Below, in pieces: positions 1-57,014 of a stretch of 57,014 nucleotides of DNA. Source of the DNA: Paludibacteraceae bacterium. Lineage in GTDB: Bacteria > Bacteroidota > Bacteroidia > Bacteroidales > Paludibacteraceae. How positions within the stretch are numbered: the first letter of the stretch is position 1; each line of letters starts with the position of its first letter. The notes under the pieces were generated by a model. That model was not told the DNA's origin. It did not search any database and was given only the letters and a program-made list of their open reading frames with translations. The DNA lies in assembly GCA_017558065.1 (NCBI GenBank), contig JAFYWK010000049.1, forward strand, positions 1 through 57,014, read 5' to 3'. Position numbers and translations under genes: made by a program.

Positions 1-55
1 ATTCGCTATTCGCGAATTGCGTAAAATATTAGATAATTAACTAATATACAAAGAT

Positions 56-568
56 ATGAAACCACAAGATATTGTTGTTTTGTTAAAGAAATTAACTCCA
101 CAAGGAAAGGCCCTTTCTGCCAACGGATTGGCAGTCTCATTAGGTATGAGTGCCTCAACAGTGAGCGAGTGCTTGGAGCGTTGCAAGAAAGCTCAACTTG
201 TTGATCGCAATAAAAAGCGTGTCAACACCTTGGCATTACAAGAGTTTCTCGTACACGGAATTCAGTATGTATTCCCAGCTGAGGCAGGACGCGTAGGGAG
301 AGGAATACCAACATATATCAGCGCTTCGCCCATCAAAGAGCAAATTTCCAATAGCAGTGAGAGTTATGTGTGGCATGATGTCAAAGGTTCTGCACGTGGG
401 CAGCAAATACAACCATTATACAACACCATCCCTCAAGCAGTCAAAGAAGACAACGAATTATATCAACTATTAGTGATAGTGGATACGCTTCGTATGGGTC
501 GCGTGCGCGAAAGAGAGATCGCTATTGCGGAATTAACCAAACATATCAATGGTTATGCAGAAAACTAA
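56..568 (+). CDS. Winged-helix regulator, antitoxin-like
   Basis: A 170-residue protein. Residues 1-60 read as a winged helix-turn-helix: KALSANGLAVSLGMS followed by ASTVSECLERCKKA fits helix-turn-recognition helix, then a short wing. The rest has no domain I recognise; it holds a G-rich loop (GRVGRGIPTYI) and a charged C-terminal helix. The last 20 bases overlap the start of the nucleotidyltransferase gene, so the two are translationally coupled. By analogy with AbiE-type systems, where a winged-helix protein partners and represses a nucleotidyltransferase, it may be an antitoxin or autorepressor; that role is inference. It could equally be a plain MarR-like regulator. The leader ATACAAAGATATG also occurs just before the lipoprotein gene at 39492. 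Confidence 0.75.
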   Translation: MKPQDIVVLLKKLTPQGKALSANGLAVSLGMSASTVSECLERCKKAQLVDRNKKRVNTLALQEFLVHGIQYVFPAEAGRVGRGIPTYISASPIKEQISNSSESYVWHDVKGSARGQQIQPLYNTIPQAVKEDNELYQLLVIVDTLRMGRVREREIAIAELTKHINGYAEN

Positions 569-2036
569 TAACGAGCGGTTGCAGACTATTGCATCAGCTA
601 TGCAGGAACTCAATGCACGCCTTGTGTATGTGGGTGGTGCGATGGCAGGTGCGTATGCTAACGACCCAACAGCCACGGAGCCGCGAACAACCTTGGATGT
701 GGATTGCGTAGTTGATTCTAACTCGTATGCTGAACATGCTGCTTTTGAAGAACTACTCCGCGAGAAACATTTTCACAACGACCACGACTCCGAGCCGCCT
801 GTGATATGCCGATGGGTATATAATGGTGAGTTAGTGGATGTCATGTCGATGAATGAGCAAAGTCTATCCTTTGACAATAGATGGTATAGCATCGGCTTTG
901 AGCATCGCGAGCTATATACATTGCCTTCAGGACAACTGATTTACCGATTGCCCGTAACCTATTATATCGCTACGAAAATAGATGCGCTATATTCGCGAGG
1001 TGGAACAGATTGGCGCGGAGCGAAAGATTTTGAGGATATTATCTATGTGCTTAACTATTGTATGGATTTTCTTGACAAATTTCACGCAGAGAAGGGATGG
1101 GTTAAGAATTATCTTGCTGAGCAGTTTTCAGCCATGTTGAAGCGACCTAACTTGTCCGAAGAAATAGAGTGCGCCATCAATCCCGATGAGATAGAGCGAA
1201 CGGATATGATTCTTGAGATACTTCATGCCGTCGCATCATATCGTCCACAAAGACTCAAACTCCAGTTTGTTAGCGATTTGCATTTAGAATTTGCGCAGAA
1301 TAGACAATTTCTGCAAGACCATCCGCTACAGGTAACAGGCGATGTCCTTCTTATTGCAGGTGATAGCGCGTATCTTGATTTGCCAGAATCAAAACAAAAA
1401 ACCTATAGCGATTATGCTTTCTGGGACTGGGCTTCTGCTAATTACAACCACGTGATTGTTTGCCTCGGAAATCATGATTTCTATGGGCATTATGACTTGG
1501 CGACCATGCCCGATGGCTATTGCAAACAGATTCGCCACAACGTGCATGCCTACTACAATAGCGTAGTGCACTTGCAGGATATAGATATCATCGTTTCCAC
1601 ATTGTGGGCGAAGATTGAACCATACAACGCATTCCTTACCGAGCGCAATGTAAGCGACTTCTACCGAATCATGTACGATGGATATCGCTTAACTGCTGAG
1701 GATTTCAATCACGAGCACGAACGCTGCCTGCAGTTTATCAAAAAAGCAGTAGCAGAGAGTCAAGCCAAAACAAAAATTGTGCTTACACACCATGTTCCCA
1801 CTCATTTATGTACAGCAGAGGAGTTTCGTGGAAGTACCATTAGCGGAGCGTTCACGGTAGAATTGGGTGACTATATAGCGGATTCTGGTATTGATTATTG
1901 GATATACGGACACTCGCATCGCAATATAGATGCACAGATTGGCTCTACGCGCTTGATGAGTAACCAATTGGGCTATATTTCCCACAACGAGCAAGCAAGA
2001 AATGAATTCAATCCAGCGCGTTATATAGATATTTAA
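549..2036 (+). CDS. Nucleotidyltransferase fused to metallophosphoesterase
   Basis: A 495-residue two-domain protein. Residues about 1-230 resemble the AbiEii/AbiGii-type nucleotidyltransferases: YVGGAMAGAY gives the glycine-rich turn, TTLDVDCVVD the two catalytic acidic residues, and GAKDFEDI a helix typical of the family. Residues about 236-495 are a calcineurin-like phosphoesterase with a full metal-ligand set: SDLHLE, AGDSAY, GNHDFYGH, THHVPT and YGHSHR. The first domain would transfer a nucleotide to a substrate; the second would hydrolyse a phosphoester. Coupling one activity with its possible reversal in a single chain is unusual. ATG at 549 and at 555 are both possible starts inside the preceding gene. 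A toxin or anti-phage role is only inferred from the family and the overlapping regulator. Confidence 0.8.
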   Translation: MVMQKTNNERLQTIASAMQELNARLVYVGGAMAGAYANDPTATEPRTTLDVDCVVDSNSYAEHAAFEELLREKHFHNDHDSEPPVICRWVYNGELVDVMSMNEQSLSFDNRWYSIGFEHRELYTLPSGQLIYRLPVTYYIATKIDALYSRGGTDWRGAKDFEDIIYVLNYCMDFLDKFHAEKGWVKNYLAEQFSAMLKRPNLSEEIECAINPDEIERTDMILEILHAVASYRPQRLKLQFVSDLHLEFAQNRQFLQDHPLQVTGDVLLIAGDSAYLDLPESKQKTYSDYAFWDWASANYNHVIVCLGNHDFYGHYDLATMPDGYCKQIRHNVHAYYNSVVHLQDIDIIVSTLWAKIEPYNAFLTERNVSDFYRIMYDGYRLTAEDFNHEHERCLQFIKKAVAESQAKTKIVLTHHVPTHLCTAEEFRGSTISGAFTVELGDYIADSGIDYWIYGHSHRNIDAQIGSTRLMSNQLGYISHNEQARNEFNPARYIDI

Positions 2037-2068
2037 TTTGCACATTTCAAAAAAAAGTAGTACTTTTG
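2037..2068 (+). promoter_or_regulatory. Bacteroidota promoter for gldF-like gene
   Basis: TTTG at 2037-2040, 20 nt, then TACTTTTG at 2061-2068, a perfect match to the Bacteroidota -33/-7 consensus. It starts immediately after the stop codon of the preceding gene and is 30 bases before the ATG at 2098. It rules out the upstream TTG at 2038 as the start of the next gene. Confidence 0.85.
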
Positions 2069-2097
2069 CAGGCAGAATCAATAAAAATAAAGAATAC

Positions 2098-2763
2098 ATG
2101 TTCAAAAAAGAATTAGCATATTATTTCTCCACGCCAATTGCGTATATCGTGATTGGGTTGTTTCTATTGGCTATCAGTCTTTTTCTGTGGGTGATACCTG
2201 GGCAATGGAATGTGATCGAATCGGGCTATGCACAAGTGGATGGATTGTTTCAAATCAGCCCGTGGTTGCTCATGCTTGTATGCCCTGCGCTGACTATGCG
2301 GTTGTTTGCCGAAGAACGACAAAGCGGCACATGGCTCCTTTTGCGTGCGCAGCCCATTGCGCTATGGAAAATAGTTGTAGGCAAATACATGGCAGCGTTT
2401 GTGCTGACCGTGTTGGCGCTGATGCCTTGCATTGTGCACTACTTCATTGTCTTCTACATGGCTGAGCCAATAGGTAATATCGATGGTGGACAATTCATCG
2501 GATCGATGATGGGATTGGTATTCTTGAGTGCATCGTTTACGGGCATTGGACTACTATGTAGCACATTGACTAAGAGCCAGTTAGTATCATTTATCTTGGG
2601 CGGAGTGAGCTGCTTTGTATTGTACTGGGTAACACTGCAAGACCACTATAGCAGTATCTCACGCGGAGTGGTAGATTTGCGAGATGTGGTATTCTTCCTG
2701 AGCGTAGCTATAGCAGCAGTCATAGTAAGTATCCTTATCATGAACCGCGCCGAAAAACGATAA
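2098..2763 (+). CDS. GldF-like ABC-2 type permease
   Basis: A 221-residue integral membrane protein of the ABC-2 permease family with about six hydrophobic segments. It opens with FKKELAYYFSTPIAYIVIG, the typical GldF beginning, and has the RLFAEERQSGTWLLLRAQP loop that is characteristic of ABC-2 export permeases. In gliding Bacteroidota GldF works with the ATPase GldA and with GldG. Here neither partner is adjacent; the next gene is a phosphodiesterase. Many non-gliding Bacteroidales keep GldF-like exporters, so motility should not be assumed. The start at 2098 is placed by the promoter just upstream. Substrate unknown. Confidence 0.8.
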   Translation: MFKKELAYYFSTPIAYIVIGLFLLAISLFLWVIPGQWNVIESGYAQVDGLFQISPWLLMLVCPALTMRLFAEERQSGTWLLLRAQPIALWKIVVGKYMAAFVLTVLALMPCIVHYFIVFYMAEPIGNIDGGQFIGSMMGLVFLSASFTGIGLLCSTLTKSQLVSFILGGVSCFVLYWVTLQDHYSSISRGVVDLRDVVFFLSVAIAAVIVSILIMNRAEKR

Positions 2764-2766
2764 TGT

Positions 2767-3261
2767 ATGACACGCATTGGTTTATTGAGCGATACACATA
2801 GTTATTTAGATCCACGCGTTTTGGAGCACTTTGCCGAAGTGGACGAGATATGGCATGCAGGGGATATAGGTAGCGCCATGGTGCTGCAACACTTGCGTGA
2901 GTTCAAGCCTACGAGAGCAGTGTACGGCAATATGGACAGCGGCGATGTACGGTATTCGCTGAGCGAGTTCTATCGTTTCCGTGTGGAGGATGTGAATGTG
3001 CTGATGACGCATATTGGTGGTTATCCTGGAAAATATAATCCATGGTTGTTGCCCATGTTCAAGAAAGAGACACCGCAGTTGTTTGTCTGTGGACATAGTC
3101 ATATCTTGAAGGTGCAATACGACCCTACTTGGCAGATGCTGACCATGAATCCTGGAGCGGCAGGCAAACAAGGTTGGCAGACGGTGCAAACACTATTGAG
3201 ATTTGTGATAGATGGGGCAGAAATTCGCGATTTAGAGGTGATTGAATTAGATAGAAAATGA
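2767..3261 (+). CDS. YfcE/MJ0936-type metallophosphoesterase
   Basis: A compact 164-residue phosphodiesterase. Metal ligands are visible in order: LLSDTHSY near the N-terminus, HAGDIG at about 30, YGNMDSGD where larger enzymes have GNHD, LMTHIGGYPGKY, and CGHSHI near residue 110. The MNPGAAG stretch near the end is typical of the YfcE family, which cleaves phosphodiester bonds in artificial substrates and whose natural substrate is often unknown. The start lies 3 nt after the stop of the GldF-like gene, so the two share the promoter at 2037. It is a single-domain relative of the phosphoesterase module fused to the nucleotidyltransferase 700 bases upstream. Confidence 0.88.
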   Translation: MTRIGLLSDTHSYLDPRVLEHFAEVDEIWHAGDIGSAMVLQHLREFKPTRAVYGNMDSGDVRYSLSEFYRFRVEDVNVLMTHIGGYPGKYNPWLLPMFKKETPQLFVCGHSHILKVQYDPTWQMLTMNPGAAGKQGWQTVQTLLRFVIDGAEIRDLEVIELDRK

Positions 3262-3332
3262 CGGTAAATATGTTATTAAACATTTTTTAAGGCAAAAAGA
3301 TTCAAAAAGGTGTTGCACAACATAAATTTACT

Positions 3333-3364
3333 CTTGTGGGTATCCTAGAAAAGCAGTACCTTTG
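3333..3364 (+). promoter_or_regulatory. Promoter of putative small RNA
   Basis: CTTG at 3333-3336, 20 nt, then TACCTTTG at 3357-3364. The -7 element is perfect and the -33 has three of four bases. No ORF follows on this strand before the terminator at 3463-3485, so it appears to drive a noncoding transcript. Confidence 0.75.
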
Positions 3365-3369
3365 CACCC

Positions 3370-3485
3370 GAAATCAGTTGAGTTCTCAATTGGGACTGAA
3401 TTGACACAACACAATCTTTTTTGTACCTTAAAAAATCAAACAGACTAATACCGTGGAAAAATAGCCGTCGAGAGACGGCTTTTTT
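3370..3485 (+). ncRNA. Putative small RNA, about 115 nt
   Basis: The segment lies between a consensus promoter (3333-3364) and a strong intrinsic terminator (3463-3485) and holds no plausible ORF. Local foldback is visible: TTGAG/CTCAA at about 3378-3390 flanked by CAGT/ACTG, and CAATT/AATTG around the same place as an alternative. The 3' half is A-rich and single-stranded before the terminator hairpin. It does not show the hallmark motifs of SRP RNA, tmRNA or RNase P RNA. Family unknown; it could act in trans or be antisense to the 3' region of the galactan locus that converges on it. Confidence 0.55.
3463..3485 (+). terminator. Intrinsic terminator of putative small RNA
   Basis: Perfect 7-bp stem AGCCGTC/GACGGCT with a GAGA tetraloop, followed by six T residues. 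Confidence 0.85.
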
Positions 3486-3533
3486 CTTTGTATCTGATAT
3501 TACGAATGTTAAACAAAGCAAACGACAGAGTAT

Positions 3534-3562
3534 AAAAAAGCCCCGTGGTTTCCCACAGGGCT
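3534..3562 (-). terminator. Intrinsic terminator after susD (galactan locus end)
   Basis: On the minus strand AGCCCTGTGG, loop GAAA, CCACGGGGCT, then a T-run. The 10-bp stem has one G-U pair. It lies 26 bases beyond the susD stop and closes the second galactan transcription unit. The stem is nearly identical to the terminator at 14269-14297. Confidence 0.9.
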
Positions 3563-3587
3563 GAATGAGATAGGAATATCTAATAGA

Positions 3588-5399
3588 TTATTCTCTATAA
3601 CCAGGATTTTGTGTAAATCCATTTGTGACCACATAATCAGGCAATGGGAATACCTTCATATACGCTGGGGTCCTGTAAGGAACTTGTCCTGGCAGATCAT
3701 CTGTTTTTTGAGCAGTTGAATACTTCAAAACCCACAAGTTATATGGATCATCATCGTTTTGCACCGAATTAGCACCAGTAAAGCGATCAAAGCGAATCAA
3801 ATCTTGACGACGGTGACCTTCCCACATCAACTCGCGGCAACGCTCGTTGCAAAGTTCATCTAGCGTAAGCGTAGCAGTAGAATATGGAGTAGCACCGGCA
3901 CGTTGGCGAACTTTATTAGCAGCAGCAACAGCGACATCGTTAGCAACACCACCATTTGCACGCATCTCTGCCTCTGCCTTCATGAGATATACATCAGCCA
4001 AACGATAGATAGGGAAGTCATTGCTCATGTGATCACCTACACCTTCTTGAATTTGGAACTTCACAAAACGAGCACCTTCGAAGATATTGTAAATCTTAAA
4101 CTCAGTATTATTGGTAAGTGTAGTGATAGTATCCGTAAACACAGCAGGGAATGTAAATGTATAAGGCTTAATATCAATAGACTTGATAGTATCAGCCTTT
4201 GTATCCCAAACGGTATCACGCCCAGATAAGGCAGCAAAATCCTCAAGCGTTGCAGGCCAGTCTACAGGTTTGCGTACATACTGAGGCATCAGTACATATG
4301 TAATACTATCTACAGGTACTTTCACTGTCAAAGCAGCACCAGATTTGTTATATTGTTGACCACGTTCCCAACAATTGATACGAGTATCGCCCTCGCCATA
4401 GAGTCCAAGTACCTTATGAGTGGTACAATAGCCGTTCCATGGTTGGTTCTTTAGACCATAAGAGTTTTGAGAAGCATAGTGCAACGTCATTTGATGGAAT
4501 TGCATACCCATAGAGAAAGATGCATCATAGAACACACACCAGATATTCTCTGTTGACCCTTGGTTTTCTACTAGGAAATTATCGAAATAGTTAGGAGTCA
4601 AAGAGTATGCTTTAGAATTAATGATAGAATCACAATAGAGTGCAGCTTTCTTATAGCATTCATCAGCTGTAGGAGCATATTTAGCTTTTCCAACAACTCC
4701 CCATGCTTCGGCATTGAGATACATCTTAGCAAGTACCATCCAACCCACATGCTTATTCACGCGTGAATAAATTTTCTCTTCTCTCGCTTGCGGTACATAT
4801 TTGTGAAGATCTACCATGATAGAGTCAAAAATCTCATGACGCTCACCCTGTTTAGCTTCATATCCATTCTCACCTAATTGTGATACGAATTGCACGTTAC
4901 CAAAGTTATCCAACATGAGGTAGTGATACCATGCACGAAAGATGTAAAGTTCAGCCATATCAGCAGGACGTTTCACATCTAAATTAGTGGAGCGCATCCA
5001 CTTCATCATAGAGTTACACTTGGTAATACCGCGGTATGCAAATGCCCATGCATTGTTACCCGATTGACCACCTTTGGAAATCTCACGCGTTTTAGAATCA
5101 AAGCGGTGGTTGTGCAAAATCCAAAAGATATTACCATCTAACCAGTCACCCATATAGCGTGTAGGCACAACACACTCGTCCGTCGTATTCTCTTGAAGTG
5201 ACCAAAAACCTTCACGATAAACATAGCCATATTCGCGTTGAAGATTTACATATACATCGCCCAATTTAGGGTCAAATGCTGATTCTGCACTTTCGAATCC
5301 CTCACGATCGTATTCGCTATAAATCTCAGGATTCAAATCACAAGCATTAAATGCAAAAAACATACTAATACCTGCTAATACAAACATTATCTTTTTCAT
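3588..5399 (-). CDS. SusD/RagB-type surface glycan-binding lipoprotein
   Basis: About 603 residues from the chosen start. Lipoprotein signal MKKIMFVLAGISMFFAFNAC, with the cysteine to be lipidated followed by DLNPE. The SusD fold is shown by the TPR-rich N-terminal half (ELYIFRAWYHYLMLDNFGNV) and by the C-terminal signature DELCNERCRELMWEGHRRQD, IRFD and MKVFPLP. It sits as the lid on the SusC partner encoded just upstream and captures oligosaccharide at the cell surface. The frame is open 10 codons further 5', but the signal peptide places the start at MKK. It is the last gene of the GH53-GH2-galK-galM-susC-susD unit, so galacto-oligosaccharides are the likely ligand. Confidence 0.93.
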   Translation of the reverse strand: MKKIMFVLAGISMFFAFNACDLNPEIYSEYDREGFESAESAFDPKLGDVYVNLQREYGYVYREGFWSLQENTTDECVVPTRYMGDWLDGNIFWILHNHRFDSKTREISKGGQSGNNAWAFAYRGITKCNSMMKWMRSTNLDVKRPADMAELYIFRAWYHYLMLDNFGNVQFVSQLGENGYEAKQGERHEIFDSIMVDLHKYVPQAREEKIYSRVNKHVGWMVLAKMYLNAEAWGVVGKAKYAPTADECYKKAALYCDSIINSKAYSLTPNYFDNFLVENQGSTENIWCVFYDASFSMGMQFHQMTLHYASQNSYGLKNQPWNGYCTTHKVLGLYGEGDTRINCWERGQQYNKSGAALTVKVPVDSITYVLMPQYVRKPVDWPATLEDFAALSGRDTVWDTKADTIKSIDIKPYTFTFPAVFTDTITTLTNNTEFKIYNIFEGARFVKFQIQEGVGDHMSNDFPIYRLADVYLMKAEAEMRANGGVANDVAVAAANKVRQRAGATPYSTATLTLDELCNERCRELMWEGHRRQDLIRFDRFTGANSVQNDDDPYNLWVLKYSTAQKTDDLPGQVPYRTPAYMKVFPLPDYVVTNGFTQNPGYRE

Positions 5400-5439
5400 A
5401 TTCATTCTCATAAATTGATTATTACACATTTAACAGTTA

Positions 5440-8388
5440 TTAGAATGCCAAATTCACACCTAACATAAAGGTACGTGGAATAGGATAATATGTTACACCC
5501 TCGATACCAGGCTCAAGACCTGTCATATTCACAGTTTCAGGATCTACACCAGAATAGTTGCTGATTGTAGCCAAGTTTTGCGCAGTAAAGTAGATGCGCG
5601 CTTTATTGAGGTACTTAGCAACATCCTCCTTGATTTGGAAGGTATAACCAATAGTAATATCACCTAATTTAGCATATGTACCACTCTCCAAGTAGTAATC
5701 AGTCATTTTTTTAGGAGGAGTGAGTGCATTATCTGGACTCACTATCATATTACCTGTCGCAAGTGATGTTTTATTACCATATGCTAGACGCTTTTGGTTC
5801 AATAGTTTTCCACCAATTGCACCACGCAAGTTAAAAGAGAAGTCCACGTTGTAGAAAGACATACTTGAGCTTAGACCCCATGTAATAATAGGCAGTGCAT
5901 TACCAAGAATCACCTTATCTTTGCTCGTCAAACTTCTAAAGTCAAGTTCTTTACCATTGCGGTTGTATCCCAAGAAGTTGCCTTTTTCATCTATGCGTGA
6001 GAATCTATATCCATAGAAATTACCTACTGATTGCCCCACTTCTAAAATTTGGAATGTCTCTGAAGTCCATCCTGCAGAACCTTCGCCAAGTCCACCACGT
6101 TGTTTAGCATCATTAGGGAATTTAAATTTATCATTACCCAAAGAGAGCACCTTATTCTTATTGTGCGCCATTGTCAGACCAAGATTCCACACGAAATTCT
6201 TACGCTCAACAGCTACGCCGTTCAGTGTCAATTCCACACCCTGGTTCTGCAACGAACCGAGGTTGAGAAGCATGTAACCCGCCTCATATTTAGAAGCGTC
6301 AACAGGATAATTATAGAGCAAATCACGAGTTGTACGATTATAATAATCAATCGTACCGCTCAAACGACCTTGTAAGAAAGAGAAGTCCACACCTACGTTA
6401 ATCTCATGCTTTGTTTCCCATTTTAGGTCTGGATTAGGAACAGTAGAGAGTGACCAAGTAGCTACCTTATTGTCACCAAAATAAGCATAGTCTGAGTTTT
6501 TGTTCATACGACCGATCCATGGGTAGCAGTCACCAGGCATATTACCTGTAACACCATAACCTGCGCGAAGTTTCAGTTCTTTGAGAACATTTTGTCCACG
6601 CATAAAGTTCTCATTTGTGATTAACCAGCTTGCACTAACTGCAGGGAAATATCCCCAACGATTATTTGCACCAAATTTAGAAGAACCCTCAGCACGAATA
6701 CTCACATTGATGAAGTAGCGTTGATCATAGTTGTAATTGACACGAGCAAAAGCCGATGCCAATTTCCACTCCTCCTTCCATGAAGATACGTAGATATCAT
6801 CTTTCAAGCCACCATTAGCAAGATTATTCAATCCCTCACCTAATCCAAGATTATTGTATAAGAAATCGTCCGTTGGGAAGAATGTGTTACCTGCTCCCAA
6901 ACTCTCTGACACAAAATCTTGATAAGCATAACCCAACAAAATAGTAAACGCATTGTTTTGAATCTCGTTGGTATATTGCGCCGTTGCTTCAAATATACGA
7001 GTAGTATTGAAGTTATTCGATTTTGATGCTTTACCGCCCGTACCTTGACCAGCCACAGAGTTAGAAGGATAATATTTTCCTGTGGATTGATTCCAATATT
7101 GATACGAACCAAATGCACTTATTCGGAGACCAGCAATAGGTTTGACTGTAGCACGGATAGATCCCAAGAAAGTCTGGTCACCACCATGATCTGCAGGTTG
7201 CATAACAATAGCTACAGGGTTAGAAAAACCAGATTTATCAAAGTTTTGAAAATACCCACCATATTTCAAATAGTTAGGATCATCAGGTGTGGTATAAATT
7301 GGCATAGTTGGGTTGTATTTCATAGCTTGTTGATAAGCTTCGTGAGATACCCAAGAAGAGTTTGTCTTAGAATAAGACACATTATAGTTGAACTCAAGGA
7401 TATTATTGAGAGCAGACTGATTGACGCTTGCGCGTGCCATGATCTCTTGATATTCAGAGTTTTTAGCCAAACCTTGATTCAACTTGTAATTAAGAGAAGC
7501 ACGATAATCTACGTTCTTCATACCGCCAGAAAGTGCTATATTGTGCTCGGTAGAAACAGGAACACGTGTAATAGCTTGATACCAATCGGTTTTGTAACCG
7601 AAATTTGCGCCACCTGCTTTTACATATTGTTCTGGAGAATAGAGGTTGATGCGTCCAGCGGTGTTAGCAGTACTTACTGTACCAGTGTACTCTACTGATG
7701 TTTTACCTTCTTTACCCTTTTTGGTAGTAATGATAATCACACCCGCATTCGCACGTGTACCATAGATAGCCGCTGCTGAACCATCCTTGAGGACGTCCAT
7801 AGACTCAATGTCATTGGGGTTGATGTTGTTCATACTTGCACCAGGTACACCATCAATAATATACAAAGGAGTGGTAGAACCTGTGAGTGAACCAGCACCA
7901 CGAATTTGTACGCTAAAGCCACGGTTAGTAGGGTCACCACCACCATCTTTAGACATGGTCAAACCAGCCACCTTACCTTGCAGCAAACCTTCGGCACTAT
8001 TAAACGCACCCTTGTTGAAATCCTCTGCCTTAATGCTTGCAACAGAACCCGTAATCTCTTTTTTGGTCTGTGAACCATAACCAACAGCCACAACCTCTTG
8101 AAGGACATAGGTATCCTCCTCAAGTTTGACTACCATACCATCTTTTGCTGCAATTGTTTTCGCAGCAAAACCCACGTAACTGATTTGGATTTGAGCTCCT
8201 TCAGCTACATTAAGAACGAAGTTTCCATCGAAATCCGTAATCACACCATTGGTTGTGCCCACTTCAATGACACTCGCACCAATAATAGGAAAATCGGTCG
8301 ATGCTTCCAAAACGGTACCCGTAATCTGTGCGTGCATTGTCATAGAAAATGCAGCCAACAACACAAGTAAAAATGTTTTGTTTTTCAT
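5440..8388 (-). CDS. SusC/RagA TonB-dependent oligosaccharide transporter
   Basis: A 982-residue outer-membrane transporter. Order seen: signal peptide (ending SMTMHAQ), CarboxypepD_reg-like domain (ITGTVLEAS to about residue 95), the plug domain beginning LQEVVAVGYGSQTKKEITGS with the SusC signature YIIDGVPG, then GTRANAGVIIITTKKGK, and a long beta-barrel ending in the aromatic-terminal FMLGVNLAF. It imports oligosaccharides with the SusD just downstream, powered by TonB-ExbBD. The gap to galM upstream is 56 bases with no visible promoter, so it is probably transcribed from 14201. It differs clearly from the second SusC at 17130-20144 and may take a different chain length or branching. Confidence 0.95.
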   Translation of the reverse strand: MKNKTFLLVLLAAFSMTMHAQITGTVLEASTDFPIIGASVIEVGTTNGVITDFDGNFVLNVAEGAQIQISYVGFAAKTIAAKDGMVVKLEEDTYVLQEVVAVGYGSQTKKEITGSVASIKAEDFNKGAFNSAEGLLQGKVAGLTMSKDGGGDPTNRGFSVQIRGAGSLTGSTTPLYIIDGVPGASMNNINPNDIESMDVLKDGSAAAIYGTRANAGVIIITTKKGKEGKTSVEYTGTVSTANTAGRINLYSPEQYVKAGGANFGYKTDWYQAITRVPVSTEHNIALSGGMKNVDYRASLNYKLNQGLAKNSEYQEIMARASVNQSALNNILEFNYNVSYSKTNSSWVSHEAYQQAMKYNPTMPIYTTPDDPNYLKYGGYFQNFDKSGFSNPVAIVMQPADHGGDQTFLGSIRATVKPIAGLRISAFGSYQYWNQSTGKYYPSNSVAGQGTGGKASKSNNFNTTRIFEATAQYTNEIQNNAFTILLGYAYQDFVSESLGAGNTFFPTDDFLYNNLGLGEGLNNLANGGLKDDIYVSSWKEEWKLASAFARVNYNYDQRYFINVSIRAEGSSKFGANNRWGYFPAVSASWLITNENFMRGQNVLKELKLRAGYGVTGNMPGDCYPWIGRMNKNSDYAYFGDNKVATWSLSTVPNPDLKWETKHEINVGVDFSFLQGRLSGTIDYYNRTTRDLLYNYPVDASKYEAGYMLLNLGSLQNQGVELTLNGVAVERKNFVWNLGLTMAHNKNKVLSLGNDKFKFPNDAKQRGGLGEGSAGWTSETFQILEVGQSVGNFYGYRFSRIDEKGNFLGYNRNGKELDFRSLTSKDKVILGNALPIITWGLSSSMSFYNVDFSFNLRGAIGGKLLNQKRLAYGNKTSLATGNMIVSPDNALTPPKKMTDYYLESGTYAKLGDITIGYTFQIKEDVAKYLNKARIYFTAQNLATISNYSGVDPETVNMTGLEPGIEGVTYYPIPRTFMLGVNLAF

Positions 8389-8444
8389 CTTTTTACTGAA
8401 TAATTTGTTAAAAGTTAATAATTAAGTTATTTAAAAAGTTGTTA

Positions 8445-9476
8445 TTATACAAACTTATAGTCTGTTCGTGCATAATAGATTTCTCCTAGTCGCAAAACGG
8501 TATTTGGGAAATGCGCATGATTAGGAGCATCAGGAAAGTTCTGCGTTTCCAAGCAGATGGCATGTTGCACATCGTATGGCTTACCACACTTGCCCACATG
8601 TTGCTCTACCCAGTTGCCTGTATAGACCTGCAATCCAGGTTGCGTAGTCCATACTTGCATTTCTCTACCGCCAGCAACCAATGTAGCTGCATGTTGCATC
8701 TTTTGGTTCTCTGACATGGGGCGAAGAACAAAATTGTTGTCTATGCCACGTCCTGGTGCAAAGAATACATCATCTATCCGATCGCCTACACGCACCATTT
8801 CGCGGAAATCCATTGGAGTTCCTTCTACTGGAAGTATCTCGCCCGTAGGGCATGCGGTATCATCGAATGGTGTATATTCATCGGCAAATACCTGCAATTG
8901 ATGATTATGCACCGTACCACTACCCTCACCCTCAAGATTGAAATAGGCATGATTGGTAAAGCCCAAGATAGTTGGCTTGTCGGTTTTGGCTTCGTACACA
9001 ATGGAAAGTGCATTATCTTTGGTCAGCGAATAGGTGACATAGATATCCAAATTGCCAGGATAGCCTTCCTCGCCATCTTTCGCGCGATAGTGCAACGAAA
9101 CGGAATAGGTAGATTGCCCAACAATATCCCACACCTTTTCGTTAAAGCCATGTACGCCGCCATGCAAAGAATTGGTGCCATTGTTGATTGGGAGTTGGTA
9201 CTCTACTCCATCAAGGGCAAACTTACCATCTTTGATACGATTGGCATAGCGACCAATGATCGCATTGAAATAGGTTTCTTGCTTTTGCCATTCTTCAAAA
9301 GTGGAGAAGCCCAACACCACATCGGCCTTCTCGCCTTGCTTGTTGGGCACAATGAGCGACACTATCTTTGCTCCATAGTTCGTAATTTGTGCTTGCAAGC
9401 CATTGCGGTTAGTCAGCGTACAGAGCACTATACGCTTACCATCCACGCGGGTATTAAAAGACTCTATATTTACCAT
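8445..9476 (-). CDS. galM: Aldose 1-epimerase (mutarotase)
   Basis: A 343-residue cytoplasmic enzyme interconverting beta- and alpha-D-galactose before phosphorylation. Family landmarks: NYGAKIVSLIVPNKQG, ADVVLGF, FNAIIGRYANRIKDG, TNSLHGGVHGFNEKVWD with the active-site histidine, GFTNHAYFNLEG with the second histidine, and LETQNFPDAPNH carrying the catalytic glutamate near the end. Length is normal for GalM. It follows galK by 14 bases, so both steps of galactose entry into the Leloir pathway are co-expressed with the galactan-degrading enzymes. No galT or galE is in the window. Confidence 0.95.
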   Translation of the reverse strand: MVNIESFNTRVDGKRIVLCTLTNRNGLQAQITNYGAKIVSLIVPNKQGEKADVVLGFSTFEEWQKQETYFNAIIGRYANRIKDGKFALDGVEYQLPINNGTNSLHGGVHGFNEKVWDIVGQSTYSVSLHYRAKDGEEGYPGNLDIYVTYSLTKDNALSIVYEAKTDKPTILGFTNHAYFNLEGEGSGTVHNHQLQVFADEYTPFDDTACPTGEILPVEGTPMDFREMVRVGDRIDDVFFAPGRGIDNNFVLRPMSENQKMQHAATLVAGGREMQVWTTQPGLQVYTGNWVEQHVGKCGKPYDVQHAICLETQNFPDAPNHAHFPNTVLRLGEIYYARTDYKFV

Positions 9477-9490
9477 TTTGCAGTTCTATT

Positions 9491-10654
9491 TTACATTACT
9501 CTGTGTGCGCCATCGCCTATTTCAGCGATATAGAAATCAGCTTTCAGACCTGTCTTCTCGGTATATTCAGCACCTACTTGCTCAATGAAGGCAGGGATAG
9601 CTTCGTCGTGCACCAATGATACGGTGCAGCCACCAAAGCCGCCACCTGTCATACGACTACCGAGTACGCCTTCTACTTTCCATGCCGCCTCTGCCAACGA
9701 ATCAAGTTGCAGACCTGTCACTTCATAGTCATCGCGCAGCGAGATATGGCTTTGTGTCATCAGTTTGCCAAAAGTATCAATATTCCCCTGTTGCAATGCC
9801 TCTACGGCATCCTTGGTGCGTTGTACTTCGCCCACCACGTGGCGTGCACGGCGATGTGCTACTTCATCCGTAATAGCGTGCTCCACTTGCTCAAAATCGG
9901 CTTGGGAGAGTTCTGCTAGATTCTTGATAGGGCGAACGGCACTAATCTGCTGAACAGCCAATTGGCACTGACGCACACGGTCATTGTATGCACCCGAATC
10001 CAAATGGTGAGGCGAGTGCGTGTTGCTAACCACCACCTTGATGCCTTCCAATTTAACTGGCACGAGATCAAACGCCAATGTATCGCAGTTGAGGTAGATA
10101 GCATGATCTTGCTTACCTTGTGCGGAAGCAAACTGATCCATGATTCCGCACATCACGCCAGCGAACTCATGCTCGGCTTTTTGCCCAATCTTAGCCAATT
10201 CGGTGCGGTCGTAGCCCGTACCCAACAACTCATTGAACGCAAAGGCAGTCACCACCTCCATAGCGGCACTACTGCTCAGTCCTGCGCCCGCGGGTACATT
10301 GCCCCAGAAGAGGATATCATATCCCTGCTCAATTGCCACACCGCGCTTAATGAATTGCGCCAATACGCCGAGGGGGTAGTTAGCCCATGCCTTGTTTGGC
10401 AGGGGACTGGTGAGTTGTGTCAGTTCGAGCGAATATACTGCTTCCACATTCAAGGAACGGAAATTGATTTTTTTCTCAGTATTTGTAGCCAATAAAAGAT
10501 ATGTACCAAAACTCAATGCACATGGGAAGACGAAACCACCGTTGTAGTCGGTATGTTCGCCAATGAGGTTAACGCGACCAGGTGAAAAGAATATGTCGGT
10601 TGCTGGTTTTTGATACGCTGCTTCGTAAGCAGATTTTAATTCTTCGAGTTTCAT
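9491..10654 (-). CDS. galK: Galactokinase
   Basis: A 387-residue GHMP kinase. It phosphorylates alpha-D-galactose to galactose 1-phosphate with ATP. The galactokinase signature is at residues 25-36 (PGRVNLIGEHTD), the phosphate-binding motif 2 at 123-131 (GAGLSSSAA), the catalytic-base region CGIMDQFASAQG at about 169-180, and motif 3 TGGGFGGC near 337. Length matches the family. It lies between the beta-galactosidase and galM genes in the same minus-strand unit, with short gaps (10 and 14 bases), which fits release of galactose followed by phosphorylation. Confidence 0.97.
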   Translation of the reverse strand: MKLEELKSAYEAAYQKPATDIFFSPGRVNLIGEHTDYNGGFVFPCALSFGTYLLLATNTEKKINFRSLNVEAVYSLELTQLTSPLPNKAWANYPLGVLAQFIKRGVAIEQGYDILFWGNVPAGAGLSSSAAMEVVTAFAFNELLGTGYDRTELAKIGQKAEHEFAGVMCGIMDQFASAQGKQDHAIYLNCDTLAFDLVPVKLEGIKVVVSNTHSPHHLDSGAYNDRVRQCQLAVQQISAVRPIKNLAELSQADFEQVEHAITDEVAHRRARHVVGEVQRTKDAVEALQQGNIDTFGKLMTQSHISLRDDYEVTGLQLDSLAEAAWKVEGVLGSRMTGGGFGGCTVSLVHDEAIPAFIEQVGAEYTEKTGLKADFYIAEIGDGAHRVM

Positions 10655-10664
10655 AGTATTGTAT

Positions 10665-13073
10665 TTATTGAATGGTTATTATTGCTTTTTTCAGTCCTTT
10701 TGCAGTAGCGGTCAGTGTGCAACTGCCTTCTACGATAGCTGTCAATTCGCCTGCAAAGGCGTGATGCTGAGGCATGTGGAAGAGGTCCAAATTAGCCGCA
10801 TCGCCATTGGCAGCCGCGCGGAATGTACCCTCGCCTTTCGTAGCAAAGCGGATGAGATGGTTGGCTTGTGGACAGAGATTGCCATTCGCATCGCAGACAC
10901 GTACACGCACGAAGTGCATGGGTTTAGTATCCGTAGCTGGAATATCTTCTACGTACATTTCTATATGATGTGGTGCGCCTGCGGTCTTGCGGATAGCCTC
11001 TCCTACAGGCGTAACGACCTTAATCTCACCTGCCTCGTATGGGATATTATCCCAGATGAGGCGATAGCGGCGTTGCAAACCCAATGGGTCGCCTGCCTGA
11101 ATAGCGGCTTCAGACTCCTCGCGGGTGAGTTTGCGTACCTTACCCATACTCTTGCCATTGACAAAGAGCTCGCCTTCAGCGGCATCGGTATATGCCATAA
11201 CAGGGAGGGTGTCACCCGTGTTCCAATTCCAATGAGGAAGGAGATGTACCGTATGTACATCCTTGCGCCACATAGAGCGATAGAGGTAGTAGCGATCTTT
11301 AGGAATACCTGCAAGGTCAATGATACCGAAGTAGGAAGAGTGACTTGGCCATGCATCGGTATCCCATGGAGAGGGTTCGCCTAAGTAGTCGAAACCTGTC
11401 CAAACGAACTGACCAATCGTCCATGGATAGTCATCCATATTGCGGAAGTCATGATCTGGTAAACAAGACCATGGGCAATACTGCAAATCGTAGCTTGAGC
11501 ATTGATTGGTTTTGCTATTACCACCTGGATGGTCGATATTGGTAATATGGTCGGTATCATCTGGAACAGCAGGCAAGAGATATACACCACGCGAAGAAAC
11601 GGTGGATGCTGTCTCTGAACCCAAAATCAAATGTTGTGGTGTGCGTTGATAGGACTCTACATAGCGATGAGGACGGTAGTTGAGACCCACTATTTGTAAT
11701 ACACTAGCAAAACCATTCTCCAAGACGCAAGTCACTTGATCCATACCTGCTGTACAAGGACGTGTACCATCTTCACGTACGCAAATATCTTGCAACATTT
11801 TAGCTATTTTGTATCCCTGTGGATCGCATTGCGTAGGCACTTCGTTGCCGATAGACCACATCACAATGCTAGGATTATTACGGAAATGATGGAGCATATT
11901 GACCATATCTCGCTCCGCCCACTCATTGAAGAAACGACTATAGCCATTCTTGCACTTGGCCCAATCCCACTCATCAAATGGTTCGCACATAACCATCAAG
12001 CCCAACTCATCGCAGAGTTCAATTTGTTCGGGTGCTGGCATATTGTGGGAAGTACGGATCGCATCACAACCCATCTCCTTGAGAATCAACAGTTGGCGAC
12101 GGAGCGCATCGCGACTAATAGCCGCACCCAAAGGACCTAAATCATGGTGAAGACATACGCCCTGAATCTTACGCACTTTGCCATTGAGTAGGAACCCCAC
12201 ATTTGGTACGATTTGTACGCTACGAACGCCAAAGGTGGTTTCTACCGTTTCTTGATATACGCTATCTGCAATCACACAGGTGCGAGCGACATACAAGTCG
12301 GGCGTTTCAGGCGACCATAGAGCAGGATTGTGGATAGTGATATTTTGCTCAAGAGGTAAGTTGTGTTTTACATCGTAGTGACTAACAAGCGAATCCACTA
12401 CTTTTCCAGTTGCTTTATGAATAAGCGAAGTGCGCAACTCAATATGTTTGTTGAGTGCATTTTCTACACGTGTTTTGATATTCACAGCAGCCAATTCATC
12501 AGTCACATAGGGTGTAGTGATATGTGTGCCCCAAATAGGAACATATATATGGGGTTTATGAATAAAGTGCACATTGCGGAAGAGTCCTGCACCTGGGTAC
12601 CAGCGGCTACTCTGCTCGCGGTTTTGGAGGCGAACTGCAATTTCGTTGTCGCCTACGTGCAGAGCGGATGTAATATCACAATGGAAGGCATTGTAGCCAT
12701 ATGGCCAGAAGCACACTTTTTGTCCATTGACAAAGACCTCTGCCTCGCTCATTGCTCCGTCAAAGAGGAGGAAATAAGTCCCCTCTACCTCCCCCTGAAG
12801 GGGAAGAATGGTTTTGTACCATGCACTACCCATGTATGGCAGACCGCCTGTGCGACCTGTTTTCTCTGTTGGGAAGGTCTCGCCATTTTGCCAAACGGTC
12901 ACGTTTTGCAAGTCATTGGCGCGGTCGAATGGCCCATAGATGGCCCAATCGTGTGGAACAGAGACTTCTTGCCAATGTTTATCCTCAGCCACTGGCATTT
13001 GATGATCATTTTGCTCTTTGGCAAATTGCCAAGAAGTGAGCAAAGAAGTGATTGCTAAAATCAGGATAGTCAT
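10665..13073 (-). CDS. GH2 beta-galactosidase, exported
   Basis: An 802-residue glycoside hydrolase family 2 enzyme with an N-terminal hydrophobic signal (MTILILAITSLLTSW), so probably periplasmic. Domains: sugar-binding domain (SVPHDWAIYGPFD), immunoglobulin-like middle, TIM barrel with acid/base Glu411 in SIGNEVPTQ and probable nucleophile Glu487 in ILGSETAST, then C-terminal beta domains as in the GH2 group with a DUF4982-like region. It would release galactose from imported galacto-oligosaccharides. Residues 88-100 (TILPLQGEVEGTY) are encoded by a C/G-rich palindrome that resembles the repeats inserted in other genes of this window; the reading frame is kept. It sits between GH53 and galK. 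Confidence 0.93.
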   Translation of the reverse strand: MTILILAITSLLTSWQFAKEQNDHQMPVAEDKHWQEVSVPHDWAIYGPFDRANDLQNVTVWQNGETFPTEKTGRTGGLPYMGSAWYKTILPLQGEVEGTYFLLFDGAMSEAEVFVNGQKVCFWPYGYNAFHCDITSALHVGDNEIAVRLQNREQSSRWYPGAGLFRNVHFIHKPHIYVPIWGTHITTPYVTDELAAVNIKTRVENALNKHIELRTSLIHKATGKVVDSLVSHYDVKHNLPLEQNITIHNPALWSPETPDLYVARTCVIADSVYQETVETTFGVRSVQIVPNVGFLLNGKVRKIQGVCLHHDLGPLGAAISRDALRRQLLILKEMGCDAIRTSHNMPAPEQIELCDELGLMVMCEPFDEWDWAKCKNGYSRFFNEWAERDMVNMLHHFRNNPSIVMWSIGNEVPTQCDPQGYKIAKMLQDICVREDGTRPCTAGMDQVTCVLENGFASVLQIVGLNYRPHRYVESYQRTPQHLILGSETASTVSSRGVYLLPAVPDDTDHITNIDHPGGNSKTNQCSSYDLQYCPWSCLPDHDFRNMDDYPWTIGQFVWTGFDYLGEPSPWDTDAWPSHSSYFGIIDLAGIPKDRYYLYRSMWRKDVHTVHLLPHWNWNTGDTLPVMAYTDAAEGELFVNGKSMGKVRKLTREESEAAIQAGDPLGLQRRYRLIWDNIPYEAGEIKVVTPVGEAIRKTAGAPHHIEMYVEDIPATDTKPMHFVRVRVCDANGNLCPQANHLIRFATKGEGTFRAAANGDAANLDLFHMPQHHAFAGELTAIVEGSCTLTATAKGLKKAIITIQ

Positions 13074-13098
13074 TGAATGATGAATTTTGAATTATAAA

Positions 13099-14172
13099 TT
13101 ATCTTTTCCAGAGGGTTTTGAGGGCTTCATTAGGTTGTCCGCTGGAGGTAAAAGCGCCCATATTGTATGCACCCCACCCTAATTCGATATACTCTTTGGG
13201 GCGCCAATTGTTATAGACTTGTGGTTCCCAATAGAAGATACCTTTCATATAATCTAACGTATCGACACGTTGGCGGAAGTCTGCAATCACTTCAGCAGCT
13301 TTGCTGACGAAAGAGGCCATTGTACCTATCTCTACGACCATGACGGGGCACTTGAATTCGTTATGCAAGAGACGTATATTGGCAGCTGCCAACTCATTCA
13401 TTTCATTCCAGTCCTTGCCCGACCATTGCTTCATCATGGGGTAGTGACTTAGTCCAATCATATCAAATTTACCACCATTCTGCTTGAGTTTGCGGAAGAA
13501 CCAATTGTTGTTTTCGTATGCATTGTCGATATGCACGATTACCGAAGCATCGGGGAAGATGGCTTTGCACGCATCGTATCCTGCGGTAGTGAGTGCTGCA
13601 TAATTTTTCCATCCGTTAGGCAGGTCGCCATTGCTATTCCACAGTTGTCCCATAGGCCATAGCATACCGTTGCGTGTCTCGTTGCCCACCTGAATCCATT
13701 CGGGTGTCACCCCTTCAGCTTTGAGTGCAGAGAGCACATCGGTGGTATGGTTGGCGACAGCTTGCTGCATTTGCGCAAGGTCGTAATCAGCCCAATCAAG
13801 GGGTATGTTTTGGCGACTGGGGTCTGCGAAGAAGTCTGAATAATGGAAATCTATCATCACTCGCAGTTTGAGCGCAGCAGCTCGTTTGGCCTTGATGATG
13901 ACATCTTCTTTGTTGCACCAGCCCGTGGTATGGTTGACCCATACACGTAGGCGAACAGAATTCATGCCTACTTCGCGCATCACGCGCATGCCATCAGCAG
14001 CACGACCTAAGGTATCATAAAAGAGCACACCGTCCGCTTCTTGCTCGGTTATCCATGAGCAATCAACTCCGTAGGCATAACTACCGACGACTGGCTCTGG
14101 ATAATCATCTAAGGGCTGATTACAAGCAGAGATAAGCAAAAGTAGCGAAAATAAAAATAGGCATTTTTTCAT
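13099..14172 (-). CDS. GH53 endo-beta-1,4-galactanase lipoprotein
   Basis: About 357 residues from the chosen start. Lipoprotein signal MKKCLFLFSLLLLISAC. The GH53 barrel starts GSYAYGVDCSWITEQEADG. Catalytic residues: acid/base glutamate in WIQVGNETRNGML and nucleophile glutamate in MVVEIGTMAS. Other family features are SVRLRVWVNHTTGW, MIDFHYSDFFADPSRQ and FYWEPQVYNNW. GH53 cleaves beta-1,4-galactan, the side chain of pectic rhamnogalacturonan I, so this gene sets the substrate of the whole locus. The frame is open eight codons further 5', but the promoter at 14201-14232 puts the transcript start at about that point, which supports MKK at 14172. Probably surface-exposed. Confidence 0.94.
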   Translation of the reverse strand: MKKCLFLFSLLLLISACNQPLDDYPEPVVGSYAYGVDCSWITEQEADGVLFYDTLGRAADGMRVMREVGMNSVRLRVWVNHTTGWCNKEDVIIKAKRAAALKLRVMIDFHYSDFFADPSRQNIPLDWADYDLAQMQQAVANHTTDVLSALKAEGVTPEWIQVGNETRNGMLWPMGQLWNSNGDLPNGWKNYAALTTAGYDACKAIFPDASVIVHIDNAYENNNWFFRKLKQNGGKFDMIGLSHYPMMKQWSGKDWNEMNELAAANIRLLHNEFKCPVMVVEIGTMASFVSKAAEVIADFRQRVDTLDYMKGIFYWEPQVYNNWRPKEYIELGWGAYNMGAFTSSGQPNEALKTLWKR

Positions 14173-14200
14173 ATTGATATTTGATTTAAAATTCATGCTG

Positions 14201-14232
14201 CAAAGGTACGACTTTTTTCGCGAATATGCAAA
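14201..14232 (-). promoter_or_regulatory. Promoter of GH53-GH2-galK-galM-susC-susD unit
   Basis: On the minus strand TTTG (14229-14232), 20 nt, TACCTTTG (14201-14208). Perfect match. It lies between the terminator of the upstream unit (14269-14297) and the GH53 start, splitting the locus into two transcription units. The -33 context TTTGCATAT resembles those at 22202, 42265 and 53160. Confidence 0.88.
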
Positions 14233-14268
14233 TATTTTTTATGTTTTATCTCACTTTTATAAATATAA

Positions 14269-14297
14269 TAAAAAGCCCTGTGGCGAACCACAGGGCT
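14269..14297 (-). terminator. Intrinsic terminator after glycan-binding lipoprotein
   Basis: On the minus strand a perfect 10-bp stem AGCCCTGTGG/CCACAGGGCT with a TTCG tetraloop, followed by five T residues. It ends the MFS-susC-susD-lipoprotein unit. The stem is almost the same as at 3534-3562. Confidence 0.92.
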
Positions 14298-14338
14298 AGG
14301 ATGAGAAATTATATATTCTCAAAAATTACTTGCCGAAA

Positions 14339-15247
14339 TTACTCGCACTTAGCAATTGTAATGTCTTTGAAGTTTTCAACTTTATCAGACATCTCAATAT
14401 CATTAACCTTACGATCAGAGATACCAGTTGCGCACTCAGCACCTTCTTCTGCTGCAGCCAACTCCTCGTTATCCCAAGTACCGTTTACTACATATTTGTA
14501 GCCATCACCCATTTTAACGCCATCAAGAGTTACTGTCCAAACACCATCAGCAAACTCCATAGGAGTAGCGTCAGCTGCCCAACCATTGAAAGCACCTACA
14601 GCATAAACAGTTTGACCTGCCTCAAGTGCTGGAGTTTCAGCTGTGAAAGTAACGGTATAAGTTGTAGCCTCTACGCAAGGATCGGTTTTGAAACCATAAG
14701 AACGAACATAAACTACAGAAGAGTTGTTAGAAACGAGAAGTTTAGACTCTACGTCATACTCAACCTCGAGAACAGCCTCATCGCTACCGTCAAGGATCTC
14801 GCAGTTACCCTCTTCTACGTTCAACCATTGGTGATCCCAGCTTGATGGGAAAGAACCATCTTGGGCAAGAGCGCAAGGTTTACCTGCCAATACAGGATTA
14901 AGAGAAGCGTCAGCTGGAGTAATAACAGCAACATACCAGCCGTTAGCGCCTTCTACTGCCTCGAAATGAGCCATAGCAGCAGGATCAGTGTTGTAACCGT
15001 TGTAGTCACCAGCGAATACAAGTTGGTTGTCAGCGCAAGGTTCGAAACCTACTGGGCACCATACAATAGTAACAGCACCTTCAGTTGCCTCGATAACTGG
15101 TTGCTCTGCAATCTCAGTGTCATCACCACCAGAAACTACTGTGGTGTCTTGGCCATTTGGATCTACAGGTCCATTTACTGGTTTCTTGTCGCAACCAATG
15201 AAAGCTACGGTTGCTACAGCCAAAGCTGCAAATAAGAATTTCTTCAT
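14339..15247 (-). CDS. SusE/F-position surface glycan-binding lipoprotein
   Basis: A 302-residue lipoprotein (MKKFLFAALAVATVAFIGC, then DKKP). After a T/G/D-rich linker there are two beta-sandwich-like stretches. The second, about residues 205-275 (TVYAVGAFNGW, GVWTVTLDGVKMGDGYKYVV), resembles the AMPK-CBM48/SusE-F class of carbohydrate-binding modules; the first (QLVFAGDYNGYNTDP) has a similar opening. Position directly after susD, before a terminator, is the usual place of the surface glycan-binding protein in a utilisation locus. Ligand is inferred to be galactan from the neighbours. It has no catalytic motif. Confidence 0.82.
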   Translation of the reverse strand: MKKFLFAALAVATVAFIGCDKKPVNGPVDPNGQDTTVVSGGDDTEIAEQPVIEATEGAVTIVWCPVGFEPCADNQLVFAGDYNGYNTDPAAMAHFEAVEGANGWYVAVITPADASLNPVLAGKPCALAQDGSFPSSWDHQWLNVEEGNCEILDGSDEAVLEVEYDVESKLLVSNNSSVVYVRSYGFKTDPCVEATTYTVTFTAETPALEAGQTVYAVGAFNGWAADATPMEFADGVWTVTLDGVKMGDGYKYVVNGTWDNEELAAAEEGAECATGISDRKVNDIEMSDKVENFKDITIAKCE

Positions 15248-15341
15248 AATTGTTAGAAATTTAAATTAGTTAATAAAAATTGTTAATTGTTTGTATTAAG
15301 ACTATTGTCTATTATTTTCGTTATGAACGCAATGCGTTTTA

Positions 15342-17087
15342 TTAATATTTGTCGGTGTATTGCTTGAGGTTAGGGTTAGCCGTGACATCAGACAAAGGCA
15401 ATGGGAATACAACACGGTGTGACTCAATAGCGTCCTGTCCGAATAGGTTATTCGCTTTCCATTCCCAACCATACTTCTTACCAACAAACATATCCAAGCG
15501 TACGAGGTCAGTACGACGGCGTCCTTCAGCAAAGAACTCACGTCCCCACTCATCGCGGATGGTATTCTCATTAATAGTAGTCAAAGGAGCAGCGTTTGCA
15601 CGCGCACGGAGTTCGTTGATTTTGTTCAAAGCCAAGCCCTCTTGACCAAGACGGAATTGTGCCTCCGCATAGGTAAGATATGCCTCCGCAGCACGCATCA
15701 AAGGAAGGTCCATATCAGGTTGATCTGTACGAGTTGGTACACGATCAGGATCTGCCATATTGTTCGTAAACTTGGTGCACAACCAACCAGAGAAGAACTT
15801 ATCGGTAGCATTTTCGCGGTTGAGATTGCAAATGATAAGTGAAGAATCGTTGTACTCACGATAGTTGCAGAACAAAGCACGATCATCCTGCGCAGCCTCT
15901 GTCAAGACGGTAGCATCACCCAATGGATTAGGGCAAGCTGCAATCTCCTTCATCAACGCCTCGTTCGTAGTGAACCAACCCGTTGGATTCTCCAATGCAG
16001 TTGAAACATTCCAGTTCTTAGCTTTGGGGAAGAAGAGAGAAACAAGTTGTTTGCGTGCACGCATACACTTCCAAGATTGGGTAATACCCCATGATGGAAG
16101 ACCATCGGTATTGAAAGAAGCCAAGAGGAAGAGCGAAGCACCATAGCTTTGGATGTGACTACCTTCTTGTGCAACTGGGAGAATAATCTCTTTGTAAGCA
16201 TCGTTTACTTTAGAGCGATTATCGTTGTCACCCATGAAGAGGTACTTGTACTCAGACGCCAATTGCGTAGCATTGATAACTTTCTCAGCATACTCAACGG
16301 CTTTAGCCCATTCTGGAGTACCAGTAGATACAGCATACTCTTGTGCAGGATCAGCAGTATAAACTTGTGCGTTGAGGTAAAGACGTGCAAGCAACATTTG
16401 TGCCGCTACTTTATCCACACGGTAGTAAAAGGTATTGCGATCTACTGTAAGTTGGTCTTCGATAGCGAGCAACTCAGCTACGATCCAGTCGTAGAGGTTC
16501 TTACGGGTAATTTGTTTAGGATAGTTATCATAGTCACCCATCAACTCATTAGCCTTAGCATAAGCATCCAACTCTGCCTCAGTAATATTGAAAGGACAAG
16601 AACCGAACATATCAATCAAATACCAGTAATTAAGAGCACGAATGAAGCGCACCTCAGCTGTTTTAGCAGCATCATAATCTGCGTAGTTCTCAAGATAAGT
16701 GTTACAGAGTGTAATATCAAAGATATAACGGCAGTAAGCACCACGAACCAATGCATTGTCAGCAGTCCAGCTCGCTTTACGAACATCATCCACACCCACA
16801 TCAGGCCAAATCCAATATACTTGGTCCGATGGGAATTCGTTGAGCTCATATGTCATACGATAGAGAGAAGATGTACCTTCATCTAAGCCCTCGATATCAC
16901 CATTACCTGCAGGGCCCTGTTGACCAGTAGTACCAAGGGTGGCATAGATTTTACCCAAGAGTTGGTCAGGACTAATAGCAGAAACGTTATTTGGGTCGAT
17001 AGACTCAACGTTCAAATCTTGAACGCAAGCGGTCATTCCAAAAACGGTAAGTACCGCAAAAATGCCTATTTTAATATACTTTTTCAT
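15342..17087 (-). CDS. SusD/RagB-type surface lipoprotein (second pair)
   Basis: A 581-residue lipoprotein: MKKYIKIGIFAVLTVFGMTAC, then VQDLNVESIDPN. SusD features: EVRFIRALNYWYLIDMFGSC, LLARLYLNAQVY, LMRAAEAYLTYAEAQFRLG, INELRARANAAPL, and the closing EWGREFFAEGRRRTDLVRLDMF with VFPLPLSDV. It is the lid for the SusC encoded upstream, 42 bases away. The TGTTGQQGPAGN loop near residue 55 and the acidic ESIDPN start separate it from the first SusD; overall the two paralogues are only distantly alike, so they may bind different fragments of the same polymer. Confidence 0.94.
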   Translation of the reverse strand: MKKYIKIGIFAVLTVFGMTACVQDLNVESIDPNNVSAISPDQLLGKIYATLGTTGQQGPAGNGDIEGLDEGTSSLYRMTYELNEFPSDQVYWIWPDVGVDDVRKASWTADNALVRGAYCRYIFDITLCNTYLENYADYDAAKTAEVRFIRALNYWYLIDMFGSCPFNITEAELDAYAKANELMGDYDNYPKQITRKNLYDWIVAELLAIEDQLTVDRNTFYYRVDKVAAQMLLARLYLNAQVYTADPAQEYAVSTGTPEWAKAVEYAEKVINATQLASEYKYLFMGDNDNRSKVNDAYKEIILPVAQEGSHIQSYGASLFLLASFNTDGLPSWGITQSWKCMRARKQLVSLFFPKAKNWNVSTALENPTGWFTTNEALMKEIAACPNPLGDATVLTEAAQDDRALFCNYREYNDSSLIICNLNRENATDKFFSGWLCTKFTNNMADPDRVPTRTDQPDMDLPLMRAAEAYLTYAEAQFRLGQEGLALNKINELRARANAAPLTTINENTIRDEWGREFFAEGRRRTDLVRLDMFVGKKYGWEWKANNLFGQDAIESHRVVFPLPLSDVTANPNLKQYTDKY

Positions 17088-17129
17088 ATTAGTAATTGTT
17101 TCAAAGTTTCAAAGTTTCAAAGTCAACAC

Positions 17130-20100
17130 TTAGAATTGCAAGCTAACACCCAATACCGTGGTCATTGAACGTGGATACATATTGTTGTCAATGCCACCAT
17201 TTACCTCAGGGTCAAGACCGCGATAACCGCTAATTACGAATGGGTTAGAAACGGTAGCAAAGATACGTGCTTTGATCTTAGGCTCATCGAAAGTATAACC
17301 CAAAGTAATATTGTCACAACGCAAGAATGAAGCATCCTCAATAAACTCAGACATGCGCCAAGCATTGTCGGTAGTAACTGTCTTACTGTTGAGGATATTG
17401 TTGTATGGTTCTTGAGCAGCAAGGAACACGTTGGTGTAAGCACCCTCACGAACCAACGTCTTCATGCTTTGCATCTTACCAGCGAGAACATCGTTGTAAA
17501 CATAGTTACCAATATTCGCACGGAGTGAGAAACTAAGGTCGAAGTTATAGAATTGCCATTTCGATTGGAAACCGATTTGGAAATCTGGAGCTGGCTTGTG
17601 GTATGCAATCAAGTCTTTCTCATTGATAGCACCGTCCTTGTTTTGGTCTTTAATCTCGATCACATTTACTTCTTTACCTTCTTTGTTCTTAGTAGTAGTG
17701 TGATAAGACTCATACACGAAGAATGTGCTTGCAGCATATCCCTCTTGGTGACGTTGGATGGTATTACCTGTACCAGAACTTACACCACCAGTAGTAACAA
17801 AGTAGTTTTCGCTTTGACCAGAAGTAAGGTGCTCAATCTTATTTACGTTGTATGTAAAGTTGAGTCCCATATCCCATTTAAGGTTCTTATTGTCAATAGC
17901 TACACCATTGAGCATTACTTCCACACCTTGGTTAGAGAGTGAACCGATATTAGAATAAACTTGGTTCTTGAAGTTGGTACCCATAGGCACATCCACCTTA
18001 GAAATCAAGTCAGTTGTATAACGGTAGTAGTAATCCAAGTTAGCTGTGATACGGTTATTGAGGAACGCTAGGTCGAAACCAGCATTGTAGGTAGTAGTCT
18101 TCTCCCAAGTCAAATCGAAGTTGTACTCTTGTGGGCGAGCAGATTGATAGTACTTATAATCACCAGTTTCAGGATCAATCTCACCAAATGTATAATCCGC
18201 ATACTCTTTGCTGAGTGAATAAAGCACAAGACCCATATAATCACTAAAGAGGTTTTGTTGACCAGTGATACCATAACCAGCGCGGAACTTGAAGTCGTTG
18301 AGCCAGTTAACATCTTGGAAGAAAGTCTCCTTAATCTTCCAACCCAATGCTACAGAAGGGAAGACACCCCATCGTTTGCCAGGAGCAAAACGAGAAGAAC
18401 CATCGGCACGTACAGTAGCAGTAAGCATCACTTGATTCCATCCAATCCAGTTAGCACGACCGAAGAAAGATACAAGGTAGCTCTCTGTAGCGAACTTATT
18501 GGTAGTATAATTGTGACGTTTATTGATATCACGAGCAGCAAAAGCGTCAGGACCTTGGAAACCGCTACCCTCAGAGAATGTCTCACGACGGAAGTGTTGC
18601 CACTCGTAACCAGCCATAATGTCAAAGTGTTGATTATCGGTGAAGTCTTTGTAGTATTGCGCGTACGCGTTGAATTGCAAGTTGAACTTAGACATCTCCT
18701 CATAACCATCCCAGCCATAATAGTTGTTAGAATAAGAAGTAGGGAGAATAGTATTATTTTCTCTACCGTAAGAATAATCAGCACCAAAATTAGCGTGGAG
18801 ACGCAAATCCTCGAAACCATGCACTTTATAATCCACCTCCAAGTTACCTACAAAAGCACCAGAGTTAGCACGTTTGTTGCTATTCTCAAGTAGTGCAACA
18901 GGGTTTTGAGGAGTATTGGTGTTAGAGAGAGCAGTCCAATTAGGATCACCCAAATCGGTAGCACCCATAGGTGTTTGATAATAACCACCAAACTCTTTAA
19001 GACCATTAGCAGGTCTCACCTCTCGTGTAGGGTCGAAAGCCAAAGCAGCACCAACTGCACCGCCATCTGCATAGCGGTTGTGGATATACATACCTTTTGC
19101 ATTCAAATTGAAAGTCAAATGCTTATCCAAGAAAGTAGGAGAGAGGTTCAAGGAAGCTGTAACACGTTGCATGCCAGATGTCTTGAGGACACCATTTTGG
19201 TTGGTATAACCAATAGCAGCACGATAAGGCATATTCTTAGTACCACCCATAATACTGATAGTATGGTCAGTAGAAATAGCAGTACGATAGATTTGCTTTT
19301 GCCAATCAGTATTTGCAGTACCCAAATCAGTAGCATTTGGCATAAATGCACGATATTCATCGCCTGTCATTACATCCAAGGTATTGGTCAAAATACCAGC
19401 ACTTACGTTACCGTCATATGACACTTTCATCTTCGATCCAGCAGCACCTTTCTTGGTTGTAATAATGATGACGCCGTTGGAAGCACGGCTACCGTAGATA
19501 GCAGTAGCAGAAGCATCTTTGAGGACGGTGAAGGTCTCAATATCATTAGGGTTAACCATAGAGAGAGGGTTAGCCACACCTTTCACACCATCATTATCCA
19601 TTGCCAAACCATCGATGACGATCAGAGGGTCATTAGAAGCCGAAAGAGAAGAACCACCACGAACACGGATAGTAGCGCCACCACCTGGAGTACCGTCATT
19701 GGAAGTAACAACCACACCAGCTACCTTACCTGCCAACATATCTTGTGCATTGGTGGTAAGACCTTTGTTCATAGCATCTGGTTTGATAGCAGTTACAGAA
19801 CCTGTAGCATCGTTTTTCTTAACTACACCGTAACCGACAACAACAACCTCATCCAACAACTCAGTGTCTTCTGCGAGTTGTACTTGCATTCCGTCAGTTG
19901 CTTTTACTTCAACTGTTTTGTAACCCATGTAACTAATTTCGAGCAATGCACCCTCTTGTGCCATGAGAACAAAATTGCCATCAAAATCGGTGATAGTACC
20001 ATTGGTAGTGCCTTTCTCAATCACATTGGCACCAATGATAGGTTCAGCCGTTGATGCATCCAGAACAGTACCTGTAATCTGCGCAGACATTGTCAGAGAG

Positions 20101-20144
20101 AATGCTGCGAACAGAACAAGTAAAAATGTCTTGTTTTTCATCAC
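17130..20144 (-). CDS. SusC/RagA TonB-dependent transporter (second pair)
   Basis: A 1004-residue outer-membrane transporter. It starts MMKNKTFLLVLFAAFSLTMSAQ; M1 or M2 may be used. Order: signal peptide, CarboxypepD_reg-like domain, plug with LLDEVVVVGYGVVKKNDATGS, the SusC signature LIVIDGLAM, GSRASNGVIIITTKKGA, then the barrel ending TTVLGVSLQF. The first 25 codons are very similar to those of the other SusC, which points to a common ancestor or local gene conversion of the signal region. No promoter is visible in the 91 bases upstream, so it is probably read from 21608-21639 through the MFS gene. Confidence 0.95.
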   Translation of the reverse strand: MMKNKTFLLVLFAAFSLTMSAQITGTVLDASTAEPIIGANVIEKGTTNGTITDFDGNFVLMAQEGALLEISYMGYKTVEVKATDGMQVQLAEDTELLDEVVVVGYGVVKKNDATGSVTAIKPDAMNKGLTTNAQDMLAGKVAGVVVTSNDGTPGGGATIRVRGGSSLSASNDPLIVIDGLAMDNDGVKGVANPLSMVNPNDIETFTVLKDASATAIYGSRASNGVIIITTKKGAAGSKMKVSYDGNVSAGILTNTLDVMTGDEYRAFMPNATDLGTANTDWQKQIYRTAISTDHTISIMGGTKNMPYRAAIGYTNQNGVLKTSGMQRVTASLNLSPTFLDKHLTFNLNAKGMYIHNRYADGGAVGAALAFDPTREVRPANGLKEFGGYYQTPMGATDLGDPNWTALSNTNTPQNPVALLENSNKRANSGAFVGNLEVDYKVHGFEDLRLHANFGADYSYGRENNTILPTSYSNNYYGWDGYEEMSKFNLQFNAYAQYYKDFTDNQHFDIMAGYEWQHFRRETFSEGSGFQGPDAFAARDINKRHNYTTNKFATESYLVSFFGRANWIGWNQVMLTATVRADGSSRFAPGKRWGVFPSVALGWKIKETFFQDVNWLNDFKFRAGYGITGQQNLFSDYMGLVLYSLSKEYADYTFGEIDPETGDYKYYQSARPQEYNFDLTWEKTTTYNAGFDLAFLNNRITANLDYYYRYTTDLISKVDVPMGTNFKNQVYSNIGSLSNQGVEVMLNGVAIDNKNLKWDMGLNFTYNVNKIEHLTSGQSENYFVTTGGVSSGTGNTIQRHQEGYAASTFFVYESYHTTTKNKEGKEVNVIEIKDQNKDGAINEKDLIAYHKPAPDFQIGFQSKWQFYNFDLSFSLRANIGNYVYNDVLAGKMQSMKTLVREGAYTNVFLAAQEPYNNILNSKTVTTDNAWRMSEFIEDASFLRCDNITLGYTFDEPKIKARIFATVSNPFVISGYRGLDPEVNGGIDNNMYPRSMTTVLGVSLQF

Positions 20145-20191
20145 TTTTTTGTTTTTAGAATTTGTTAATTTATTGTTTTTAGTTGTTTTTT

Positions 20192-20235
20192 GCTAGTTGG
20201 GATAGTCATACTAGTTGTACTAGTTGGGATAGTTG
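20192..20235 (-). repeat. Degenerate 9-nt tandem repeat, CAACTAG type
   Basis: On the minus strand, directly after the MFS stop codon, units CAACTATCC, CAACTAGTA, CAACTAGTA, TGACTATCC, CAACTAGCA follow one another with a strict 9-nt period. The same core AACTAG with the same period fills the spacer at 48664-48718. Confidence 0.8.
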
Positions 20236-21582
20236 TTATTTCTTACCCTCCTTGATGAGGACTACGCTGATAGCTCCGAGGATAAGCAGCACACCTGCTG
20301 CAACCAACATGCCCACCTGCGAGCCCGCGCATATATACTTAAGGATAGCACCACCAATCAACGCTGCCACAATCTGAGGCAAACAGATGGTACAGTTAAA
20401 CAAACCAAGATAATAACCCATATTGTCACCCTTGAGCGAGTTGGTCAAGATAGTGAATGGCACTGCCAACATAGCTGCCCATGCCGCACCAATGAACGCG
20501 TAAGAAACGAGCAATACGTATTGGTTGGTAACAAACAAAGTAGAGATAAATCCTAACGCACCCACAATCAATGAGATAGCGTATGCGCCCTTATTATGGA
20601 AGTATTTCTCGAGGGTTGGCATAATCAATGCCCAAAGCATAGAACCAACGGCTTGGATAGCGAAACAAACACCTACCCAGTTACCTGCTGTTTGGAAAGC
20701 TTCCGCAGCAGTATTCACACCATCCCAGCTGAAGCATTGGGTAGCGATAGCACCGTTGGAATAGGTCCACATAAAGAGGAAAGCCGCCCAGCAGAAGAAC
20801 TGCACAAGACCAACTGTCCAGAAGGTAGAAGGTGCATTGATGAGCAGTTTGATGAAGCTTGGGTCTTCTTTCTTCTCGTCTTTCTTGGTGTCAAGTCCGT
20901 GGAACTTAGCATACTCCTCTGGATTCAACTCCTTGACAGTCACGAAGGTATAGAGTACGCAGAGCATGAGAATAGCTGCTCCGATATAGAAACTCCATTT
21001 CACCGAGTCTGGGATAACGCCTTCTGGAGCAGTATTAGCAATACCTACCCAAGTAAAGAGGATTGGGAAGATGTAACCTGCCAACGAACCAGCATTGCAG
21101 AGGAATGATTGGATAGAATAAGCGAGACCTTTTTGCTCCTCGTTCACCATATCGCCAACCATCATCTTGAATGGTTGCATAGCAATATTGATAGAAGTAT
21201 CAAGGAACATGAGAGAAAACAATCCAAACCACATGGCCGCGTTGAGACCGAGGAAGAGGGATTGTCCGAAAGTGAAGTTACCTGCGTTAGGCAAGAGCAA
21301 CATCACTGCTACTGCGATGAGCGCACCTACGATGAGGTAAGGTTTGCGACGACCTAGGCGGTTCCAAGTCTTGTCAGAGTACTTACCCACGAGAGGTTGA
21401 ACAATCATACCCATCAACGGAGGGAGTACCCAGAAGAATGAAAGTTGATGAGGATCAGCGCCTAAAGTGGCAAAAATACGAGAGATATTCGCACTCTGGA
21501 GTGCATAAGCAATTTGGACTCCAAAGAATCCAAAACTGAGGTTAAAAAGCTGTCCAAAGGACAAGTTGCGTTTTTCTGTCAT
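20236..21582 (-). CDS. MFS sugar transporter (SLC45/GPH-like)
   Basis: A 448-residue inner-membrane protein with about 12 hydrophobic segments. The start NLSFGFFGVQIAYALQSANISRIF and the loop VGKYSDKTWNRLGRRKPYL are typical of the group of MFS sucrose/maltose-type symporters found inside Bacteroidota utilisation loci. PQIVAALIGG in TM 11 also fits. It is the first gene of the MFS-susC-susD-lipoprotein unit and would move galactose or galactobiose from periplasm to cytoplasm; the substrate is inferred from the neighbours. Long cytoplasmic loop near residues 228-250 (KKDEKKEDPSF) is rich in charge. Confidence 0.88.
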   Translation of the reverse strand: MTEKRNLSFGQLFNLSFGFFGVQIAYALQSANISRIFATLGADPHQLSFFWVLPPLMGMIVQPLVGKYSDKTWNRLGRRKPYLIVGALIAVAVMLLLPNAGNFTFGQSLFLGLNAAMWFGLFSLMFLDTSINIAMQPFKMMVGDMVNEEQKGLAYSIQSFLCNAGSLAGYIFPILFTWVGIANTAPEGVIPDSVKWSFYIGAAILMLCVLYTFVTVKELNPEEYAKFHGLDTKKDEKKEDPSFIKLLINAPSTFWTVGLVQFFCWAAFLFMWTYSNGAIATQCFSWDGVNTAAEAFQTAGNWVGVCFAIQAVGSMLWALIMPTLEKYFHNKGAYAISLIVGALGFISTLFVTNQYVLLVSYAFIGAAWAAMLAVPFTILTNSLKGDNMGYYLGLFNCTICLPQIVAALIGGAILKYICAGSQVGMLVAAGVLLILGAISVVLIKEGKK

Positions 21583-21607
21583 GACATGTATTTTTCAAAA
21601 TCGGGCA

Positions 21608-21639
21608 CAAAGGTACTACTTTTTTTTTACACGCGCAAG
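21608..21639 (-). promoter_or_regulatory. Promoter of MFS-susC-susD-lipoprotein unit
   Basis: On the minus strand CTTG (21636-21639), 20 nt, TACCTTTG (21608-21615), about 26 bases before the MFS start at 21582. No regulator gene (hybrid two-component, anti-sigma/sigma or SusR type) is next to the locus in this window. Confidence 0.8.
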
Positions 21640-21759
21640 AGAGAATAGCAAAAAAGTGCATTTTTTTCTCCGCAAACGTTTTCGAGCAAAGAGAACAAAC
21701 GAGATATATTGTGTAAAGCAACAGACGTTTATTCCCTTTCTCCCATAGCTAGAAGAGGC

Positions 21760-21854
21760 ATGGGGTATTCATGGGATATTCACGGGGTATTCATGGGATA
21801 TTCATATGTGTCGGTTATGTATCGGTTATGTATCGGTTATGTATCGGTAACGTA
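21760..21854. repeat. Two 11-nt tandem repeat blocks
   Basis: Block 1 is four copies of AYGGGRTATTC from 21760 to 21803. Block 2 is TCGGTTATGTA three times from 21811, then TCGGTAACGTA to 21854. Both have an 11-nt period, close to one helical turn. Confidence 0.88.
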
Positions 21855-21953
21855 ACGGAGGAAAAAAGTAGCGAGGGGGGTGCAAAAAAACAGGTAAAAA
21901 TGGGGCTAACCACGGACGGGTACAGATGGGCACGGAAACACGGGATATGATAC

Positions 21954-22074
21954 CTCCTACGCCTACGGCGAGAGATCTAAACTATCTAAACCAAAAATGG
22001 GAATATTTATCAACAAAGAAAACAATAAACATCCTTGCGCTGGCGCGCAGAAAGCCAAACTATCTAAACCAAAA
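21954..22074. repeat. Two hairpin-plus-tail modules
   Basis: Module 1 has hairpin CGCC-TAC-GGCG at 21960-21970 followed by the tail with AAACTATCTAAACCAAAA at 21979-21996. Module 2 has TGCGC-TGGC-GCGCA at 22036-22049 and the same 18-nt tail, identical base for base, at 22057-22074. Hairpins differ while tails are conserved. Confidence 0.8.
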
Positions 22075-22201
22075 GCAACATGAATTATAAAATCAACAAC
22101 TCAAACAATAAAAATCACAACGGCAATACCCTTGTTACAAAGTGAATATCAAGGCATTAAAGGAAGAAAGAGAAAATATATATATTTTTTTAAGCAAAAG
22201 A

Positions 22202-22233
22202 TTTGCATATGTGAAATTTTTGTTGTAATTTTG
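22202..22233 (+). promoter_or_regulatory. Promoter of recQ
   Basis: TTTG (22202-22205), 20 nt, TAATTTTG (22226-22233). Perfect consensus. The sequence AAAAGATTTGCATATGTG around the -33 element is shared with the prfB promoter at 42265. Confidence 0.87.
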
Positions 22234-22243
22234 CAGTTGAATT

Positions 22244-22299
22244 AGGCGAGAGGTGAGAGGTGAGAGGTGAGAGGCGAGATGTGAGAGGCGAGAGGTGAA
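22244..22299 (+). repeat. Heptamer tandem repeat in recQ leader
   Basis: Eight consecutive 7-nt units: AGGCGAG, AGGTGAG three times, AGGCGAG, ATGTGAG, AGGCGAG, AGGTGAA. They lie in the transcribed leader between promoter and ATG. The same unit type occurs at 24511, 25810, 27293, 31800, 33326, 51795 and 52511. Confidence 0.9.
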
Positions 22300-22326
22300 A
22301 CATTATTATAATATTATACAGTTCGT

Positions 22327-24510
22327 ATGACACGACATGAACAACTGATTGAAGCACTACAACACAATTTTGGTTTTGATTCGTTCAAAGGAAACCAAGA
22401 AGCAATCATCAACAACCTCATGGATGGCAAAGATACCTTTGTATTGATGCCAACTGGTGGAGGAAAAAGTCTATGCTATCAGCTACCATCACTACTAATG
22501 GATGGCGTAGCCATTGTGATATCACCACTGATAGCCCTGATGAAAAATCAAGTGGATGCTATGCGCAACTTCTCAGAAGAAGACGGCGTGGCACACTTTA
22601 TCAATTCATCGCTATCACGACCAGAAATACATGCAGTGAAAGCCGACATCTTGGCAGGCAAGACCAAACTGCTATACCTTGCCCCCGAATCGCTGAACAA
22701 AGATGAGAACGTAGACTTTCTGAAAGGCGTGAAGATTTCCTTCTACGCCGTGGACGAAGCTCACTGTATCTCAGAATGGGGACACGACTTCCGTCCTGAA
22801 TATAGGCGCATTCACCCCATTGTGGAACGTATCGGCAAGGCACCTATCATTGCGCTCACTGCTACCGCCACACCAAAAGTGCAGAATGACATACAAAAGA
22901 ACCTGGATATGTTGCACGCGACGGTATTCAAATCGTCGTTCAACCGTCCTAACCTATATTATGAGGTACGCGAGAAGACCGATGATGTGGATAAAGACAT
23001 CGTGAAATATATCCGCACCATGAGCGGCAAATCGGGTATCATCTACTGTCTGAGCCGCAAAACGGTGGAAGAACTGGCTGCGACACTCAACGTGAACAAT
23101 ATCTCTGCCCTGCCCTATCACGCAGGTATGGATGCCGCAACACGTAGCGCGAACCAGGATGCGTTCCTCATGGAGAAAGTGCAAGTGATAGTAGCAACCA
23201 TCGCGTTTGGTATGGGTATTGACAAACCCGATGTGCGCTTTGTGATACACTATGACATTCCCAAATCGCTGGAGGGCTACTACCAAGAAACAGGTCGTGC
23301 GGGTCGTGACGGCGGAGAAGGACAATGTATATGCTTCTATTCGCCCAAAGACATAGAACGTTTGCGTAAGTTCCAGCAAGGCAAACCTATTGCAGAGCAA
23401 GAGATTAGCAACCAATTACTGTTTGAGACACAATCGTATGCAGAGTCGCCTATATGCCGTAGAAAACTGCTGTTGCACTATTTTGGCGAGGAATATAACC
23501 AAGAGAAATGCGGCAACTGCGATAACTGTAAAAAGACCTATCGCATGATGGACGCGACCGAACTCTTGGGATTGATACTGGAGACGATTCACCAACTGAA
23601 CGAGAAATTCCGTTCGCGACACATCGTGGATATTATTCGCGGAAACGAGACCTCTACGGTAATCTCGTACAAGCACAATGAGTTGGAGAACTTTGGTTCG
23701 GGCGAAGATGAAGATGAGGCAGTATTGCATGCTATCATTCGTCAAGCGTTGATAGCTGGATATATAAAGAAGGATATAGAGTCCTATGGCGACTTGAAGT
23801 TGACCCCTGATGGCAAGAAATTTATGAAGCGTCCATCGAAATTTGAGGTGCCAATCGAGGTACACAGCGATGACGAAGATGCCGACATGGAAGCAGGAAT
23901 AGGCGCATGTGCCGCAGCGGACGATGTACTGTTCTCCATCCTGAAAGACCTGCGCAAGAAACTGAGCAAGCGCATGAATGTGCCACCATTCGTGATATTC
24001 CAAGATGCAAGTTTGGAGGCCATGGCAACCAGTTATCCTATCACGATGGAAGAGTTGCAAAATATTCCAGGTGTGGGTGTGGGCAAAGCCAAACGCTATG
24101 GCGATGAGTTTATTAAACTGATCAAGGGTTATGTAGAAGAAAACGATATTATCCGTCCTGAAGACCTACGCGTTCGCACCGTAGCGAAGAACTCGGCACG
24201 CAAAATAGCCATCATTCAGGCGATTGATAGACGCGTGGCATTGGATGATTTGGCAGAGCGATTGGGTATGTCGATGGAAGAGATGCTGGAGGAGATAGAA
24301 GCCATCGTATATTCGGGTACACGACTGAATATCAAATACTTTATTGACGAAGTAGTAGATCCTGATGAGGAGTTTGACATCTACGACTACTTCCGTCATG
24401 CCGACAATGACAGCATCAAGTTGGCGATGGAAGAGTTGGGCGAAGATGACTACGATGAGATCAATGTACGGTTGGTGAGAATAAAGTTCCATAGCGAGTT
24501 GGGGAATTAG
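22327..24510 (+). CDS. recQ: ATP-dependent DNA helicase RecQ
   Basis: A 727-residue 3'-5' helicase for recombination and replication-fork repair. Walker A MPTGGGKS at residues 41-48, DEAH box at 143-146 within AVDEAHCISEWGHDFRPEY, motif III LTATATPKV, motif V/VI AFGMGIDKPDVRF and QETGRAGRDG. The RecQ-Ct zinc site is C379RRKLLLHYFGE with CGNCDNC. An HRDC domain covers about 533-605 (FVIFQDASLEAMATSYP, IPGVGVGKAKRYG), followed by a C-terminal helical extension of about 110 residues ending in an acidic region. It has its own promoter and a leader filled with heptamer repeats. Length is within the range of Bacteroidota RecQ. Confidence 0.97.
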   Translation: MTRHEQLIEALQHNFGFDSFKGNQEAIINNLMDGKDTFVLMPTGGGKSLCYQLPSLLMDGVAIVISPLIALMKNQVDAMRNFSEEDGVAHFINSSLSRPEIHAVKADILAGKTKLLYLAPESLNKDENVDFLKGVKISFYAVDEAHCISEWGHDFRPEYRRIHPIVERIGKAPIIALTATATPKVQNDIQKNLDMLHATVFKSSFNRPNLYYEVREKTDDVDKDIVKYIRTMSGKSGIIYCLSRKTVEELAATLNVNNISALPYHAGMDAATRSANQDAFLMEKVQVIVATIAFGMGIDKPDVRFVIHYDIPKSLEGYYQETGRAGRDGGEGQCICFYSPKDIERLRKFQQGKPIAEQEISNQLLFETQSYAESPICRRKLLLHYFGEEYNQEKCGNCDNCKKTYRMMDATELLGLILETIHQLNEKFRSRHIVDIIRGNETSTVISYKHNELENFGSGEDEDEAVLHAIIRQALIAGYIKKDIESYGDLKLTPDGKKFMKRPSKFEVPIEVHSDDEDADMEAGIGACAAADDVLFSILKDLRKKLSKRMNVPPFVIFQDASLEAMATSYPITMEELQNIPGVGVGKAKRYGDEFIKLIKGYVEENDIIRPEDLRVRTVAKNSARKIAIIQAIDRRVALDDLAERLGMSMEEMLEEIEAIVYSGTRLNIKYFIDEVVDPDEEFDIYDYFRHADNDSIKLAMEELGEDDYDEINVRLVRIKFHSELGN

Positions 24511-24563
24511 AGTGTAGGGTGTAGAGTGTAAGGTGTAAAGGCTAGGATTCGTGTAAAGGCTAG
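24511..24563 (+). repeat. Heptamer tandem repeat between recQ and rimO
   Basis: It begins at the first base after the recQ stop: AGTGTAG, GGTGTAG, AGTGTAA, GGTGTAA, AGGCTAG, then an imperfect second round ending GGCTAG at the rimO GTG start. It makes up the whole 53-base spacer. Confidence 0.85.
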
Positions 24564-25925
24564 GTGAGAAAAAACGAGATAGATATTATCACATTAGGTT
24601 GCTCAAAGAACTTGGTGGACGCTGAGCGATTGATGCGCCAATTGGAATTGGCGGGATATCGCTGTGTACACGATTCGGCTAATCCCAAAGGCGAGATAGC
24701 TATCATCAATACCTGCGGATTCATTGGCGATGCCAAAGAAGAAAGCATAGATATCATCCTGCAATTTGCGGAGCGCAAAACCAAAGGCAAACTGCGTAAG
24801 TTGTACGTCATGGGCTGCCTGTCGCAACGCTATAGAGAAGAACTGCCTGCGGAGATTCCTGAAGTGGATAAGTGGTTTGGGAAGTTCGATTACATGGGGA
24901 TTGTAGAGGAGTGCGCAAGCGCACAGTTTAAAGGACGCCCTGCGGGCTACAGTTTAAAGGCAAAAGGCGAGGATTATGAGCGGACGATTACGACACCGAA
25001 GCACTATGCATATCTGAAGATTGCAGAGGGGTGTAACAGGTACTGTTCCTACTGCGCGATACCGTTGATTACGGGAAAATTTACTTCACGTCCGATGGAA
25101 GAGATACTGGACGAAGTGAGATGGCTGGTTAGCGAGGGCGTGAAGGAGTTTAATGTGATAGCACAAGACTTGTCCAGCTACGGATTGGACCTCTATGGCG
25201 AGCACCGATTGGCACAATTGGTGGATAAGATGGCGCAGATAGAAGGCGTAGAGTGGATACGATTGCACTATACCTACCCTACGGATTTCCCATACGACCT
25301 GCTGCCCGTGATGGCGAAACATAAGAATGTGTGCAAGTACATGGATATTGCGCTTCAACATTGTTCAGACAATATGCTCAAGAAAATGCACCGCCATATC
25401 ACCCGCGAGGAGCAGGATGCGGTGATTGCGCGCATACGAAAGGAAGTGCCTGGGATCTGTATCCGCACAACCCTATTGGTGGGACACCCAGGAGAGATGG
25501 AGGAAGACTTCAACGAGTTGTGTGAATGGGTGAAGGAGATGAAGTTTGAGCGATTGGGTGCCTTTGCCTATAGCGAAGAAGAAGGAACGTTTGCAGCGAA
25601 GCACTACAAAGATGATATTCCACAAGAAGAGAAAGAGCGTCGCGTGGACACACTGATGGCAATACAACAATCTATTTCATCGGATATCTTGAGCCAAATG
25701 GTGGGCACAAGACAACGCGTGGTGATCGACAGAGAGGAAGAGGAATACTATGTAGGACGCACACAATATGATTCGCCCGAAGTGGATTGCGAGGTGCTGA
25801 TAGAGAAGGAGGCGATGAGGCGAGAGGCGAAAGGCGAAAGGTTAGAGGCCGGAAATTATTACGAAATAACTATCATAAAATCAGAGGACTTTGATTTGTA
25901 TGGTGTTATAGAAAAGACAACATAA
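24564..25925 (+). CDS. rimO: Ribosomal protein S12 methylthiotransferase RimO
   Basis: A 453-residue radical-SAM enzyme that adds a methylthio group to an aspartate of ribosomal protein S12. N-terminal UPF0004 domain with DIITLGCSKNLVDAE and further cysteines in NTCGFIG and VMGCLSQRY for the auxiliary cluster; the radical-SAM cluster CNRYCSYC at about 157-164; C-terminal TRAM domain. Start is GTG at 24564. Two in-frame oddities: residues about 116-133 (ASAQFKGRPAGYSLKAKG) are coded by two hairpin-plus-tail units (24911-24960), and residues about 416-430 (EAMRREAKGERLEAG) by a heptamer repeat (25810-25850). Both lie outside catalytic motifs. The stop is 1 nt from the next start. Confidence 0.96.
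   Translation: MRKNEIDIITLGCSKNLVDAERLMRQLELAGYRCVHDSANPKGEIAIINTCGFIGDAKEESIDIILQFAERKTKGKLRKLYVMGCLSQRYREELPAEIPEVDKWFGKFDYMGIVEECASAQFKGRPAGYSLKAKGEDYERTITTPKHYAYLKIAEGCNRYCSYCAIPLITGKFTSRPMEEILDEVRWLVSEGVKEFNVIAQDLSSYGLDLYGEHRLAQLVDKMAQIEGVEWIRLHYTYPTDFPYDLLPVMAKHKNVCKYMDIALQHCSDNMLKKMHRHITREEQDAVIARIRKEVPGICIRTTLLVGHPGEMEEDFNELCEWVKEMKFERLGAFAYSEEEGTFAAKHYKDDIPQEEKERRVDTLMAIQQSISSDILSQMVGTRQRVVIDREEEEYYVGRTQYDSPEVDCEVLIEKEAMRREAKGERLEAGNYYEITIIKSEDFDLYGVIEKTT
24911..24960 (+). repeat. Two in-frame hairpin-plus-tail units inside rimO
   Basis: Unit 1 is GTGCGCAAGCGCAC followed by AGTTTAAAGG; unit 2 is ACGCCCTGCGGGCTAC followed by AGTTTAAAGG. The tail is identical, the hairpin differs. A close relative (CTACAGTTTAGAGGC) lies in the ABC-F gene at 30536-30549. 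Confidence 0.85.
25810..25850 (+). repeat. Heptamer repeat inside rimO coding sequence
   Basis: AGGCGATG, AGGCGAG, AGGCGAA, AGGCGAA, AGGTTAG, AGGCC in tandem, read in frame as a charged E/A/K/R/G stretch in the C-terminal TRAM region. Confidence 0.85.
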
Positions 25926-25926
25926 C

Positions 25927-26205
25927 ATGAAAACGAAAGACTTGATTCAACACATTGCGACAAGCACTTCCATGACTAAGACACACACGGAAGAGCTGCT
26001 GAATGCTACCGTGGCAGTGATGCAAAAAGAATTATTAGCAGGAAAGAGTGTACAATTGCAGAATTTTGGTACGCTGGAAATGACACGCAAGAGTGCGCGC
26101 ACCGTGGTACACCCTAAAACCAAAGAACGCACCGAAATACCAGAAAAAATGCAACTGAGTTTTAAGGTCAGCAATACCATCAAAGAAGAACTGAAAAATC
26201 TATAA
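25927..26205 (+). CDS. HU/IHF family DNA-binding protein
   Basis: A 92-residue histone-like protein. It has the HU fold order: two N-terminal helices (TKDLIQHIATSTSMTKTHTEELLNATVAVMQKEL), GKSVQLQNFGTLEMTRKSAR as the beta-strand and arm base, and KTKERTEIPEKMQLSFKVSNTIKEEL closing. The arm contains the conserved-type P/K region (TVVHPKTKERTEIP). It bends and compacts DNA. It is 1 nt after rimO and 10 nt before a second gene that also begins with an HU domain, so the pair may have arisen by tandem duplication and then fusion. Confidence 0.9.
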   Translation: MKTKDLIQHIATSTSMTKTHTEELLNATVAVMQKELLAGKSVQLQNFGTLEMTRKSARTVVHPKTKERTEIPEKMQLSFKVSNTIKEELKNL

Positions 26206-26215
26206 GAAATGACCT

Positions 26216-27292
26216 ATGGCAAACGATAAACTGACATGGACTGAACTGCGCAAAGCAGTGGCAGAGTACGCCAATACTTCGGAACAAGAAGCTGGGCAGT
26301 TTCTCAATGCCCTATTGGAAGGCATTGTGGAAGGACTGAAAGCAGACAAGCAAGTCAAGATCAAAGGATTAGGTAGTTTTGGGCTGAAAGCAATCGCACC
26401 ACGCAAGAGCGTGAATATTGCTACAGGAGAGGCCTTCACCATTGAGGGGTATAACAAACTAACCTTTAACGCTGAGTCCATGCTCAAGGAGAGCGTGGAG
26501 AAACGTTTGGAACAGCCCAAAACAGAAGCCGTGATGGCAGAAATCAATAACGATCCTATCAAGAAACTTGGCGAACAAGCCGATGAAATCGTGGATATAT
26601 TGGCAGAACTGGGACAAGCGGTATCCAAACCAAGTTTGGAAGAGGAAGAAGTTTTAGAAGTTCCAACAGTTGTAAAAGAAGAGATAGAAGAGACGACTGA
26701 AGAACTTACGCCAGAACTTGTAGAGGAGCCAAAGGAGGAAGCGGTAGAGGAAACTATAGAGGAACCTGCGGAGGAAGAAAAGCCAATCGTAGAGAAGCCA
26801 ACAGAAAAACCAATATGCAAACCTGCATGCAAGTGCCATAAGTGGGTGTGCTGGGTGATTGGTGCATTGTTGCTGTTGGGTATCGTGGGAACGGGTGTGT
26901 ATTTCCGTGCGACATTGATACAATGGTGGCAATGCATGCAAGACTGTCAGCCAACCACAGAGGTAGTTGAAGAAGTTTTAGAAGTGGAAGAAGTTTTAGA
27001 GGTAGAAGAATTGACTTTGGCAGAGAAGCCACGCGAGTATGTGAACTTTATCGGCATAGAGCGCGTGGGAAAAGATAGTCGATTGGCATGGATAGCGTAC
27101 AAGTATTACGCGCAAAAAGACTTGTGGGTGTTTATCTATGAAGCGAATAGAGACATCATTAAACATCCTGCACACGTGCGCGAGGGTCAAGTGATTCGTA
27201 TCCCTGAACTGAGCGAGGAGTATAGAAATCTGTATAACCCAGAGCTGAGAGAGTTGGTGGATAGTTTGGCGGTGGAATATTTGAAGAAATAG
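26216..27292 (+). CDS. HU-domain membrane protein with LysM-like C-terminus
   Basis: A 358-residue mosaic. Residues 1-95 are an HU-like DNA-binding domain (TWTELRKAVAEYANTSEQEAGQ, VKIKGLGSFGLKAIAPRKSV). Residues 120-200 are a strongly acidic, E/P-rich linker. A cysteine motif CKPACKCH (201-208) precedes one transmembrane helix (210-230, WVCWVIGALLLLGIVGTGVYF). A second acidic linker with EEVLEVEEVLEVEE leads to a LysM-like module at about 280-330 (SRLAWIAYKYYAQKDLWVFIYEANRD, VREGQVIRIP). The predicted layout puts DNA binding in the cytoplasm and glycan binding in the periplasm. Such HU-LysM proteins occur in Bacteroidales; the tethering role is inference. Confidence 0.85.
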   Translation: MANDKLTWTELRKAVAEYANTSEQEAGQFLNALLEGIVEGLKADKQVKIKGLGSFGLKAIAPRKSVNIATGEAFTIEGYNKLTFNAESMLKESVEKRLEQPKTEAVMAEINNDPIKKLGEQADEIVDILAELGQAVSKPSLEEEEVLEVPTVVKEEIEETTEELTPELVEEPKEEAVEETIEEPAEEEKPIVEKPTEKPICKPACKCHKWVCWVIGALLLLGIVGTGVYFRATLIQWWQCMQDCQPTTEVVEEVLEVEEVLEVEELTLAEKPREYVNFIGIERVGKDSRLAWIAYKYYAQKDLWVFIYEANRDIIKHPAHVREGQVIRIPELSEEYRNLYNPELRELVDSLAVEYLKK

Positions 27293-27313
27293 GTTAGAGG
27301 TTAGAGGTTAAAA
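27293..27313 (+). repeat. Heptamer repeat before uvrA
   Basis: GTTAGAG, GTTAGAG, GTTAAAA directly after the stop codon of the upstream gene and just before the TTG start of uvrA. Confidence 0.75.
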
Positions 27314-27323
27314 GCAAGAATAT

Positions 27324-30218
27324 TTGAACGAAGATGTAATACATATTCACAGGGCACGGACGCATAACCTGAAGGACATAACCGTAGATATTCCACGCAA
27401 CAAGTTGGTCGTTATCTCGGGTGTCAGCGGTAGCGGTAAGTCTTCTTTGGCCTTCGACACATTGTTTGCCGAAGGTCAACGACGTTATGTAGAGAGCCTG
27501 AGTTCGTATGCACGCCAGTTCCTTGGGCGTATGCAGAAACCCGATGTGGACTTCATTGACGGTATTCCCCCTGCCATAGCCATTGAGCAGAAAGTGACCA
27601 ATCGTAACCCACGTAGTACAGTGGGAACGGTGACGGAGATTCACGAATACCTCAAATTGTTGTTTGCACGCGCAGGCAAGACCATTTCGCCCGTAAGCGG
27701 CATGGAAGTGAAACGTCACAGTGTGCATGATGTGGTGGAGTGCCTGCGTAGGCAAGCGATAGGAACAAAAGTGCTTCTGTTGGCGCCTATCGTTGCGGAG
27801 AATACAGAGGAACAATTGGGTATCTGGCAGCAACAGGGTTTTGCTCGTTTGTACCGATTCAAGGAGGATGGAACAGGGGAAGTGCTGCGACTGAATCAAG
27901 TGCTGACAAACAAAGGAGATACTTTAATCCAACAACATAAACAACAAAATTCAACAACACAAGATTTGACCTATCTGCTGGTTGACCGCGTCATAACCGA
28001 TGGCGAAGAGAGTACGTTGAACCGCTTTGCGGACTCGGTGCAGACAGCATTCTTTGAGGGAAAAGGCGAGTGTAGGTTGGTGATAGAGTTACCAAATATA
28101 GATCGCTGCGCTGAAGATCGCCCTACGGGCTGTAGATCGGCTTCGTCTGAAGATGGAGGAGGATTTAAGATTGTCACATTCTCGCAACGCTTTGAGGCGG
28201 ATGGGATTACGTTTATGGAACCCACGGAACATTTGTTTGATTTTAATAGTCCATTGGGAGCTTGTCCTACCTGCGGCGGATACGGCAATGTGATTGGTAT
28301 AGACCCTGACTTGGTTGTTCCAGACAAAACGAAATCGATATATGAAGGGGCGATAGCATGCTGGAAAGGTGAGAAGATGGGGCTGTGGAACGAGGCACTG
28401 ATCTATGCAGCGGATAAGTTTGACTTTCCAATACACACACCCTACTACGAACTGACTGCAGAACAGAAGCAGTTACTGTGGATTGGCAATGAATATTTTC
28501 ATGGACTGAACGACTTTTTCCACGAACTAGAGAGCAAACAATACGCAAAGATACAGTATCGCGTTATGCTCAGTCGCTATAGAGGCAAGGCGATATGTCC
28601 TGACTGTTTGGGCAAGCGATTGAGGAAGGAGGCAGAGTATGTGCTGGTAGGCGGAAAGTCAATTACAGAGTTGAGTCAGATGCCTATTACGCAGTTAGCG
28701 GAATGGTTTAAAGGCTGCACAGCAGCCGTAGTGTCGCCCAATGGGCGAAGTGCTGTCCCTACGGGAGGTGATGGAAATCTCTCTCCTTTTGAGCCTCTTT
28801 TAACAGAGATTCGTTCGCGGCTTCAGTTTATGCAGGATGTAGGGTTGGGTTATTTGACCTTGAGTCGTATGTCCAGCACCTTGTCGGGTGGCGAGGGACA
28901 GCGCATCAATTTGGCTAAGTCGTTGGGTAGTAGTCTGGTAGGTTCGTTGTATGTATTGGACGAACCCAGTATTGGTTTGCACCCAAGGGATACACAACGA
29001 CTGATACACGTGCTGAAACAGTTGCGCGATTTGGGCAATACGATTGTGGTCGTGGAGCACGATGATGAGATACAGAAAGCAGCGGATTATTCGATAGAGA
29101 TTGGTCCGAAAGCAGGTCGCCATGGCGGCGAACTGGTATATGCTGGGGCGCCGAAGATAGAGAAATTTACGTATTCTATTCCGCCTTATAGGCGTACATG
29201 GAATAACTATATAGAGGTTATCGGTGCGACTGAGAACAATTTGAAGAATATCAATGTTCGCTTCCCGCTGAACGTGATGACAGTGGTAACGGGCGTCAGT
29301 GGCAGCGGCAAATCATCGCTGATTACGAAGGTGCTCTACCCTGCGCTGAAGAAACATTATGGCGGTATAGCCGAACGAACGGGTGACTTTGGCAGTCTGA
29401 GGGGCAGTCTGCAATTGATTCATAATGTGGAGTTTGTCGATCAGAATCCATTGACCAAATCATCGCGTTCGAACCCAGTGACCTATCTGAAGGCATACGA
29501 TGAGATACGTAAGTTATACGCAGAGCAGCAACTGAGCAAACAGATGGGCTTCACGCCGTCGCATTTCTCGTTTAATACACCTGGCGGTAGGTGCGAAGCC
29601 TGCCAAGGCGAGGGAACGATACGGATAGAGATGCAGTTCATGGCGGATGTGGTGTTGGAGTGCGAACACTGTAAGGGCAAACGCTTTAAGCAGGATGTAC
29701 TAGATGTGCTGTACCGGGGTAAGAGCATTTACGATGTGCTGGAGATGACGGTTAATCAGGCGATAGAGTTCTTCTCCGAAGATTCGGCATGTAAGAAGAT
29801 TGTCAATAGGTTGAAGCCGTTGCAGGATGTAGGTATAGGGTATGTGAAGTTGGGTCAAGCGGGTAGCACGTTGTCGGGAGGCGAGAGTCAGCGCGTGAAG
29901 TTGGCCTCGTTCTTGGCGCAAGAGAATGCGACCCCTACCCTCTTTATCTTTGATGAGCCCACAACGGGATTGCATCACCATGATGTGGCAGTGCTGTTGA
30001 AAGCGTTGAATGCGCTGATTAGCAGAGGGCACTCGGTGTTGGTGATTGAGCATAATCCATCGGTGATATTGGCAGCAGACCATATTATTGACCTTGGTCC
30101 TGAAGGTGGCGATGAAGGAGGAAGAATAGTGGCAGAAGGTACGCCAGAGCAGATTATGGAGTGTAAGGAGAGCTACACAGGTAGAGCATTAAACGAATTG
30201 AAAGACAGTTTTATATGA
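27324..30218 (+). CDS. uvrA: Excinuclease ABC subunit A
   Basis: A 964-residue UvrA, the damage-sensing ATPase of nucleotide excision repair. Walker A motifs GVSGSGKSSL near residue 34 and again near 655; signature motifs TLSGGEGQRINL and TLSGGESQRVKL; Walker B YVLDEPSIGLHPRD and FIFDEPTTGLHHHD; zinc sites CPTCGGYG and CEACQGEG...CEHCKGKRF. The start must be TTG at 27324, because the frame closes with TAA 15 bases upstream and no ATG lies between. Three unusual inserts keep the frame: an N/Q-rich stretch at about 203-213 (IQQHKQQNSTTQ), palindromic inserts at about 260-277 (DRCAEDRPTGCRSASSED) and about 464-482. The stop overlaps the next ATG by 4 nt. Confidence 0.97.
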   Translation: MNEDVIHIHRARTHNLKDITVDIPRNKLVVISGVSGSGKSSLAFDTLFAEGQRRYVESLSSYARQFLGRMQKPDVDFIDGIPPAIAIEQKVTNRNPRSTVGTVTEIHEYLKLLFARAGKTISPVSGMEVKRHSVHDVVECLRRQAIGTKVLLLAPIVAENTEEQLGIWQQQGFARLYRFKEDGTGEVLRLNQVLTNKGDTLIQQHKQQNSTTQDLTYLLVDRVITDGEESTLNRFADSVQTAFFEGKGECRLVIELPNIDRCAEDRPTGCRSASSEDGGGFKIVTFSQRFEADGITFMEPTEHLFDFNSPLGACPTCGGYGNVIGIDPDLVVPDKTKSIYEGAIACWKGEKMGLWNEALIYAADKFDFPIHTPYYELTAEQKQLLWIGNEYFHGLNDFFHELESKQYAKIQYRVMLSRYRGKAICPDCLGKRLRKEAEYVLVGGKSITELSQMPITQLAEWFKGCTAAVVSPNGRSAVPTGGDGNLSPFEPLLTEIRSRLQFMQDVGLGYLTLSRMSSTLSGGEGQRINLAKSLGSSLVGSLYVLDEPSIGLHPRDTQRLIHVLKQLRDLGNTIVVVEHDDEIQKAADYSIEIGPKAGRHGGELVYAGAPKIEKFTYSIPPYRRTWNNYIEVIGATENNLKNINVRFPLNVMTVVTGVSGSGKSSLITKVLYPALKKHYGGIAERTGDFGSLRGSLQLIHNVEFVDQNPLTKSSRSNPVTYLKAYDEIRKLYAEQQLSKQMGFTPSHFSFNTPGGRCEACQGEGTIRIEMQFMADVVLECEHCKGKRFKQDVLDVLYRGKSIYDVLEMTVNQAIEFFSEDSACKKIVNRLKPLQDVGIGYVKLGQAGSTLSGGESQRVKLASFLAQENATPTLFIFDEPTTGLHHHDVAVLLKALNALISRGHSVLVIEHNPSVILAADHIIDLGPEGGDEGGRIVAEGTPEQIMECKESYTGRALNELKDSFI
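28101..28154 (+). repeat. In-frame triple palindrome unit in uvrA (insert 1)
   Basis: The pattern GATCG-x-CTGWA repeats: GATCG CTGCG CTGAA, GATCG CCCTACGGG CTGTA, GATCG GCTTCGT CTGAA GAT. Core hairpins vary, the flanks are kept. Coded residues lie next to the first zinc-binding region. Confidence 0.85.
28713..28768 (+). repeat. In-frame triple hairpin in uvrA (insert 2)
   Basis: Three hairpins with 3-nt loops in a row: GGCTGC-ACA-GCAGCC (28713-28727), TCGCCC-AAT-GGGCGA (28734-28748) and TCCC-TAC-GGGA (28756-28766), joined by GTAGTG and AGTGCTG. It codes the low-complexity insert KGCTAAVVSPNGRSAVPTGG. Confidence 0.88.
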
Positions 30219-32083
30219 TAAGCGTAGAACATCTCAGCATAGAGTACTCATCGCGTCCGATATTGGACGATATTACTTTTTTGATTAACCCACGCGATAG
30301 AGTGGCGTTAGTAGGAAAGAATGGTGCGGGTAAGACGACTCTGCTCCGATTGTTGGCGGGAGTGGAGACTCCCACATCGGGTCGTATCAACAAGATGGGC
30401 GACCTGACTATCGGTTACCTGCCACAGGTGATGATGCACGTGGATGGCAAGACGCTCAGAGAGGATGTGATGTCAGTCATCGCTCACAAGAGCGATAGTG
30501 TAGAGAACGCTTCGCTACAGGACGGCGCAAGCGCCTACAGTTTAGAGGCAGGAATATCAGGCGAGGAAGCACGGTTTATCGCGGAGATGGATAGGACGAT
30601 TATCGGTTTGGGCTTTGAAAGGAAGGACTTTGACCGTCCTTGTTCGGAGTTCTCGGGCGGCTGGCGTATGCGTATTGAGTTGGCGAAGATACTCTTGCAA
30701 CACCCTGACCTGTTGCTATTGGATGAGCCGACTAACCACTTGGATATAGAGTCGATACAATGGCTGGAGGAGTTTCTCAAGAATAACGGTAGTGCGCTGG
30801 TATTGGTGAGCCACGACCGCGCTTTTTTGGACAATGTGACGACACGAACGATTGAGATTACCCTCGGTAGGATATATGACTATAACGCCCCCTACTCGCA
30901 ATTCAAGGTACTGCGCCAAGAGCGACACGAACAACAAGTGCGCGCCTATATGAATCAGCAGAAGATGATTCAGGAGACGGAAGAGTTTATTGAGCGTTTC
31001 CGGTACAAGGCCACCAAAGCGGTGCAAGTGCAGTCGCGCATCAAGCAACTGGAGAAGTTGGAGCGATTGGAGGTGGATCTGGAGGACAACTCAAGACTGA
31101 GTTTGCGTTTTCCGCCAGCACCACGCAGCGGCGATTTCCCCGTGATAGTGGAAGATTTGCGCAAAGATTTTGGCGAACATATGGTGTTTCAAGATGCGAC
31201 CTTCACGATTCGCAGAGGCGAGAAAGTGGCGTTTGTGGGAAAGAACGGCGAGGGTAAGACAACACTGGTGCGTTGTATCATGGGGCAGTTGGATTATATG
31301 GGTCAGTTGAAGATTGGACACAACGTGAAGATTGGGTACTTTGCACAGAACCAAGCGGCATTGTTGGACGGTGAACTGACTGTCTTCCAGACGATTGACA
31401 ACGTAGCAGTAGGCGACATTCGCACGCAGATACGCAATATATTGGGTGCATTCATGTTCGGAGGCGAGGCGTCGGAGAAGAAAGTGAAAGTGCTGTCGGG
31501 TGGCGAGAGAAGTCGTTTAGCGATGATTCGTTTGCTGCTGGAGCCATGCAACTTGTTGATACTTGACGAGCCCACGAACCACCTTGATATGCAGTCGAAA
31601 GATGTGCTGAAAGCAGCATTGAAGGAGTTTAACGGTACAGTGATTTGTGTGAGCCACGATCGTGATTTCTTGGACGGACTGGTGGACAAGGTGTATGAGT
31701 TTGGTGGAGGAAAAGTGAGAGAACACCTTGGCGGAATTTATGATTTCTTGCGCAGCAAGCGGATTGATAACCTCCAAGAATTGGAGAGGAAGACCGATGA
31801 GGCGATGAGGCGAAAAGGCGATGAGGCGAAAGGCGAGAGCTCTTCTGCGAAGTTGGATTATGCAGCACAGAAGGCAGCAGCTGCAGCGCGCCGAAAGAAA
31901 GAGAAACAGATTGCCGATGTGGAAGCAGCTATTGCGAAGTTGGAACAAGAGCAACAAGAGATAGAAGCACTGCTGACAGATGTAGCGCAACAAACGGCGG
32001 AGAACTTCCAACGCTATGAACATATCAAGCGCGAGATGGAACAACGCCTTTACGAATGGGAAATATTGAGTGAAGAAGAATAA
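30215..32083 (+). CDS. ABC-F family ATPase
   Basis: A 622-residue soluble protein with two ABC modules and no membrane segment, the hallmark of ABC-F translation factors. Walker A GKNGAGKT (34-41) and GKNGEGKT in the second module; signatures FSGGWRMRIELAKIL and LSGGERSRLAMIR; Walker B LLLDEPTNHLDIES and LILDEPTNHLDMQS. The interdomain linker (RQERHEQQVRAYMNQQKM to IKQLEKLERLE) is the P-site tRNA-interacting region of the family, and residues about 548-622 form a coiled coil. ABC-F proteins act on the ribosome; some give antibiotic resistance, which cannot be told here. Two in-frame repeat inserts are present: 30506-30548 and 31800-31839. It overlaps uvrA by 4 nt. Confidence 0.94.
   Translation: MISVEHLSIEYSSRPILDDITFLINPRDRVALVGKNGAGKTTLLRLLAGVETPTSGRINKMGDLTIGYLPQVMMHVDGKTLREDVMSVIAHKSDSVENASLQDGASAYSLEAGISGEEARFIAEMDRTIIGLGFERKDFDRPCSEFSGGWRMRIELAKILLQHPDLLLLDEPTNHLDIESIQWLEEFLKNNGSALVLVSHDRAFLDNVTTRTIEITLGRIYDYNAPYSQFKVLRQERHEQQVRAYMNQQKMIQETEEFIERFRYKATKAVQVQSRIKQLEKLERLEVDLEDNSRLSLRFPPAPRSGDFPVIVEDLRKDFGEHMVFQDATFTIRRGEKVAFVGKNGEGKTTLVRCIMGQLDYMGQLKIGHNVKIGYFAQNQAALLDGELTVFQTIDNVAVGDIRTQIRNILGAFMFGGEASEKKVKVLSGGERSRLAMIRLLLEPCNLLILDEPTNHLDMQSKDVLKAALKEFNGTVICVSHDRDFLDGLVDKVYEFGGGKVREHLGGIYDFLRSKRIDNLQELERKTDEAMRRKGDEAKGESSSAKLDYAAQKAAAAARRKKEKQIADVEAAIAKLEQEQQEIEALLTDVAQQTAENFQRYEHIKREMEQRLYEWEILSEEE
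30506..30548 (+). repeat. In-frame hairpin-plus-tail unit in ABC-F gene
   Basis: GAACGCTTCGCTACAGGAC is followed by GGCGCAAGCGCC and TACAGTTTAGAGG. The last tail matches the CTACAGTTTAAAGG tail in rimO with one change. It codes residues about 98-111 (ASLQDGASAYSLEAG), between Walker A and signature of the first module. Confidence 0.82.
31800..31839 (+). repeat. Heptamer/octamer repeat in ABC-F gene
   Basis: AGGCGATG, AGGCGAAA, AGGCGATG, AGGCGAA, AGGCGAG in tandem; translated as EAMRRKGDEAKGE between the second ATPase module and the C-terminal coiled coil. Confidence 0.85.
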
Positions 32084-32086
32084 ATT

Positions 32087-33325
32087 ATGAAAGAGATTAT
32101 TGATTACATTATCCGTTTTCTGCTTTATGGCAACGCAGAGGCAGCCAAGCAAGTCGGTTATACGGCTAACGAGGAGGAGTGGCAAAACTACCGTGTAGTG
32201 ATTGTACCTAATGGGCATTTGGGTAAAGAGATTGTGATGCCTGATTTTAAAGAGAAGCCTACCCCCACCCCCTCCCTAAAAGGAGGGGAGAATAACGAGG
32301 AATATAAAACCTGGATTATTCGCACGGATATTGTCTATAACACCTTCTTCTTTATCTCGCGGGCGGAGGAATTGATTAACACACAGCGAGATGAGCATGG
32401 GCGATTCTTGGCTAAGTATTCTATTCTGGGTAAAAACAACCGCTTGATGATTCCTACGGTGGATGAGTATGCGCGCATGCTGATGAAACTGTTGGATCTG
32501 CCTTTGCCTACCCCATCGTTTAGTCAAATCTATTTGACGCACGATATAGATACGATTGCCCATTACCGCCACTTGCGCGGAGCGATAGGAGGCATCGTGC
32601 GCGGTCAATGGCGCAAAGTGATGGCGTCGCTGAAGGATATTCACAATGACCCTGCCTTCACCTTCTCGTGGCTGATTGCGCAAGATAAGAAGGTGGAAGG
32701 AGCAAAACGTATTTACTTTGTCAAAGACACCGAAGGCAAGGGATATGATTATCCGCAATATAAACTCGATGGCAAGGACTTTGAAACCGCAGAACAGTTG
32801 ATAGAAAACAGCGGTGCCAAGATTGGGTTACATTCGAGTTACTATGGTGGAAAGATGACCAATGTGGTGGTATTCACACATATGGTGAACAAAGAGAGTG
32901 TTAGGGAGGGAGATATTGTAAAAATTAAGGACTTGTACCACCGTAGTCATTATCTTCGTTGCTCAATAGATGACATGCAAATGTTGGTAAACATGGGCAT
33001 AACCGACGACTTCACGATGATGTTCCCTGATCAAGTGGGCTTCCGTTTGCAGACCACTCGACCTGTGCGCTGGATTAATCCTAAGACAATGCAACTCACT
33101 GATTTAGCGCTGCATCCACTGACAGTCATGGACTGTACACTGAGCAACAGTAACTATATGAATCTCAGCGAGGATGAGGCATATTTTGAGTGTCAGCGAT
33201 TGTTTGACAAGGTACATCAGAACGCAGGCGAAGTAGTGATTCTTTGGCATAACTCCACTCCTGCCGGTAATACCTATCACCAGAGTCTGTATCCTAAGTT
33301 ATTGGAGATGATTTGTGGATTATAG
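32087..33325 (+). CDS. Polysaccharide deacetylase-like protein (DUF7033 type)
   Basis: A 412-residue protein. The N-terminal part (IIDYIIRFLLYG, WIIRTDIVYNTFFFISRAEE, RFLAKYSILGKNNRLMIPTVDEY) matches the domain that precedes a NodB-like barrel in many Bacteroidota proteins. The barrel has the metal motif IYLTHDIDT, GLHSSYYGG for the H-x-S-x part and a closing VVILWHNSTPAGN. No signal peptide, so cytoplasmic. Neighbouring glycosyltransferases suggest a role in surface or capsular polysaccharide. Residues about 57-67 (KPTPTPSLKGGEN) are coded by a palindromic repeat at 32255-32288 that also occurs in the cysteine desulfidase and peptidase genes; it interrupts the N-terminal domain. Confidence 0.82.
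   Translation: MKEIIDYIIRFLLYGNAEAAKQVGYTANEEEWQNYRVVIVPNGHLGKEIVMPDFKEKPTPTPSLKGGENNEEYKTWIIRTDIVYNTFFFISRAEELINTQRDEHGRFLAKYSILGKNNRLMIPTVDEYARMLMKLLDLPLPTPSFSQIYLTHDIDTIAHYRHLRGAIGGIVRGQWRKVMASLKDIHNDPAFTFSWLIAQDKKVEGAKRIYFVKDTEGKGYDYPQYKLDGKDFETAEQLIENSGAKIGLHSSYYGGKMTNVVVFTHMVNKESVREGDIVKIKDLYHRSHYLRCSIDDMQMLVNMGITDDFTMMFPDQVGFRLQTTRPVRWINPKTMQLTDLALHPLTVMDCTLSNSNYMNLSEDEAYFECQRLFDKVHQNAGEVVILWHNSTPAGNTYHQSLYPKLLEMICGL
32255..32288 (+). repeat. CCTACCCCC-type palindromic repeat, copy 1
   Basis: The unit reads AAGCCTACCCCCACCCC then CTCCCTAAAAGGAGGGG, the second part forming a hairpin. Copies occur at 35685-35717 (inverted), 52940-52973 (inverted) and as shorter relatives at 35632-35665 and 12781-12806. 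Confidence 0.85.
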
Positions 33326-33353
33326 GTTAGAGGTTAAAGGTTAAAGGCAAGAG
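33326..33353 (+). repeat. Heptamer repeat before glycosyltransferase gene
   Basis: GTTAGAG, GTTAAAG, GTTAAAG, GCAAGAG fill the spacer from the stop at 33325 to the ATG at 33358. Confidence 0.8.
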
Positions 33354-33357
33354 AGAG

Positions 33358-34467
33358 ATGAAACTGAATATCCTGATATTAGCAGACCCTTTTGGTAAGC
33401 CCTCCTACGCACCGAGGTTGCGCTATTTGTGCAACTATCTCACGAAGCAGGGGCATCAGATTGCTGTATATACGGAGCAGTTTCAGCCGTTTGATTTTCC
33501 ACACGCTTATCCTATTATCGAGAAACCTATCGCCTATCACAGCACGTGGCAGTGGGCGTGTCAATCGCTATGGTCATTGCTCACGGACTGGCGCAATCGG
33601 CAGTTCTCGAGATGGGTGAAAGAGCAAGTGAAGGAGCAGAAGTATGACTTGGTTTTCTGCACAACATTCTCCACCTTCCCACTGAGAGCGGCATACGACA
33701 TCGCTCTTGAAAAGAATATTCCGCTCATCACTGACATTCGCGACTTGGACGAGCAAGTGCCTGGCGCTCAATACCAGAGCCACCGCCAATGGTGGGCAAA
33801 GCCATTTAGCCGTTGGTACAAGTGGGTGAATATCCGCCGCCGCAACCATGTGCTAAGCAAAGCCAATGCTGTGACCACCGTATCGCCGTGGCATGTGGAT
33901 TTTATTCGCCAATTCAATAGCGAGGTGCACCTAATCTACAACGGATATGATCCCACGCAGTTTTATGCAGAAGATGTGCGTACAGACACATTCCGCATCT
34001 CGTATATCGGATGTATCTATGCTTTTCAAAGCACAGCTCTCGTAGAAAAAGCTGTGCAAGAACTGAATCTGCCAAAGGTAGAACTCAACATACACACCCC
34101 TGATTGTCAACCCATTCCGCTCTGTGAGGTAGGTAATGAATTACGCCGCAGCAGTATGGCATTGGTGCTGACCAACCCCAATGCCAAAGGCATGATGACC
34201 ACCAAATTCTTCGAAGCTTTTGGTTGTGAAAAGCCCATACTTTGCACGCCTTCTGATAATGGTTTATTGGCACAAACGATCCGTGAGACCAACGCGGGAT
34301 TGGCATCATCAGATATTCAGGAGGTCAAAGAATTTATTTTAGAAAAATACCACGAGTGGCAACACAACGGCTATACTCGTCAAGCAGTAAAAGACAAAGA
34401 GCAGTTCTCGCGTGAGAAACAAGCTCAGCAGTTCGAACAACTATTCTTTGAGATATTGAAGCATTGA
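33358..34467 (+). CDS. Glycosyltransferase family 4-like protein
   Basis: A 369-residue GT-B type enzyme. N-terminal Rossmann half begins LNILILADPFGKPSYAPRLRYL with a donor/acceptor loop, followed by YDLVFCTTFSTFPLRAAYDIAL and PLITDIRDLDEQ. The C-terminal half has VHLIYNGYDPTQFY, ISYIGCIY, and the GT4-like TTKFFEAFGCEKPILCTPSDNG with the E-x7-E-type donor site. It lacks signal peptide and membrane helix, so it acts on the cytoplasmic face. It overlaps the next glycosyltransferase by 4 nt (TTGA), so both belong to one glycan pathway; donor and acceptor unknown. Confidence 0.88.
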   Translation: MKLNILILADPFGKPSYAPRLRYLCNYLTKQGHQIAVYTEQFQPFDFPHAYPIIEKPIAYHSTWQWACQSLWSLLTDWRNRQFSRWVKEQVKEQKYDLVFCTTFSTFPLRAAYDIALEKNIPLITDIRDLDEQVPGAQYQSHRQWWAKPFSRWYKWVNIRRRNHVLSKANAVTTVSPWHVDFIRQFNSEVHLIYNGYDPTQFYAEDVRTDTFRISYIGCIYAFQSTALVEKAVQELNLPKVELNIHTPDCQPIPLCEVGNELRRSSMALVLTNPNAKGMMTTKFFEAFGCEKPILCTPSDNGLLAQTIRETNAGLASSDIQEVKEFILEKYHEWQHNGYTRQAVKDKEQFSREKQAQQFEQLFFEILKH

Positions 34468-35195
34468 ACACCATCTCCGTCATAGTACCTATATATAATG
34501 CTGAAAAGTATTTGAGCAAGTGTATCGAATCACTGATACACCAGAGTTATCGTGCGCTGCAAATCATTCTCGTGAATGATGGTTCAACGGATAATAGTCT
34601 AACTATCGCACAAGACTATGCAGCGCAAGATGCGCGCATTGCTATTTACTCGCAAACAAATAGGGGTCAGGCAGCGGCACGCAATAATGGATTGCAATAT
34701 GCCAATGGCGAATGGATTGCGTTTGTGGACGCGGATGATTATCTGGACACTGATTGTTATGCGCAACTTATGCAACATATCGCCCACAATGACTGTGTTC
34801 AGATGGGTTATAGGCGCATGAGTACTGATGGCAAAATCATAGAGGAGAAATGCCCACGCTATTTTTATCAATTTACTTCGCCATGTATGCGATTGTACCG
34901 CCGCGACCTATTCACGAAGCACCAACTCACCTTCCCAGAGGGAATGATTTATGAAGATGTGATTTTCTCGCTGGATTTCTGGGCGACCAACCCAACGTTT
35001 ATTAATCTCCCTTACACGGGTTACAATTATACCTTCAATCCGCTTTCTACGACTGCCAAACGCAATCGAACAAGGGAAAAAGAACTATTCAGAGTCTTAC
35101 ACAAAAAACTACGCCATACACATAGTTTCAAACTATGGTGCATCACATTATTAACCATTATCCGACTAAAACTTCATTTCATGCGATATGAATAA
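34464..35195 (+). CDS. Glycosyltransferase family 2
   Basis: A 243-residue GT-A enzyme. The canonical start ISVIVPIYNAEKYLSKCIESLIHQ, the nucleotide site ILVNDGSTDNS, the acceptor loop TNRGQAAARNNGL and the metal-binding DADDYL (DxD) are all present. The C-terminal half (RRDLFTKHQLTFPEGMIYEDVIF) has the E-D motif of GT2. The start is TTG at 34464, overlapping the stop of the preceding gene as TTGA; no ATG offers the complete N-terminal strand. The end overlaps the next gene by 8 nt. Product probably part of surface polysaccharide. Confidence 0.93.
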   Translation: MNTISVIVPIYNAEKYLSKCIESLIHQSYRALQIILVNDGSTDNSLTIAQDYAAQDARIAIYSQTNRGQAAARNNGLQYANGEWIAFVDADDYLDTDCYAQLMQHIAHNDCVQMGYRRMSTDGKIIEEKCPRYFYQFTSPCMRLYRRDLFTKHQLTFPEGMIYEDVIFSLDFWATNPTFINLPYTGYNYTFNPLSTTAKRNRTREKELFRVLHKKLRHTHSFKLWCITLLTIIRLKLHFMRYE

Positions 35196-36492
35196 CCAGC
35201 AACTACTTGAATTACTCCGCTCAGAGGTGGTGCCTGCTATTGGTTGTACCGAACCAATAGCCGTGGCATTGTGTGTGGCACGCGCTAAAGAACTATTAGG
35301 CGCAGAGCCAGACGAGATAACCGTTTATCTGTCAAAGAATGTCTATAAGAACGCATTGGCTGTAGGTATTCCCAATACGGGTATGACGGGATTGCCTATT
35401 GCGATTGCGCTGGGCGCTACGGTCGGTAAGTCTGAGTATCTGTTGGAAGTGCTGCGCGATGCAACGCCAGAGGCAGTGGCATACGCCAAAGAATATATGC
35501 TGCGCGTGCCTGCGAATATCCGCATTGACTATGATGCGCCTAGTATCCTCTATATCCATGCCGAAGTGCGCAAAGGCGATAAAGTGGCACAAGCCACTAT
35601 CATGGATGAGCATACGAAGTTTGTGGAGAAAACCTCACCTAAATCCTCCCCTAAAGGGAAGGACTTCAATAACGCGCAAAACAACCTTCCTCTCAAGGAG
35701 GGGATGGGGGTAGGTTTAAACCTCCGTCGTGTGTATGACTTTGCCATGGAGGTGGATATCCATGATATTACCTTCTTGACAGATGGTGCAGAGATGAATA
35801 CCGCTGCTGCAGAAACTTCGTTTGCAGATCAATATGGCCATGGATTGGGACGATTGCTACGATCGAATACGCTGACTGCAACGCCCGAAATGGAAAAGCT
35901 CTTTGGCAATACATTATTCACCAAGATCATCAGTTACACCTGCGGTGCATGTGATGCGCGTATGTCGGGTGCGATGGTGCAAGTGATGAGCAACTCTGGC
36001 TCGGGTAATCAGGGTATTTCGTGTTCAATTCCAGTGTATTTGTATGCGAAGGAGAATAATTGCAACGAAGAGCGAACGCTTCGCGCGCTGGCGCTGAGTA
36101 ATCTCACCGTTATTTATATCAAGCAGTCGCTTGGAAGATTGTCGGCATTATGCGGCTGCGTGGTGGCAGCCACAGGTTCGGCAGCGGGTATCACTTACCT
36201 CATGGGCGGCAACTACGAGGAGATTACCTATGCGATTAAGAATATGATTGCCAACATATCGGGTATGATTTGCGATGGTGCCAAACCGGGCTGTGCGTTG
36301 AAGGTCACTAGCGGTGTGGCTACGGCAATTTTCAGTGCGTATTTGGCGATGCAACATTCGTATGCCGATTCTACTGAAGGTATCGTGGAGGACGATATTG
36401 ATCGCACTATCCGAAACCTCACGCGCATCGGGCATGACGGCATGAAGGTCACCGACGACCTCATTCTTGATATTATGATACACAAGCAATAG
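35188..36492 (+). CDS. L-cysteine desulfidase-like protein (CyuA/UPF0597)
   Basis: A 434-residue protein of the serine-dehydratase alpha-like UPF0597 family. The first segment SEVVPAIGCTEPIAVALC, the middle CGACDARMSGAMVQVMSNSGSGNQGI and the late GMICDGAKPGCALKV hold cysteines expected to carry an iron-sulfur cluster. The E. coli relative CyuA (YhaM) degrades cysteine to pyruvate, sulfide and ammonia. Residues about 149-177 (TSPKSSPKGKDFNNAQ, NLPLKEGMGVGL) come from two C/G-rich palindromic repeats at 35632-35717 inserted in frame; relatives lack this. Its role beside glycosyltransferases is unclear. Confidence 0.88.
   Translation: MNNQQLLELLRSEVVPAIGCTEPIAVALCVARAKELLGAEPDEITVYLSKNVYKNALAVGIPNTGMTGLPIAIALGATVGKSEYLLEVLRDATPEAVAYAKEYMLRVPANIRIDYDAPSILYIHAEVRKGDKVAQATIMDEHTKFVEKTSPKSSPKGKDFNNAQNNLPLKEGMGVGLNLRRVYDFAMEVDIHDITFLTDGAEMNTAAAETSFADQYGHGLGRLLRSNTLTATPEMEKLFGNTLFTKIISYTCGACDARMSGAMVQVMSNSGSGNQGISCSIPVYLYAKENNCNEERTLRALALSNLTVIYIKQSLGRLSALCGCVVAATGSAAGITYLMGGNYEEITYAIKNMIANISGMICDGAKPGCALKVTSGVATAIFSAYLAMQHSYADSTEGIVEDDIDRTIRNLTRIGHDGMKVTDDLILDIMIHKQ
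35632..35717 (+). repeat. Pair of palindromic repeats in cysteine desulfidase gene
   Basis: Copy A (35632-35665) contains TCCTCCCCTAAAGGGAAGGA. Copy B (35685-35717) read on the minus strand is AAACCTACCCCCATCCCC then CTCCTTGAGAGGAAGG, the inverse of the unit at 32255. The total insert keeps the frame. Confidence 0.85.
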
Positions 36493-36525
36493 TTTATAGT
36501 TGACAGTTAATAATTAATATCTCTG

Positions 36526-37527
36526 ATGAAAAAATTCAAACATATTCGCGCATATTACTCGGGGTGGATTCTGCCGCTGGTAGATTTCCTTATCCTATAC
36601 CCTGCTCTGCTCATTATGCGCCGCAAGACCACGAAGGGAATACAGTTGCAATACCAAGGCGATAAGAAACAGATTGAGCAGGATATCCGTCACGGTGCGT
36701 TCTTTATGACTAACCATCGTGATATTGTCATGGACGCTGCATGGCTCACTTTCCTGCTGCGTACCCGCTACTTTATTCATCCGTTTTTCGGTATTGGAAA
36801 TAATCTGTTTGGCAAATGGTGGATCGAGCATGTGGTGCGTTTCTTGCGCGCTTTTGTCGTGATTCGTAATGGAAGTTTCCACGATCAGCGCGAGAATGCC
36901 ATCACCCTATCGCAGTATATTCGACATTTACGTAAACGCCATAAATCCATATGGTTAGCGCAACGAGAGGGACGCGCCAAGGACGGCAATGATGTCACAC
37001 AACCGGGTGTGCTGAAGATGCTCACGATTGATGCGGAAGACTTCTTTGAGAGCGTGAAGGAACTGAATATCTGCCCTGTCAGCATATCGTATGAGTATGA
37101 CCCTTGCGATTATCTCAAAGCGCGCGAGATGCAACTCAAACGCGATAATCCAAAGTGGAGAAAATCGCGCAAGGACGACTTGGTGTCCATGTCGGTGGGC
37201 ATCAAAGGGCAAAAGGGGCGTATTGTCTATCGCCTCACGCCATCGATTAATCACGATATCGACCGCGCCTTGGTTGAGCATCCAGAGTTGCTTGAACTGA
37301 GCCGCAACGAGCAGATTCAGTTTGTATGCCAAATCATTGACCAGCATATCCATGCGGCGTATGAGATTTACCCTCGCGGCACGGAGTTTGACGAGTATAT
37401 TGATAGCCGCTTGCAACTTATCCATCTCTCCAATAAGGACACGGACTTCCTCCGCGACCGCCTGTATGAGATGTATAATTACCCTGTATTGAACTACGAG
37501 AAAGCGGTAAAAAAGTACGATTATTAA
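36526..37527 (+). CDS. Lysophospholipid acyltransferase-like protein
   Basis: A 333-residue membrane-associated acyltransferase. The PlsC-type catalytic motif is FMTNHRDIVMDAAW (H-x4-D), with IWLAQREGRAKDG as the substrate-binding block and YRLTPSINHD downstream. One hydrophobic segment near the N-terminus (WILPLVDFLILYPALLIM). Proteins of this type transfer acyl chains onto glycerolipids or other membrane acceptors. The length is longer than PlsC because of a C-terminal extension rich in charged helices (NKDTDFLRDRLYEMYNYPVLNYE). It is followed by a good terminator at 37644-37683 and is the last gene of the long plus-strand run. Confidence 0.88.
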   Translation: MKKFKHIRAYYSGWILPLVDFLILYPALLIMRRKTTKGIQLQYQGDKKQIEQDIRHGAFFMTNHRDIVMDAAWLTFLLRTRYFIHPFFGIGNNLFGKWWIEHVVRFLRAFVVIRNGSFHDQRENAITLSQYIRHLRKRHKSIWLAQREGRAKDGNDVTQPGVLKMLTIDAEDFFESVKELNICPVSISYEYDPCDYLKAREMQLKRDNPKWRKSRKDDLVSMSVGIKGQKGRIVYRLTPSINHDIDRALVEHPELLELSRNEQIQFVCQIIDQHIHAAYEIYPRGTEFDEYIDSRLQLIHLSNKDTDFLRDRLYEMYNYPVLNYEKAVKKYDY

Positions 37528-37643
37528 GATTACGGTTCTTTTTACCTTTCTTTTCTCTTCCTTGTAAAAGACCAAGGACGAACCAAAGAAGAACCAAGGA
37601 ACAACCTAAGAACTCCCAAACTGAAAAAGTGCGTTTTATTAAG

Positions 37644-37683
37644 ATTGCCATTTATGTTTTCGGACATGAATGGCGATTTTTTT
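37644..37683 (+). terminator. Intrinsic terminator after acyltransferase gene
   Basis: A 14-bp stem ATTGCCATTTATGT/ACATGAATGGCGAT with two wobble pairs, loop TTTCGG, then seven T residues. Confidence 0.88.
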
Positions 37684-37712
37684 GTGTATGTACTTGCAAG
37701 AATGAAAAAAAT

Positions 37713-37760
37713 GTAGTACTTCGAGGGCACCATATCCTCGAAGCTACAGAAAAAAAATGT
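37713..37760. other. Hairpin of unknown role upstream of RNA gene
   Basis: GTAG (37713-37716), a 2-nt bulge, CTTCGAGG (37719-37726), a 9-nt loop, CCTCGAAG (37736-37743) and CTAC (37744-37747). A second, overlapping fold pairs CTACA with TGTAG across an A-run. Between the terminator at 37683 and the promoter at 37788; no ORF. Confidence 0.6.
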
Positions 37761-37787
37761 AGCCTATGACAAAAAAAGTAAACTTTT

Positions 37788-37819
37788 CTTGCACATATAC
37801 ATTTTTTTCACTACCTTTG
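37788..37819 (+). promoter_or_regulatory. Promoter of structured RNA gene
   Basis: CTTG (37788-37791), 20 nt, TACCTTTG (37812-37819). Transcription would begin a few bases on, at the AGCGCG that pairs with the RNA 3' end. Confidence 0.82.
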
Positions 37820-37820
37820 C

Positions 37821-38166
37821 AGCGCGAAACCCTACGAAGGGATGTCTGCGCATCGGCGGAGGGTTTTGCAGACATATTAAAAAGGCGTTTATTGCGCTCT
37901 GTTCTGACCTATTGGAATGTCGCAAGTTTCAAAATCTTATCAGGACTTAGCAACGATAGATGCCCTACGGGATATGAAATGTCCCTCTTGTGCCTATTAT
38001 GGTACGTCTTTTGCGTATATACGTATGCGCATATGCGTACCTTAACTATGTAGCACGGAGAATATTTATATTCGGCGTGGGCTTCGCGTTGTCGGTTCTA
38101 TAAGATTGGGCAATGCGACAGCCTCAATAGGTGGAACTGGCAAAAGGCAAGTTCCGCGCTTTTTTT
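37821..38166 (+). ncRNA. Structured noncoding RNA, about 340 nt, family unassigned
   Basis: A transcription unit with a consensus promoter and a terminator but no credible ORF. The ends pair: AGCGCG at 37821-37826 with CGCGCT at 38155-38160. Inside, ATGTCTGC pairs with GCAGACAT (about 37842-37875) around a loop whose AGGGT can pair with ACCCT just 5' of it, a likely pseudoknot. Other helices: GGTACG/CGTACC around 38000-38040 and CACGGAGAATAT with ATTCGGCGTG around 38056-38082. It lacks RNase P conserved blocks and the tmRNA ends. I cannot rule out a Rfam family that I do not recognise. A module CCCTACGGG of the dispersed-repeat type is included near 37963. Confidence 0.65.
38133..38166 (+). 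terminator. Terminator of structured RNA gene
   Basis: GGAACT pairs with AGTTCC, with GC/GC continuing after one mismatch and a 5-nt loop; GCGC and a seven-T run follow. The GCGC also closes the 5'-3' helix of the RNA. Confidence 0.78.
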
Positions 38167-38212
38167 GTACCCCTATTAGACGATAAGACTAATTAAACAA
38201 ACTATAAACACA

Positions 38213-39019
38213 ATGAAGAAACTATTATTATTGCTGCTTTTAGTAGCAGCGCAAATGACTCTTGTTGCTCAGGAGATGCCTCAATGGGTATTGCAGAAAC
38301 CACGCCCAGCCAACGACACGTATCTGTATGTAGTAGAACGCGGTGTAGGTGCCACTGAGATGGAAGCACGCAATCGTGCTATGGGATTGGTATATCGCAG
38401 TACCATTGAGCGTTTGGCATTGGCGATTGATTTAGCCAGTATCAATGCTGCTATATCTAATGGAAGCAACTATGGCGAAACTTCCGAGGCAATGAATGTG
38501 CCCGTGAATAAAGTGTGCGAATATGTACAACGCGAGGGCAGTCAGTATGTAGTATATGTATTGTGCCAAGTAGCGCAATATGGTAATGTTCCTGCTGTAT
38601 TTACCCCATTCACGCAATGCAACCAGTTAGCCAAGAGTCAATACATTGCTCATTCGTTTGTGCCTGGCTTGGCGCAGATAAAGAAAGGTAGCGTGGGTAA
38701 AGGTACTGCGTTTATCGTGAGCGAAGTGGTGTTGGTCGGTGGCGTAGTAGCAGCTGAATGTCTGCAACGCTACTATGCACAACAGATAAGCATGACGCAC
38801 AATAGCACCTTAAAACAACGCTATGCACAGAATGCGAATATCTGTCAGATTAGTCGCAATGTGGGCATAGGTTGTGTGGCAGCGGTGTATGTATGGAATG
38901 TGATAGATGGTATGGTGGCGAAGGGCAAGACACAAATACCATTGGGTACAGCTGAGTTGCGTTTAACGCCATACGCTGATTATGAGAGCGGCGGTGTAGC
39001 AGCGGTGGTGAATTTTTAA
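38213..39019 (+). CDS. Exported protein, DUF5683-like membrane part
   Basis: A 268-residue protein that I cannot assign to a characterised function. Signal peptide MKKLLLLLLLVAAQMTLVAQ. The next 100 residues (MPQWVLQKPRPANDTYLYVVERGVGATEMEARNR) resemble the LPP20-like fold in which repeated amphipathic strands follow a W-V-x-x-P start. From about residue 143 the segment SFVPGLAQIKKGSVGKGTAF followed by two hydrophobic helices is like membrane-anchor domains of the DUF5683 kind. It comes just downstream of the structured RNA terminator and no promoter of its own is visible. The hairpin repeat at 39020 starts at its stop codon. Confidence 0.72.
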   Translation: MKKLLLLLLLVAAQMTLVAQEMPQWVLQKPRPANDTYLYVVERGVGATEMEARNRAMGLVYRSTIERLALAIDLASINAAISNGSNYGETSEAMNVPVNKVCEYVQREGSQYVVYVLCQVAQYGNVPAVFTPFTQCNQLAKSQYIAHSFVPGLAQIKKGSVGKGTAFIVSEVVLVGGVVAAECLQRYYAQQISMTHNSTLKQRYAQNANICQISRNVGIGCVAAVYVWNVIDGMVAKGKTQIPLGTAELRLTPYADYESGGVAAVVNF

Positions 39020-39065
39020 GAAAACAACTTAAACAACTTGCGCGCCAATCAACTCTCTGGCGCGC
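39020..39065 (+). repeat. Leader-hairpin element, copy A
   Basis: Directly after a stop codon: leader AAAACAACTTAAACAACTT, stem GCGCGCCA (39040-39047), 10-nt loop, stem TGGCGCGC (39058-39065). The leader is a diverged version of copies B and C. Confidence 0.8.
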
Positions 39066-39084
39066 TACAAGGAATATATTCAAG

Positions 39085-39417
39085 ATGATGAAACGATTAG
39101 GTATTTGTGCCATGTTGATGGCGTTAGTAATGATGGTAGGGTGTGATCCTGTGACCTACGATGTATTTGCTACTATTTGCGGAACGGTAGTGAACTGCGA
39201 TACGATGGAACCATTAGAGGGCGTATCGGTGATACTCAGTCCTTCGGGAAAGAGTAAAATTACAGGTACGGACGGATATTTTGAGTTTGCAGAGGTAGAG
39301 GCGATGCAATATACGCTGACCGTACAGAAAGCGGGCTATAGCACCAACCGCAAGTCGGTCAATGCTATCGCTGGAGAGACAACGGATGTAACTATTACGA
39401 TGGATGTGAAGAAATAA
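39085..39417 (+). CDS. Small lipoprotein with carboxypeptidase regulatory-like domain
   Basis: A 110-residue protein. Lipoprotein signal MMKRLGICAMLMALVMMVGC; M1 or M2 may start. The mature part is one CarboxypepD_reg-like beta-sandwich: ICGTVVNCDTMEPLEGVSVILSP, TGTDGYFEFAEVEAMQYTLTVQKAGY. This is the same domain that opens the lipoprotein encoded next, and the two may have arisen by duplication. Probably on the cell envelope; function unknown. It lies between copies A and B of the leader-hairpin element. Confidence 0.82.
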   Translation: MMKRLGICAMLMALVMMVGCDPVTYDVFATICGTVVNCDTMEPLEGVSVILSPSGKSKITGTDGYFEFAEVEAMQYTLTVQKAGYSTNRKSVNAIAGETTDVTITMDVKK

Positions 39418-39460
39418 AGACAACACAAACAACATTTGCGCGAACCAACATTGTTCGCGC
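39416..39460 (+). repeat. Leader-hairpin element, copy B
   Basis: Leader GACAACACAAACAACATTT, stem GCGCGAAC (39438-39445), loop CAACATT, stem GTTCGCGC (39453-39460). It begins in the stop codon of the small lipoprotein gene. Confidence 0.85.
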
Positions 39461-39491
39461 TCAAAGTGAATAATAATTATAATACAAAGAT

Positions 39492-40778
39492 ATGAAAAAG
39501 ATTATTTATCTCTTTAACATAGTCCTTATATGTGGACTATATTCGTGTGAGAAATTACCAGGCAGTATTTATGGCGTGGTAGTAGAAAGTAGCAACACAG
39601 AACCATTAGCGGGGCTCGGAGTTGAACTATATCGTATTGGCGAGGAGCATAATTCATTATTGTTAAAAACAGTAACATTTGATGATGGTCACTTTGAGTT
39701 TACTGACCTAGAACCTGAAGAATATCTTATCAAGGTCATAGCAGAAGGCTATGATGAAGCATCAACTCAATATTATGTAATTGTTGAAGAAGGACGGCAA
39801 GCCAGAGTTGATATGCAAGTGATACTCAAATATACATACATGACAGTTGTCACAAACACTCCTCAAGTCAATGATAAAGATAGAGTTGTACAATTGTCTA
39901 TGACAGTAACCTGGTGGAGCGACGGCTGGGGAAACAAAAATGAATCCCCCCTTGAAAGAGGATTTCGATATGCTGCTCATAATCAGCCAATCTCTATGGG
40001 TACAGTTGTAAAATTACCTTCAAAATCATCTTCAATAGAATTACAAAATTTAGACGGTGGCACATATTATGTAGTTGCGTATGCCATCAATGAACACGGT
40101 ATTGCTTTTGGTGAAATGAAACAGTTTACTCTATCCGATAATCCTATAATAACAACGCTTGAACCATCAAATATTAGTTATACAACTGCATCCTATTCTG
40201 CAAGAATTGATTATTTAGGTTCTGCTCAAATAACAGAAAGAGGTTTCGTCTATTCTTCTACATTTCAAAATCCGACAATAGATGATTCTCCTTCTTTCAC
40301 TACGCGAAAAATAGTTTCTGGCACATCTACTGAATTTTCTGTCAATGTGAGCGACTTGATTAAAAACAACATATATTATGTTCGGGCTTATTTAACAACT
40401 ACCAAAGGCAGATATTATGGAGAAACAAAAAGTTTTAAAGCAACTCCATTTCAATTGCCAACATTTACATTTGGAGGTTCTTTATATTATGTCTCTCCTG
40501 ACCAAGGAGAAGCGACATGGAATGATGCTAAGAGCATATGTTCTAACTTAGTTTATGCAGATTATGCTGATTGGTATCTTCCTGACAAAGGAGAGTTAAA
40601 TGTAATGTACGAACAGAAATCATCCATAGGTGGCTTTTCCAGTACCTACTATTGGAGTAGTACGGAGAACAGTAGCGGCTACGCTTGGCGCCAGTATTTC
40701 GGCAATGGTGGTCAGTACGAAAATTACTACAATAAGAGCAGTACCTACCGTGTGCGTTGTGTCAGGAGAGAAAATTAA
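39492..40778 (+). CDS. Lipoprotein with C-terminal DUF1566/C-lectin-like domain, candidate DGR target
   Basis: A 428-residue protein. Lipoprotein signal ending LICGLYSC. Residues 25-110 are a CarboxypepD_reg-like domain (IYGVVVESSNTEPLAGLGV), then two fibronectin-type stretches (TTLEPSNISYTTASYSARID, ITERGFVYSS), then from about residue 325 a DUF1566-type domain (WNDAKSIC, ADWYLPDKGELNVMY, TYYWSSTEN, YRVRCVR). The last 45 codons switch sharply from AT-rich to codons of NNC type with many S/G/Y residues, flanked by constant WSSTE and RVRCVR. This is the appearance of a DGR variable region. No reverse transcriptase lies in the window. Without one it could be an ordinary DUF1566 adhesin. Confidence 0.82.
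   Translation: MKKIIYLFNIVLICGLYSCEKLPGSIYGVVVESSNTEPLAGLGVELYRIGEEHNSLLLKTVTFDDGHFEFTDLEPEEYLIKVIAEGYDEASTQYYVIVEEGRQARVDMQVILKYTYMTVVTNTPQVNDKDRVVQLSMTVTWWSDGWGNKNESPLERGFRYAAHNQPISMGTVVKLPSKSSSIELQNLDGGTYYVVAYAINEHGIAFGEMKQFTLSDNPIITTLEPSNISYTTASYSARIDYLGSAQITERGFVYSSTFQNPTIDDSPSFTTRKIVSGTSTEFSVNVSDLIKNNIYYVRAYLTTTKGRYYGETKSFKATPFQLPTFTFGGSLYYVSPDQGEATWNDAKSICSNLVYADYADWYLPDKGELNVMYEQKSSIGGFSSTYYWSSTENSSGYAWRQYFGNGGQYENYYNKSSTYRVRCVRREN
40641..40766 (+). other. Putative DGR variable region
   Basis: Codons between the constant WSSTEN and RVRCVR include AGC, GGC, TAC, CGC, TTC, GGC, TAC, TAC, AGC, ACC and TAC, nearly all ending in C, with the remaining AAT, AAG and AAC at interspersed sites. 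That is the outcome expected from mutation of adenines in AAC codons of a template repeat. The upstream 200 bases use TAT, GAT and TTT-type codons instead. No template repeat is in the window. Confidence 0.5.
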
Positions 40779-40792
40779 CTATTTAACTATTA

Positions 40793-40844
40793 CCGCCGTA
40801 GGCGGTCGATTGTTAAGGAAGTGGGTGAAACGCCCACTTCCTTA
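40793..40844. repeat. Tandem inverted repeats downstream of putative variable region
   Basis: CCGCC-GTA-GGCGG at 40793-40805, then a 12-bp stem TAAGGAAGTGGG/CCCACTTCCTTA at 40814-40844 with a 7-nt loop containing GAAA. Neither is followed by a T-run on its 3' side on either strand, so it is not a normal intrinsic terminator. DGR targets often carry such a hairpin after the variable region. Confidence 0.7.
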
Positions 40845-41024
40845 TAAAAAATAGCCTACATTTTGCGATTTGCGAGCAAACCTGATTTTCGCATACTTTA
40901 GTGGCGAAATTAAACAAAAAATCATCAATTCCGCTATCTGTTTACCGAAACAGCAAGCGAAATTAAACGAAAAAGTGTCAATTTTGTCACTTGTTTCTTG
41001 CGTAATTGAAAGCAAAGTATATTT

Positions 41025-41861
41025 GTGAAAATTTATTTTCTGCATATAGTATCACTTGTCTGTGGATTATTGCCGACCAATAGCCCTATTGCCGCACAAG
41101 TCCTGCTGCCACAGTATTCCGTGTGGGAAGGATTTGCGTTTGAAAATAAACAAACAGTAGAATCCCGCGAAGCGGAAGAACGCTTTGCGCGATTCTTATT
41201 GCACATAGCCCAGCAAACTTCCGCCCAACAAATAGAGCAGATTGGTGAGTTGCTAACCAAAGCAGAGCAAAATGATGCTACTGCGCGCTTTCTCACATTG
41301 GCAGAGAAATACCTCTATGACCCCAACTCGCCCTATCGCAACGATGAACGGTATTTGCTATTCTTGCAATATGCAGCCACGCATCAATTTGCGGATTACA
41401 CCACCAATCCGCGCTACCAAAAGCATTACACGATGGTGCAGAAAAATCGTGTAGGCATGCCTGCTGCGGATTTCCCTTTCACAACCCAAGCAGGCGAGGA
41501 AGGGCATTTATATGGCGTACAAAGCCCATATATTCTACTCTTTTTCCACGATCCAAATTGCGAGGAGTGTCAGTGGGTAAAACAACAACTAGAGAGCCAA
41601 CACGCTCATTTTGCGCAGAAAGGGGTGCAAGTGGTGGCGGTGTATATTGACGATGAGATAGAAGCGTGGAAAAGCGCATCCTATCCCTCTGCATGGCTCA
41701 GCGTATATGCGCCAGAGATAGACCAGCAAGACCTATACGACATAAAAGCATTGCCCACATTATACCTTTTGGACACGCAAAAATGCGTACTACTAAAAGA
41801 TGTGCGATTAGAGGATGTCATAAACCATAGAAGAACGTCCGTGGAAAGTCCGTGGGAGTAA
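41025..41861 (+). CDS. Thioredoxin-like exported protein (DUF5106 type)
   Basis: A 278-residue protein. Start GTG at 41025; the first 26 residues (KIYFLHIVSLVCGLLPTNSPIAAQ) are a signal peptide. The middle (FARFLLHIAQQTSAQQIEQIGELL, YLYDPNSPYRNDERY) fits the DUF5106 helical domain that precedes thioredoxin folds in Bacteroidales. The thioredoxin part has HDPNCEECQWVKQQL with the redox CxxC as CEEC and ALPTLYLLD with the cis-proline. The likely role is periplasmic thiol-disulfide exchange. Nearby secreted cysteine-containing lipoproteins are possible clients. No promoter with correct spacing is seen upstream. Confidence 0.83.
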   Translation: MKIYFLHIVSLVCGLLPTNSPIAAQVLLPQYSVWEGFAFENKQTVESREAEERFARFLLHIAQQTSAQQIEQIGELLTKAEQNDATARFLTLAEKYLYDPNSPYRNDERYLLFLQYAATHQFADYTTNPRYQKHYTMVQKNRVGMPAADFPFTTQAGEEGHLYGVQSPYILLFFHDPNCEECQWVKQQLESQHAHFAQKGVQVVAVYIDDEIEAWKSASYPSAWLSVYAPEIDQQDLYDIKALPTLYLLDTQKCVLLKDVRLEDVINHRRTSVESPWE

Positions 41862-41961
41862 GGTGATAAGAATATTATGCAATAAAGCAAATTCGCATAA
41901 TCGAAAGAAAAAGAATCGGTTATGCGGATTGTTGCTTTGTTAATAACAATCAATATGTATG

Positions 41962-42033
41962 TTAGAAGATTTAGAAAATTTAGAATCTTTAGAATTTCTA
42001 AGTTTCCTAAATTTTCTAAAGATTCTAATTCTA
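41962..42033. repeat. Inverted 9-nt repeat, TTAGAANNT type
   Basis: Four direct units (TTAGAAGAT, TTAGAAAAT, TTAGAATCT, TTAGAATTT) are followed by four units in inverse orientation (CTAAGTTTC, CTAAATTTT, CTAAAGATT, CTAATTCTA), making a long A/T-rich foldback. Confidence 0.8.
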
Positions 42034-42035
42034 TA

Positions 42036-42082
42036 ATAAAGACAACATAGACAACATTTCGCTCACCCAACATTGGTGAGTG
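42036..42082 (+). repeat. Leader-hairpin element, copy C
   Basis: Leader GACAACATAGACAACATTT, stem CGCTCACC (42060-42067), loop CAACATT, stem GGTGAGTG (42075-42082, one G-U pair). Leader and loop match copy B; the stem sequence is entirely different but still pairs. Confidence 0.85.
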
Positions 42083-42264
42083 ACAGAGAAGAAATAGATT
42101 ATTGGCGGTTAAGTCAGGAAACTATTATTACAGAGATGTGCTACGGATGTGCCTACGATGTGCCAGTATCAACCCGTCAAGAAAAAATCGTTCGACCAAA
42201 GGAAGATAAGAAGCCGTCATGAACCCGTAATTGCTCGCATGCGTGTGAGGAATTACACAAAAGA

Positions 42265-42296
42265 TTTGCATATGTGCAATATTTTTAGTACCTTTG
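42265..42296 (+). promoter_or_regulatory. Promoter of prfB
   Basis: TTTG (42265-42268), 20 nt, TACCTTTG (42289-42296), perfect. The surrounding AAAAGATTTGCATATGTG is shared with the recQ promoter. Confidence 0.88.
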
Positions 42297-42308
42297 CAGC
42301 CACTTTTA

Positions 42309-42350
42309 GGAAAACGGAAAAGTGAAAACGGAAAGGTGAAAACTGAAAAC
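42309..42350 (+). repeat. Heptamer repeat in prfB leader
   Basis: Six 7-nt units: GGAAAAC, GGAAAAG, TGAAAAC, GGAAAGG, TGAAAAC, TGAAAAC, ending 2 bases before the ATG. Confidence 0.8.
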
Positions 42351-42352
42351 AT

Positions 42353-43459
42353 ATGATAACAATAGAACAACTAAAAGAAATTCAACAACGCGCCGATAAG
42401 CTCAAACAATACTTGGCTATCGATGAAAAACGCGTGCAACTCGAAGAAGAAGAACTCCGCACACAAGACCCTGGATTCTGGGAAGACGCCAAAGCCGCTG
42501 AAGCACAAATGCGCAAAGTGAAAGGCATCAAAGCATGGATCGAGGGGTACGAAGGTGTGCGCTCTGCTACCGAAGAACTGCAACTTGCCTTCGACTACTG
42601 CAAAGAAGAACTCGTAACCGAAGACGAAGTAGATACTGCATACGCCCACGCTGTCAAAGAGGTAGAAGCCCTCGAAATGAAAAACATGCTCTCGCACGAA
42701 GAAGATCAAATGCCAGCCGTGCTGAAAATCGTTTCTGGAGCAGGCGGTACCGAGGCACAAGACTGGGCGGAACAACTCATGCGCCTCTACCAACGCTACT
42801 GCGAGAAGCACGACTACAAAGTGACCATCGCCAACCTGCAAGAAGGCGATGAGGCAGGTATCAAAACCGTGACTTTCAACATCGAAGGCGACATGGCATA
42901 CGGCTACCTCAAATCCGAAAACGGCGTACACCGCCTCGTGCGCGTGAGTCCATACAATGCACAAGGCAAGCGTATGACCTCATTCGCATCTGTGTTTGTG
43001 GTGCCACTCATAGATGATACCATCGATATTCACGTAGATCCAGCAGGCATATCATGGGATACTTTCCGCTCATCGGGTGCAGGTGGACAGAACGTGAACA
43101 AAGTGGAATCGGGTGTGCGTCTGCACTATAAGTTTATCAACCCACTCACCAACCAACCCGATGAGATTGTGATAGAGAACACCGAGACCCGCGACCAGCC
43201 AAAGAACCGCGAGAACGCACTCCGCCACTTGCGTAGCCAACTCTACGAACTCGAACTCGAGAAACGCCGTCAAGCACAAGCGAAAGTGGAAGCAGGCAAA
43301 AAGAAAATCGAATGGGGAAGCCAAATACGCAGTTACGTCTTTGATGACCGCCGTGTGAAAGACCACCGCACCAACTACCAAACCAGCAATGTCAATGCCG
43401 TGATGGATGGCGACATTGATGAGTTTATCAAAGCATATTTGATGGAGTTTCCAGATTGA
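42353..43459 (+). CDS. prfB: Peptide chain release factor 2
   Basis: A 368-residue class-I release factor that reads UGA and UAA. The peptidyl-hydrolysis motif GGQ is at about residues 244-246 in SSGAGGQNVNKVESGVRLHY. The stop-codon reading loop is VRVSPYNAQGKRMTS, with SPY instead of the usual SPF. N-terminal helical bundle begins ITIEQLKEIQQRADKLKQYLAIDEKR. Many prfB genes have a programmed +1 frameshift at the CTTTGA-type site near codon 25; here the frame runs unbroken through KQYLAIDEK, with CAA TAC TTG GCT in its place, so the autoregulation is absent. Own promoter and heptamer-filled leader. No other release factor is in the window. Confidence 0.96.
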   Translation: MITIEQLKEIQQRADKLKQYLAIDEKRVQLEEEELRTQDPGFWEDAKAAEAQMRKVKGIKAWIEGYEGVRSATEELQLAFDYCKEELVTEDEVDTAYAHAVKEVEALEMKNMLSHEEDQMPAVLKIVSGAGGTEAQDWAEQLMRLYQRYCEKHDYKVTIANLQEGDEAGIKTVTFNIEGDMAYGYLKSENGVHRLVRVSPYNAQGKRMTSFASVFVVPLIDDTIDIHVDPAGISWDTFRSSGAGGQNVNKVESGVRLHYKFINPLTNQPDEIVIENTETRDQPKNRENALRHLRSQLYELELEKRRQAQAKVEAGKKKIEWGSQIRSYVFDDRRVKDHRTNYQTSNVNAVMDGDIDEFIKAYLMEFPD

Positions 43460-43514
43460 TTGGATTTGATTAATATCTGCGAAAAATATGTTTCACCCTT
43501 TAAATATTAAAAGT

Positions 43515-44228
43515 ATGAAAAAAATTACTGTTTTAGTTTTTATGAGCTTAATGGCTATGGTCTCTTTGGCTCAAGACATCATTATTACCACAGAGAAGGA
43601 GAAAATAGATGCTAAAGTGGTAGAAGTGTCTAGTTCCACCGTTAGATACAAAAAAACTTCTTCTTTAGATGGACCAACCTATGTATTGGAAACAGACAAA
43701 GTCGTATGTGTAGCATATGAAAATGGCGACGTAGATTTGTTCGCTCCAGTTACGAATACCTCTATATCCAGTCTAGATTCCTTAAACACTGCAACCTTAG
43801 GTTTTATCGCCAAAGAAGATGATATATACACCCTATATACCAAAAATAGTAGAACACCAATGGACAGAAAGGCGTATAAGATGTTTATTCAAAATAATAG
43901 TCCTGAGGCTTGGAAAGAGTGGAAAAAGGGAACAGCCATCATGAATACAGGATGGGGACTGTTTGCAGGAGGTCTTGCTTCTACGTTTTTTATAGGTGTG
44001 CCATTGATAAATTATTATTATGATCATTTTGTGCGGAATGAGCATATGTATGGTGCTGCTTGTGCATTTCTTGTCATTGGTCCTATCGCTACTATTACAT
44101 CTATACCATTATTATCAGTAGGTGCAAACAAGCGCAAGAATTCTTATACAAATTACAACCAACAGACAGCAGCTCAATTCACCTTAGGTTGCAGCAGTAA
44201 TGGAGTAGGGCTACAAATAACTTTCTAA
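43515..44228 (+). CDS. Exported membrane protein, function unknown
   Basis: A 237-residue protein from the chosen start; the frame is open nine codons upstream, but MKKITVLVFMSLMAMVSLAQ is a clear signal peptide. Residues 21-75 form a beta-rich part (IIITTEKEKIDAKVVEVSSSTVRYKKTS, VVCVAYENGDVDLF) common in Bacteroidales exported proteins. Two hydrophobic segments follow (NTGWGLFAGGLASTFFIGVPLI, GAACAFLVIGPIATITSIPLLSVGA). The C-terminal QFTLGCSSNGVGLQITF looks like a last beta strand. I do not recognise a function. It lies between prfB and a C1 peptidase gene, 21 bases from the latter. Confidence 0.72.
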   Translation: MKKITVLVFMSLMAMVSLAQDIIITTEKEKIDAKVVEVSSSTVRYKKTSSLDGPTYVLETDKVVCVAYENGDVDLFAPVTNTSISSLDSLNTATLGFIAKEDDIYTLYTKNSRTPMDRKAYKMFIQNNSPEAWKEWKKGTAIMNTGWGLFAGGLASTFFIGVPLINYYYDHFVRNEHMYGAACAFLVIGPIATITSIPLLSVGANKRKNSYTNYNQQTAAQFTLGCSSNGVGLQITF

Positions 44229-44249
44229 ACAAGTTAAAAAACGAAGCAT

Positions 44250-45458
44250 ATGAAAAAAATTCTTATTTCGATGTTGCTCAGTGCATTTGCACTTAGTGGC
44301 ATGGCACAAGAGGCGACAACAGCTAACGATTCCACAGAGGGATTTCGTTTTACCACAATAGATAGCATCGCTATCACTCCCGTGAAAGATCAAAACCGCA
44401 GTAGCACATGCTGGAGTTACTCTACCATTGGTTTCTTGGAGAGCGAACTCCTTCGTATGGGCAAAGGTGAATATGATCTGAGCGAGATGTTTGTCGTACA
44501 CCACACCATGCTCGATCGCGCAGAGTACTCCGTGCGTATGTATGGTACTGCTGAGTTTGCTCCCGGTGGTTCGGCATACGATGTGATTTACTGCTTGAAG
44601 AACTACGGTATGGTACCACAAGATGCGATGCCAGGCATTCAATATGGTAGCACACCTGCAGACACATTGCCTGTTCACGCAGAATTGGACGCTGTGGCAG
44701 GGGGCGTAGTGAAAGCTGTGACCAATAGCGGACTCAAGAAACTGACACCCGTATGGAAAAAAGCCCTCACCGCTGTATATGACACCTATCTTGGCGAGTG
44801 CCCAAAGACCTTTACCTACAACGGCAAAGAATATACACCCAAAACCTTTGCAGAGGAACTGGGATTGAACGCCGATGACTACGTGAGCATCACCAGCTAT
44901 ACCCACCACCCATACTACACCACCTTCGCCCTTGAAGTACCTGACAACTGGCGTATGGACCAGATGTACAATGTGCCAATGGAGGAGATGATGGCCATCA
45001 TTGATAACGCACTTGCCAACGGCTACACGCTGGCTTGGGGCGCTGACGTGAGCGAGATGTGCTTTACCCGCAAGGGCTTGGGCGTAGTGCCAGAGGAAGA
45101 GAAAGCAGCAGACCTCACGGGCAGCGATGCGGCACGCTGGTTGGGACTGTCGGCTACAGATAAACGTGAAGAACTGACCAAGAAACCTCTCCCTGAGAAG
45201 GTTATTACCCAAGAGATGCGTCAAGCGGCGTACGACAGTTGGGAGAACACCGACGACCATGGTATGCAAATCTTTGGTACAGCCAAAGACCAAAACGGCA
45301 AACGCTACTACATGGTGAAAAACTCATGGGGTACGAAAAAGAGCGAATACAAGGGAATTTGGTACGTATCGGAAGCATACATGCAATACAAGACCAATGA
45401 TGTATTGGTACACAAGAACGCTATTCCAAAAAATATTCGTAAGAAATTAGGATTGTAA
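44250..45458 (+). CDS. C1B cysteine peptidase (bleomycin hydrolase/PepC-like), exported
   Basis: A 402-residue papain-fold aminopeptidase with signal peptide MKKILISMLLSAFALSGMAQ. Active-site cysteine 54 in DQNRSSTCWSYSTIG, histidine about 337 in DDHGMQIFGTAKD and asparagine about 357 in VKNSWGTKKSEYKG. Cytoplasmic bleomycin hydrolases are usually 440-450 residues and unsignalled; the Bacteroidales exported form with ISMLL-type signal is common and probably trims peptides in the periplasm. FVVHHTMLDRAEYSVRMYG and APGGSAYDVIYCLKNYG are family blocks. The gene end faces pnuC. Confidence 0.9.
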   Translation: MKKILISMLLSAFALSGMAQEATTANDSTEGFRFTTIDSIAITPVKDQNRSSTCWSYSTIGFLESELLRMGKGEYDLSEMFVVHHTMLDRAEYSVRMYGTAEFAPGGSAYDVIYCLKNYGMVPQDAMPGIQYGSTPADTLPVHAELDAVAGGVVKAVTNSGLKKLTPVWKKALTAVYDTYLGECPKTFTYNGKEYTPKTFAEELGLNADDYVSITSYTHHPYYTTFALEVPDNWRMDQMYNVPMEEMMAIIDNALANGYTLAWGADVSEMCFTRKGLGVVPEEEKAADLTGSDAARWLGLSATDKREELTKKPLPEKVITQEMRQAAYDSWENTDDHGMQIFGTAKDQNGKRYYMVKNSWGTKKSEYKGIWYVSEAYMQYKTNDVLVHKNAIPKNIRKKLGL

Positions 45459-45470
45459 TCAATCGACAGA

Positions 45471-45517
45471 AAAACCATGCGACACGTCAATGGGTAGGAG
45501 TATCCAATTGACGTGTC
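45471..45517 (-). terminator. Possible terminator at the pnuC/peptidase convergence
   Basis: An 11-bp inverted repeat GACACGTCAAT/ATTGACGTGTC (45481-45517) overlaps the end of pnuC. On the minus strand five T residues follow after a 6-nt gap. Spacing is not ideal. Confidence 0.45.
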
Positions 45518-46137
45518 CATTGTATATAGCCATAGATGCAATTAACGCACCAGAAAACGTATTGCGCCGCCATGCAGTAGTTTTCTGCACGAAGCCACAT
45601 CACCACAGCCAACACGTCCACGACCAGCCACAGATACCATTGCTCGCGGTACGCCAAGACCATCAGTAATTGAGCTGCAATAGCAGGTACCGTGGTGAAA
45701 GCATCCATATAGGGTTGTGGGTCATCGGTAAAGCGCGCCAACAACCAACCTGTCAGCCAAGAAAAGAGCGCAATAAGCAGCATACCCCACGCAATCAGTT
45801 TGATAGATAAACGACGTGTTTGCACTTGCAACGAATTATTAGACAAACGATTACGCCAACAATACACGCCATAAATCATGGTAATGAAATAATAGATATT
45901 GATGGCTATCTCGGCATAAAACCGCTCTATACAACAGAGGTAGGTGTACGTAGCGACTTGCGCAAAGCCAAAAACAAAGGTCAATATATTACCCTGCGCG
46001 CCCAGCACCACAGAGCAAATACCCAACATACCACTCACCAGCGAGATGGGATTATCGGGCATGAGCACAAAAGTCAAGACTTGCACCAACAAGCCCAGTA
46101 TCAGAAAAAACCATGTAGTACGATTGATGGAGGACAT
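45487..46137 (-). CDS. pnuC: Nicotinamide riboside/mononucleotide transporter PnuC
   Basis: A 216-residue membrane protein with seven or so hydrophobic segments. PnuC features: LGAQGNILTFVFGFAQVATY, AEIAINIYYFITMIYGVYCWR, and the C-terminal YLWLVVDVLAVVMW and YVFWCVNCIYGYIQW. It imports nicotinamide riboside as an NAD precursor by facilitated diffusion. The ATG overlaps the stop of the upstream lipoprotein gene by 1 nt, so it is translated from the same mRNA. It is the last gene of the six-gene minus-strand run. No NadR or thiamine riboswitch is near, so the substrate is by family only. Confidence 0.88.
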   Translation of the reverse strand: MSSINRTTWFFLILGLLVQVLTFVLMPDNPISLVSGMLGICSVVLGAQGNILTFVFGFAQVATYTYLCCIERFYAEIAINIYYFITMIYGVYCWRNRLSNNSLQVQTRRLSIKLIAWGMLLIALFSWLTGWLLARFTDDPQPYMDAFTTVPAIAAQLLMVLAYREQWYLWLVVDVLAVVMWLRAENYCMAAQYVFWCVNCIYGYIQWTRQLDTPTH

Positions 46138-48032
46138 TATTTCTTCTTGCTCTTTCCTTGTAATGCCTTAGGCTTAGACTGCACTTGCGGAATAGCCAAG
46201 TGGTCAAAGCGCTCCTCAAAATCCCAATTGGCGCGCAGCTTGAGTTTGGAAGGGAAATAATACACTGGTTCTGGTTGGCGCTTAGTGAGCCAATCACCCG
46301 TAGTCCATTTCTTATCTCCATTGTAATCCATGTAGAGGCGCAAATAATAGGTGGTCGGAGTCAAATATTCGAATTTGGTTCCCTCTTCCAACGCAGGCAG
46401 TTCGCGCACCACCTCATCCTTATCATTGAGCACCTGCATGCGGGCACGAGCGTCATAATGCGCCATCTTTACTAACAGAGAAGAGTATTCATCCAATGAT
46501 TTGAGTTTCAACGTGTATGCCGTAGAATCATTACAGATGCCATATATATCCACCATTGCAGCCGAATCCACAATCAGTTGGTAGGATTCCGCAGGTTCCA
46601 ATGCCGCGATGAGCAATAGCGTTTGGCGCAAAGAATCATGAGGCAATAGTTGGAACGTCATGGATTGAAAAGCCGTGTCCACTCGATGCGCCAGATGTAT
46701 CTTATCCACACACACCGAATCTACGGGGAATGGCGAATAGAGGCGAATCGTGTCGTAGATTTCGAATTTGGAAGAAGCATTAGACTTGATTTCCAACTTA
46801 CGCTCACGCTTTTTGCGTTGCTGCGCTTCCCATGCCTTCTCCGACATACGTGGACGGCGATAGACAGCCAAGACCGTATCCGTTTGAGGAACAAGGTTGT
46901 ACAATGAATCGGACATGAGATAGGTCATTTCCAGATAAATACTATCTTGCGCTATTGCCAATGAGTCAGTGAGCCAATAGGTGATGGTATCGTGCGTAGC
47001 ATTGGTTTGCAATAAGGTATATGCCTGCCAGTCTATCCAAGCAGAGTCAGAAGCCAGGCTATCCACCTCGCTTCGCTTCAATGAACGTATCACTGGCAAC
47101 GAGTCTTGAGGCGCAGAGAAAAGCAATGTAAACGCATGTTGCTCTTCGCGATACACCCCTTTGAAATAATGGCGTTGCTTATCTTCCTCGAAATACCATA
47201 GAACCAATGTATCAGGCAGGAAGAATGTTCTTGTGACGGTCATGATAGTGTCTATATCCTCGGTAAACAAGGTGTCCTTGGTTTCAGGATCGATACCAAT
47301 AGTATCTCGCCAAAGCGTATCCTGCACTTCGCGTCGCTCGAAGTAGGGCGTAATGATAGAATCAGCAAACGCCAGCGCTTCGCCTGGTTGGTACATATAA
47401 TCACGACTGATATCATTGAGCGCATATAGGCGATATGCCCCCTCACGAATATTATGAATCGTAAAATATCCTTCCGCATCCGAGCGGGTGATACGCGCAA
47501 AAGGCATTGTATTGAGCGCTGTATCGCTATGATTACTATGAATACCCACAAGCACCTCGGGCATAGGATTGAGATTCGCAGCATTATATACCCTACCCGA
47601 CACCGCCAACGTGTCAATAAAGTCGCCCGTTGAGAAAGAATAGACATAACTTTCAAGCGGAGTCTTCTCATTATAATCGCAAATAGCAGCCCCAAAATCG
47701 ATGGTATAAGTAGTAGAATCTAGCAACTCCTCGTTGAACACCACCGATAGTGTTTTACCGATAGCCTTCACTTCGGGCGGATTCAATTGCGGAGGCGAAA
47801 TCATCACATTCTTCTGAATATCAGCCAACTGAATATACTCATCAAACTGCACTTCAATACGCTTAGCATCAAAATGCAACGTTCCATTAAGGGGTGTTTC
47901 CTTGACGAGTGCAGGTGGTATCGTATCTCGGGGACCACCCTGTGGACCAGTACCACGATTGGCACAAGCAGAACAAACCAATAAGGCAACTAATAGTATA
48001 TATATAGTGTAATGACGAATGGACATATTCAT
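46137..48032 (-). CDS. Ig-like domain lipoprotein of Bacteroidales
   Basis: A 631-residue lipoprotein (ILLVALLVCSAC then ANRGTGPQGGPRDTIPP). The GPQGGPRDTIPPALVKETPLNG start followed by FDAKRIEVQFDEYIQL is the Big_5/SbsA Ig-like domain found in a conserved Bacteroidota protein family of unknown function. A CarboxypepD_reg-like segment (VSGRVYNAANLNPMPEV, GYFTIHNIREGAYRL) follows, then a long D/T/S-rich region and a C-terminal beta domain with YMDYNGDKKWTTGDW. Lysine-rich tail KALQGKSKKK. Located in the outer membrane or surface. Widely conserved beside NodB-type deacetylases. Confidence 0.83.
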   Translation of the reverse strand: MNMSIRHYTIYILLVALLVCSACANRGTGPQGGPRDTIPPALVKETPLNGTLHFDAKRIEVQFDEYIQLADIQKNVMISPPQLNPPEVKAIGKTLSVVFNEELLDSTTYTIDFGAAICDYNEKTPLESYVYSFSTGDFIDTLAVSGRVYNAANLNPMPEVLVGIHSNHSDTALNTMPFARITRSDAEGYFTIHNIREGAYRLYALNDISRDYMYQPGEALAFADSIITPYFERREVQDTLWRDTIGIDPETKDTLFTEDIDTIMTVTRTFFLPDTLVLWYFEEDKQRHYFKGVYREEQHAFTLLFSAPQDSLPVIRSLKRSEVDSLASDSAWIDWQAYTLLQTNATHDTITYWLTDSLAIAQDSIYLEMTYLMSDSLYNLVPQTDTVLAVYRRPRMSEKAWEAQQRKKRERKLEIKSNASSKFEIYDTIRLYSPFPVDSVCVDKIHLAHRVDTAFQSMTFQLLPHDSLRQTLLLIAALEPAESYQLIVDSAAMVDIYGICNDSTAYTLKLKSLDEYSSLLVKMAHYDARARMQVLNDKDEVVRELPALEEGTKFEYLTPTTYYLRLYMDYNGDKKWTTGDWLTKRQPEPVYYFPSKLKLRANWDFEERFDHLAIPQVQSKPKALQGKSKKK

Positions 48033-48043
48033 TGCAAATAATA

Positions 48044-48661
48044 TTAAGGTAAGGTTTCACATTTGTACCCCTCGGCATGAAGCCATTGTATCATCAGGGG
48101 TAATAGTTGTAGCATTCTATCTTTAGATTTCAGCGAGTCATGCATCACAATGATACTGCCGTTGCGCGTATAACGTTTAACAACAGACAGCATTTTCTCC
48201 ACACTATAGCATGGATTGTAGTCATGGGTGAGCACATCCCACAGATAAATCGTTTTCCCTGTCTCATGGAGCGCTTTCTTTTGCGAATACTTCATGCGTC
48301 CGTGAGGTGGACGAAACAAGTGGGTTTGCAGGATAACATTCGCCTGCTGAGCGTCCTGCAAATAGGTATGGGTACAGGTCTTAAACCCTTTCAGATGGTG
48401 GTAGGTATGATTGCCTACAGCATGTCCCTCCTCGCGCACACGAGCCAGCAGTTCGGGATAGCGCTCCACGTTCTCACCTACCATAAAGAATGTGGCCTTC
48501 ACGCCATACTGTGCCAGTATATCCAGTACCTGCGGCGTACACTCAGGTATAGGACCATCGTCGAAGGTCAGATACACAACCTTCGACGATGGATTCATTC
48601 GCCATACAACGCCACGGTAGAGGCGTTGCAACCATGTTGGGAACTGATATAGCAGCCTCAT
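48044..48661 (-). CDS. Polysaccharide deacetylase (NodB domain)
   Basis: A 205-residue NodB-type enzyme. Motif 1 VVYLTFDDGPIPE (metal-binding D-D), motif 2 VGNHTYHH (H-x3-H), motif 3 FRPPHGRMKYSQ, motif 4 WDVLTHDYNP and motif 5 IIVMHDS. All five are intact, so an active metal-dependent deacetylase of N-acetylated glycan, possibly peptidoglycan or an exopolysaccharide. It has an N-terminal amphipathic segment (LYQFPTWLQRLYRGVVW) but no clear signal. Gap to the lipoprotein is 11 bases; the 57-base gap to the kinase gene is entirely a 9-nt repeat. Confidence 0.93.
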   Translation of the reverse strand: MRLLYQFPTWLQRLYRGVVWRMNPSSKVVYLTFDDGPIPECTPQVLDILAQYGVKATFFMVGENVERYPELLARVREEGHAVGNHTYHHLKGFKTCTHTYLQDAQQANVILQTHLFRPPHGRMKYSQKKALHETGKTIYLWDVLTHDYNPCYSVEKMLSVVKRYTRNGSIIVMHDSLKSKDRMLQLLPLMIQWLHAEGYKCETLP

Positions 48662-48663
48662 CT

Positions 48664-48718
48664 TTTCTAGTCTGGCTAGTTTGTCTAGTTCTACTAGCCC
48701 TGCTAGTTTTACTAGTTC
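48664..48718 (-). repeat. 9-nt tandem repeat between ROK kinase and deacetylase genes
   Basis: On the minus strand, from the base after the ROK stop: AACTAGTAA, AACTAGCAG, GGCTAGTAG, AACTAGACA, AACTAGCCA, GACTAGAAA. Six copies of a degenerate 9-mer with fixed CTAG core, the same type as at 20192. Confidence 0.85.
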
Positions 48719-49678
48719 TTAGTCGCCCCAAGCCAATGCAGAAGCACCTAAGACAGCAGCATCAGCCTCCTTCAAGTCTGAGAAGAGTACTTGCACTTTG
48801 TTGCGCCACAAAGGAAGCACATTCTCATTCATTGCTTTCACTACAGGATCCAAAATCCAGTGACCAGACTTGGTGAGTCCACCAAACATAACAATAGCTT
48901 CTGGCGCGCTGAATGCGATGAAGTCAGCCAATTGTTGACCAAGGATAGTACCTGTATAGTCAAAGATTTGTTTTGCTACCTCGTCGCCTTGCTCAGCTGC
49001 ATCGAAGACATCCTTAGAAGTGATGGCATCGATATCGAGATTGCGCAAAAGGGTATCTTGGGTAGTAGAGGAGATTATCTCTTTAGCAGTACGTGCCACA
49101 CCTGTAGCCGAAGCGTATGCCTCCAGGCAACCTTTCTTGCCACAGTTGCATGGACGACCAGCTTCACCGCGCACAGCGCATGTGTGACCTAACTCACCAG
49201 CAAAACCGTCGTGACCATACACCACCTTGCCATCCACAACAATACCAGAACCAACACCCGTACCGAGAGTGATCATGATGAAGTTCTTCATACCACGAGC
49301 AGCACCGTAGGTCATCTCACCCATAGCCGCAGCGTTAGCATCGTTGGTAATCTTACATGGAACACCGAAACGGTCCGTCATGAGTTGAGCAAATGGTACA
49401 GATTGCCATGGAAGGTTCATAGCGCCCTCGATCATACCAGTATAATAGTTGCCGTTAGGAACACCCGCACCAATACCACGGATGAGGTCCATACCACCAA
49501 CTGAATCAACGATCTTGATTGCTTCATCGTACAACGCATTCACATAGTCATTGATGTCTGGATAAGATTGTGTTTTAATGGAAGTACGTGCCAACACGTG
49601 GCCACGTGCATCTACAACGCCCAATACGGAGTTAGTACCACCCATATCGAGGCCGAGTACATAAGGTTTCTTTTGCAT
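48719..49678 (-). CDS. ROK family sugar kinase (glucokinase type)
   Basis: A 319-residue kinase. ATP motif LGLDMGGTNSVLGVVD, sugar-binding and catalytic block ITNDANAAAMGEMTYGAARG with the catalytic aspartate, second phosphate motif ITLGTGVGSGIVVDG, and the ROK zinc site GHTCAVRGEAGRPCNCGKKGCLEAYAS. These fit glucokinase of the ROK type. Next gene upstream is an MFS hexose transporter, so the pair imports and phosphorylates a hexose, probably glucose. Galactose would instead go to galK far upstream. Confidence 0.93.
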   Translation of the reverse strand: MQKKPYVLGLDMGGTNSVLGVVDARGHVLARTSIKTQSYPDINDYVNALYDEAIKIVDSVGGMDLIRGIGAGVPNGNYYTGMIEGAMNLPWQSVPFAQLMTDRFGVPCKITNDANAAAMGEMTYGAARGMKNFIMITLGTGVGSGIVVDGKVVYGHDGFAGELGHTCAVRGEAGRPCNCGKKGCLEAYASATGVARTAKEIISSTTQDTLLRNLDIDAITSKDVFDAAEQGDEVAKQIFDYTGTILGQQLADFIAFSAPEAIVMFGGLTKSGHWILDPVVKAMNENVLPLWRNKVQVLFSDLKEADAAVLGASALAWGD

Positions 49679-49708
49679 AATTGTTTTATTATTAATCAGT
49701 TAAACTTT

Positions 49709-50962
49709 TTATTCAGTAGGAATATCCTTGTTCACATTCTTGCTACCCACGAGGGCATAGAAGAGGATATAGAGCAATCCTGCGATAGGTACGATATACG
49801 AAATGAGGTAGTTGGTATGGTCTGCCATGAGGTTTTGCAGGAATGGCAAGATACCGCCACCACAAACCAATGCCATGAAGATACCGCTGGCAGCTGGGGT
49901 ATATTTGCCCAAGCCCTCAGCAGCGAGGTTGAAGATAGCACCCCACATCACGCTGGTCATCAATCCGCAGAGGAACATCAGAATCATGCTCACTGGCAAC
50001 TCGATACCCTTGAATGTCACGACCCAAGTCTCTGGGAAGAACATCACGCACAATAGCATCACGATAGCCAATGACGATACAGCCACCAACATCGCCTTGC
50101 TGCTCACCTTGCCACCTACAGCACCGCCCAACAGACGGCCGAACATCATCATCAACCAGTACAAGCCCACTACGGTACCCGCAATGGCAGGACCTACAGC
50201 AGGGTTGTTGGACATATACAGATTGGCAGTATTAGGAATACCTACCTCAACACCCACATAGAAGAAGATAGCGATAGCACCCAACACAAAGTGACGGAAG
50301 CTGAGTGGGCTATATTGATCCTTATTAGCCTTAGCCGCAGCGCGTTGCTCAGCAGTCTCGATATGTGGCTCAGGAATCTTAGTCAGCGAGATAATCACGA
50401 ATGCCAACAAGAAGATGAGCATTGCAGCCAACATCGCTGGAGCAGCATCGCCTACTTGTGCCGCAGCAGCGCTACCACCGATGAGGTAACCCAAGATGAT
50501 GGGAGCGAGGGTGCCGCCGATGGAGTTGCATGAACCACCAAACTGAATCAATTGGTTACCGCGTTTGCCACCACCGCCAAGGGTGTTGAGCATTGGGTTC
50601 ACCACGATATTGAGCAAACACATAGAGAAACCTGCGATGAAAGCGCCCAATACGTACACACCAAAACTCTCTGCATAGCCACTCAACCATTGTACGCCTA
50701 CGCCTACAAAACCTACGGATACTGCCAAGAGCGAAGTGAACTTATAGCCCTTGCGCTTGAGGATAATACCTGCTGGCACGCCCATTACTGCGTAAGCAAT
50801 GAAGTTAGCCAAAGTACCCAACTGTGCCATCGCGTTGGAGGCGCCAAACTGTGTCTTCACGATCACACCCATCGAACCTGCGAAGTTGGTCACAAAGGCA
50901 ATCATAAAGAACAAGAGAAACATTACCACGATGGGCAAGATGTTTGATTTGTTGTTTGTCAT
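49709..50962 (-). CDS. MFS hexose transporter (FucP/GluP family)
   Basis: A 417-residue inner-membrane protein with about 12 membrane segments. FFMIAFVTNFAGSMGVIVKTQFGASNAMAQL, ANFIAYAVMGVPAGIILKRKGYK and NPMLNTLGGGGKRGNQLIQFGGSCNSIGG are typical of the Bacteroidota glucose/galactose-proton symporter subgroup of the FHS family. KEASGIFM-like later blocks (PAASGIFMALVCGGGILPFLQNLMADHTN) confirm the family. It is 30 bases before the ROK kinase. Whether glucose, galactose or both is not decided by sequence alone. Confidence 0.91.
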   Translation of the reverse strand: MTNNKSNILPIVVMFLLFFMIAFVTNFAGSMGVIVKTQFGASNAMAQLGTLANFIAYAVMGVPAGIILKRKGYKFTSLLAVSVGFVGVGVQWLSGYAESFGVYVLGAFIAGFSMCLLNIVVNPMLNTLGGGGKRGNQLIQFGGSCNSIGGTLAPIILGYLIGGSAAAAQVGDAAPAMLAAMLIFLLAFVIISLTKIPEPHIETAEQRAAAKANKDQYSPLSFRHFVLGAIAIFFYVGVEVGIPNTANLYMSNNPAVGPAIAGTVVGLYWLMMMFGRLLGGAVGGKVSSKAMLVAVSSLAIVMLLCVMFFPETWVVTFKGIELPVSMILMFLCGLMTSVMWGAIFNLAAEGLGKYTPAASGIFMALVCGGGILPFLQNLMADHTNYLISYIVPIAGLLYILFYALVGSKNVNKDIPTE

Positions 50963-50981
50963 AATAAATAGATTTTATTGT

Positions 50982-53108
50982 TTATAAATTGTTTTGCAGA
51001 AATAGCATAATACGATGGTGCAAATGCTCATTGTTATGCGGTTTGCGAATGGAGTGATTATCATCCACATAGAGTTGCATCTCAAACTGCTTGCCCGCCT
51101 TCACCAGCGCGTCGGTATATAATAATGTATTTTGCGCATGCACGTTGTCGTCTGCCAAACCATGCACAATGAGCAGTTTGCCAGTGAGGTCGCCTGCCAT
51201 CTGCATAAGGTCTGTACCCTCATAGCCAAACTCATTCACCTGCGGACGGCGCATAAATCGCTCTGTATATGCAGAGTCATACAATCGCCAGTTGGTCACA
51301 GGAGCAATAGCAATGCCGCATTGGAACAGAGGCGATTGGTTGTTCTGCTTGCTCAGGCACATCAGCGTCTGGTAGCCACCATAACTCCAGCCGCAGATAG
51401 CGATACGATCGCCGTCCACGTAGGGCAATGATTGCAGGTATTGAGCCGCACTGATCTGGTCTTCTGCCTCCTTCACACCTAACTGCATATAGGTAGCATT
51501 GCGCCATGCTCTGCCGCGTGCACCTGTACCGCGACCGTCCACATTCACTACCAGATAACCCGCATCGGCCAACGCATAACCAAAACGCTTACGCCAATTG
51601 TTGAGCACGCGCTGACTAGTAGGACCGCTATATTGCAGCATCACAACAGGATACTTCTTGGTAGCATCGAAATCTTTGGGCAATATACGCCATGCATTCA
51701 GCACGTCACCGCGCTCGGTAGTGATAGTGAAAAACTCCTTCTCATTCACGCCCAATGCCTGCCATGCGTGTAGCACAGAGTCGTTACTAAGTACCGTGCC
51801 TTTAACCTCTACCTTCTCGCCTTTAACCTCACACAACGTATAAGTATGTGGAGTGGTAGTACTATGATAACATTGGATATAGCGTTTCCAATCCGCCGAG
51901 AAGTGCAAATCATGCGTTCCATCGCCTTGCGTGAGTTGTGTGGTAGTATTTTTCTTGACATTCACAGCATACGCCTGACGTGTCATAGGAGTATTAGCGG
52001 CTTGATAGTAAAGCACTTGCGCTTTCTCATCATAGCCATAAACCTTGGTTATATCGCGCTCTTCTGGAGTTAGAACATGTTGCTCTATGCCCTGCGAAGA
52101 GTACATATACGCTTGTGTATAGCCACTCTTCTCGCTCACAACGATCACACGACCGTCATTCAACCATTGCCACTGGTCAAAGAGTTCGTAGTTCACAAAA
52201 TACTTTTTGCTCTCTTCCTTATAGAGAGGATGGCAGACCGTGGATTTTGGATTACCTTTCAGTACATCCATGCGGTTCTGGTCACGATTGAGGTGTAGTA
52301 CCACCAAATCGCTTGTAGGTTGCTCATCTTTCTTAGTAGGCTTGCTGAGCGGTGTCCATGTGATGCGAGGCAGATAGCCGTCCATATGCTCTGGCAACTG
52401 CATTGGGCGAATTGTCTTGTAGTGTATATCATATACGCACACACTCGCCTTCGCATTCGCTGCACCTGCCTTCGGATAACGCAGACTATGCAGCTCGGGG
52501 TATAATAACATGCCTTTCGCCTCTTCACCTTTCGCCTCTTCGTCTAAAAATGTCTGCCAACTAAACGTAGGCACCTCTGTCTCATCCAACCGAACAAAAG
52601 CCAACTGCTTATTATCTGGCGAGAAGGCAAACAGACAAGTTATACCAAATTCTTCTTCATACAGCCAGTCTGATATACCATTGAAGATTTCTGTATTTTC
52701 ATCCGTAGTCACCGCCACTTCGGTCTTAAAATCCACCTTATAAATATATAGGTTATTATCCGCCTTGGCATATACCACATACTTACCATTAGGCGACATC
52801 ACCGCATCGCGTACTGGCACATCGGTGAGCCAAATAGTGTCGTGCTTTTGGGTATCATACAGGTAGTAATCCGCAAAGAACGAATGGCGAAAAAGCTTCT
52901 GTTGGTTCTTGTACGCCAGTTTATACCTCACAGACACACCCTTCCCTTCAGGGAGGGGTTGGGGGTAGGCTTCCAACACGCTATCCATCTCTGCCAGAGA
53001 CATCGTCTTGGCATTATACCCTTGCATAATATCCATCATTCGGTCGGCGTATCCAAATACGCTGACCAACAGCAGAACTATTGAGAATAAAAAACGATAT
53101 TTCATCAC
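50982..53108 (-). CDS. Dipeptidyl peptidase IV (S9 family), exported
   Basis: A 708-residue serine peptidase with signal MMKYRFLFSIVLLLVSVFGYA. N-terminal beta-propeller (DPPIV N) with the conserved ISDWLYEEEF for substrate N-terminus binding; C-terminal alpha/beta hydrolase with the triad Ser about 575 in GWSYGG, Asp about 651 in LADDNVH and His about 684 in DDNHSIRK. It removes X-Pro dipeptides, probably in the periplasm or at the surface. Inserts keep the frame: a palindromic repeat at 52940-52973 (residues 46-58, EAYPQPLPEGKGV) and heptamer repeats coding EEAKGEEAKG (52511-52540) and EVKGEKVEVKG (51795-51829). Normal length otherwise. It is the first gene of the minus-strand run. Confidence 0.94.
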   Translation of the reverse strand: MMKYRFLFSIVLLLVSVFGYADRMMDIMQGYNAKTMSLAEMDSVLEAYPQPLPEGKGVSVRYKLAYKNQQKLFRHSFFADYYLYDTQKHDTIWLTDVPVRDAVMSPNGKYVVYAKADNNLYIYKVDFKTEVAVTTDENTEIFNGISDWLYEEEFGITCLFAFSPDNKQLAFVRLDETEVPTFSWQTFLDEEAKGEEAKGMLLYPELHSLRYPKAGAANAKASVCVYDIHYKTIRPMQLPEHMDGYLPRITWTPLSKPTKKDEQPTSDLVVLHLNRDQNRMDVLKGNPKSTVCHPLYKEESKKYFVNYELFDQWQWLNDGRVIVVSEKSGYTQAYMYSSQGIEQHVLTPEERDITKVYGYDEKAQVLYYQAANTPMTRQAYAVNVKKNTTTQLTQGDGTHDLHFSADWKRYIQCYHSTTTPHTYTLCEVKGEKVEVKGTVLSNDSVLHAWQALGVNEKEFFTITTERGDVLNAWRILPKDFDATKKYPVVMLQYSGPTSQRVLNNWRKRFGYALADAGYLVVNVDGRGTGARGRAWRNATYMQLGVKEAEDQISAAQYLQSLPYVDGDRIAICGWSYGGYQTLMCLSKQNNQSPLFQCGIAIAPVTNWRLYDSAYTERFMRRPQVNEFGYEGTDLMQMAGDLTGKLLIVHGLADDNVHAQNTLLYTDALVKAGKQFEMQLYVDDNHSIRKPHNNEHLHHRIMLFLQNNL
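51795..51829 (-). repeat. Heptamer repeat in dpp4, copy 2
   Basis: On the minus strand AGGTTAA, AGGCGAG, AAGGTAG, AGGTTAA, AGGCACG, coding a K/V/E/G stretch in the beta-propeller. Confidence 0.8.
52511..52540 (-). repeat. Heptamer repeat in dpp4, copy 1
   Basis: On the minus strand AGGCGAA, AGGTGAAG, AGGCGAA, AGGCA, coding EEAKGEEAKG in a loop of the propeller. Same units as in rimO and the ABC-F gene. Confidence 0.82.
52940..52973 (-). repeat. CCTACCCCC-type palindromic repeat in dpp4
   Basis: On the minus strand AAGCCTACCCCCAACCCC then CTCCCTGAAGGGAAGGG. It matches 32255-32288 at nearly every position and sits between the signal peptide and the first propeller blade. Confidence 0.87.
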
Positions 53109-53128
53109 ATTATATCATAAAAAACGCG

Positions 53129-53160
53129 CAAAGTTAATACTTTTTTCTCACATATGCAAG
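53129..53160 (-). promoter_or_regulatory. Promoter of dpp4-to-pnuC run
   Basis: On the minus strand CTTG (53157-53160), 20 nt, TAACTTTG (53129-53136). It overlaps the last codons of the upstream gene. The -33 context TTGCATATGTG is shared with the recQ and prfB promoters. Confidence 0.8.
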
Positions 53161-54455
53161 AGTCGCAATGATTTTTTGCCATTCTTCACATGTAATTCGT
53201 ATATTCCCCATTGATAAACACGCTCCTTTTCATCGCCACATATCACATCTTCCACTCCATCCCATTTGCCCAATGGCCAAGATGTGAAACGCCTCTCCTT
53301 GATAGGAAAAAGCAATACACCATTATTGTGCATGCGGTCAGGCTCCACACGCATCGCAAACGCCACCACATCATCCGAACCATTGTATATGCCTACATAC
53401 AGCATTCTACAATGCGTACCGTCTCGATAGTACATTCCCAATGAGCCATCTTCCAATATTTTATACAACCAAACCGCCTCTGTATCAGCTAGTTCATTCC
53501 CCTGATAACTAATACGTTCATCCGTCTTCACGCACTCTATCACCAACGTGCTATCAGTCAGCACATCCACATAATACACCATCTCATCGCGCACTTCGTC
53601 CAACCATTCATATCCTCCCGCCGTGTCCTCTCGCAGCGACACTTCTCTTGTCACAACATACCCGTCTTGCACACCACCTACCATACATCGCTGCCAAAAA
53701 CCGCTACCCAACACATAATTACCCGACACCACATCCCTTGTCGCACACATTCCTTCCCCATCACTATACACCGCCCACAAGGTGCAATCACTTTTCGGAT
53801 AATAACGCTCGCCAGACATAAACACATGCGGACAAACATCCGAATCCATCAGTTCTTTTTCACTCCACCCCACAAAACGCCATGCCAACGTATCACAACC
53901 ATGCGGCAGCACCACTCCGCTACCAATACTATCTTCTATCAACGTCCAGTTTTCCTTCAGCCCCGACTCCATATGCACCGTATGCCGTACAGGATCGGGA
54001 TAATGATAGTACAGCGTATAACTGCCGATATACAAACTATTTTTGCTCGCTTCAATAACAATCTCTATCACATCACTATTCTGCACGTTTGCCCCAATCC
54101 ATCGGGAAATCTCCACCCACTGAGTCGTAAAACTACCATACCACGCCACGTTAGCAAAGTCCGTATCTGGTATCTCCCACACCATGCGCTCGCCAATTTG
54201 CACCGTCAGACTACCCGCACCTGCGGATTTATTCGAGTGCATCTGCAAAACCAAGGAATCTACAATACACCCATCCCACCCATGCAACTGCAAGCGCACT
54301 GTATTTCCACCCGTTATACGATCTTTCTGTCCCGTATCGGTACGCGAATACACCACTTCGCTTCCCTTGGGCACTTCACCGCTTACACTCACGCTGGTCG
54401 AAGATGCCACCGTGTACGTTGCACTTAATATAGAAATGAGTAGTCCAAGTATCAT
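53148..54455 (-). CDS. Secreted protein with InlB B-repeat-like part, unknown function
   Basis: A 435-residue protein from the chosen start. The ORF is open to 54557, but the promoter at 54473-54503 lies inside that extension, so ATG at 54455 is right; it gives the signal peptide MILGLLISILSATYTVAS. A beta-sandwich-like N-terminal half (VRLQLHGWDGCIVDSLVLQM, LYIGSYTLYYHY) is followed by a stretch (LAWRFVGWSEKELMD, CPHVFMSGERYYPKSDCTLWAVYSD) that resembles the InlB B-repeat/flagellin-like units found in Bacteroidales secreted proteins. The C-terminal part ends in WGIYELHVKNGKKSLRLL. Location is envelope or outside; no function assigned. Confidence 0.75.
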   Translation of the reverse strand: MILGLLISILSATYTVASSTSVSVSGEVPKGSEVVYSRTDTGQKDRITGGNTVRLQLHGWDGCIVDSLVLQMHSNKSAGAGSLTVQIGERMVWEIPDTDFANVAWYGSFTTQWVEISRWIGANVQNSDVIEIVIEASKNSLYIGSYTLYYHYPDPVRHTVHMESGLKENWTLIEDSIGSGVVLPHGCDTLAWRFVGWSEKELMDSDVCPHVFMSGERYYPKSDCTLWAVYSDGEGMCATRDVVSGNYVLGSGFWQRCMVGGVQDGYVVTREVSLREDTAGGYEWLDEVRDEMVYYVDVLTDSTLVIECVKTDERISYQGNELADTEAVWLYKILEDGSLGMYYRDGTHCRMLYVGIYNGSDDVVAFAMRVEPDRMHNNGVLLFPIKERRFTSWPLGKWDGVEDVICGDEKERVYQWGIYELHVKNGKKSLRLLHM

Positions 54456-54472
54456 TTTTAACAATTTTCCCG

Positions 54473-54503
54473 CAAAGGTACAAATAAATTTGTATATATC
54501 AAA
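54473..54503 (-). promoter_or_regulatory. Promoter of secreted-protein gene
   Basis: On the minus strand TTTG (54500-54503), 19 nt, TACCTTTG (54473-54480). It overlaps the nqrA promoter on the other strand. The transcript begins only about 10-15 bases before the ATG at 54455. Confidence 0.82.
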
Positions 54504-54520
54504 TTTTTTTAGTAATTTTG
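54489..54520 (+). promoter_or_regulatory. Promoter of nqr operon
   Basis: TTTG (54489-54492), 20 nt, TAATTTTG (54513-54520). Perfect match. Its -33 element lies in the spacer of the divergent promoter and the other -33 lies in its spacer, so the two RNA polymerases cannot bind together. Confidence 0.87.
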
Positions 54521-54572
54521 CGCGCTTTTTATGCAAACATAAAAAATAAACTAACAATAATTAACAAACATC

Positions 54573-55925
54573 ATGCAAAAGATTCAACTGAAAAAAGGTC
54601 TGAACATTCCTTTTGATGGCGAGGCAGCGAAGACGCTCGGTAGCGTTAATCGCCCTGCGGTCTATCATATCGTTCCAGACCATTTCGCAGGCGTGACACC
54701 TAAGCTCATGGTGCGCGAAGGCGATGTTGTGAAGGCAGGTTCTCCTCTCTTCCACAACAAGGCATTTGCAGAGATGCTATTCACATCCCCTGTTAGCGGT
54801 AAAGTCGTGGCTATCGTTCGCGGCGAGAAACGCAAGGTGATGAGTATCGACATCGAAGCCGATGCAACGATCGAGTATGCACAGTTTGACCTAACTAAAG
54901 ACGCAAAGACTTTGCTCCTCGAGTCTGGTCTCTGGGCACTCATCAAGCAACGTCCTTACGACTGCATCGCTCTTCCAAGCAAGCAGCCTAAGGCTATCTT
55001 TATCTCTACTTTTGACAGCGCACCTGTAGCTCCTGACTATGAGTGGGTTCTCGCTGGTCAAAGTGCAGTGCTCCAAGCAGCTGTCAATGCATTGGCTACC
55101 ATCGCTCCTGTGAAGGTAGGTATCAAAGGCGGTGCTGCAGCTACCGTTTTCCGCGGTCTTAGCAACTGCGACAAGTACGAGGTGTATGGTGCTCACCCAG
55201 CAGGTAACGTAGGTGTACAAATCAACCACGTGGCTCCTATCGCTAAGGGCGAGACTGTATGGACTATCAACGTGCAAGACTTGGCTATCATCGGCCGCCT
55301 CTTCACCAAGGGTATCGTGGACATGCAAAAGAAAGTGGCTCTCACAGGCCCTCTCGCTGCTGGCGCACAATACTACAACGTGTTGCCAGGCATGCCAGTT
55401 AGCGCTATCTTCACCAGCAACACCTACAAAGGTTGCGACTGCCGCTATGTAGCAGGCAACGTACTCTCTGGCCACCAAGTTGGTTTGGACGAGATGATCT
55501 CTGTATACGACAACCAATTCACCGTATTGGCTGAGGGTAACGACAAGATCGAGTTCATGGGCTGGATCATGCCACGCTTCAACGGCTTCAACGCTAGCAA
55601 AACCGACCCTGCTAAGATTGTCAACTGCGGCTTGATGGAGTGGCTCTTTGGTAAGAAGAAATACGAGTGGGATGCTCGCCTTAAAGGCGGTCGCCGTGCT
55701 ATCATCGTTAGCGGTGAGTACGACAAAGTATTCCCAATGGACATCTACCCAGAGTACCTCATCAAAGCTATGATCGCAGGCAACCTCGAGAGCATGGAGC
55801 AACTCGGCGCATACGAAGTAGCACCAGAGGACTTCGCACTTTGCGAGTATGTATGTACCAGCAAGATGCCTCTGCAAGCTATCGTTCGTGCCGCATTGGA
55901 TAACTTAAAAAAGGAGATTGAGTAA
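54573..55925 (+). CDS. nqrA: Na+-translocating NADH:quinone reductase subunit A
   Basis: A 450-residue subunit of the sodium-pumping respiratory complex. N-terminal KKGLNIPFDGEAAKTLGSV and HFAGVTPKLMVREGDVVKAGSPLFHNKAFAEM with SPVSGKVVAIVRGEKRKVMSI form the typical barrel-sandwich domain; FISTFDSAPVAPDYEWVLAG, GAHPAGNVGVQINHVAPI and a C-terminal YICTSKMPLQ-like end (EYVCTSKMPLQAIVRAALDNLKKEIE) complete the family profile. It is a cytoplasmic-side subunit involved in quinone binding. The stop overlaps nqrB by 1 nt. A long ORF on the other strand is a shadow. Confidence 0.96.
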   Translation: MQKIQLKKGLNIPFDGEAAKTLGSVNRPAVYHIVPDHFAGVTPKLMVREGDVVKAGSPLFHNKAFAEMLFTSPVSGKVVAIVRGEKRKVMSIDIEADATIEYAQFDLTKDAKTLLLESGLWALIKQRPYDCIALPSKQPKAIFISTFDSAPVAPDYEWVLAGQSAVLQAAVNALATIAPVKVGIKGGAAATVFRGLSNCDKYEVYGAHPAGNVGVQINHVAPIAKGETVWTINVQDLAIIGRLFTKGIVDMQKKVALTGPLAAGAQYYNVLPGMPVSAIFTSNTYKGCDCRYVAGNVLSGHQVGLDEMISVYDNQFTVLAEGNDKIEFMGWIMPRFNGFNASKTDPAKIVNCGLMEWLFGKKKYEWDARLKGGRRAIIVSGEYDKVFPMDIYPEYLIKAMIAGNLESMEQLGAYEVAPEDFALCEYVCTSKMPLQAIVRAALDNLKKEIE

Positions 55926-57014
55926 TGCTTAAGAAATTACATAAAATAGTAGAGACACTTCGTCCTCACTTCGAAGAAGGAGGCAAGTTGAGCGCTTTGC
56001 ACTCTGTGTTTGATGGTTTTGAGACTTTCCTCTTTACTCCAAACACCACATCTAAGCGCATTGGTTCGCAAATCCACGATGGCGCGGATAGCAAGCGAAC
56101 CATGATCCTCGTAATCATGGCATTGGTGCCAGCTATGTTGTTCGGTATGTTCAACGTAGGTTACCAACATTTCCTCGCTACTGGCGAATTGGTGAAGGGC
56201 GCTATGAACTGCCTCATGTTCTGGAAGTCACTCGGCTTCGGTGCATTGGCTGTGTTGCCATATATCATCGTTAGTTACGGTGTAGGTCTTGGTATTGAGT
56301 TCACCGTAGCACAATGGAAGAAAGAAGAAATCCAAGAGGGATTCCTCGTGTCTGGTTTCATTATCCCATTGATCGTTCCAATCAACACCCCACTTTGGAT
56401 GGTGGCTATCGCTACTGCTTTTGCAGTTATCTTCGCAAAAGAGGTATTCGGTGGTACAGGTTACAACATCTTCAACGTTGCGCTCATCGCGCGCGCGTTC
56501 CTCTTCTTTGCTTATCCTACTCACATGACTGGTGACAAGTGCTTCGTTCGCACAGAGGGCACCTGGGGCTGGGACAACGGCAAAACATTGGTAGATGGTT
56601 TCTCTGGTGCTACCCCACTCACCGAGATCGCTACTTCTGCGGAGGCTAACTTGATGCCAGTAGATTTCTGGACCATGATGAACGGTCTTATCCCAGGTTC
56701 TGTAGGTGAGACTTGCGTTTGGGCAATCTTGCTCGGTGCAGTATTGCTCATCACTACTGGCGTAGCTTCTTGGAAGACCATGCTCAGCATCTTCGCTGGT
56801 GGCGCACTCACCGCTTGGCTCTTCAACCAATTCGGTGCTGAGACTGCAGCTGCTAACTACCCATGGTACATGCACCTCATCTCTGGCGGTTTCGCTTTCG
56901 GTGCTGTCTTCATGGCTACTGACCCTGTTACCTCTGCTCGTACCGAGTGCGGTAAGTGGATCTATGGTGCACTCATCGGTTTCATGGCGGTAGTAATCCG
57001 CGTTCTCAACCCTG
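55925..57014 (+). CDS. nqrB: Na+-translocating NADH:quinone reductase subunit B, partial
   Basis: The first 363 residues of nqrB, cut by the window end. It begins MLKKLHKIVETLRPHFEEGG at the ATG that overlaps the nqrA stop. Membrane helices follow (TMILVIMALVPAMLFGMFNV, LAVLPYIIVSYGVGLGIEFTV). The FMN-binding threonine is in GFSGATPLTEIA, matching the SGAT motif where NqrB carries covalent FMN. EVFGGTGYNIFNVALIARAF and LISGGFAFGAVFMATDPVTS are further family blocks. NqrB binds quinone and conducts sodium. The rest of the operon (nqrC-F) would lie beyond the window. Confidence 0.96.
   Translation, partial: MLKKLHKIVETLRPHFEEGGKLSALHSVFDGFETFLFTPNTTSKRIGSQIHDGADSKRTMILVIMALVPAMLFGMFNVGYQHFLATGELVKGAMNCLMFWKSLGFGALAVLPYIIVSYGVGLGIEFTVAQWKKEEIQEGFLVSGFIIPLIVPINTPLWMVAIATAFAVIFAKEVFGGTGYNIFNVALIARAFLFFAYPTHMTGDKCFVRTEGTWGWDNGKTLVDGFSGATPLTEIATSAEANLMPVDFWTMMNGLIPGSVGETCVWAILLGAVLLITTGVASWKTMLSIFAGGALTAWLFNQFGAETAAANYPWYMHLISGGFAFGAVFMATDPVTSARTECGKWIYGALIGFMAVVIRVLNP

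Follow-up and report, generated by a model that had tools for sequence, protein, structure and literature searches.

A putative DGR variable region at the 3' end of a Paludibacteraceae lipoprotein gene and a candidate target-site hairpin behind it

Described DGR targets

In human microbiome data a usual type of DGR target carries a DUF1566 domain (PMC4159848). Like the lipoprotein described here, the targets in that report have a C-terminal DUF1566 and a variable region (VR) at the gene end, and one target, whose Fib_succ_major domain is of a similar kind, is predicted to be a lipoprotein (PMC4159848). They differ in that they were detected as template/VR pairs, whereas the lipoprotein tail of the present locus is one for which no template was found. 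In Treponema denticola, DGR targets are distant from the core or occur in isolates without reverse transcriptase (RT) and template, and lipoprotein signals are found in 62% of target genes (PMC4891356). Orphan and remote DGR targets are already on record (PMC4891356), and so is DGR action in trans (PMC10907252). The T. denticola VRs are comparable with templates of the same species (PMC4891356), whereas the present tail is compared with templates from other families only.

In BPP-1, a hairpin behind the VR is needed for efficient homing (PMC3240598). The present locus is similar in having a GC-rich hairpin soon after the VR, at 40792-40806. However, the hairpins described for phage DGRs have stems of 7-10 bp and 4-nt GRNA loops (PMC3240598), whereas a 6-bp stem and a 3-nt loop are found here.

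The lipoprotein gene

The window, i.e., the whole stretch of DNA that was analysed, is 57,014 nt in length and comprises an entire contig (G000:C59:1-57014) of a Paludibacteraceae assembly (G000) that is 94.48% complete. The gene under study and its parts are as follows.

39492..40778, + strand: lipoprotein gene, 428 aa, intact frame (translation and Pfam)
N-terminal: lipobox-like LYSC signal of the lipoprotein gene (by eye)
residues 25-109: CarboxypepD_reg domain (Pfam)
also in the gene: two Fn3-like repeats (by eye; Pfam gave neither a score)
residues 338-425 = 40503..40766, + strand: Lcl_C (DUF1566) domain (Pfam), C-type lectin fold in the model
40641..40748, + strand: putative DGR variable region (codon pattern and template comparison)

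An earlier note on this DNA had proposed a signal, two fibronectin-like parts and a DUF1566 end. The DUF1566 end is confirmed by Pfam; the signal and the two fibronectin-like parts are seen by eye only. The constant WSSTEN and RVRCVR that were said to flank the tail are both present in the translation. The predicted structure of the DUF1566 end models as a C-type lectin fold, which would place the VR in a C-terminal C-type-lectin-like domain. A VIA-align structure comparison relates the domain to the Lcl C-terminal domain (8q4e), and the likeness is one of fold, which indicates neither function nor DGR history.

Codon usage at the gene end

The same note described an abrupt break in codon usage at 40641-40766. 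The break is found there: the tail has a GC content of 0.48 and the gene body 0.36. The third base is C in 35.6% and G or C in 55.6% of the 45 codons that run from 40641 up to the stop, compared with 14.4% and 24.8%, respectively, of the preceding 383. Among 42-codon stretches lying entirely upstream of 40641, C-ending codons average 13.8% and reach a maximum of 28.6%; the final five stretches listed, which cover the tail, have 33-40%. The statement that most codons end in C was too strong, as only 16 of the 45 do so. The actual pattern is C or T at the third base (35 of the 47 codons listed), and it has no exception in the tail columns aligned with AAY codons of the templates (16/16).

Comparison with templates of other families

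Relatives of the tail (E <= 1e-4) were found in 90 of the 393 genomes searched in the order, and several adjoin a template with a reading like NNNNNAW.QNF.NGNQNNNNKNN. The reference set consists of eight DUF1566-type templates, which come from six genomes (G048 contributes three) and all belong to families other than that of the source. An A-biased template/VR pair was flagged by script for five of the eight; the N-rich reading identified the templates of G040, G508 and G048c, two of which (G040, G048c) are also matched by their VRs in blastn. The lipoprotein tail exceeds the eight templates in length by two codons, and one tail codon inside this insertion is GAA. The gap position was optimised in the comparisons of non-A identity, including the best core match, and in those of third bases with a fixed protein, including the wider run.

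At template non-A sites, identity of the tail to the eight templates is 0.53-0.74. Four same-genus tails show 0.32-0.57 and the lipoprotein tail is higher for each of the eight templates, while VRs of other DGRs show 0.56-0.94. The best core match, to a bacterial template of another family, is at 52 of 63 non-A sites (0.83); full agreement at non-A sites was not seen with any template found.

A further comparison is at third bases, with the protein held fixed. The tail agrees with the templates at 26.6 third bases against 15.2 +- 2.0 expected from the codon use of the window (z 5.7, 0/1000), and against 12.3 +- 1.9 from that of its own gene body (z 7.5, 0/1000). Four template-paired VRs give z values of 3.5-6.8 in this test, and the tail at the syntenic locus of the same-genus genome G025 gives 3.6. 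Six other same-genus tails give -1.1 to 0.3, and 0.1 to 1.7 when the codon use of the lipoprotein gene body is applied. In a wider run the lipoprotein tail ranks 22nd of 82 rows, which include templates matching the script's pattern, and some same-genus tails ending in SVRLV likewise attain z 4.

When C and T third bases were shuffled inside the lipoprotein tail, the observed value was attained in 1 of 5000 trials, and the match therefore goes beyond mere GC content. For template-paired VRs the same shuffle gave 0/2000 in three cases and 160/2000 for G040; this test is thus not uniform, since a template-paired VR can be unexceptional in it. The G025 tail gave 0/2000 and three other same-genus tails gave 660-1136/2000. 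With respect to the 16 AAY columns, four paired VRs have 15-16 pyrimidine-ending codons, the number that the lipoprotein tail also reaches, and four same-genus tails have 9-11, G025 being at 11.

These results support a DGR footprint at the DNA level in the tail, one that exceeds protein similarity and GC content. A direct contrast of the lipoprotein and G025 tails (identity at 21/46 template-A sites vs 50/65 other sites, Fisher p 0.0012) was set aside, because pairs of tails that have no footprint behave alike, e.g., G185/G103 (one-sided p 0.0004).

Constant 3' end and post-stop hairpin

Three elements are found at and behind the end of the gene.

40749..40785, + strand: constant 3' coding end and first post-stop bases; candidate IMH (initiation of mutagenic homing)
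40792..40806, + strand: hairpin ACCGCC-GTA-GGCGGT, 13 nt behind the stop codon; candidate target-site hairpin of a DGR
40814..40844, + strand: second, longer inverted repeat, terminator-like (DNA fold)

Of the whole tail, it is this first element that blastn matches, in three same-genus loci (G185, G025, G103) with 85-92% identity. The 13-nt core of the hairpin has a single match in the window at <=1 mismatch, with a shuffled expectation of 0.01. The DNA fold of the entire 40779-40850 region has a z of -6.6, and a similar second repeat is visible in G025 and G185. The hairpin or potential cruciform at 40792-40806 is downstream of the putative VR, and it recurs behind related VR-like tails.

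The bacterial DNA fetched, which amounts to 607,024 bases with the window, contains 12 ACCGC-N(3-5)-GCGGT sites, and 10 of these sit <=80 nt past the stop of a VR-like tail. Their density rather than their count is what matters, because the stretches were chosen around such tails. An automatic count of GC hairpins was made for 68 bacterial tails, with the hairpin <=45 nt from the stop and with three cut-offs for the footprint z. A GC hairpin follows 19 of 34 tails at z >= 3.0 vs 1 of 34 below, the one being the syntenic G185 tail. The figures are 17/31 vs 3/37 at a cut-off of 3.5, and 14/26 vs 6/42 at 4.0. Within the class of tails ending in VR[AC][VI] the contrast is weaker but persists (17/29 vs 1/14 at 3.0; 14/24 vs 4/19 at 4.0). 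Baselines are 0/30 for genes of the window and 83/2000 for random bacterial stretches. The automatic count replaces an earlier hand-grouped one (16 of 27 rows, with one spurious row among them, vs 2/20). The tail at L084, with a z of about 4, has no hairpin; this tail and some other classes were absent from the hand-grouped count. For phages a link to the hairpin is not shown, since a GC hairpin follows 10 of 52 phage tails as compared with 264 of 2000 random phage stretches.

Many VR-like DUF1566 tails encoded on chromosomes have a recurring element past the stop, in which an AT-rich, TATTTAAC-like lead precedes ACCGC-N3-GCGGT. It is present at L079, L080, L088, L108, L110, L115, L119, L126, L127 and other loci, and spans several families of the order. 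In the part of the literature covered, no description of an ACCGC-N3-GCGGTCGA hairpin was met. A sequence with a consensus near ACCGC-N3-GCGGTCGA may be put forward as a candidate target-site hairpin for chromosomal DUF1566 tails of the order.

Search for a template and the resident DGR

Blastn searches of the assembly with the tail and with a longer stretch, and a protein search, revealed no template for the lipoprotein tail; the only significant match was the tail itself. At E <= 10 the tail search gives five other matches of 14-26 nt. A compatibility scan of contig C83 and of the window found no compatible template site. As a control, eight VRs of relatives were run by local blastn, and each recovered the template it belongs to, with E values of 8e-24 to 1e-41 (database size 4.9 Mb, with a program not identical to that of the assembly search). 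As a protein query the tail also reaches templates in other genomes, e.g., G048:C483:313-447 (E 7.8e-8). The searches should thus have revealed a same-class template if the assembled part contained one. As the assembly is 94.48% complete, this is not the absence from a complete genome that the earlier note had named as counting against a DGR target.

The note had further stated that no RT lies within 16 kb downstream or 40 kb upstream. These distances are set by the contig, which is the window, and one RT match is found elsewhere in the assembly. It is the sole RVT_1 match (C83:18067-18603), in a 337-aa open reading frame that contains LPIGNLTSQ and is preceded by an HRDC-domain open reading frame. 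We take LPIGNLTSQ to be of the DGR-type RT motif class. Neither NCBIfam nor PADLOC gave a match to a DGR-specific model. The parts of this resident DGR are:

C83:18848-18991: template, 144 nt
C83:17131-17274: local VR, in an FGE-sulfatase gene (locus L002 = C83:17131-18991)
C5:63022-63165: remote VR, in a PEGA/FGE-sulfatase gene (L096)

Each of the two VRs has 17 differences from the template over 136 nt, and 17/17 are at a template A. The assembly thus contains a DGR with a remote target. Its RT is 97% identical to an RT of another genome of the genus, G082. Similarities to what is proposed for the lipoprotein tail are the common assembly, A-specific variation and the possession of one remote VR besides a local one; differences are the FGE-sulfatase class, the HRDC-domain open reading frame ahead of the RT, and a template unrelated to the lipoprotein tail. 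The genome therefore has a DGR-type RT with a template and two VRs, yet these are tied to another template. Of the two partners sought for the tail, an RT was found, one that serves a different template, and no template for the tail was found.

DGRs elsewhere in the genus

The resident RT used as query has matches (E <= 1e-10) in 17 of 178 same-genus genomes, its own included. Fifteen stretches at RT loci were examined, from 12 of the 16 other RT-bearing genomes; G118, G119, G124 and G076 and the second loci of G117 and G008 were left out. A-biased pairs occur in eight of the 15 stretches: one is of the FGE-sulfatase type (G082), one is unlike the others (G158), and six are DUF1566-like (G025, G074, G080, G123, G117, G062), of classes that differ from that of the lipoprotein tail. 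No template of the tail's class was found at these loci (15 stretches, 12 genomes). A search with the tail in the 178 same-genus genomes gave no short-frame N-rich match like those in G048 and G040; three odd rows were inspected.

A hypervariable lipoprotein slot

The lipoprotein gene lies between two regions that are conserved in related genomes.

37812..39474, + strand: upstream flank, 85% identical in G025 (blastn), ending 18 bp ahead of the gene
41025..41861, + strand: downstream gene, DUF5106 + thioredoxin-like, DNA 80-88% identical in G025, G185 and G103

In G185 the upstream flank is matched piecewise (68-95%) and in G103 as a single piece (90%), and the downstream gene is present in seven of 178 same-genus genomes, its own included. 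For the lipoprotein gene itself, at 39492-40748, blastn finds no counterpart in the syntenic DNA of G025, G185 and G103. Matches resume at the last ~30 nt of the gene and the post-stop region, and the syntenic genes likewise end with a DUF1566-type tail. With matching flanks and an unmatched body, the slot therefore houses different lipoproteins with a common end. The three related genomes have one or two extra open reading frames between the lipoprotein and the downstream gene. The hypervariable slot can be seen when window positions 37812-41861 are set against L089, L133 and L134. A paralogue of the downstream gene, 89% identical, is found on contig C53 of the same assembly (G000:C53:128570-129396, L097), where it adjoins a cluster of related lipoproteins, one of which is 63% identical in its N-terminal part to the lipoprotein described here.

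Origin of the footprint

The last ~40 codons of the lipoprotein gene are, with a probability of about 0.85, a VR written by a DGR. By the proposed mechanism, a template repeat rich in AAC/AAT would be copied into RNA and the copy reverse-transcribed, with random bases placed at template adenines. The cDNA would then take the place of the lipoprotein gene's own 3' end, with the constant sequence there and the post-stop hairpin as anchors, and rewriting would alter part of the C-type-lectin-like DUF1566 domain. The lipoprotein is probably exposed at the cell surface, and the rewritten domain may bind a ligand. The DGR reading of the earlier note thus stands with respect to the footprint, the hairpin, the lectin-fold model and the usual target domain, but the view that the tail is a working remote target of a DGR in this genome is not supported. 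The tail is not classed as part of a complete DGR, because a matching template was sought and not found. Besides the lack of a template in the assembly and at the genus loci covered, the points that speak against a VR are the incomplete non-A agreement with every template found, the two extra codons and the GAA among them, the unexceptional G040 VR in the shuffle, and the z of 4 in some same-genus SVRLV tails. The partner template and RT might be unassembled, lie just past the contig end, or have been lost recently; recent writing is favoured because the footprint shows no decay towards the AT-rich codons that the gene otherwise uses.

Among the accounts of what became of the writer, the one that fares best, at somewhat under even odds, is that the writer's template and RT were lost from the lineage, and that the tail is now subject to ordinary coding evolution. 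It accords with the lack of a template in the assembly, and such orphan targets have been reported in T. denticola (PMC4891356). The G025 tail, with its weaker footprint (z 3.6, 11/16 NNY), and G185, which has a hairpin but no footprint, look as decay would make them. Against this, all 16 AAY columns of the lipoprotein tail still end in C or T in an AT-rich gene, and any loss of the partner would therefore be recent.

Next in order, and still a tentative proposal, the tail could be a remote target of a DGR that is active in the strain and whose template and RT lie in the ~5.5% that is unassembled or past the contig end. The footprint looks fresh, the genome already has one remote VR (that of the resident DGR on C5), and the contig stops 16 kb downstream of the lipoprotein tail. 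Genome bins may also lose mobile DNA. On the other hand, the missing part is only ~5.5% by the completeness estimate, and no short-frame N-rich match was noticed in the 178 same-genus genomes.

A more elaborate and rather doubtful view is that the conserved 3' end and hairpin constitute an acceptor that is portable, in a lipoprotein slot that is hypervariable. The body would swap between species, and a DGR elsewhere would write the tail in trans. The machinery might be mobile or reside in other strains, and act from time to time. If so, cells that have no template would still carry freshly diversified binding sites.

It is improbable that tail and footprint were acquired by recombination from the DGR target of another bacterium, at a locus that was never a homing site. 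The unmatched 39492-40748 between matching flanks fits such a transfer, as does the 63% identity of residues 11-114 to the lipoprotein paralogue on C53 of the same assembly. However, the 3' end is common to three same-genus loci and the hairpin to two of those, and a transfer would therefore have to stop just before both. Less probable again is that no DGR was ever involved and that the domain is an ordinary one whose codons are C-rich locally. Residues in common with DGR targets are found in DUF1566 domains both with and without a DGR, and six other same-genus tails have no footprint, but the nulls that hold protein or C/T composition fixed disfavour this explanation, as does the association of the hairpin with footprint tails. 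That the resident DGR on C83 diversifies the tail is hardly credible: its RT is the only RT match in the assembly, but its template, rejected as the writer, encodes an FGE-sulfatase tail with no match to the lipoprotein tail, and an ungapped template-compatibility scan leaves at least 46 of 138 bases incompatible everywhere on C83.

As the analysis suggests, comparing synonymous third bases with templates of distant relatives can reveal a DGR-written tail whose own template is missing. If template-less targets are common, counts based on RT-linked VRs are too low; the same remark on undercounting is made in PMC8144416 for remote targets.

Templates and tails in phages

Phage records contain no DNA match to the tail and one weak protein match. 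The IMG/VR scans covered three loci and then the best 80 of 289 confirmed loci; the best phage template among these agrees with the tail at 0.76 of non-A sites. A viral contig, L229, has a template with the RVRCVR ending, and the L240 template, which has the same protein reading as L229, shows 0.76 non-A agreement vs 0.83 for the best bacterial template. At L220 (G117:C81), a DGR with a YWSSTE..LVRAFC target is found among phage-like open reading frames, one of which is terminase-like by eye.
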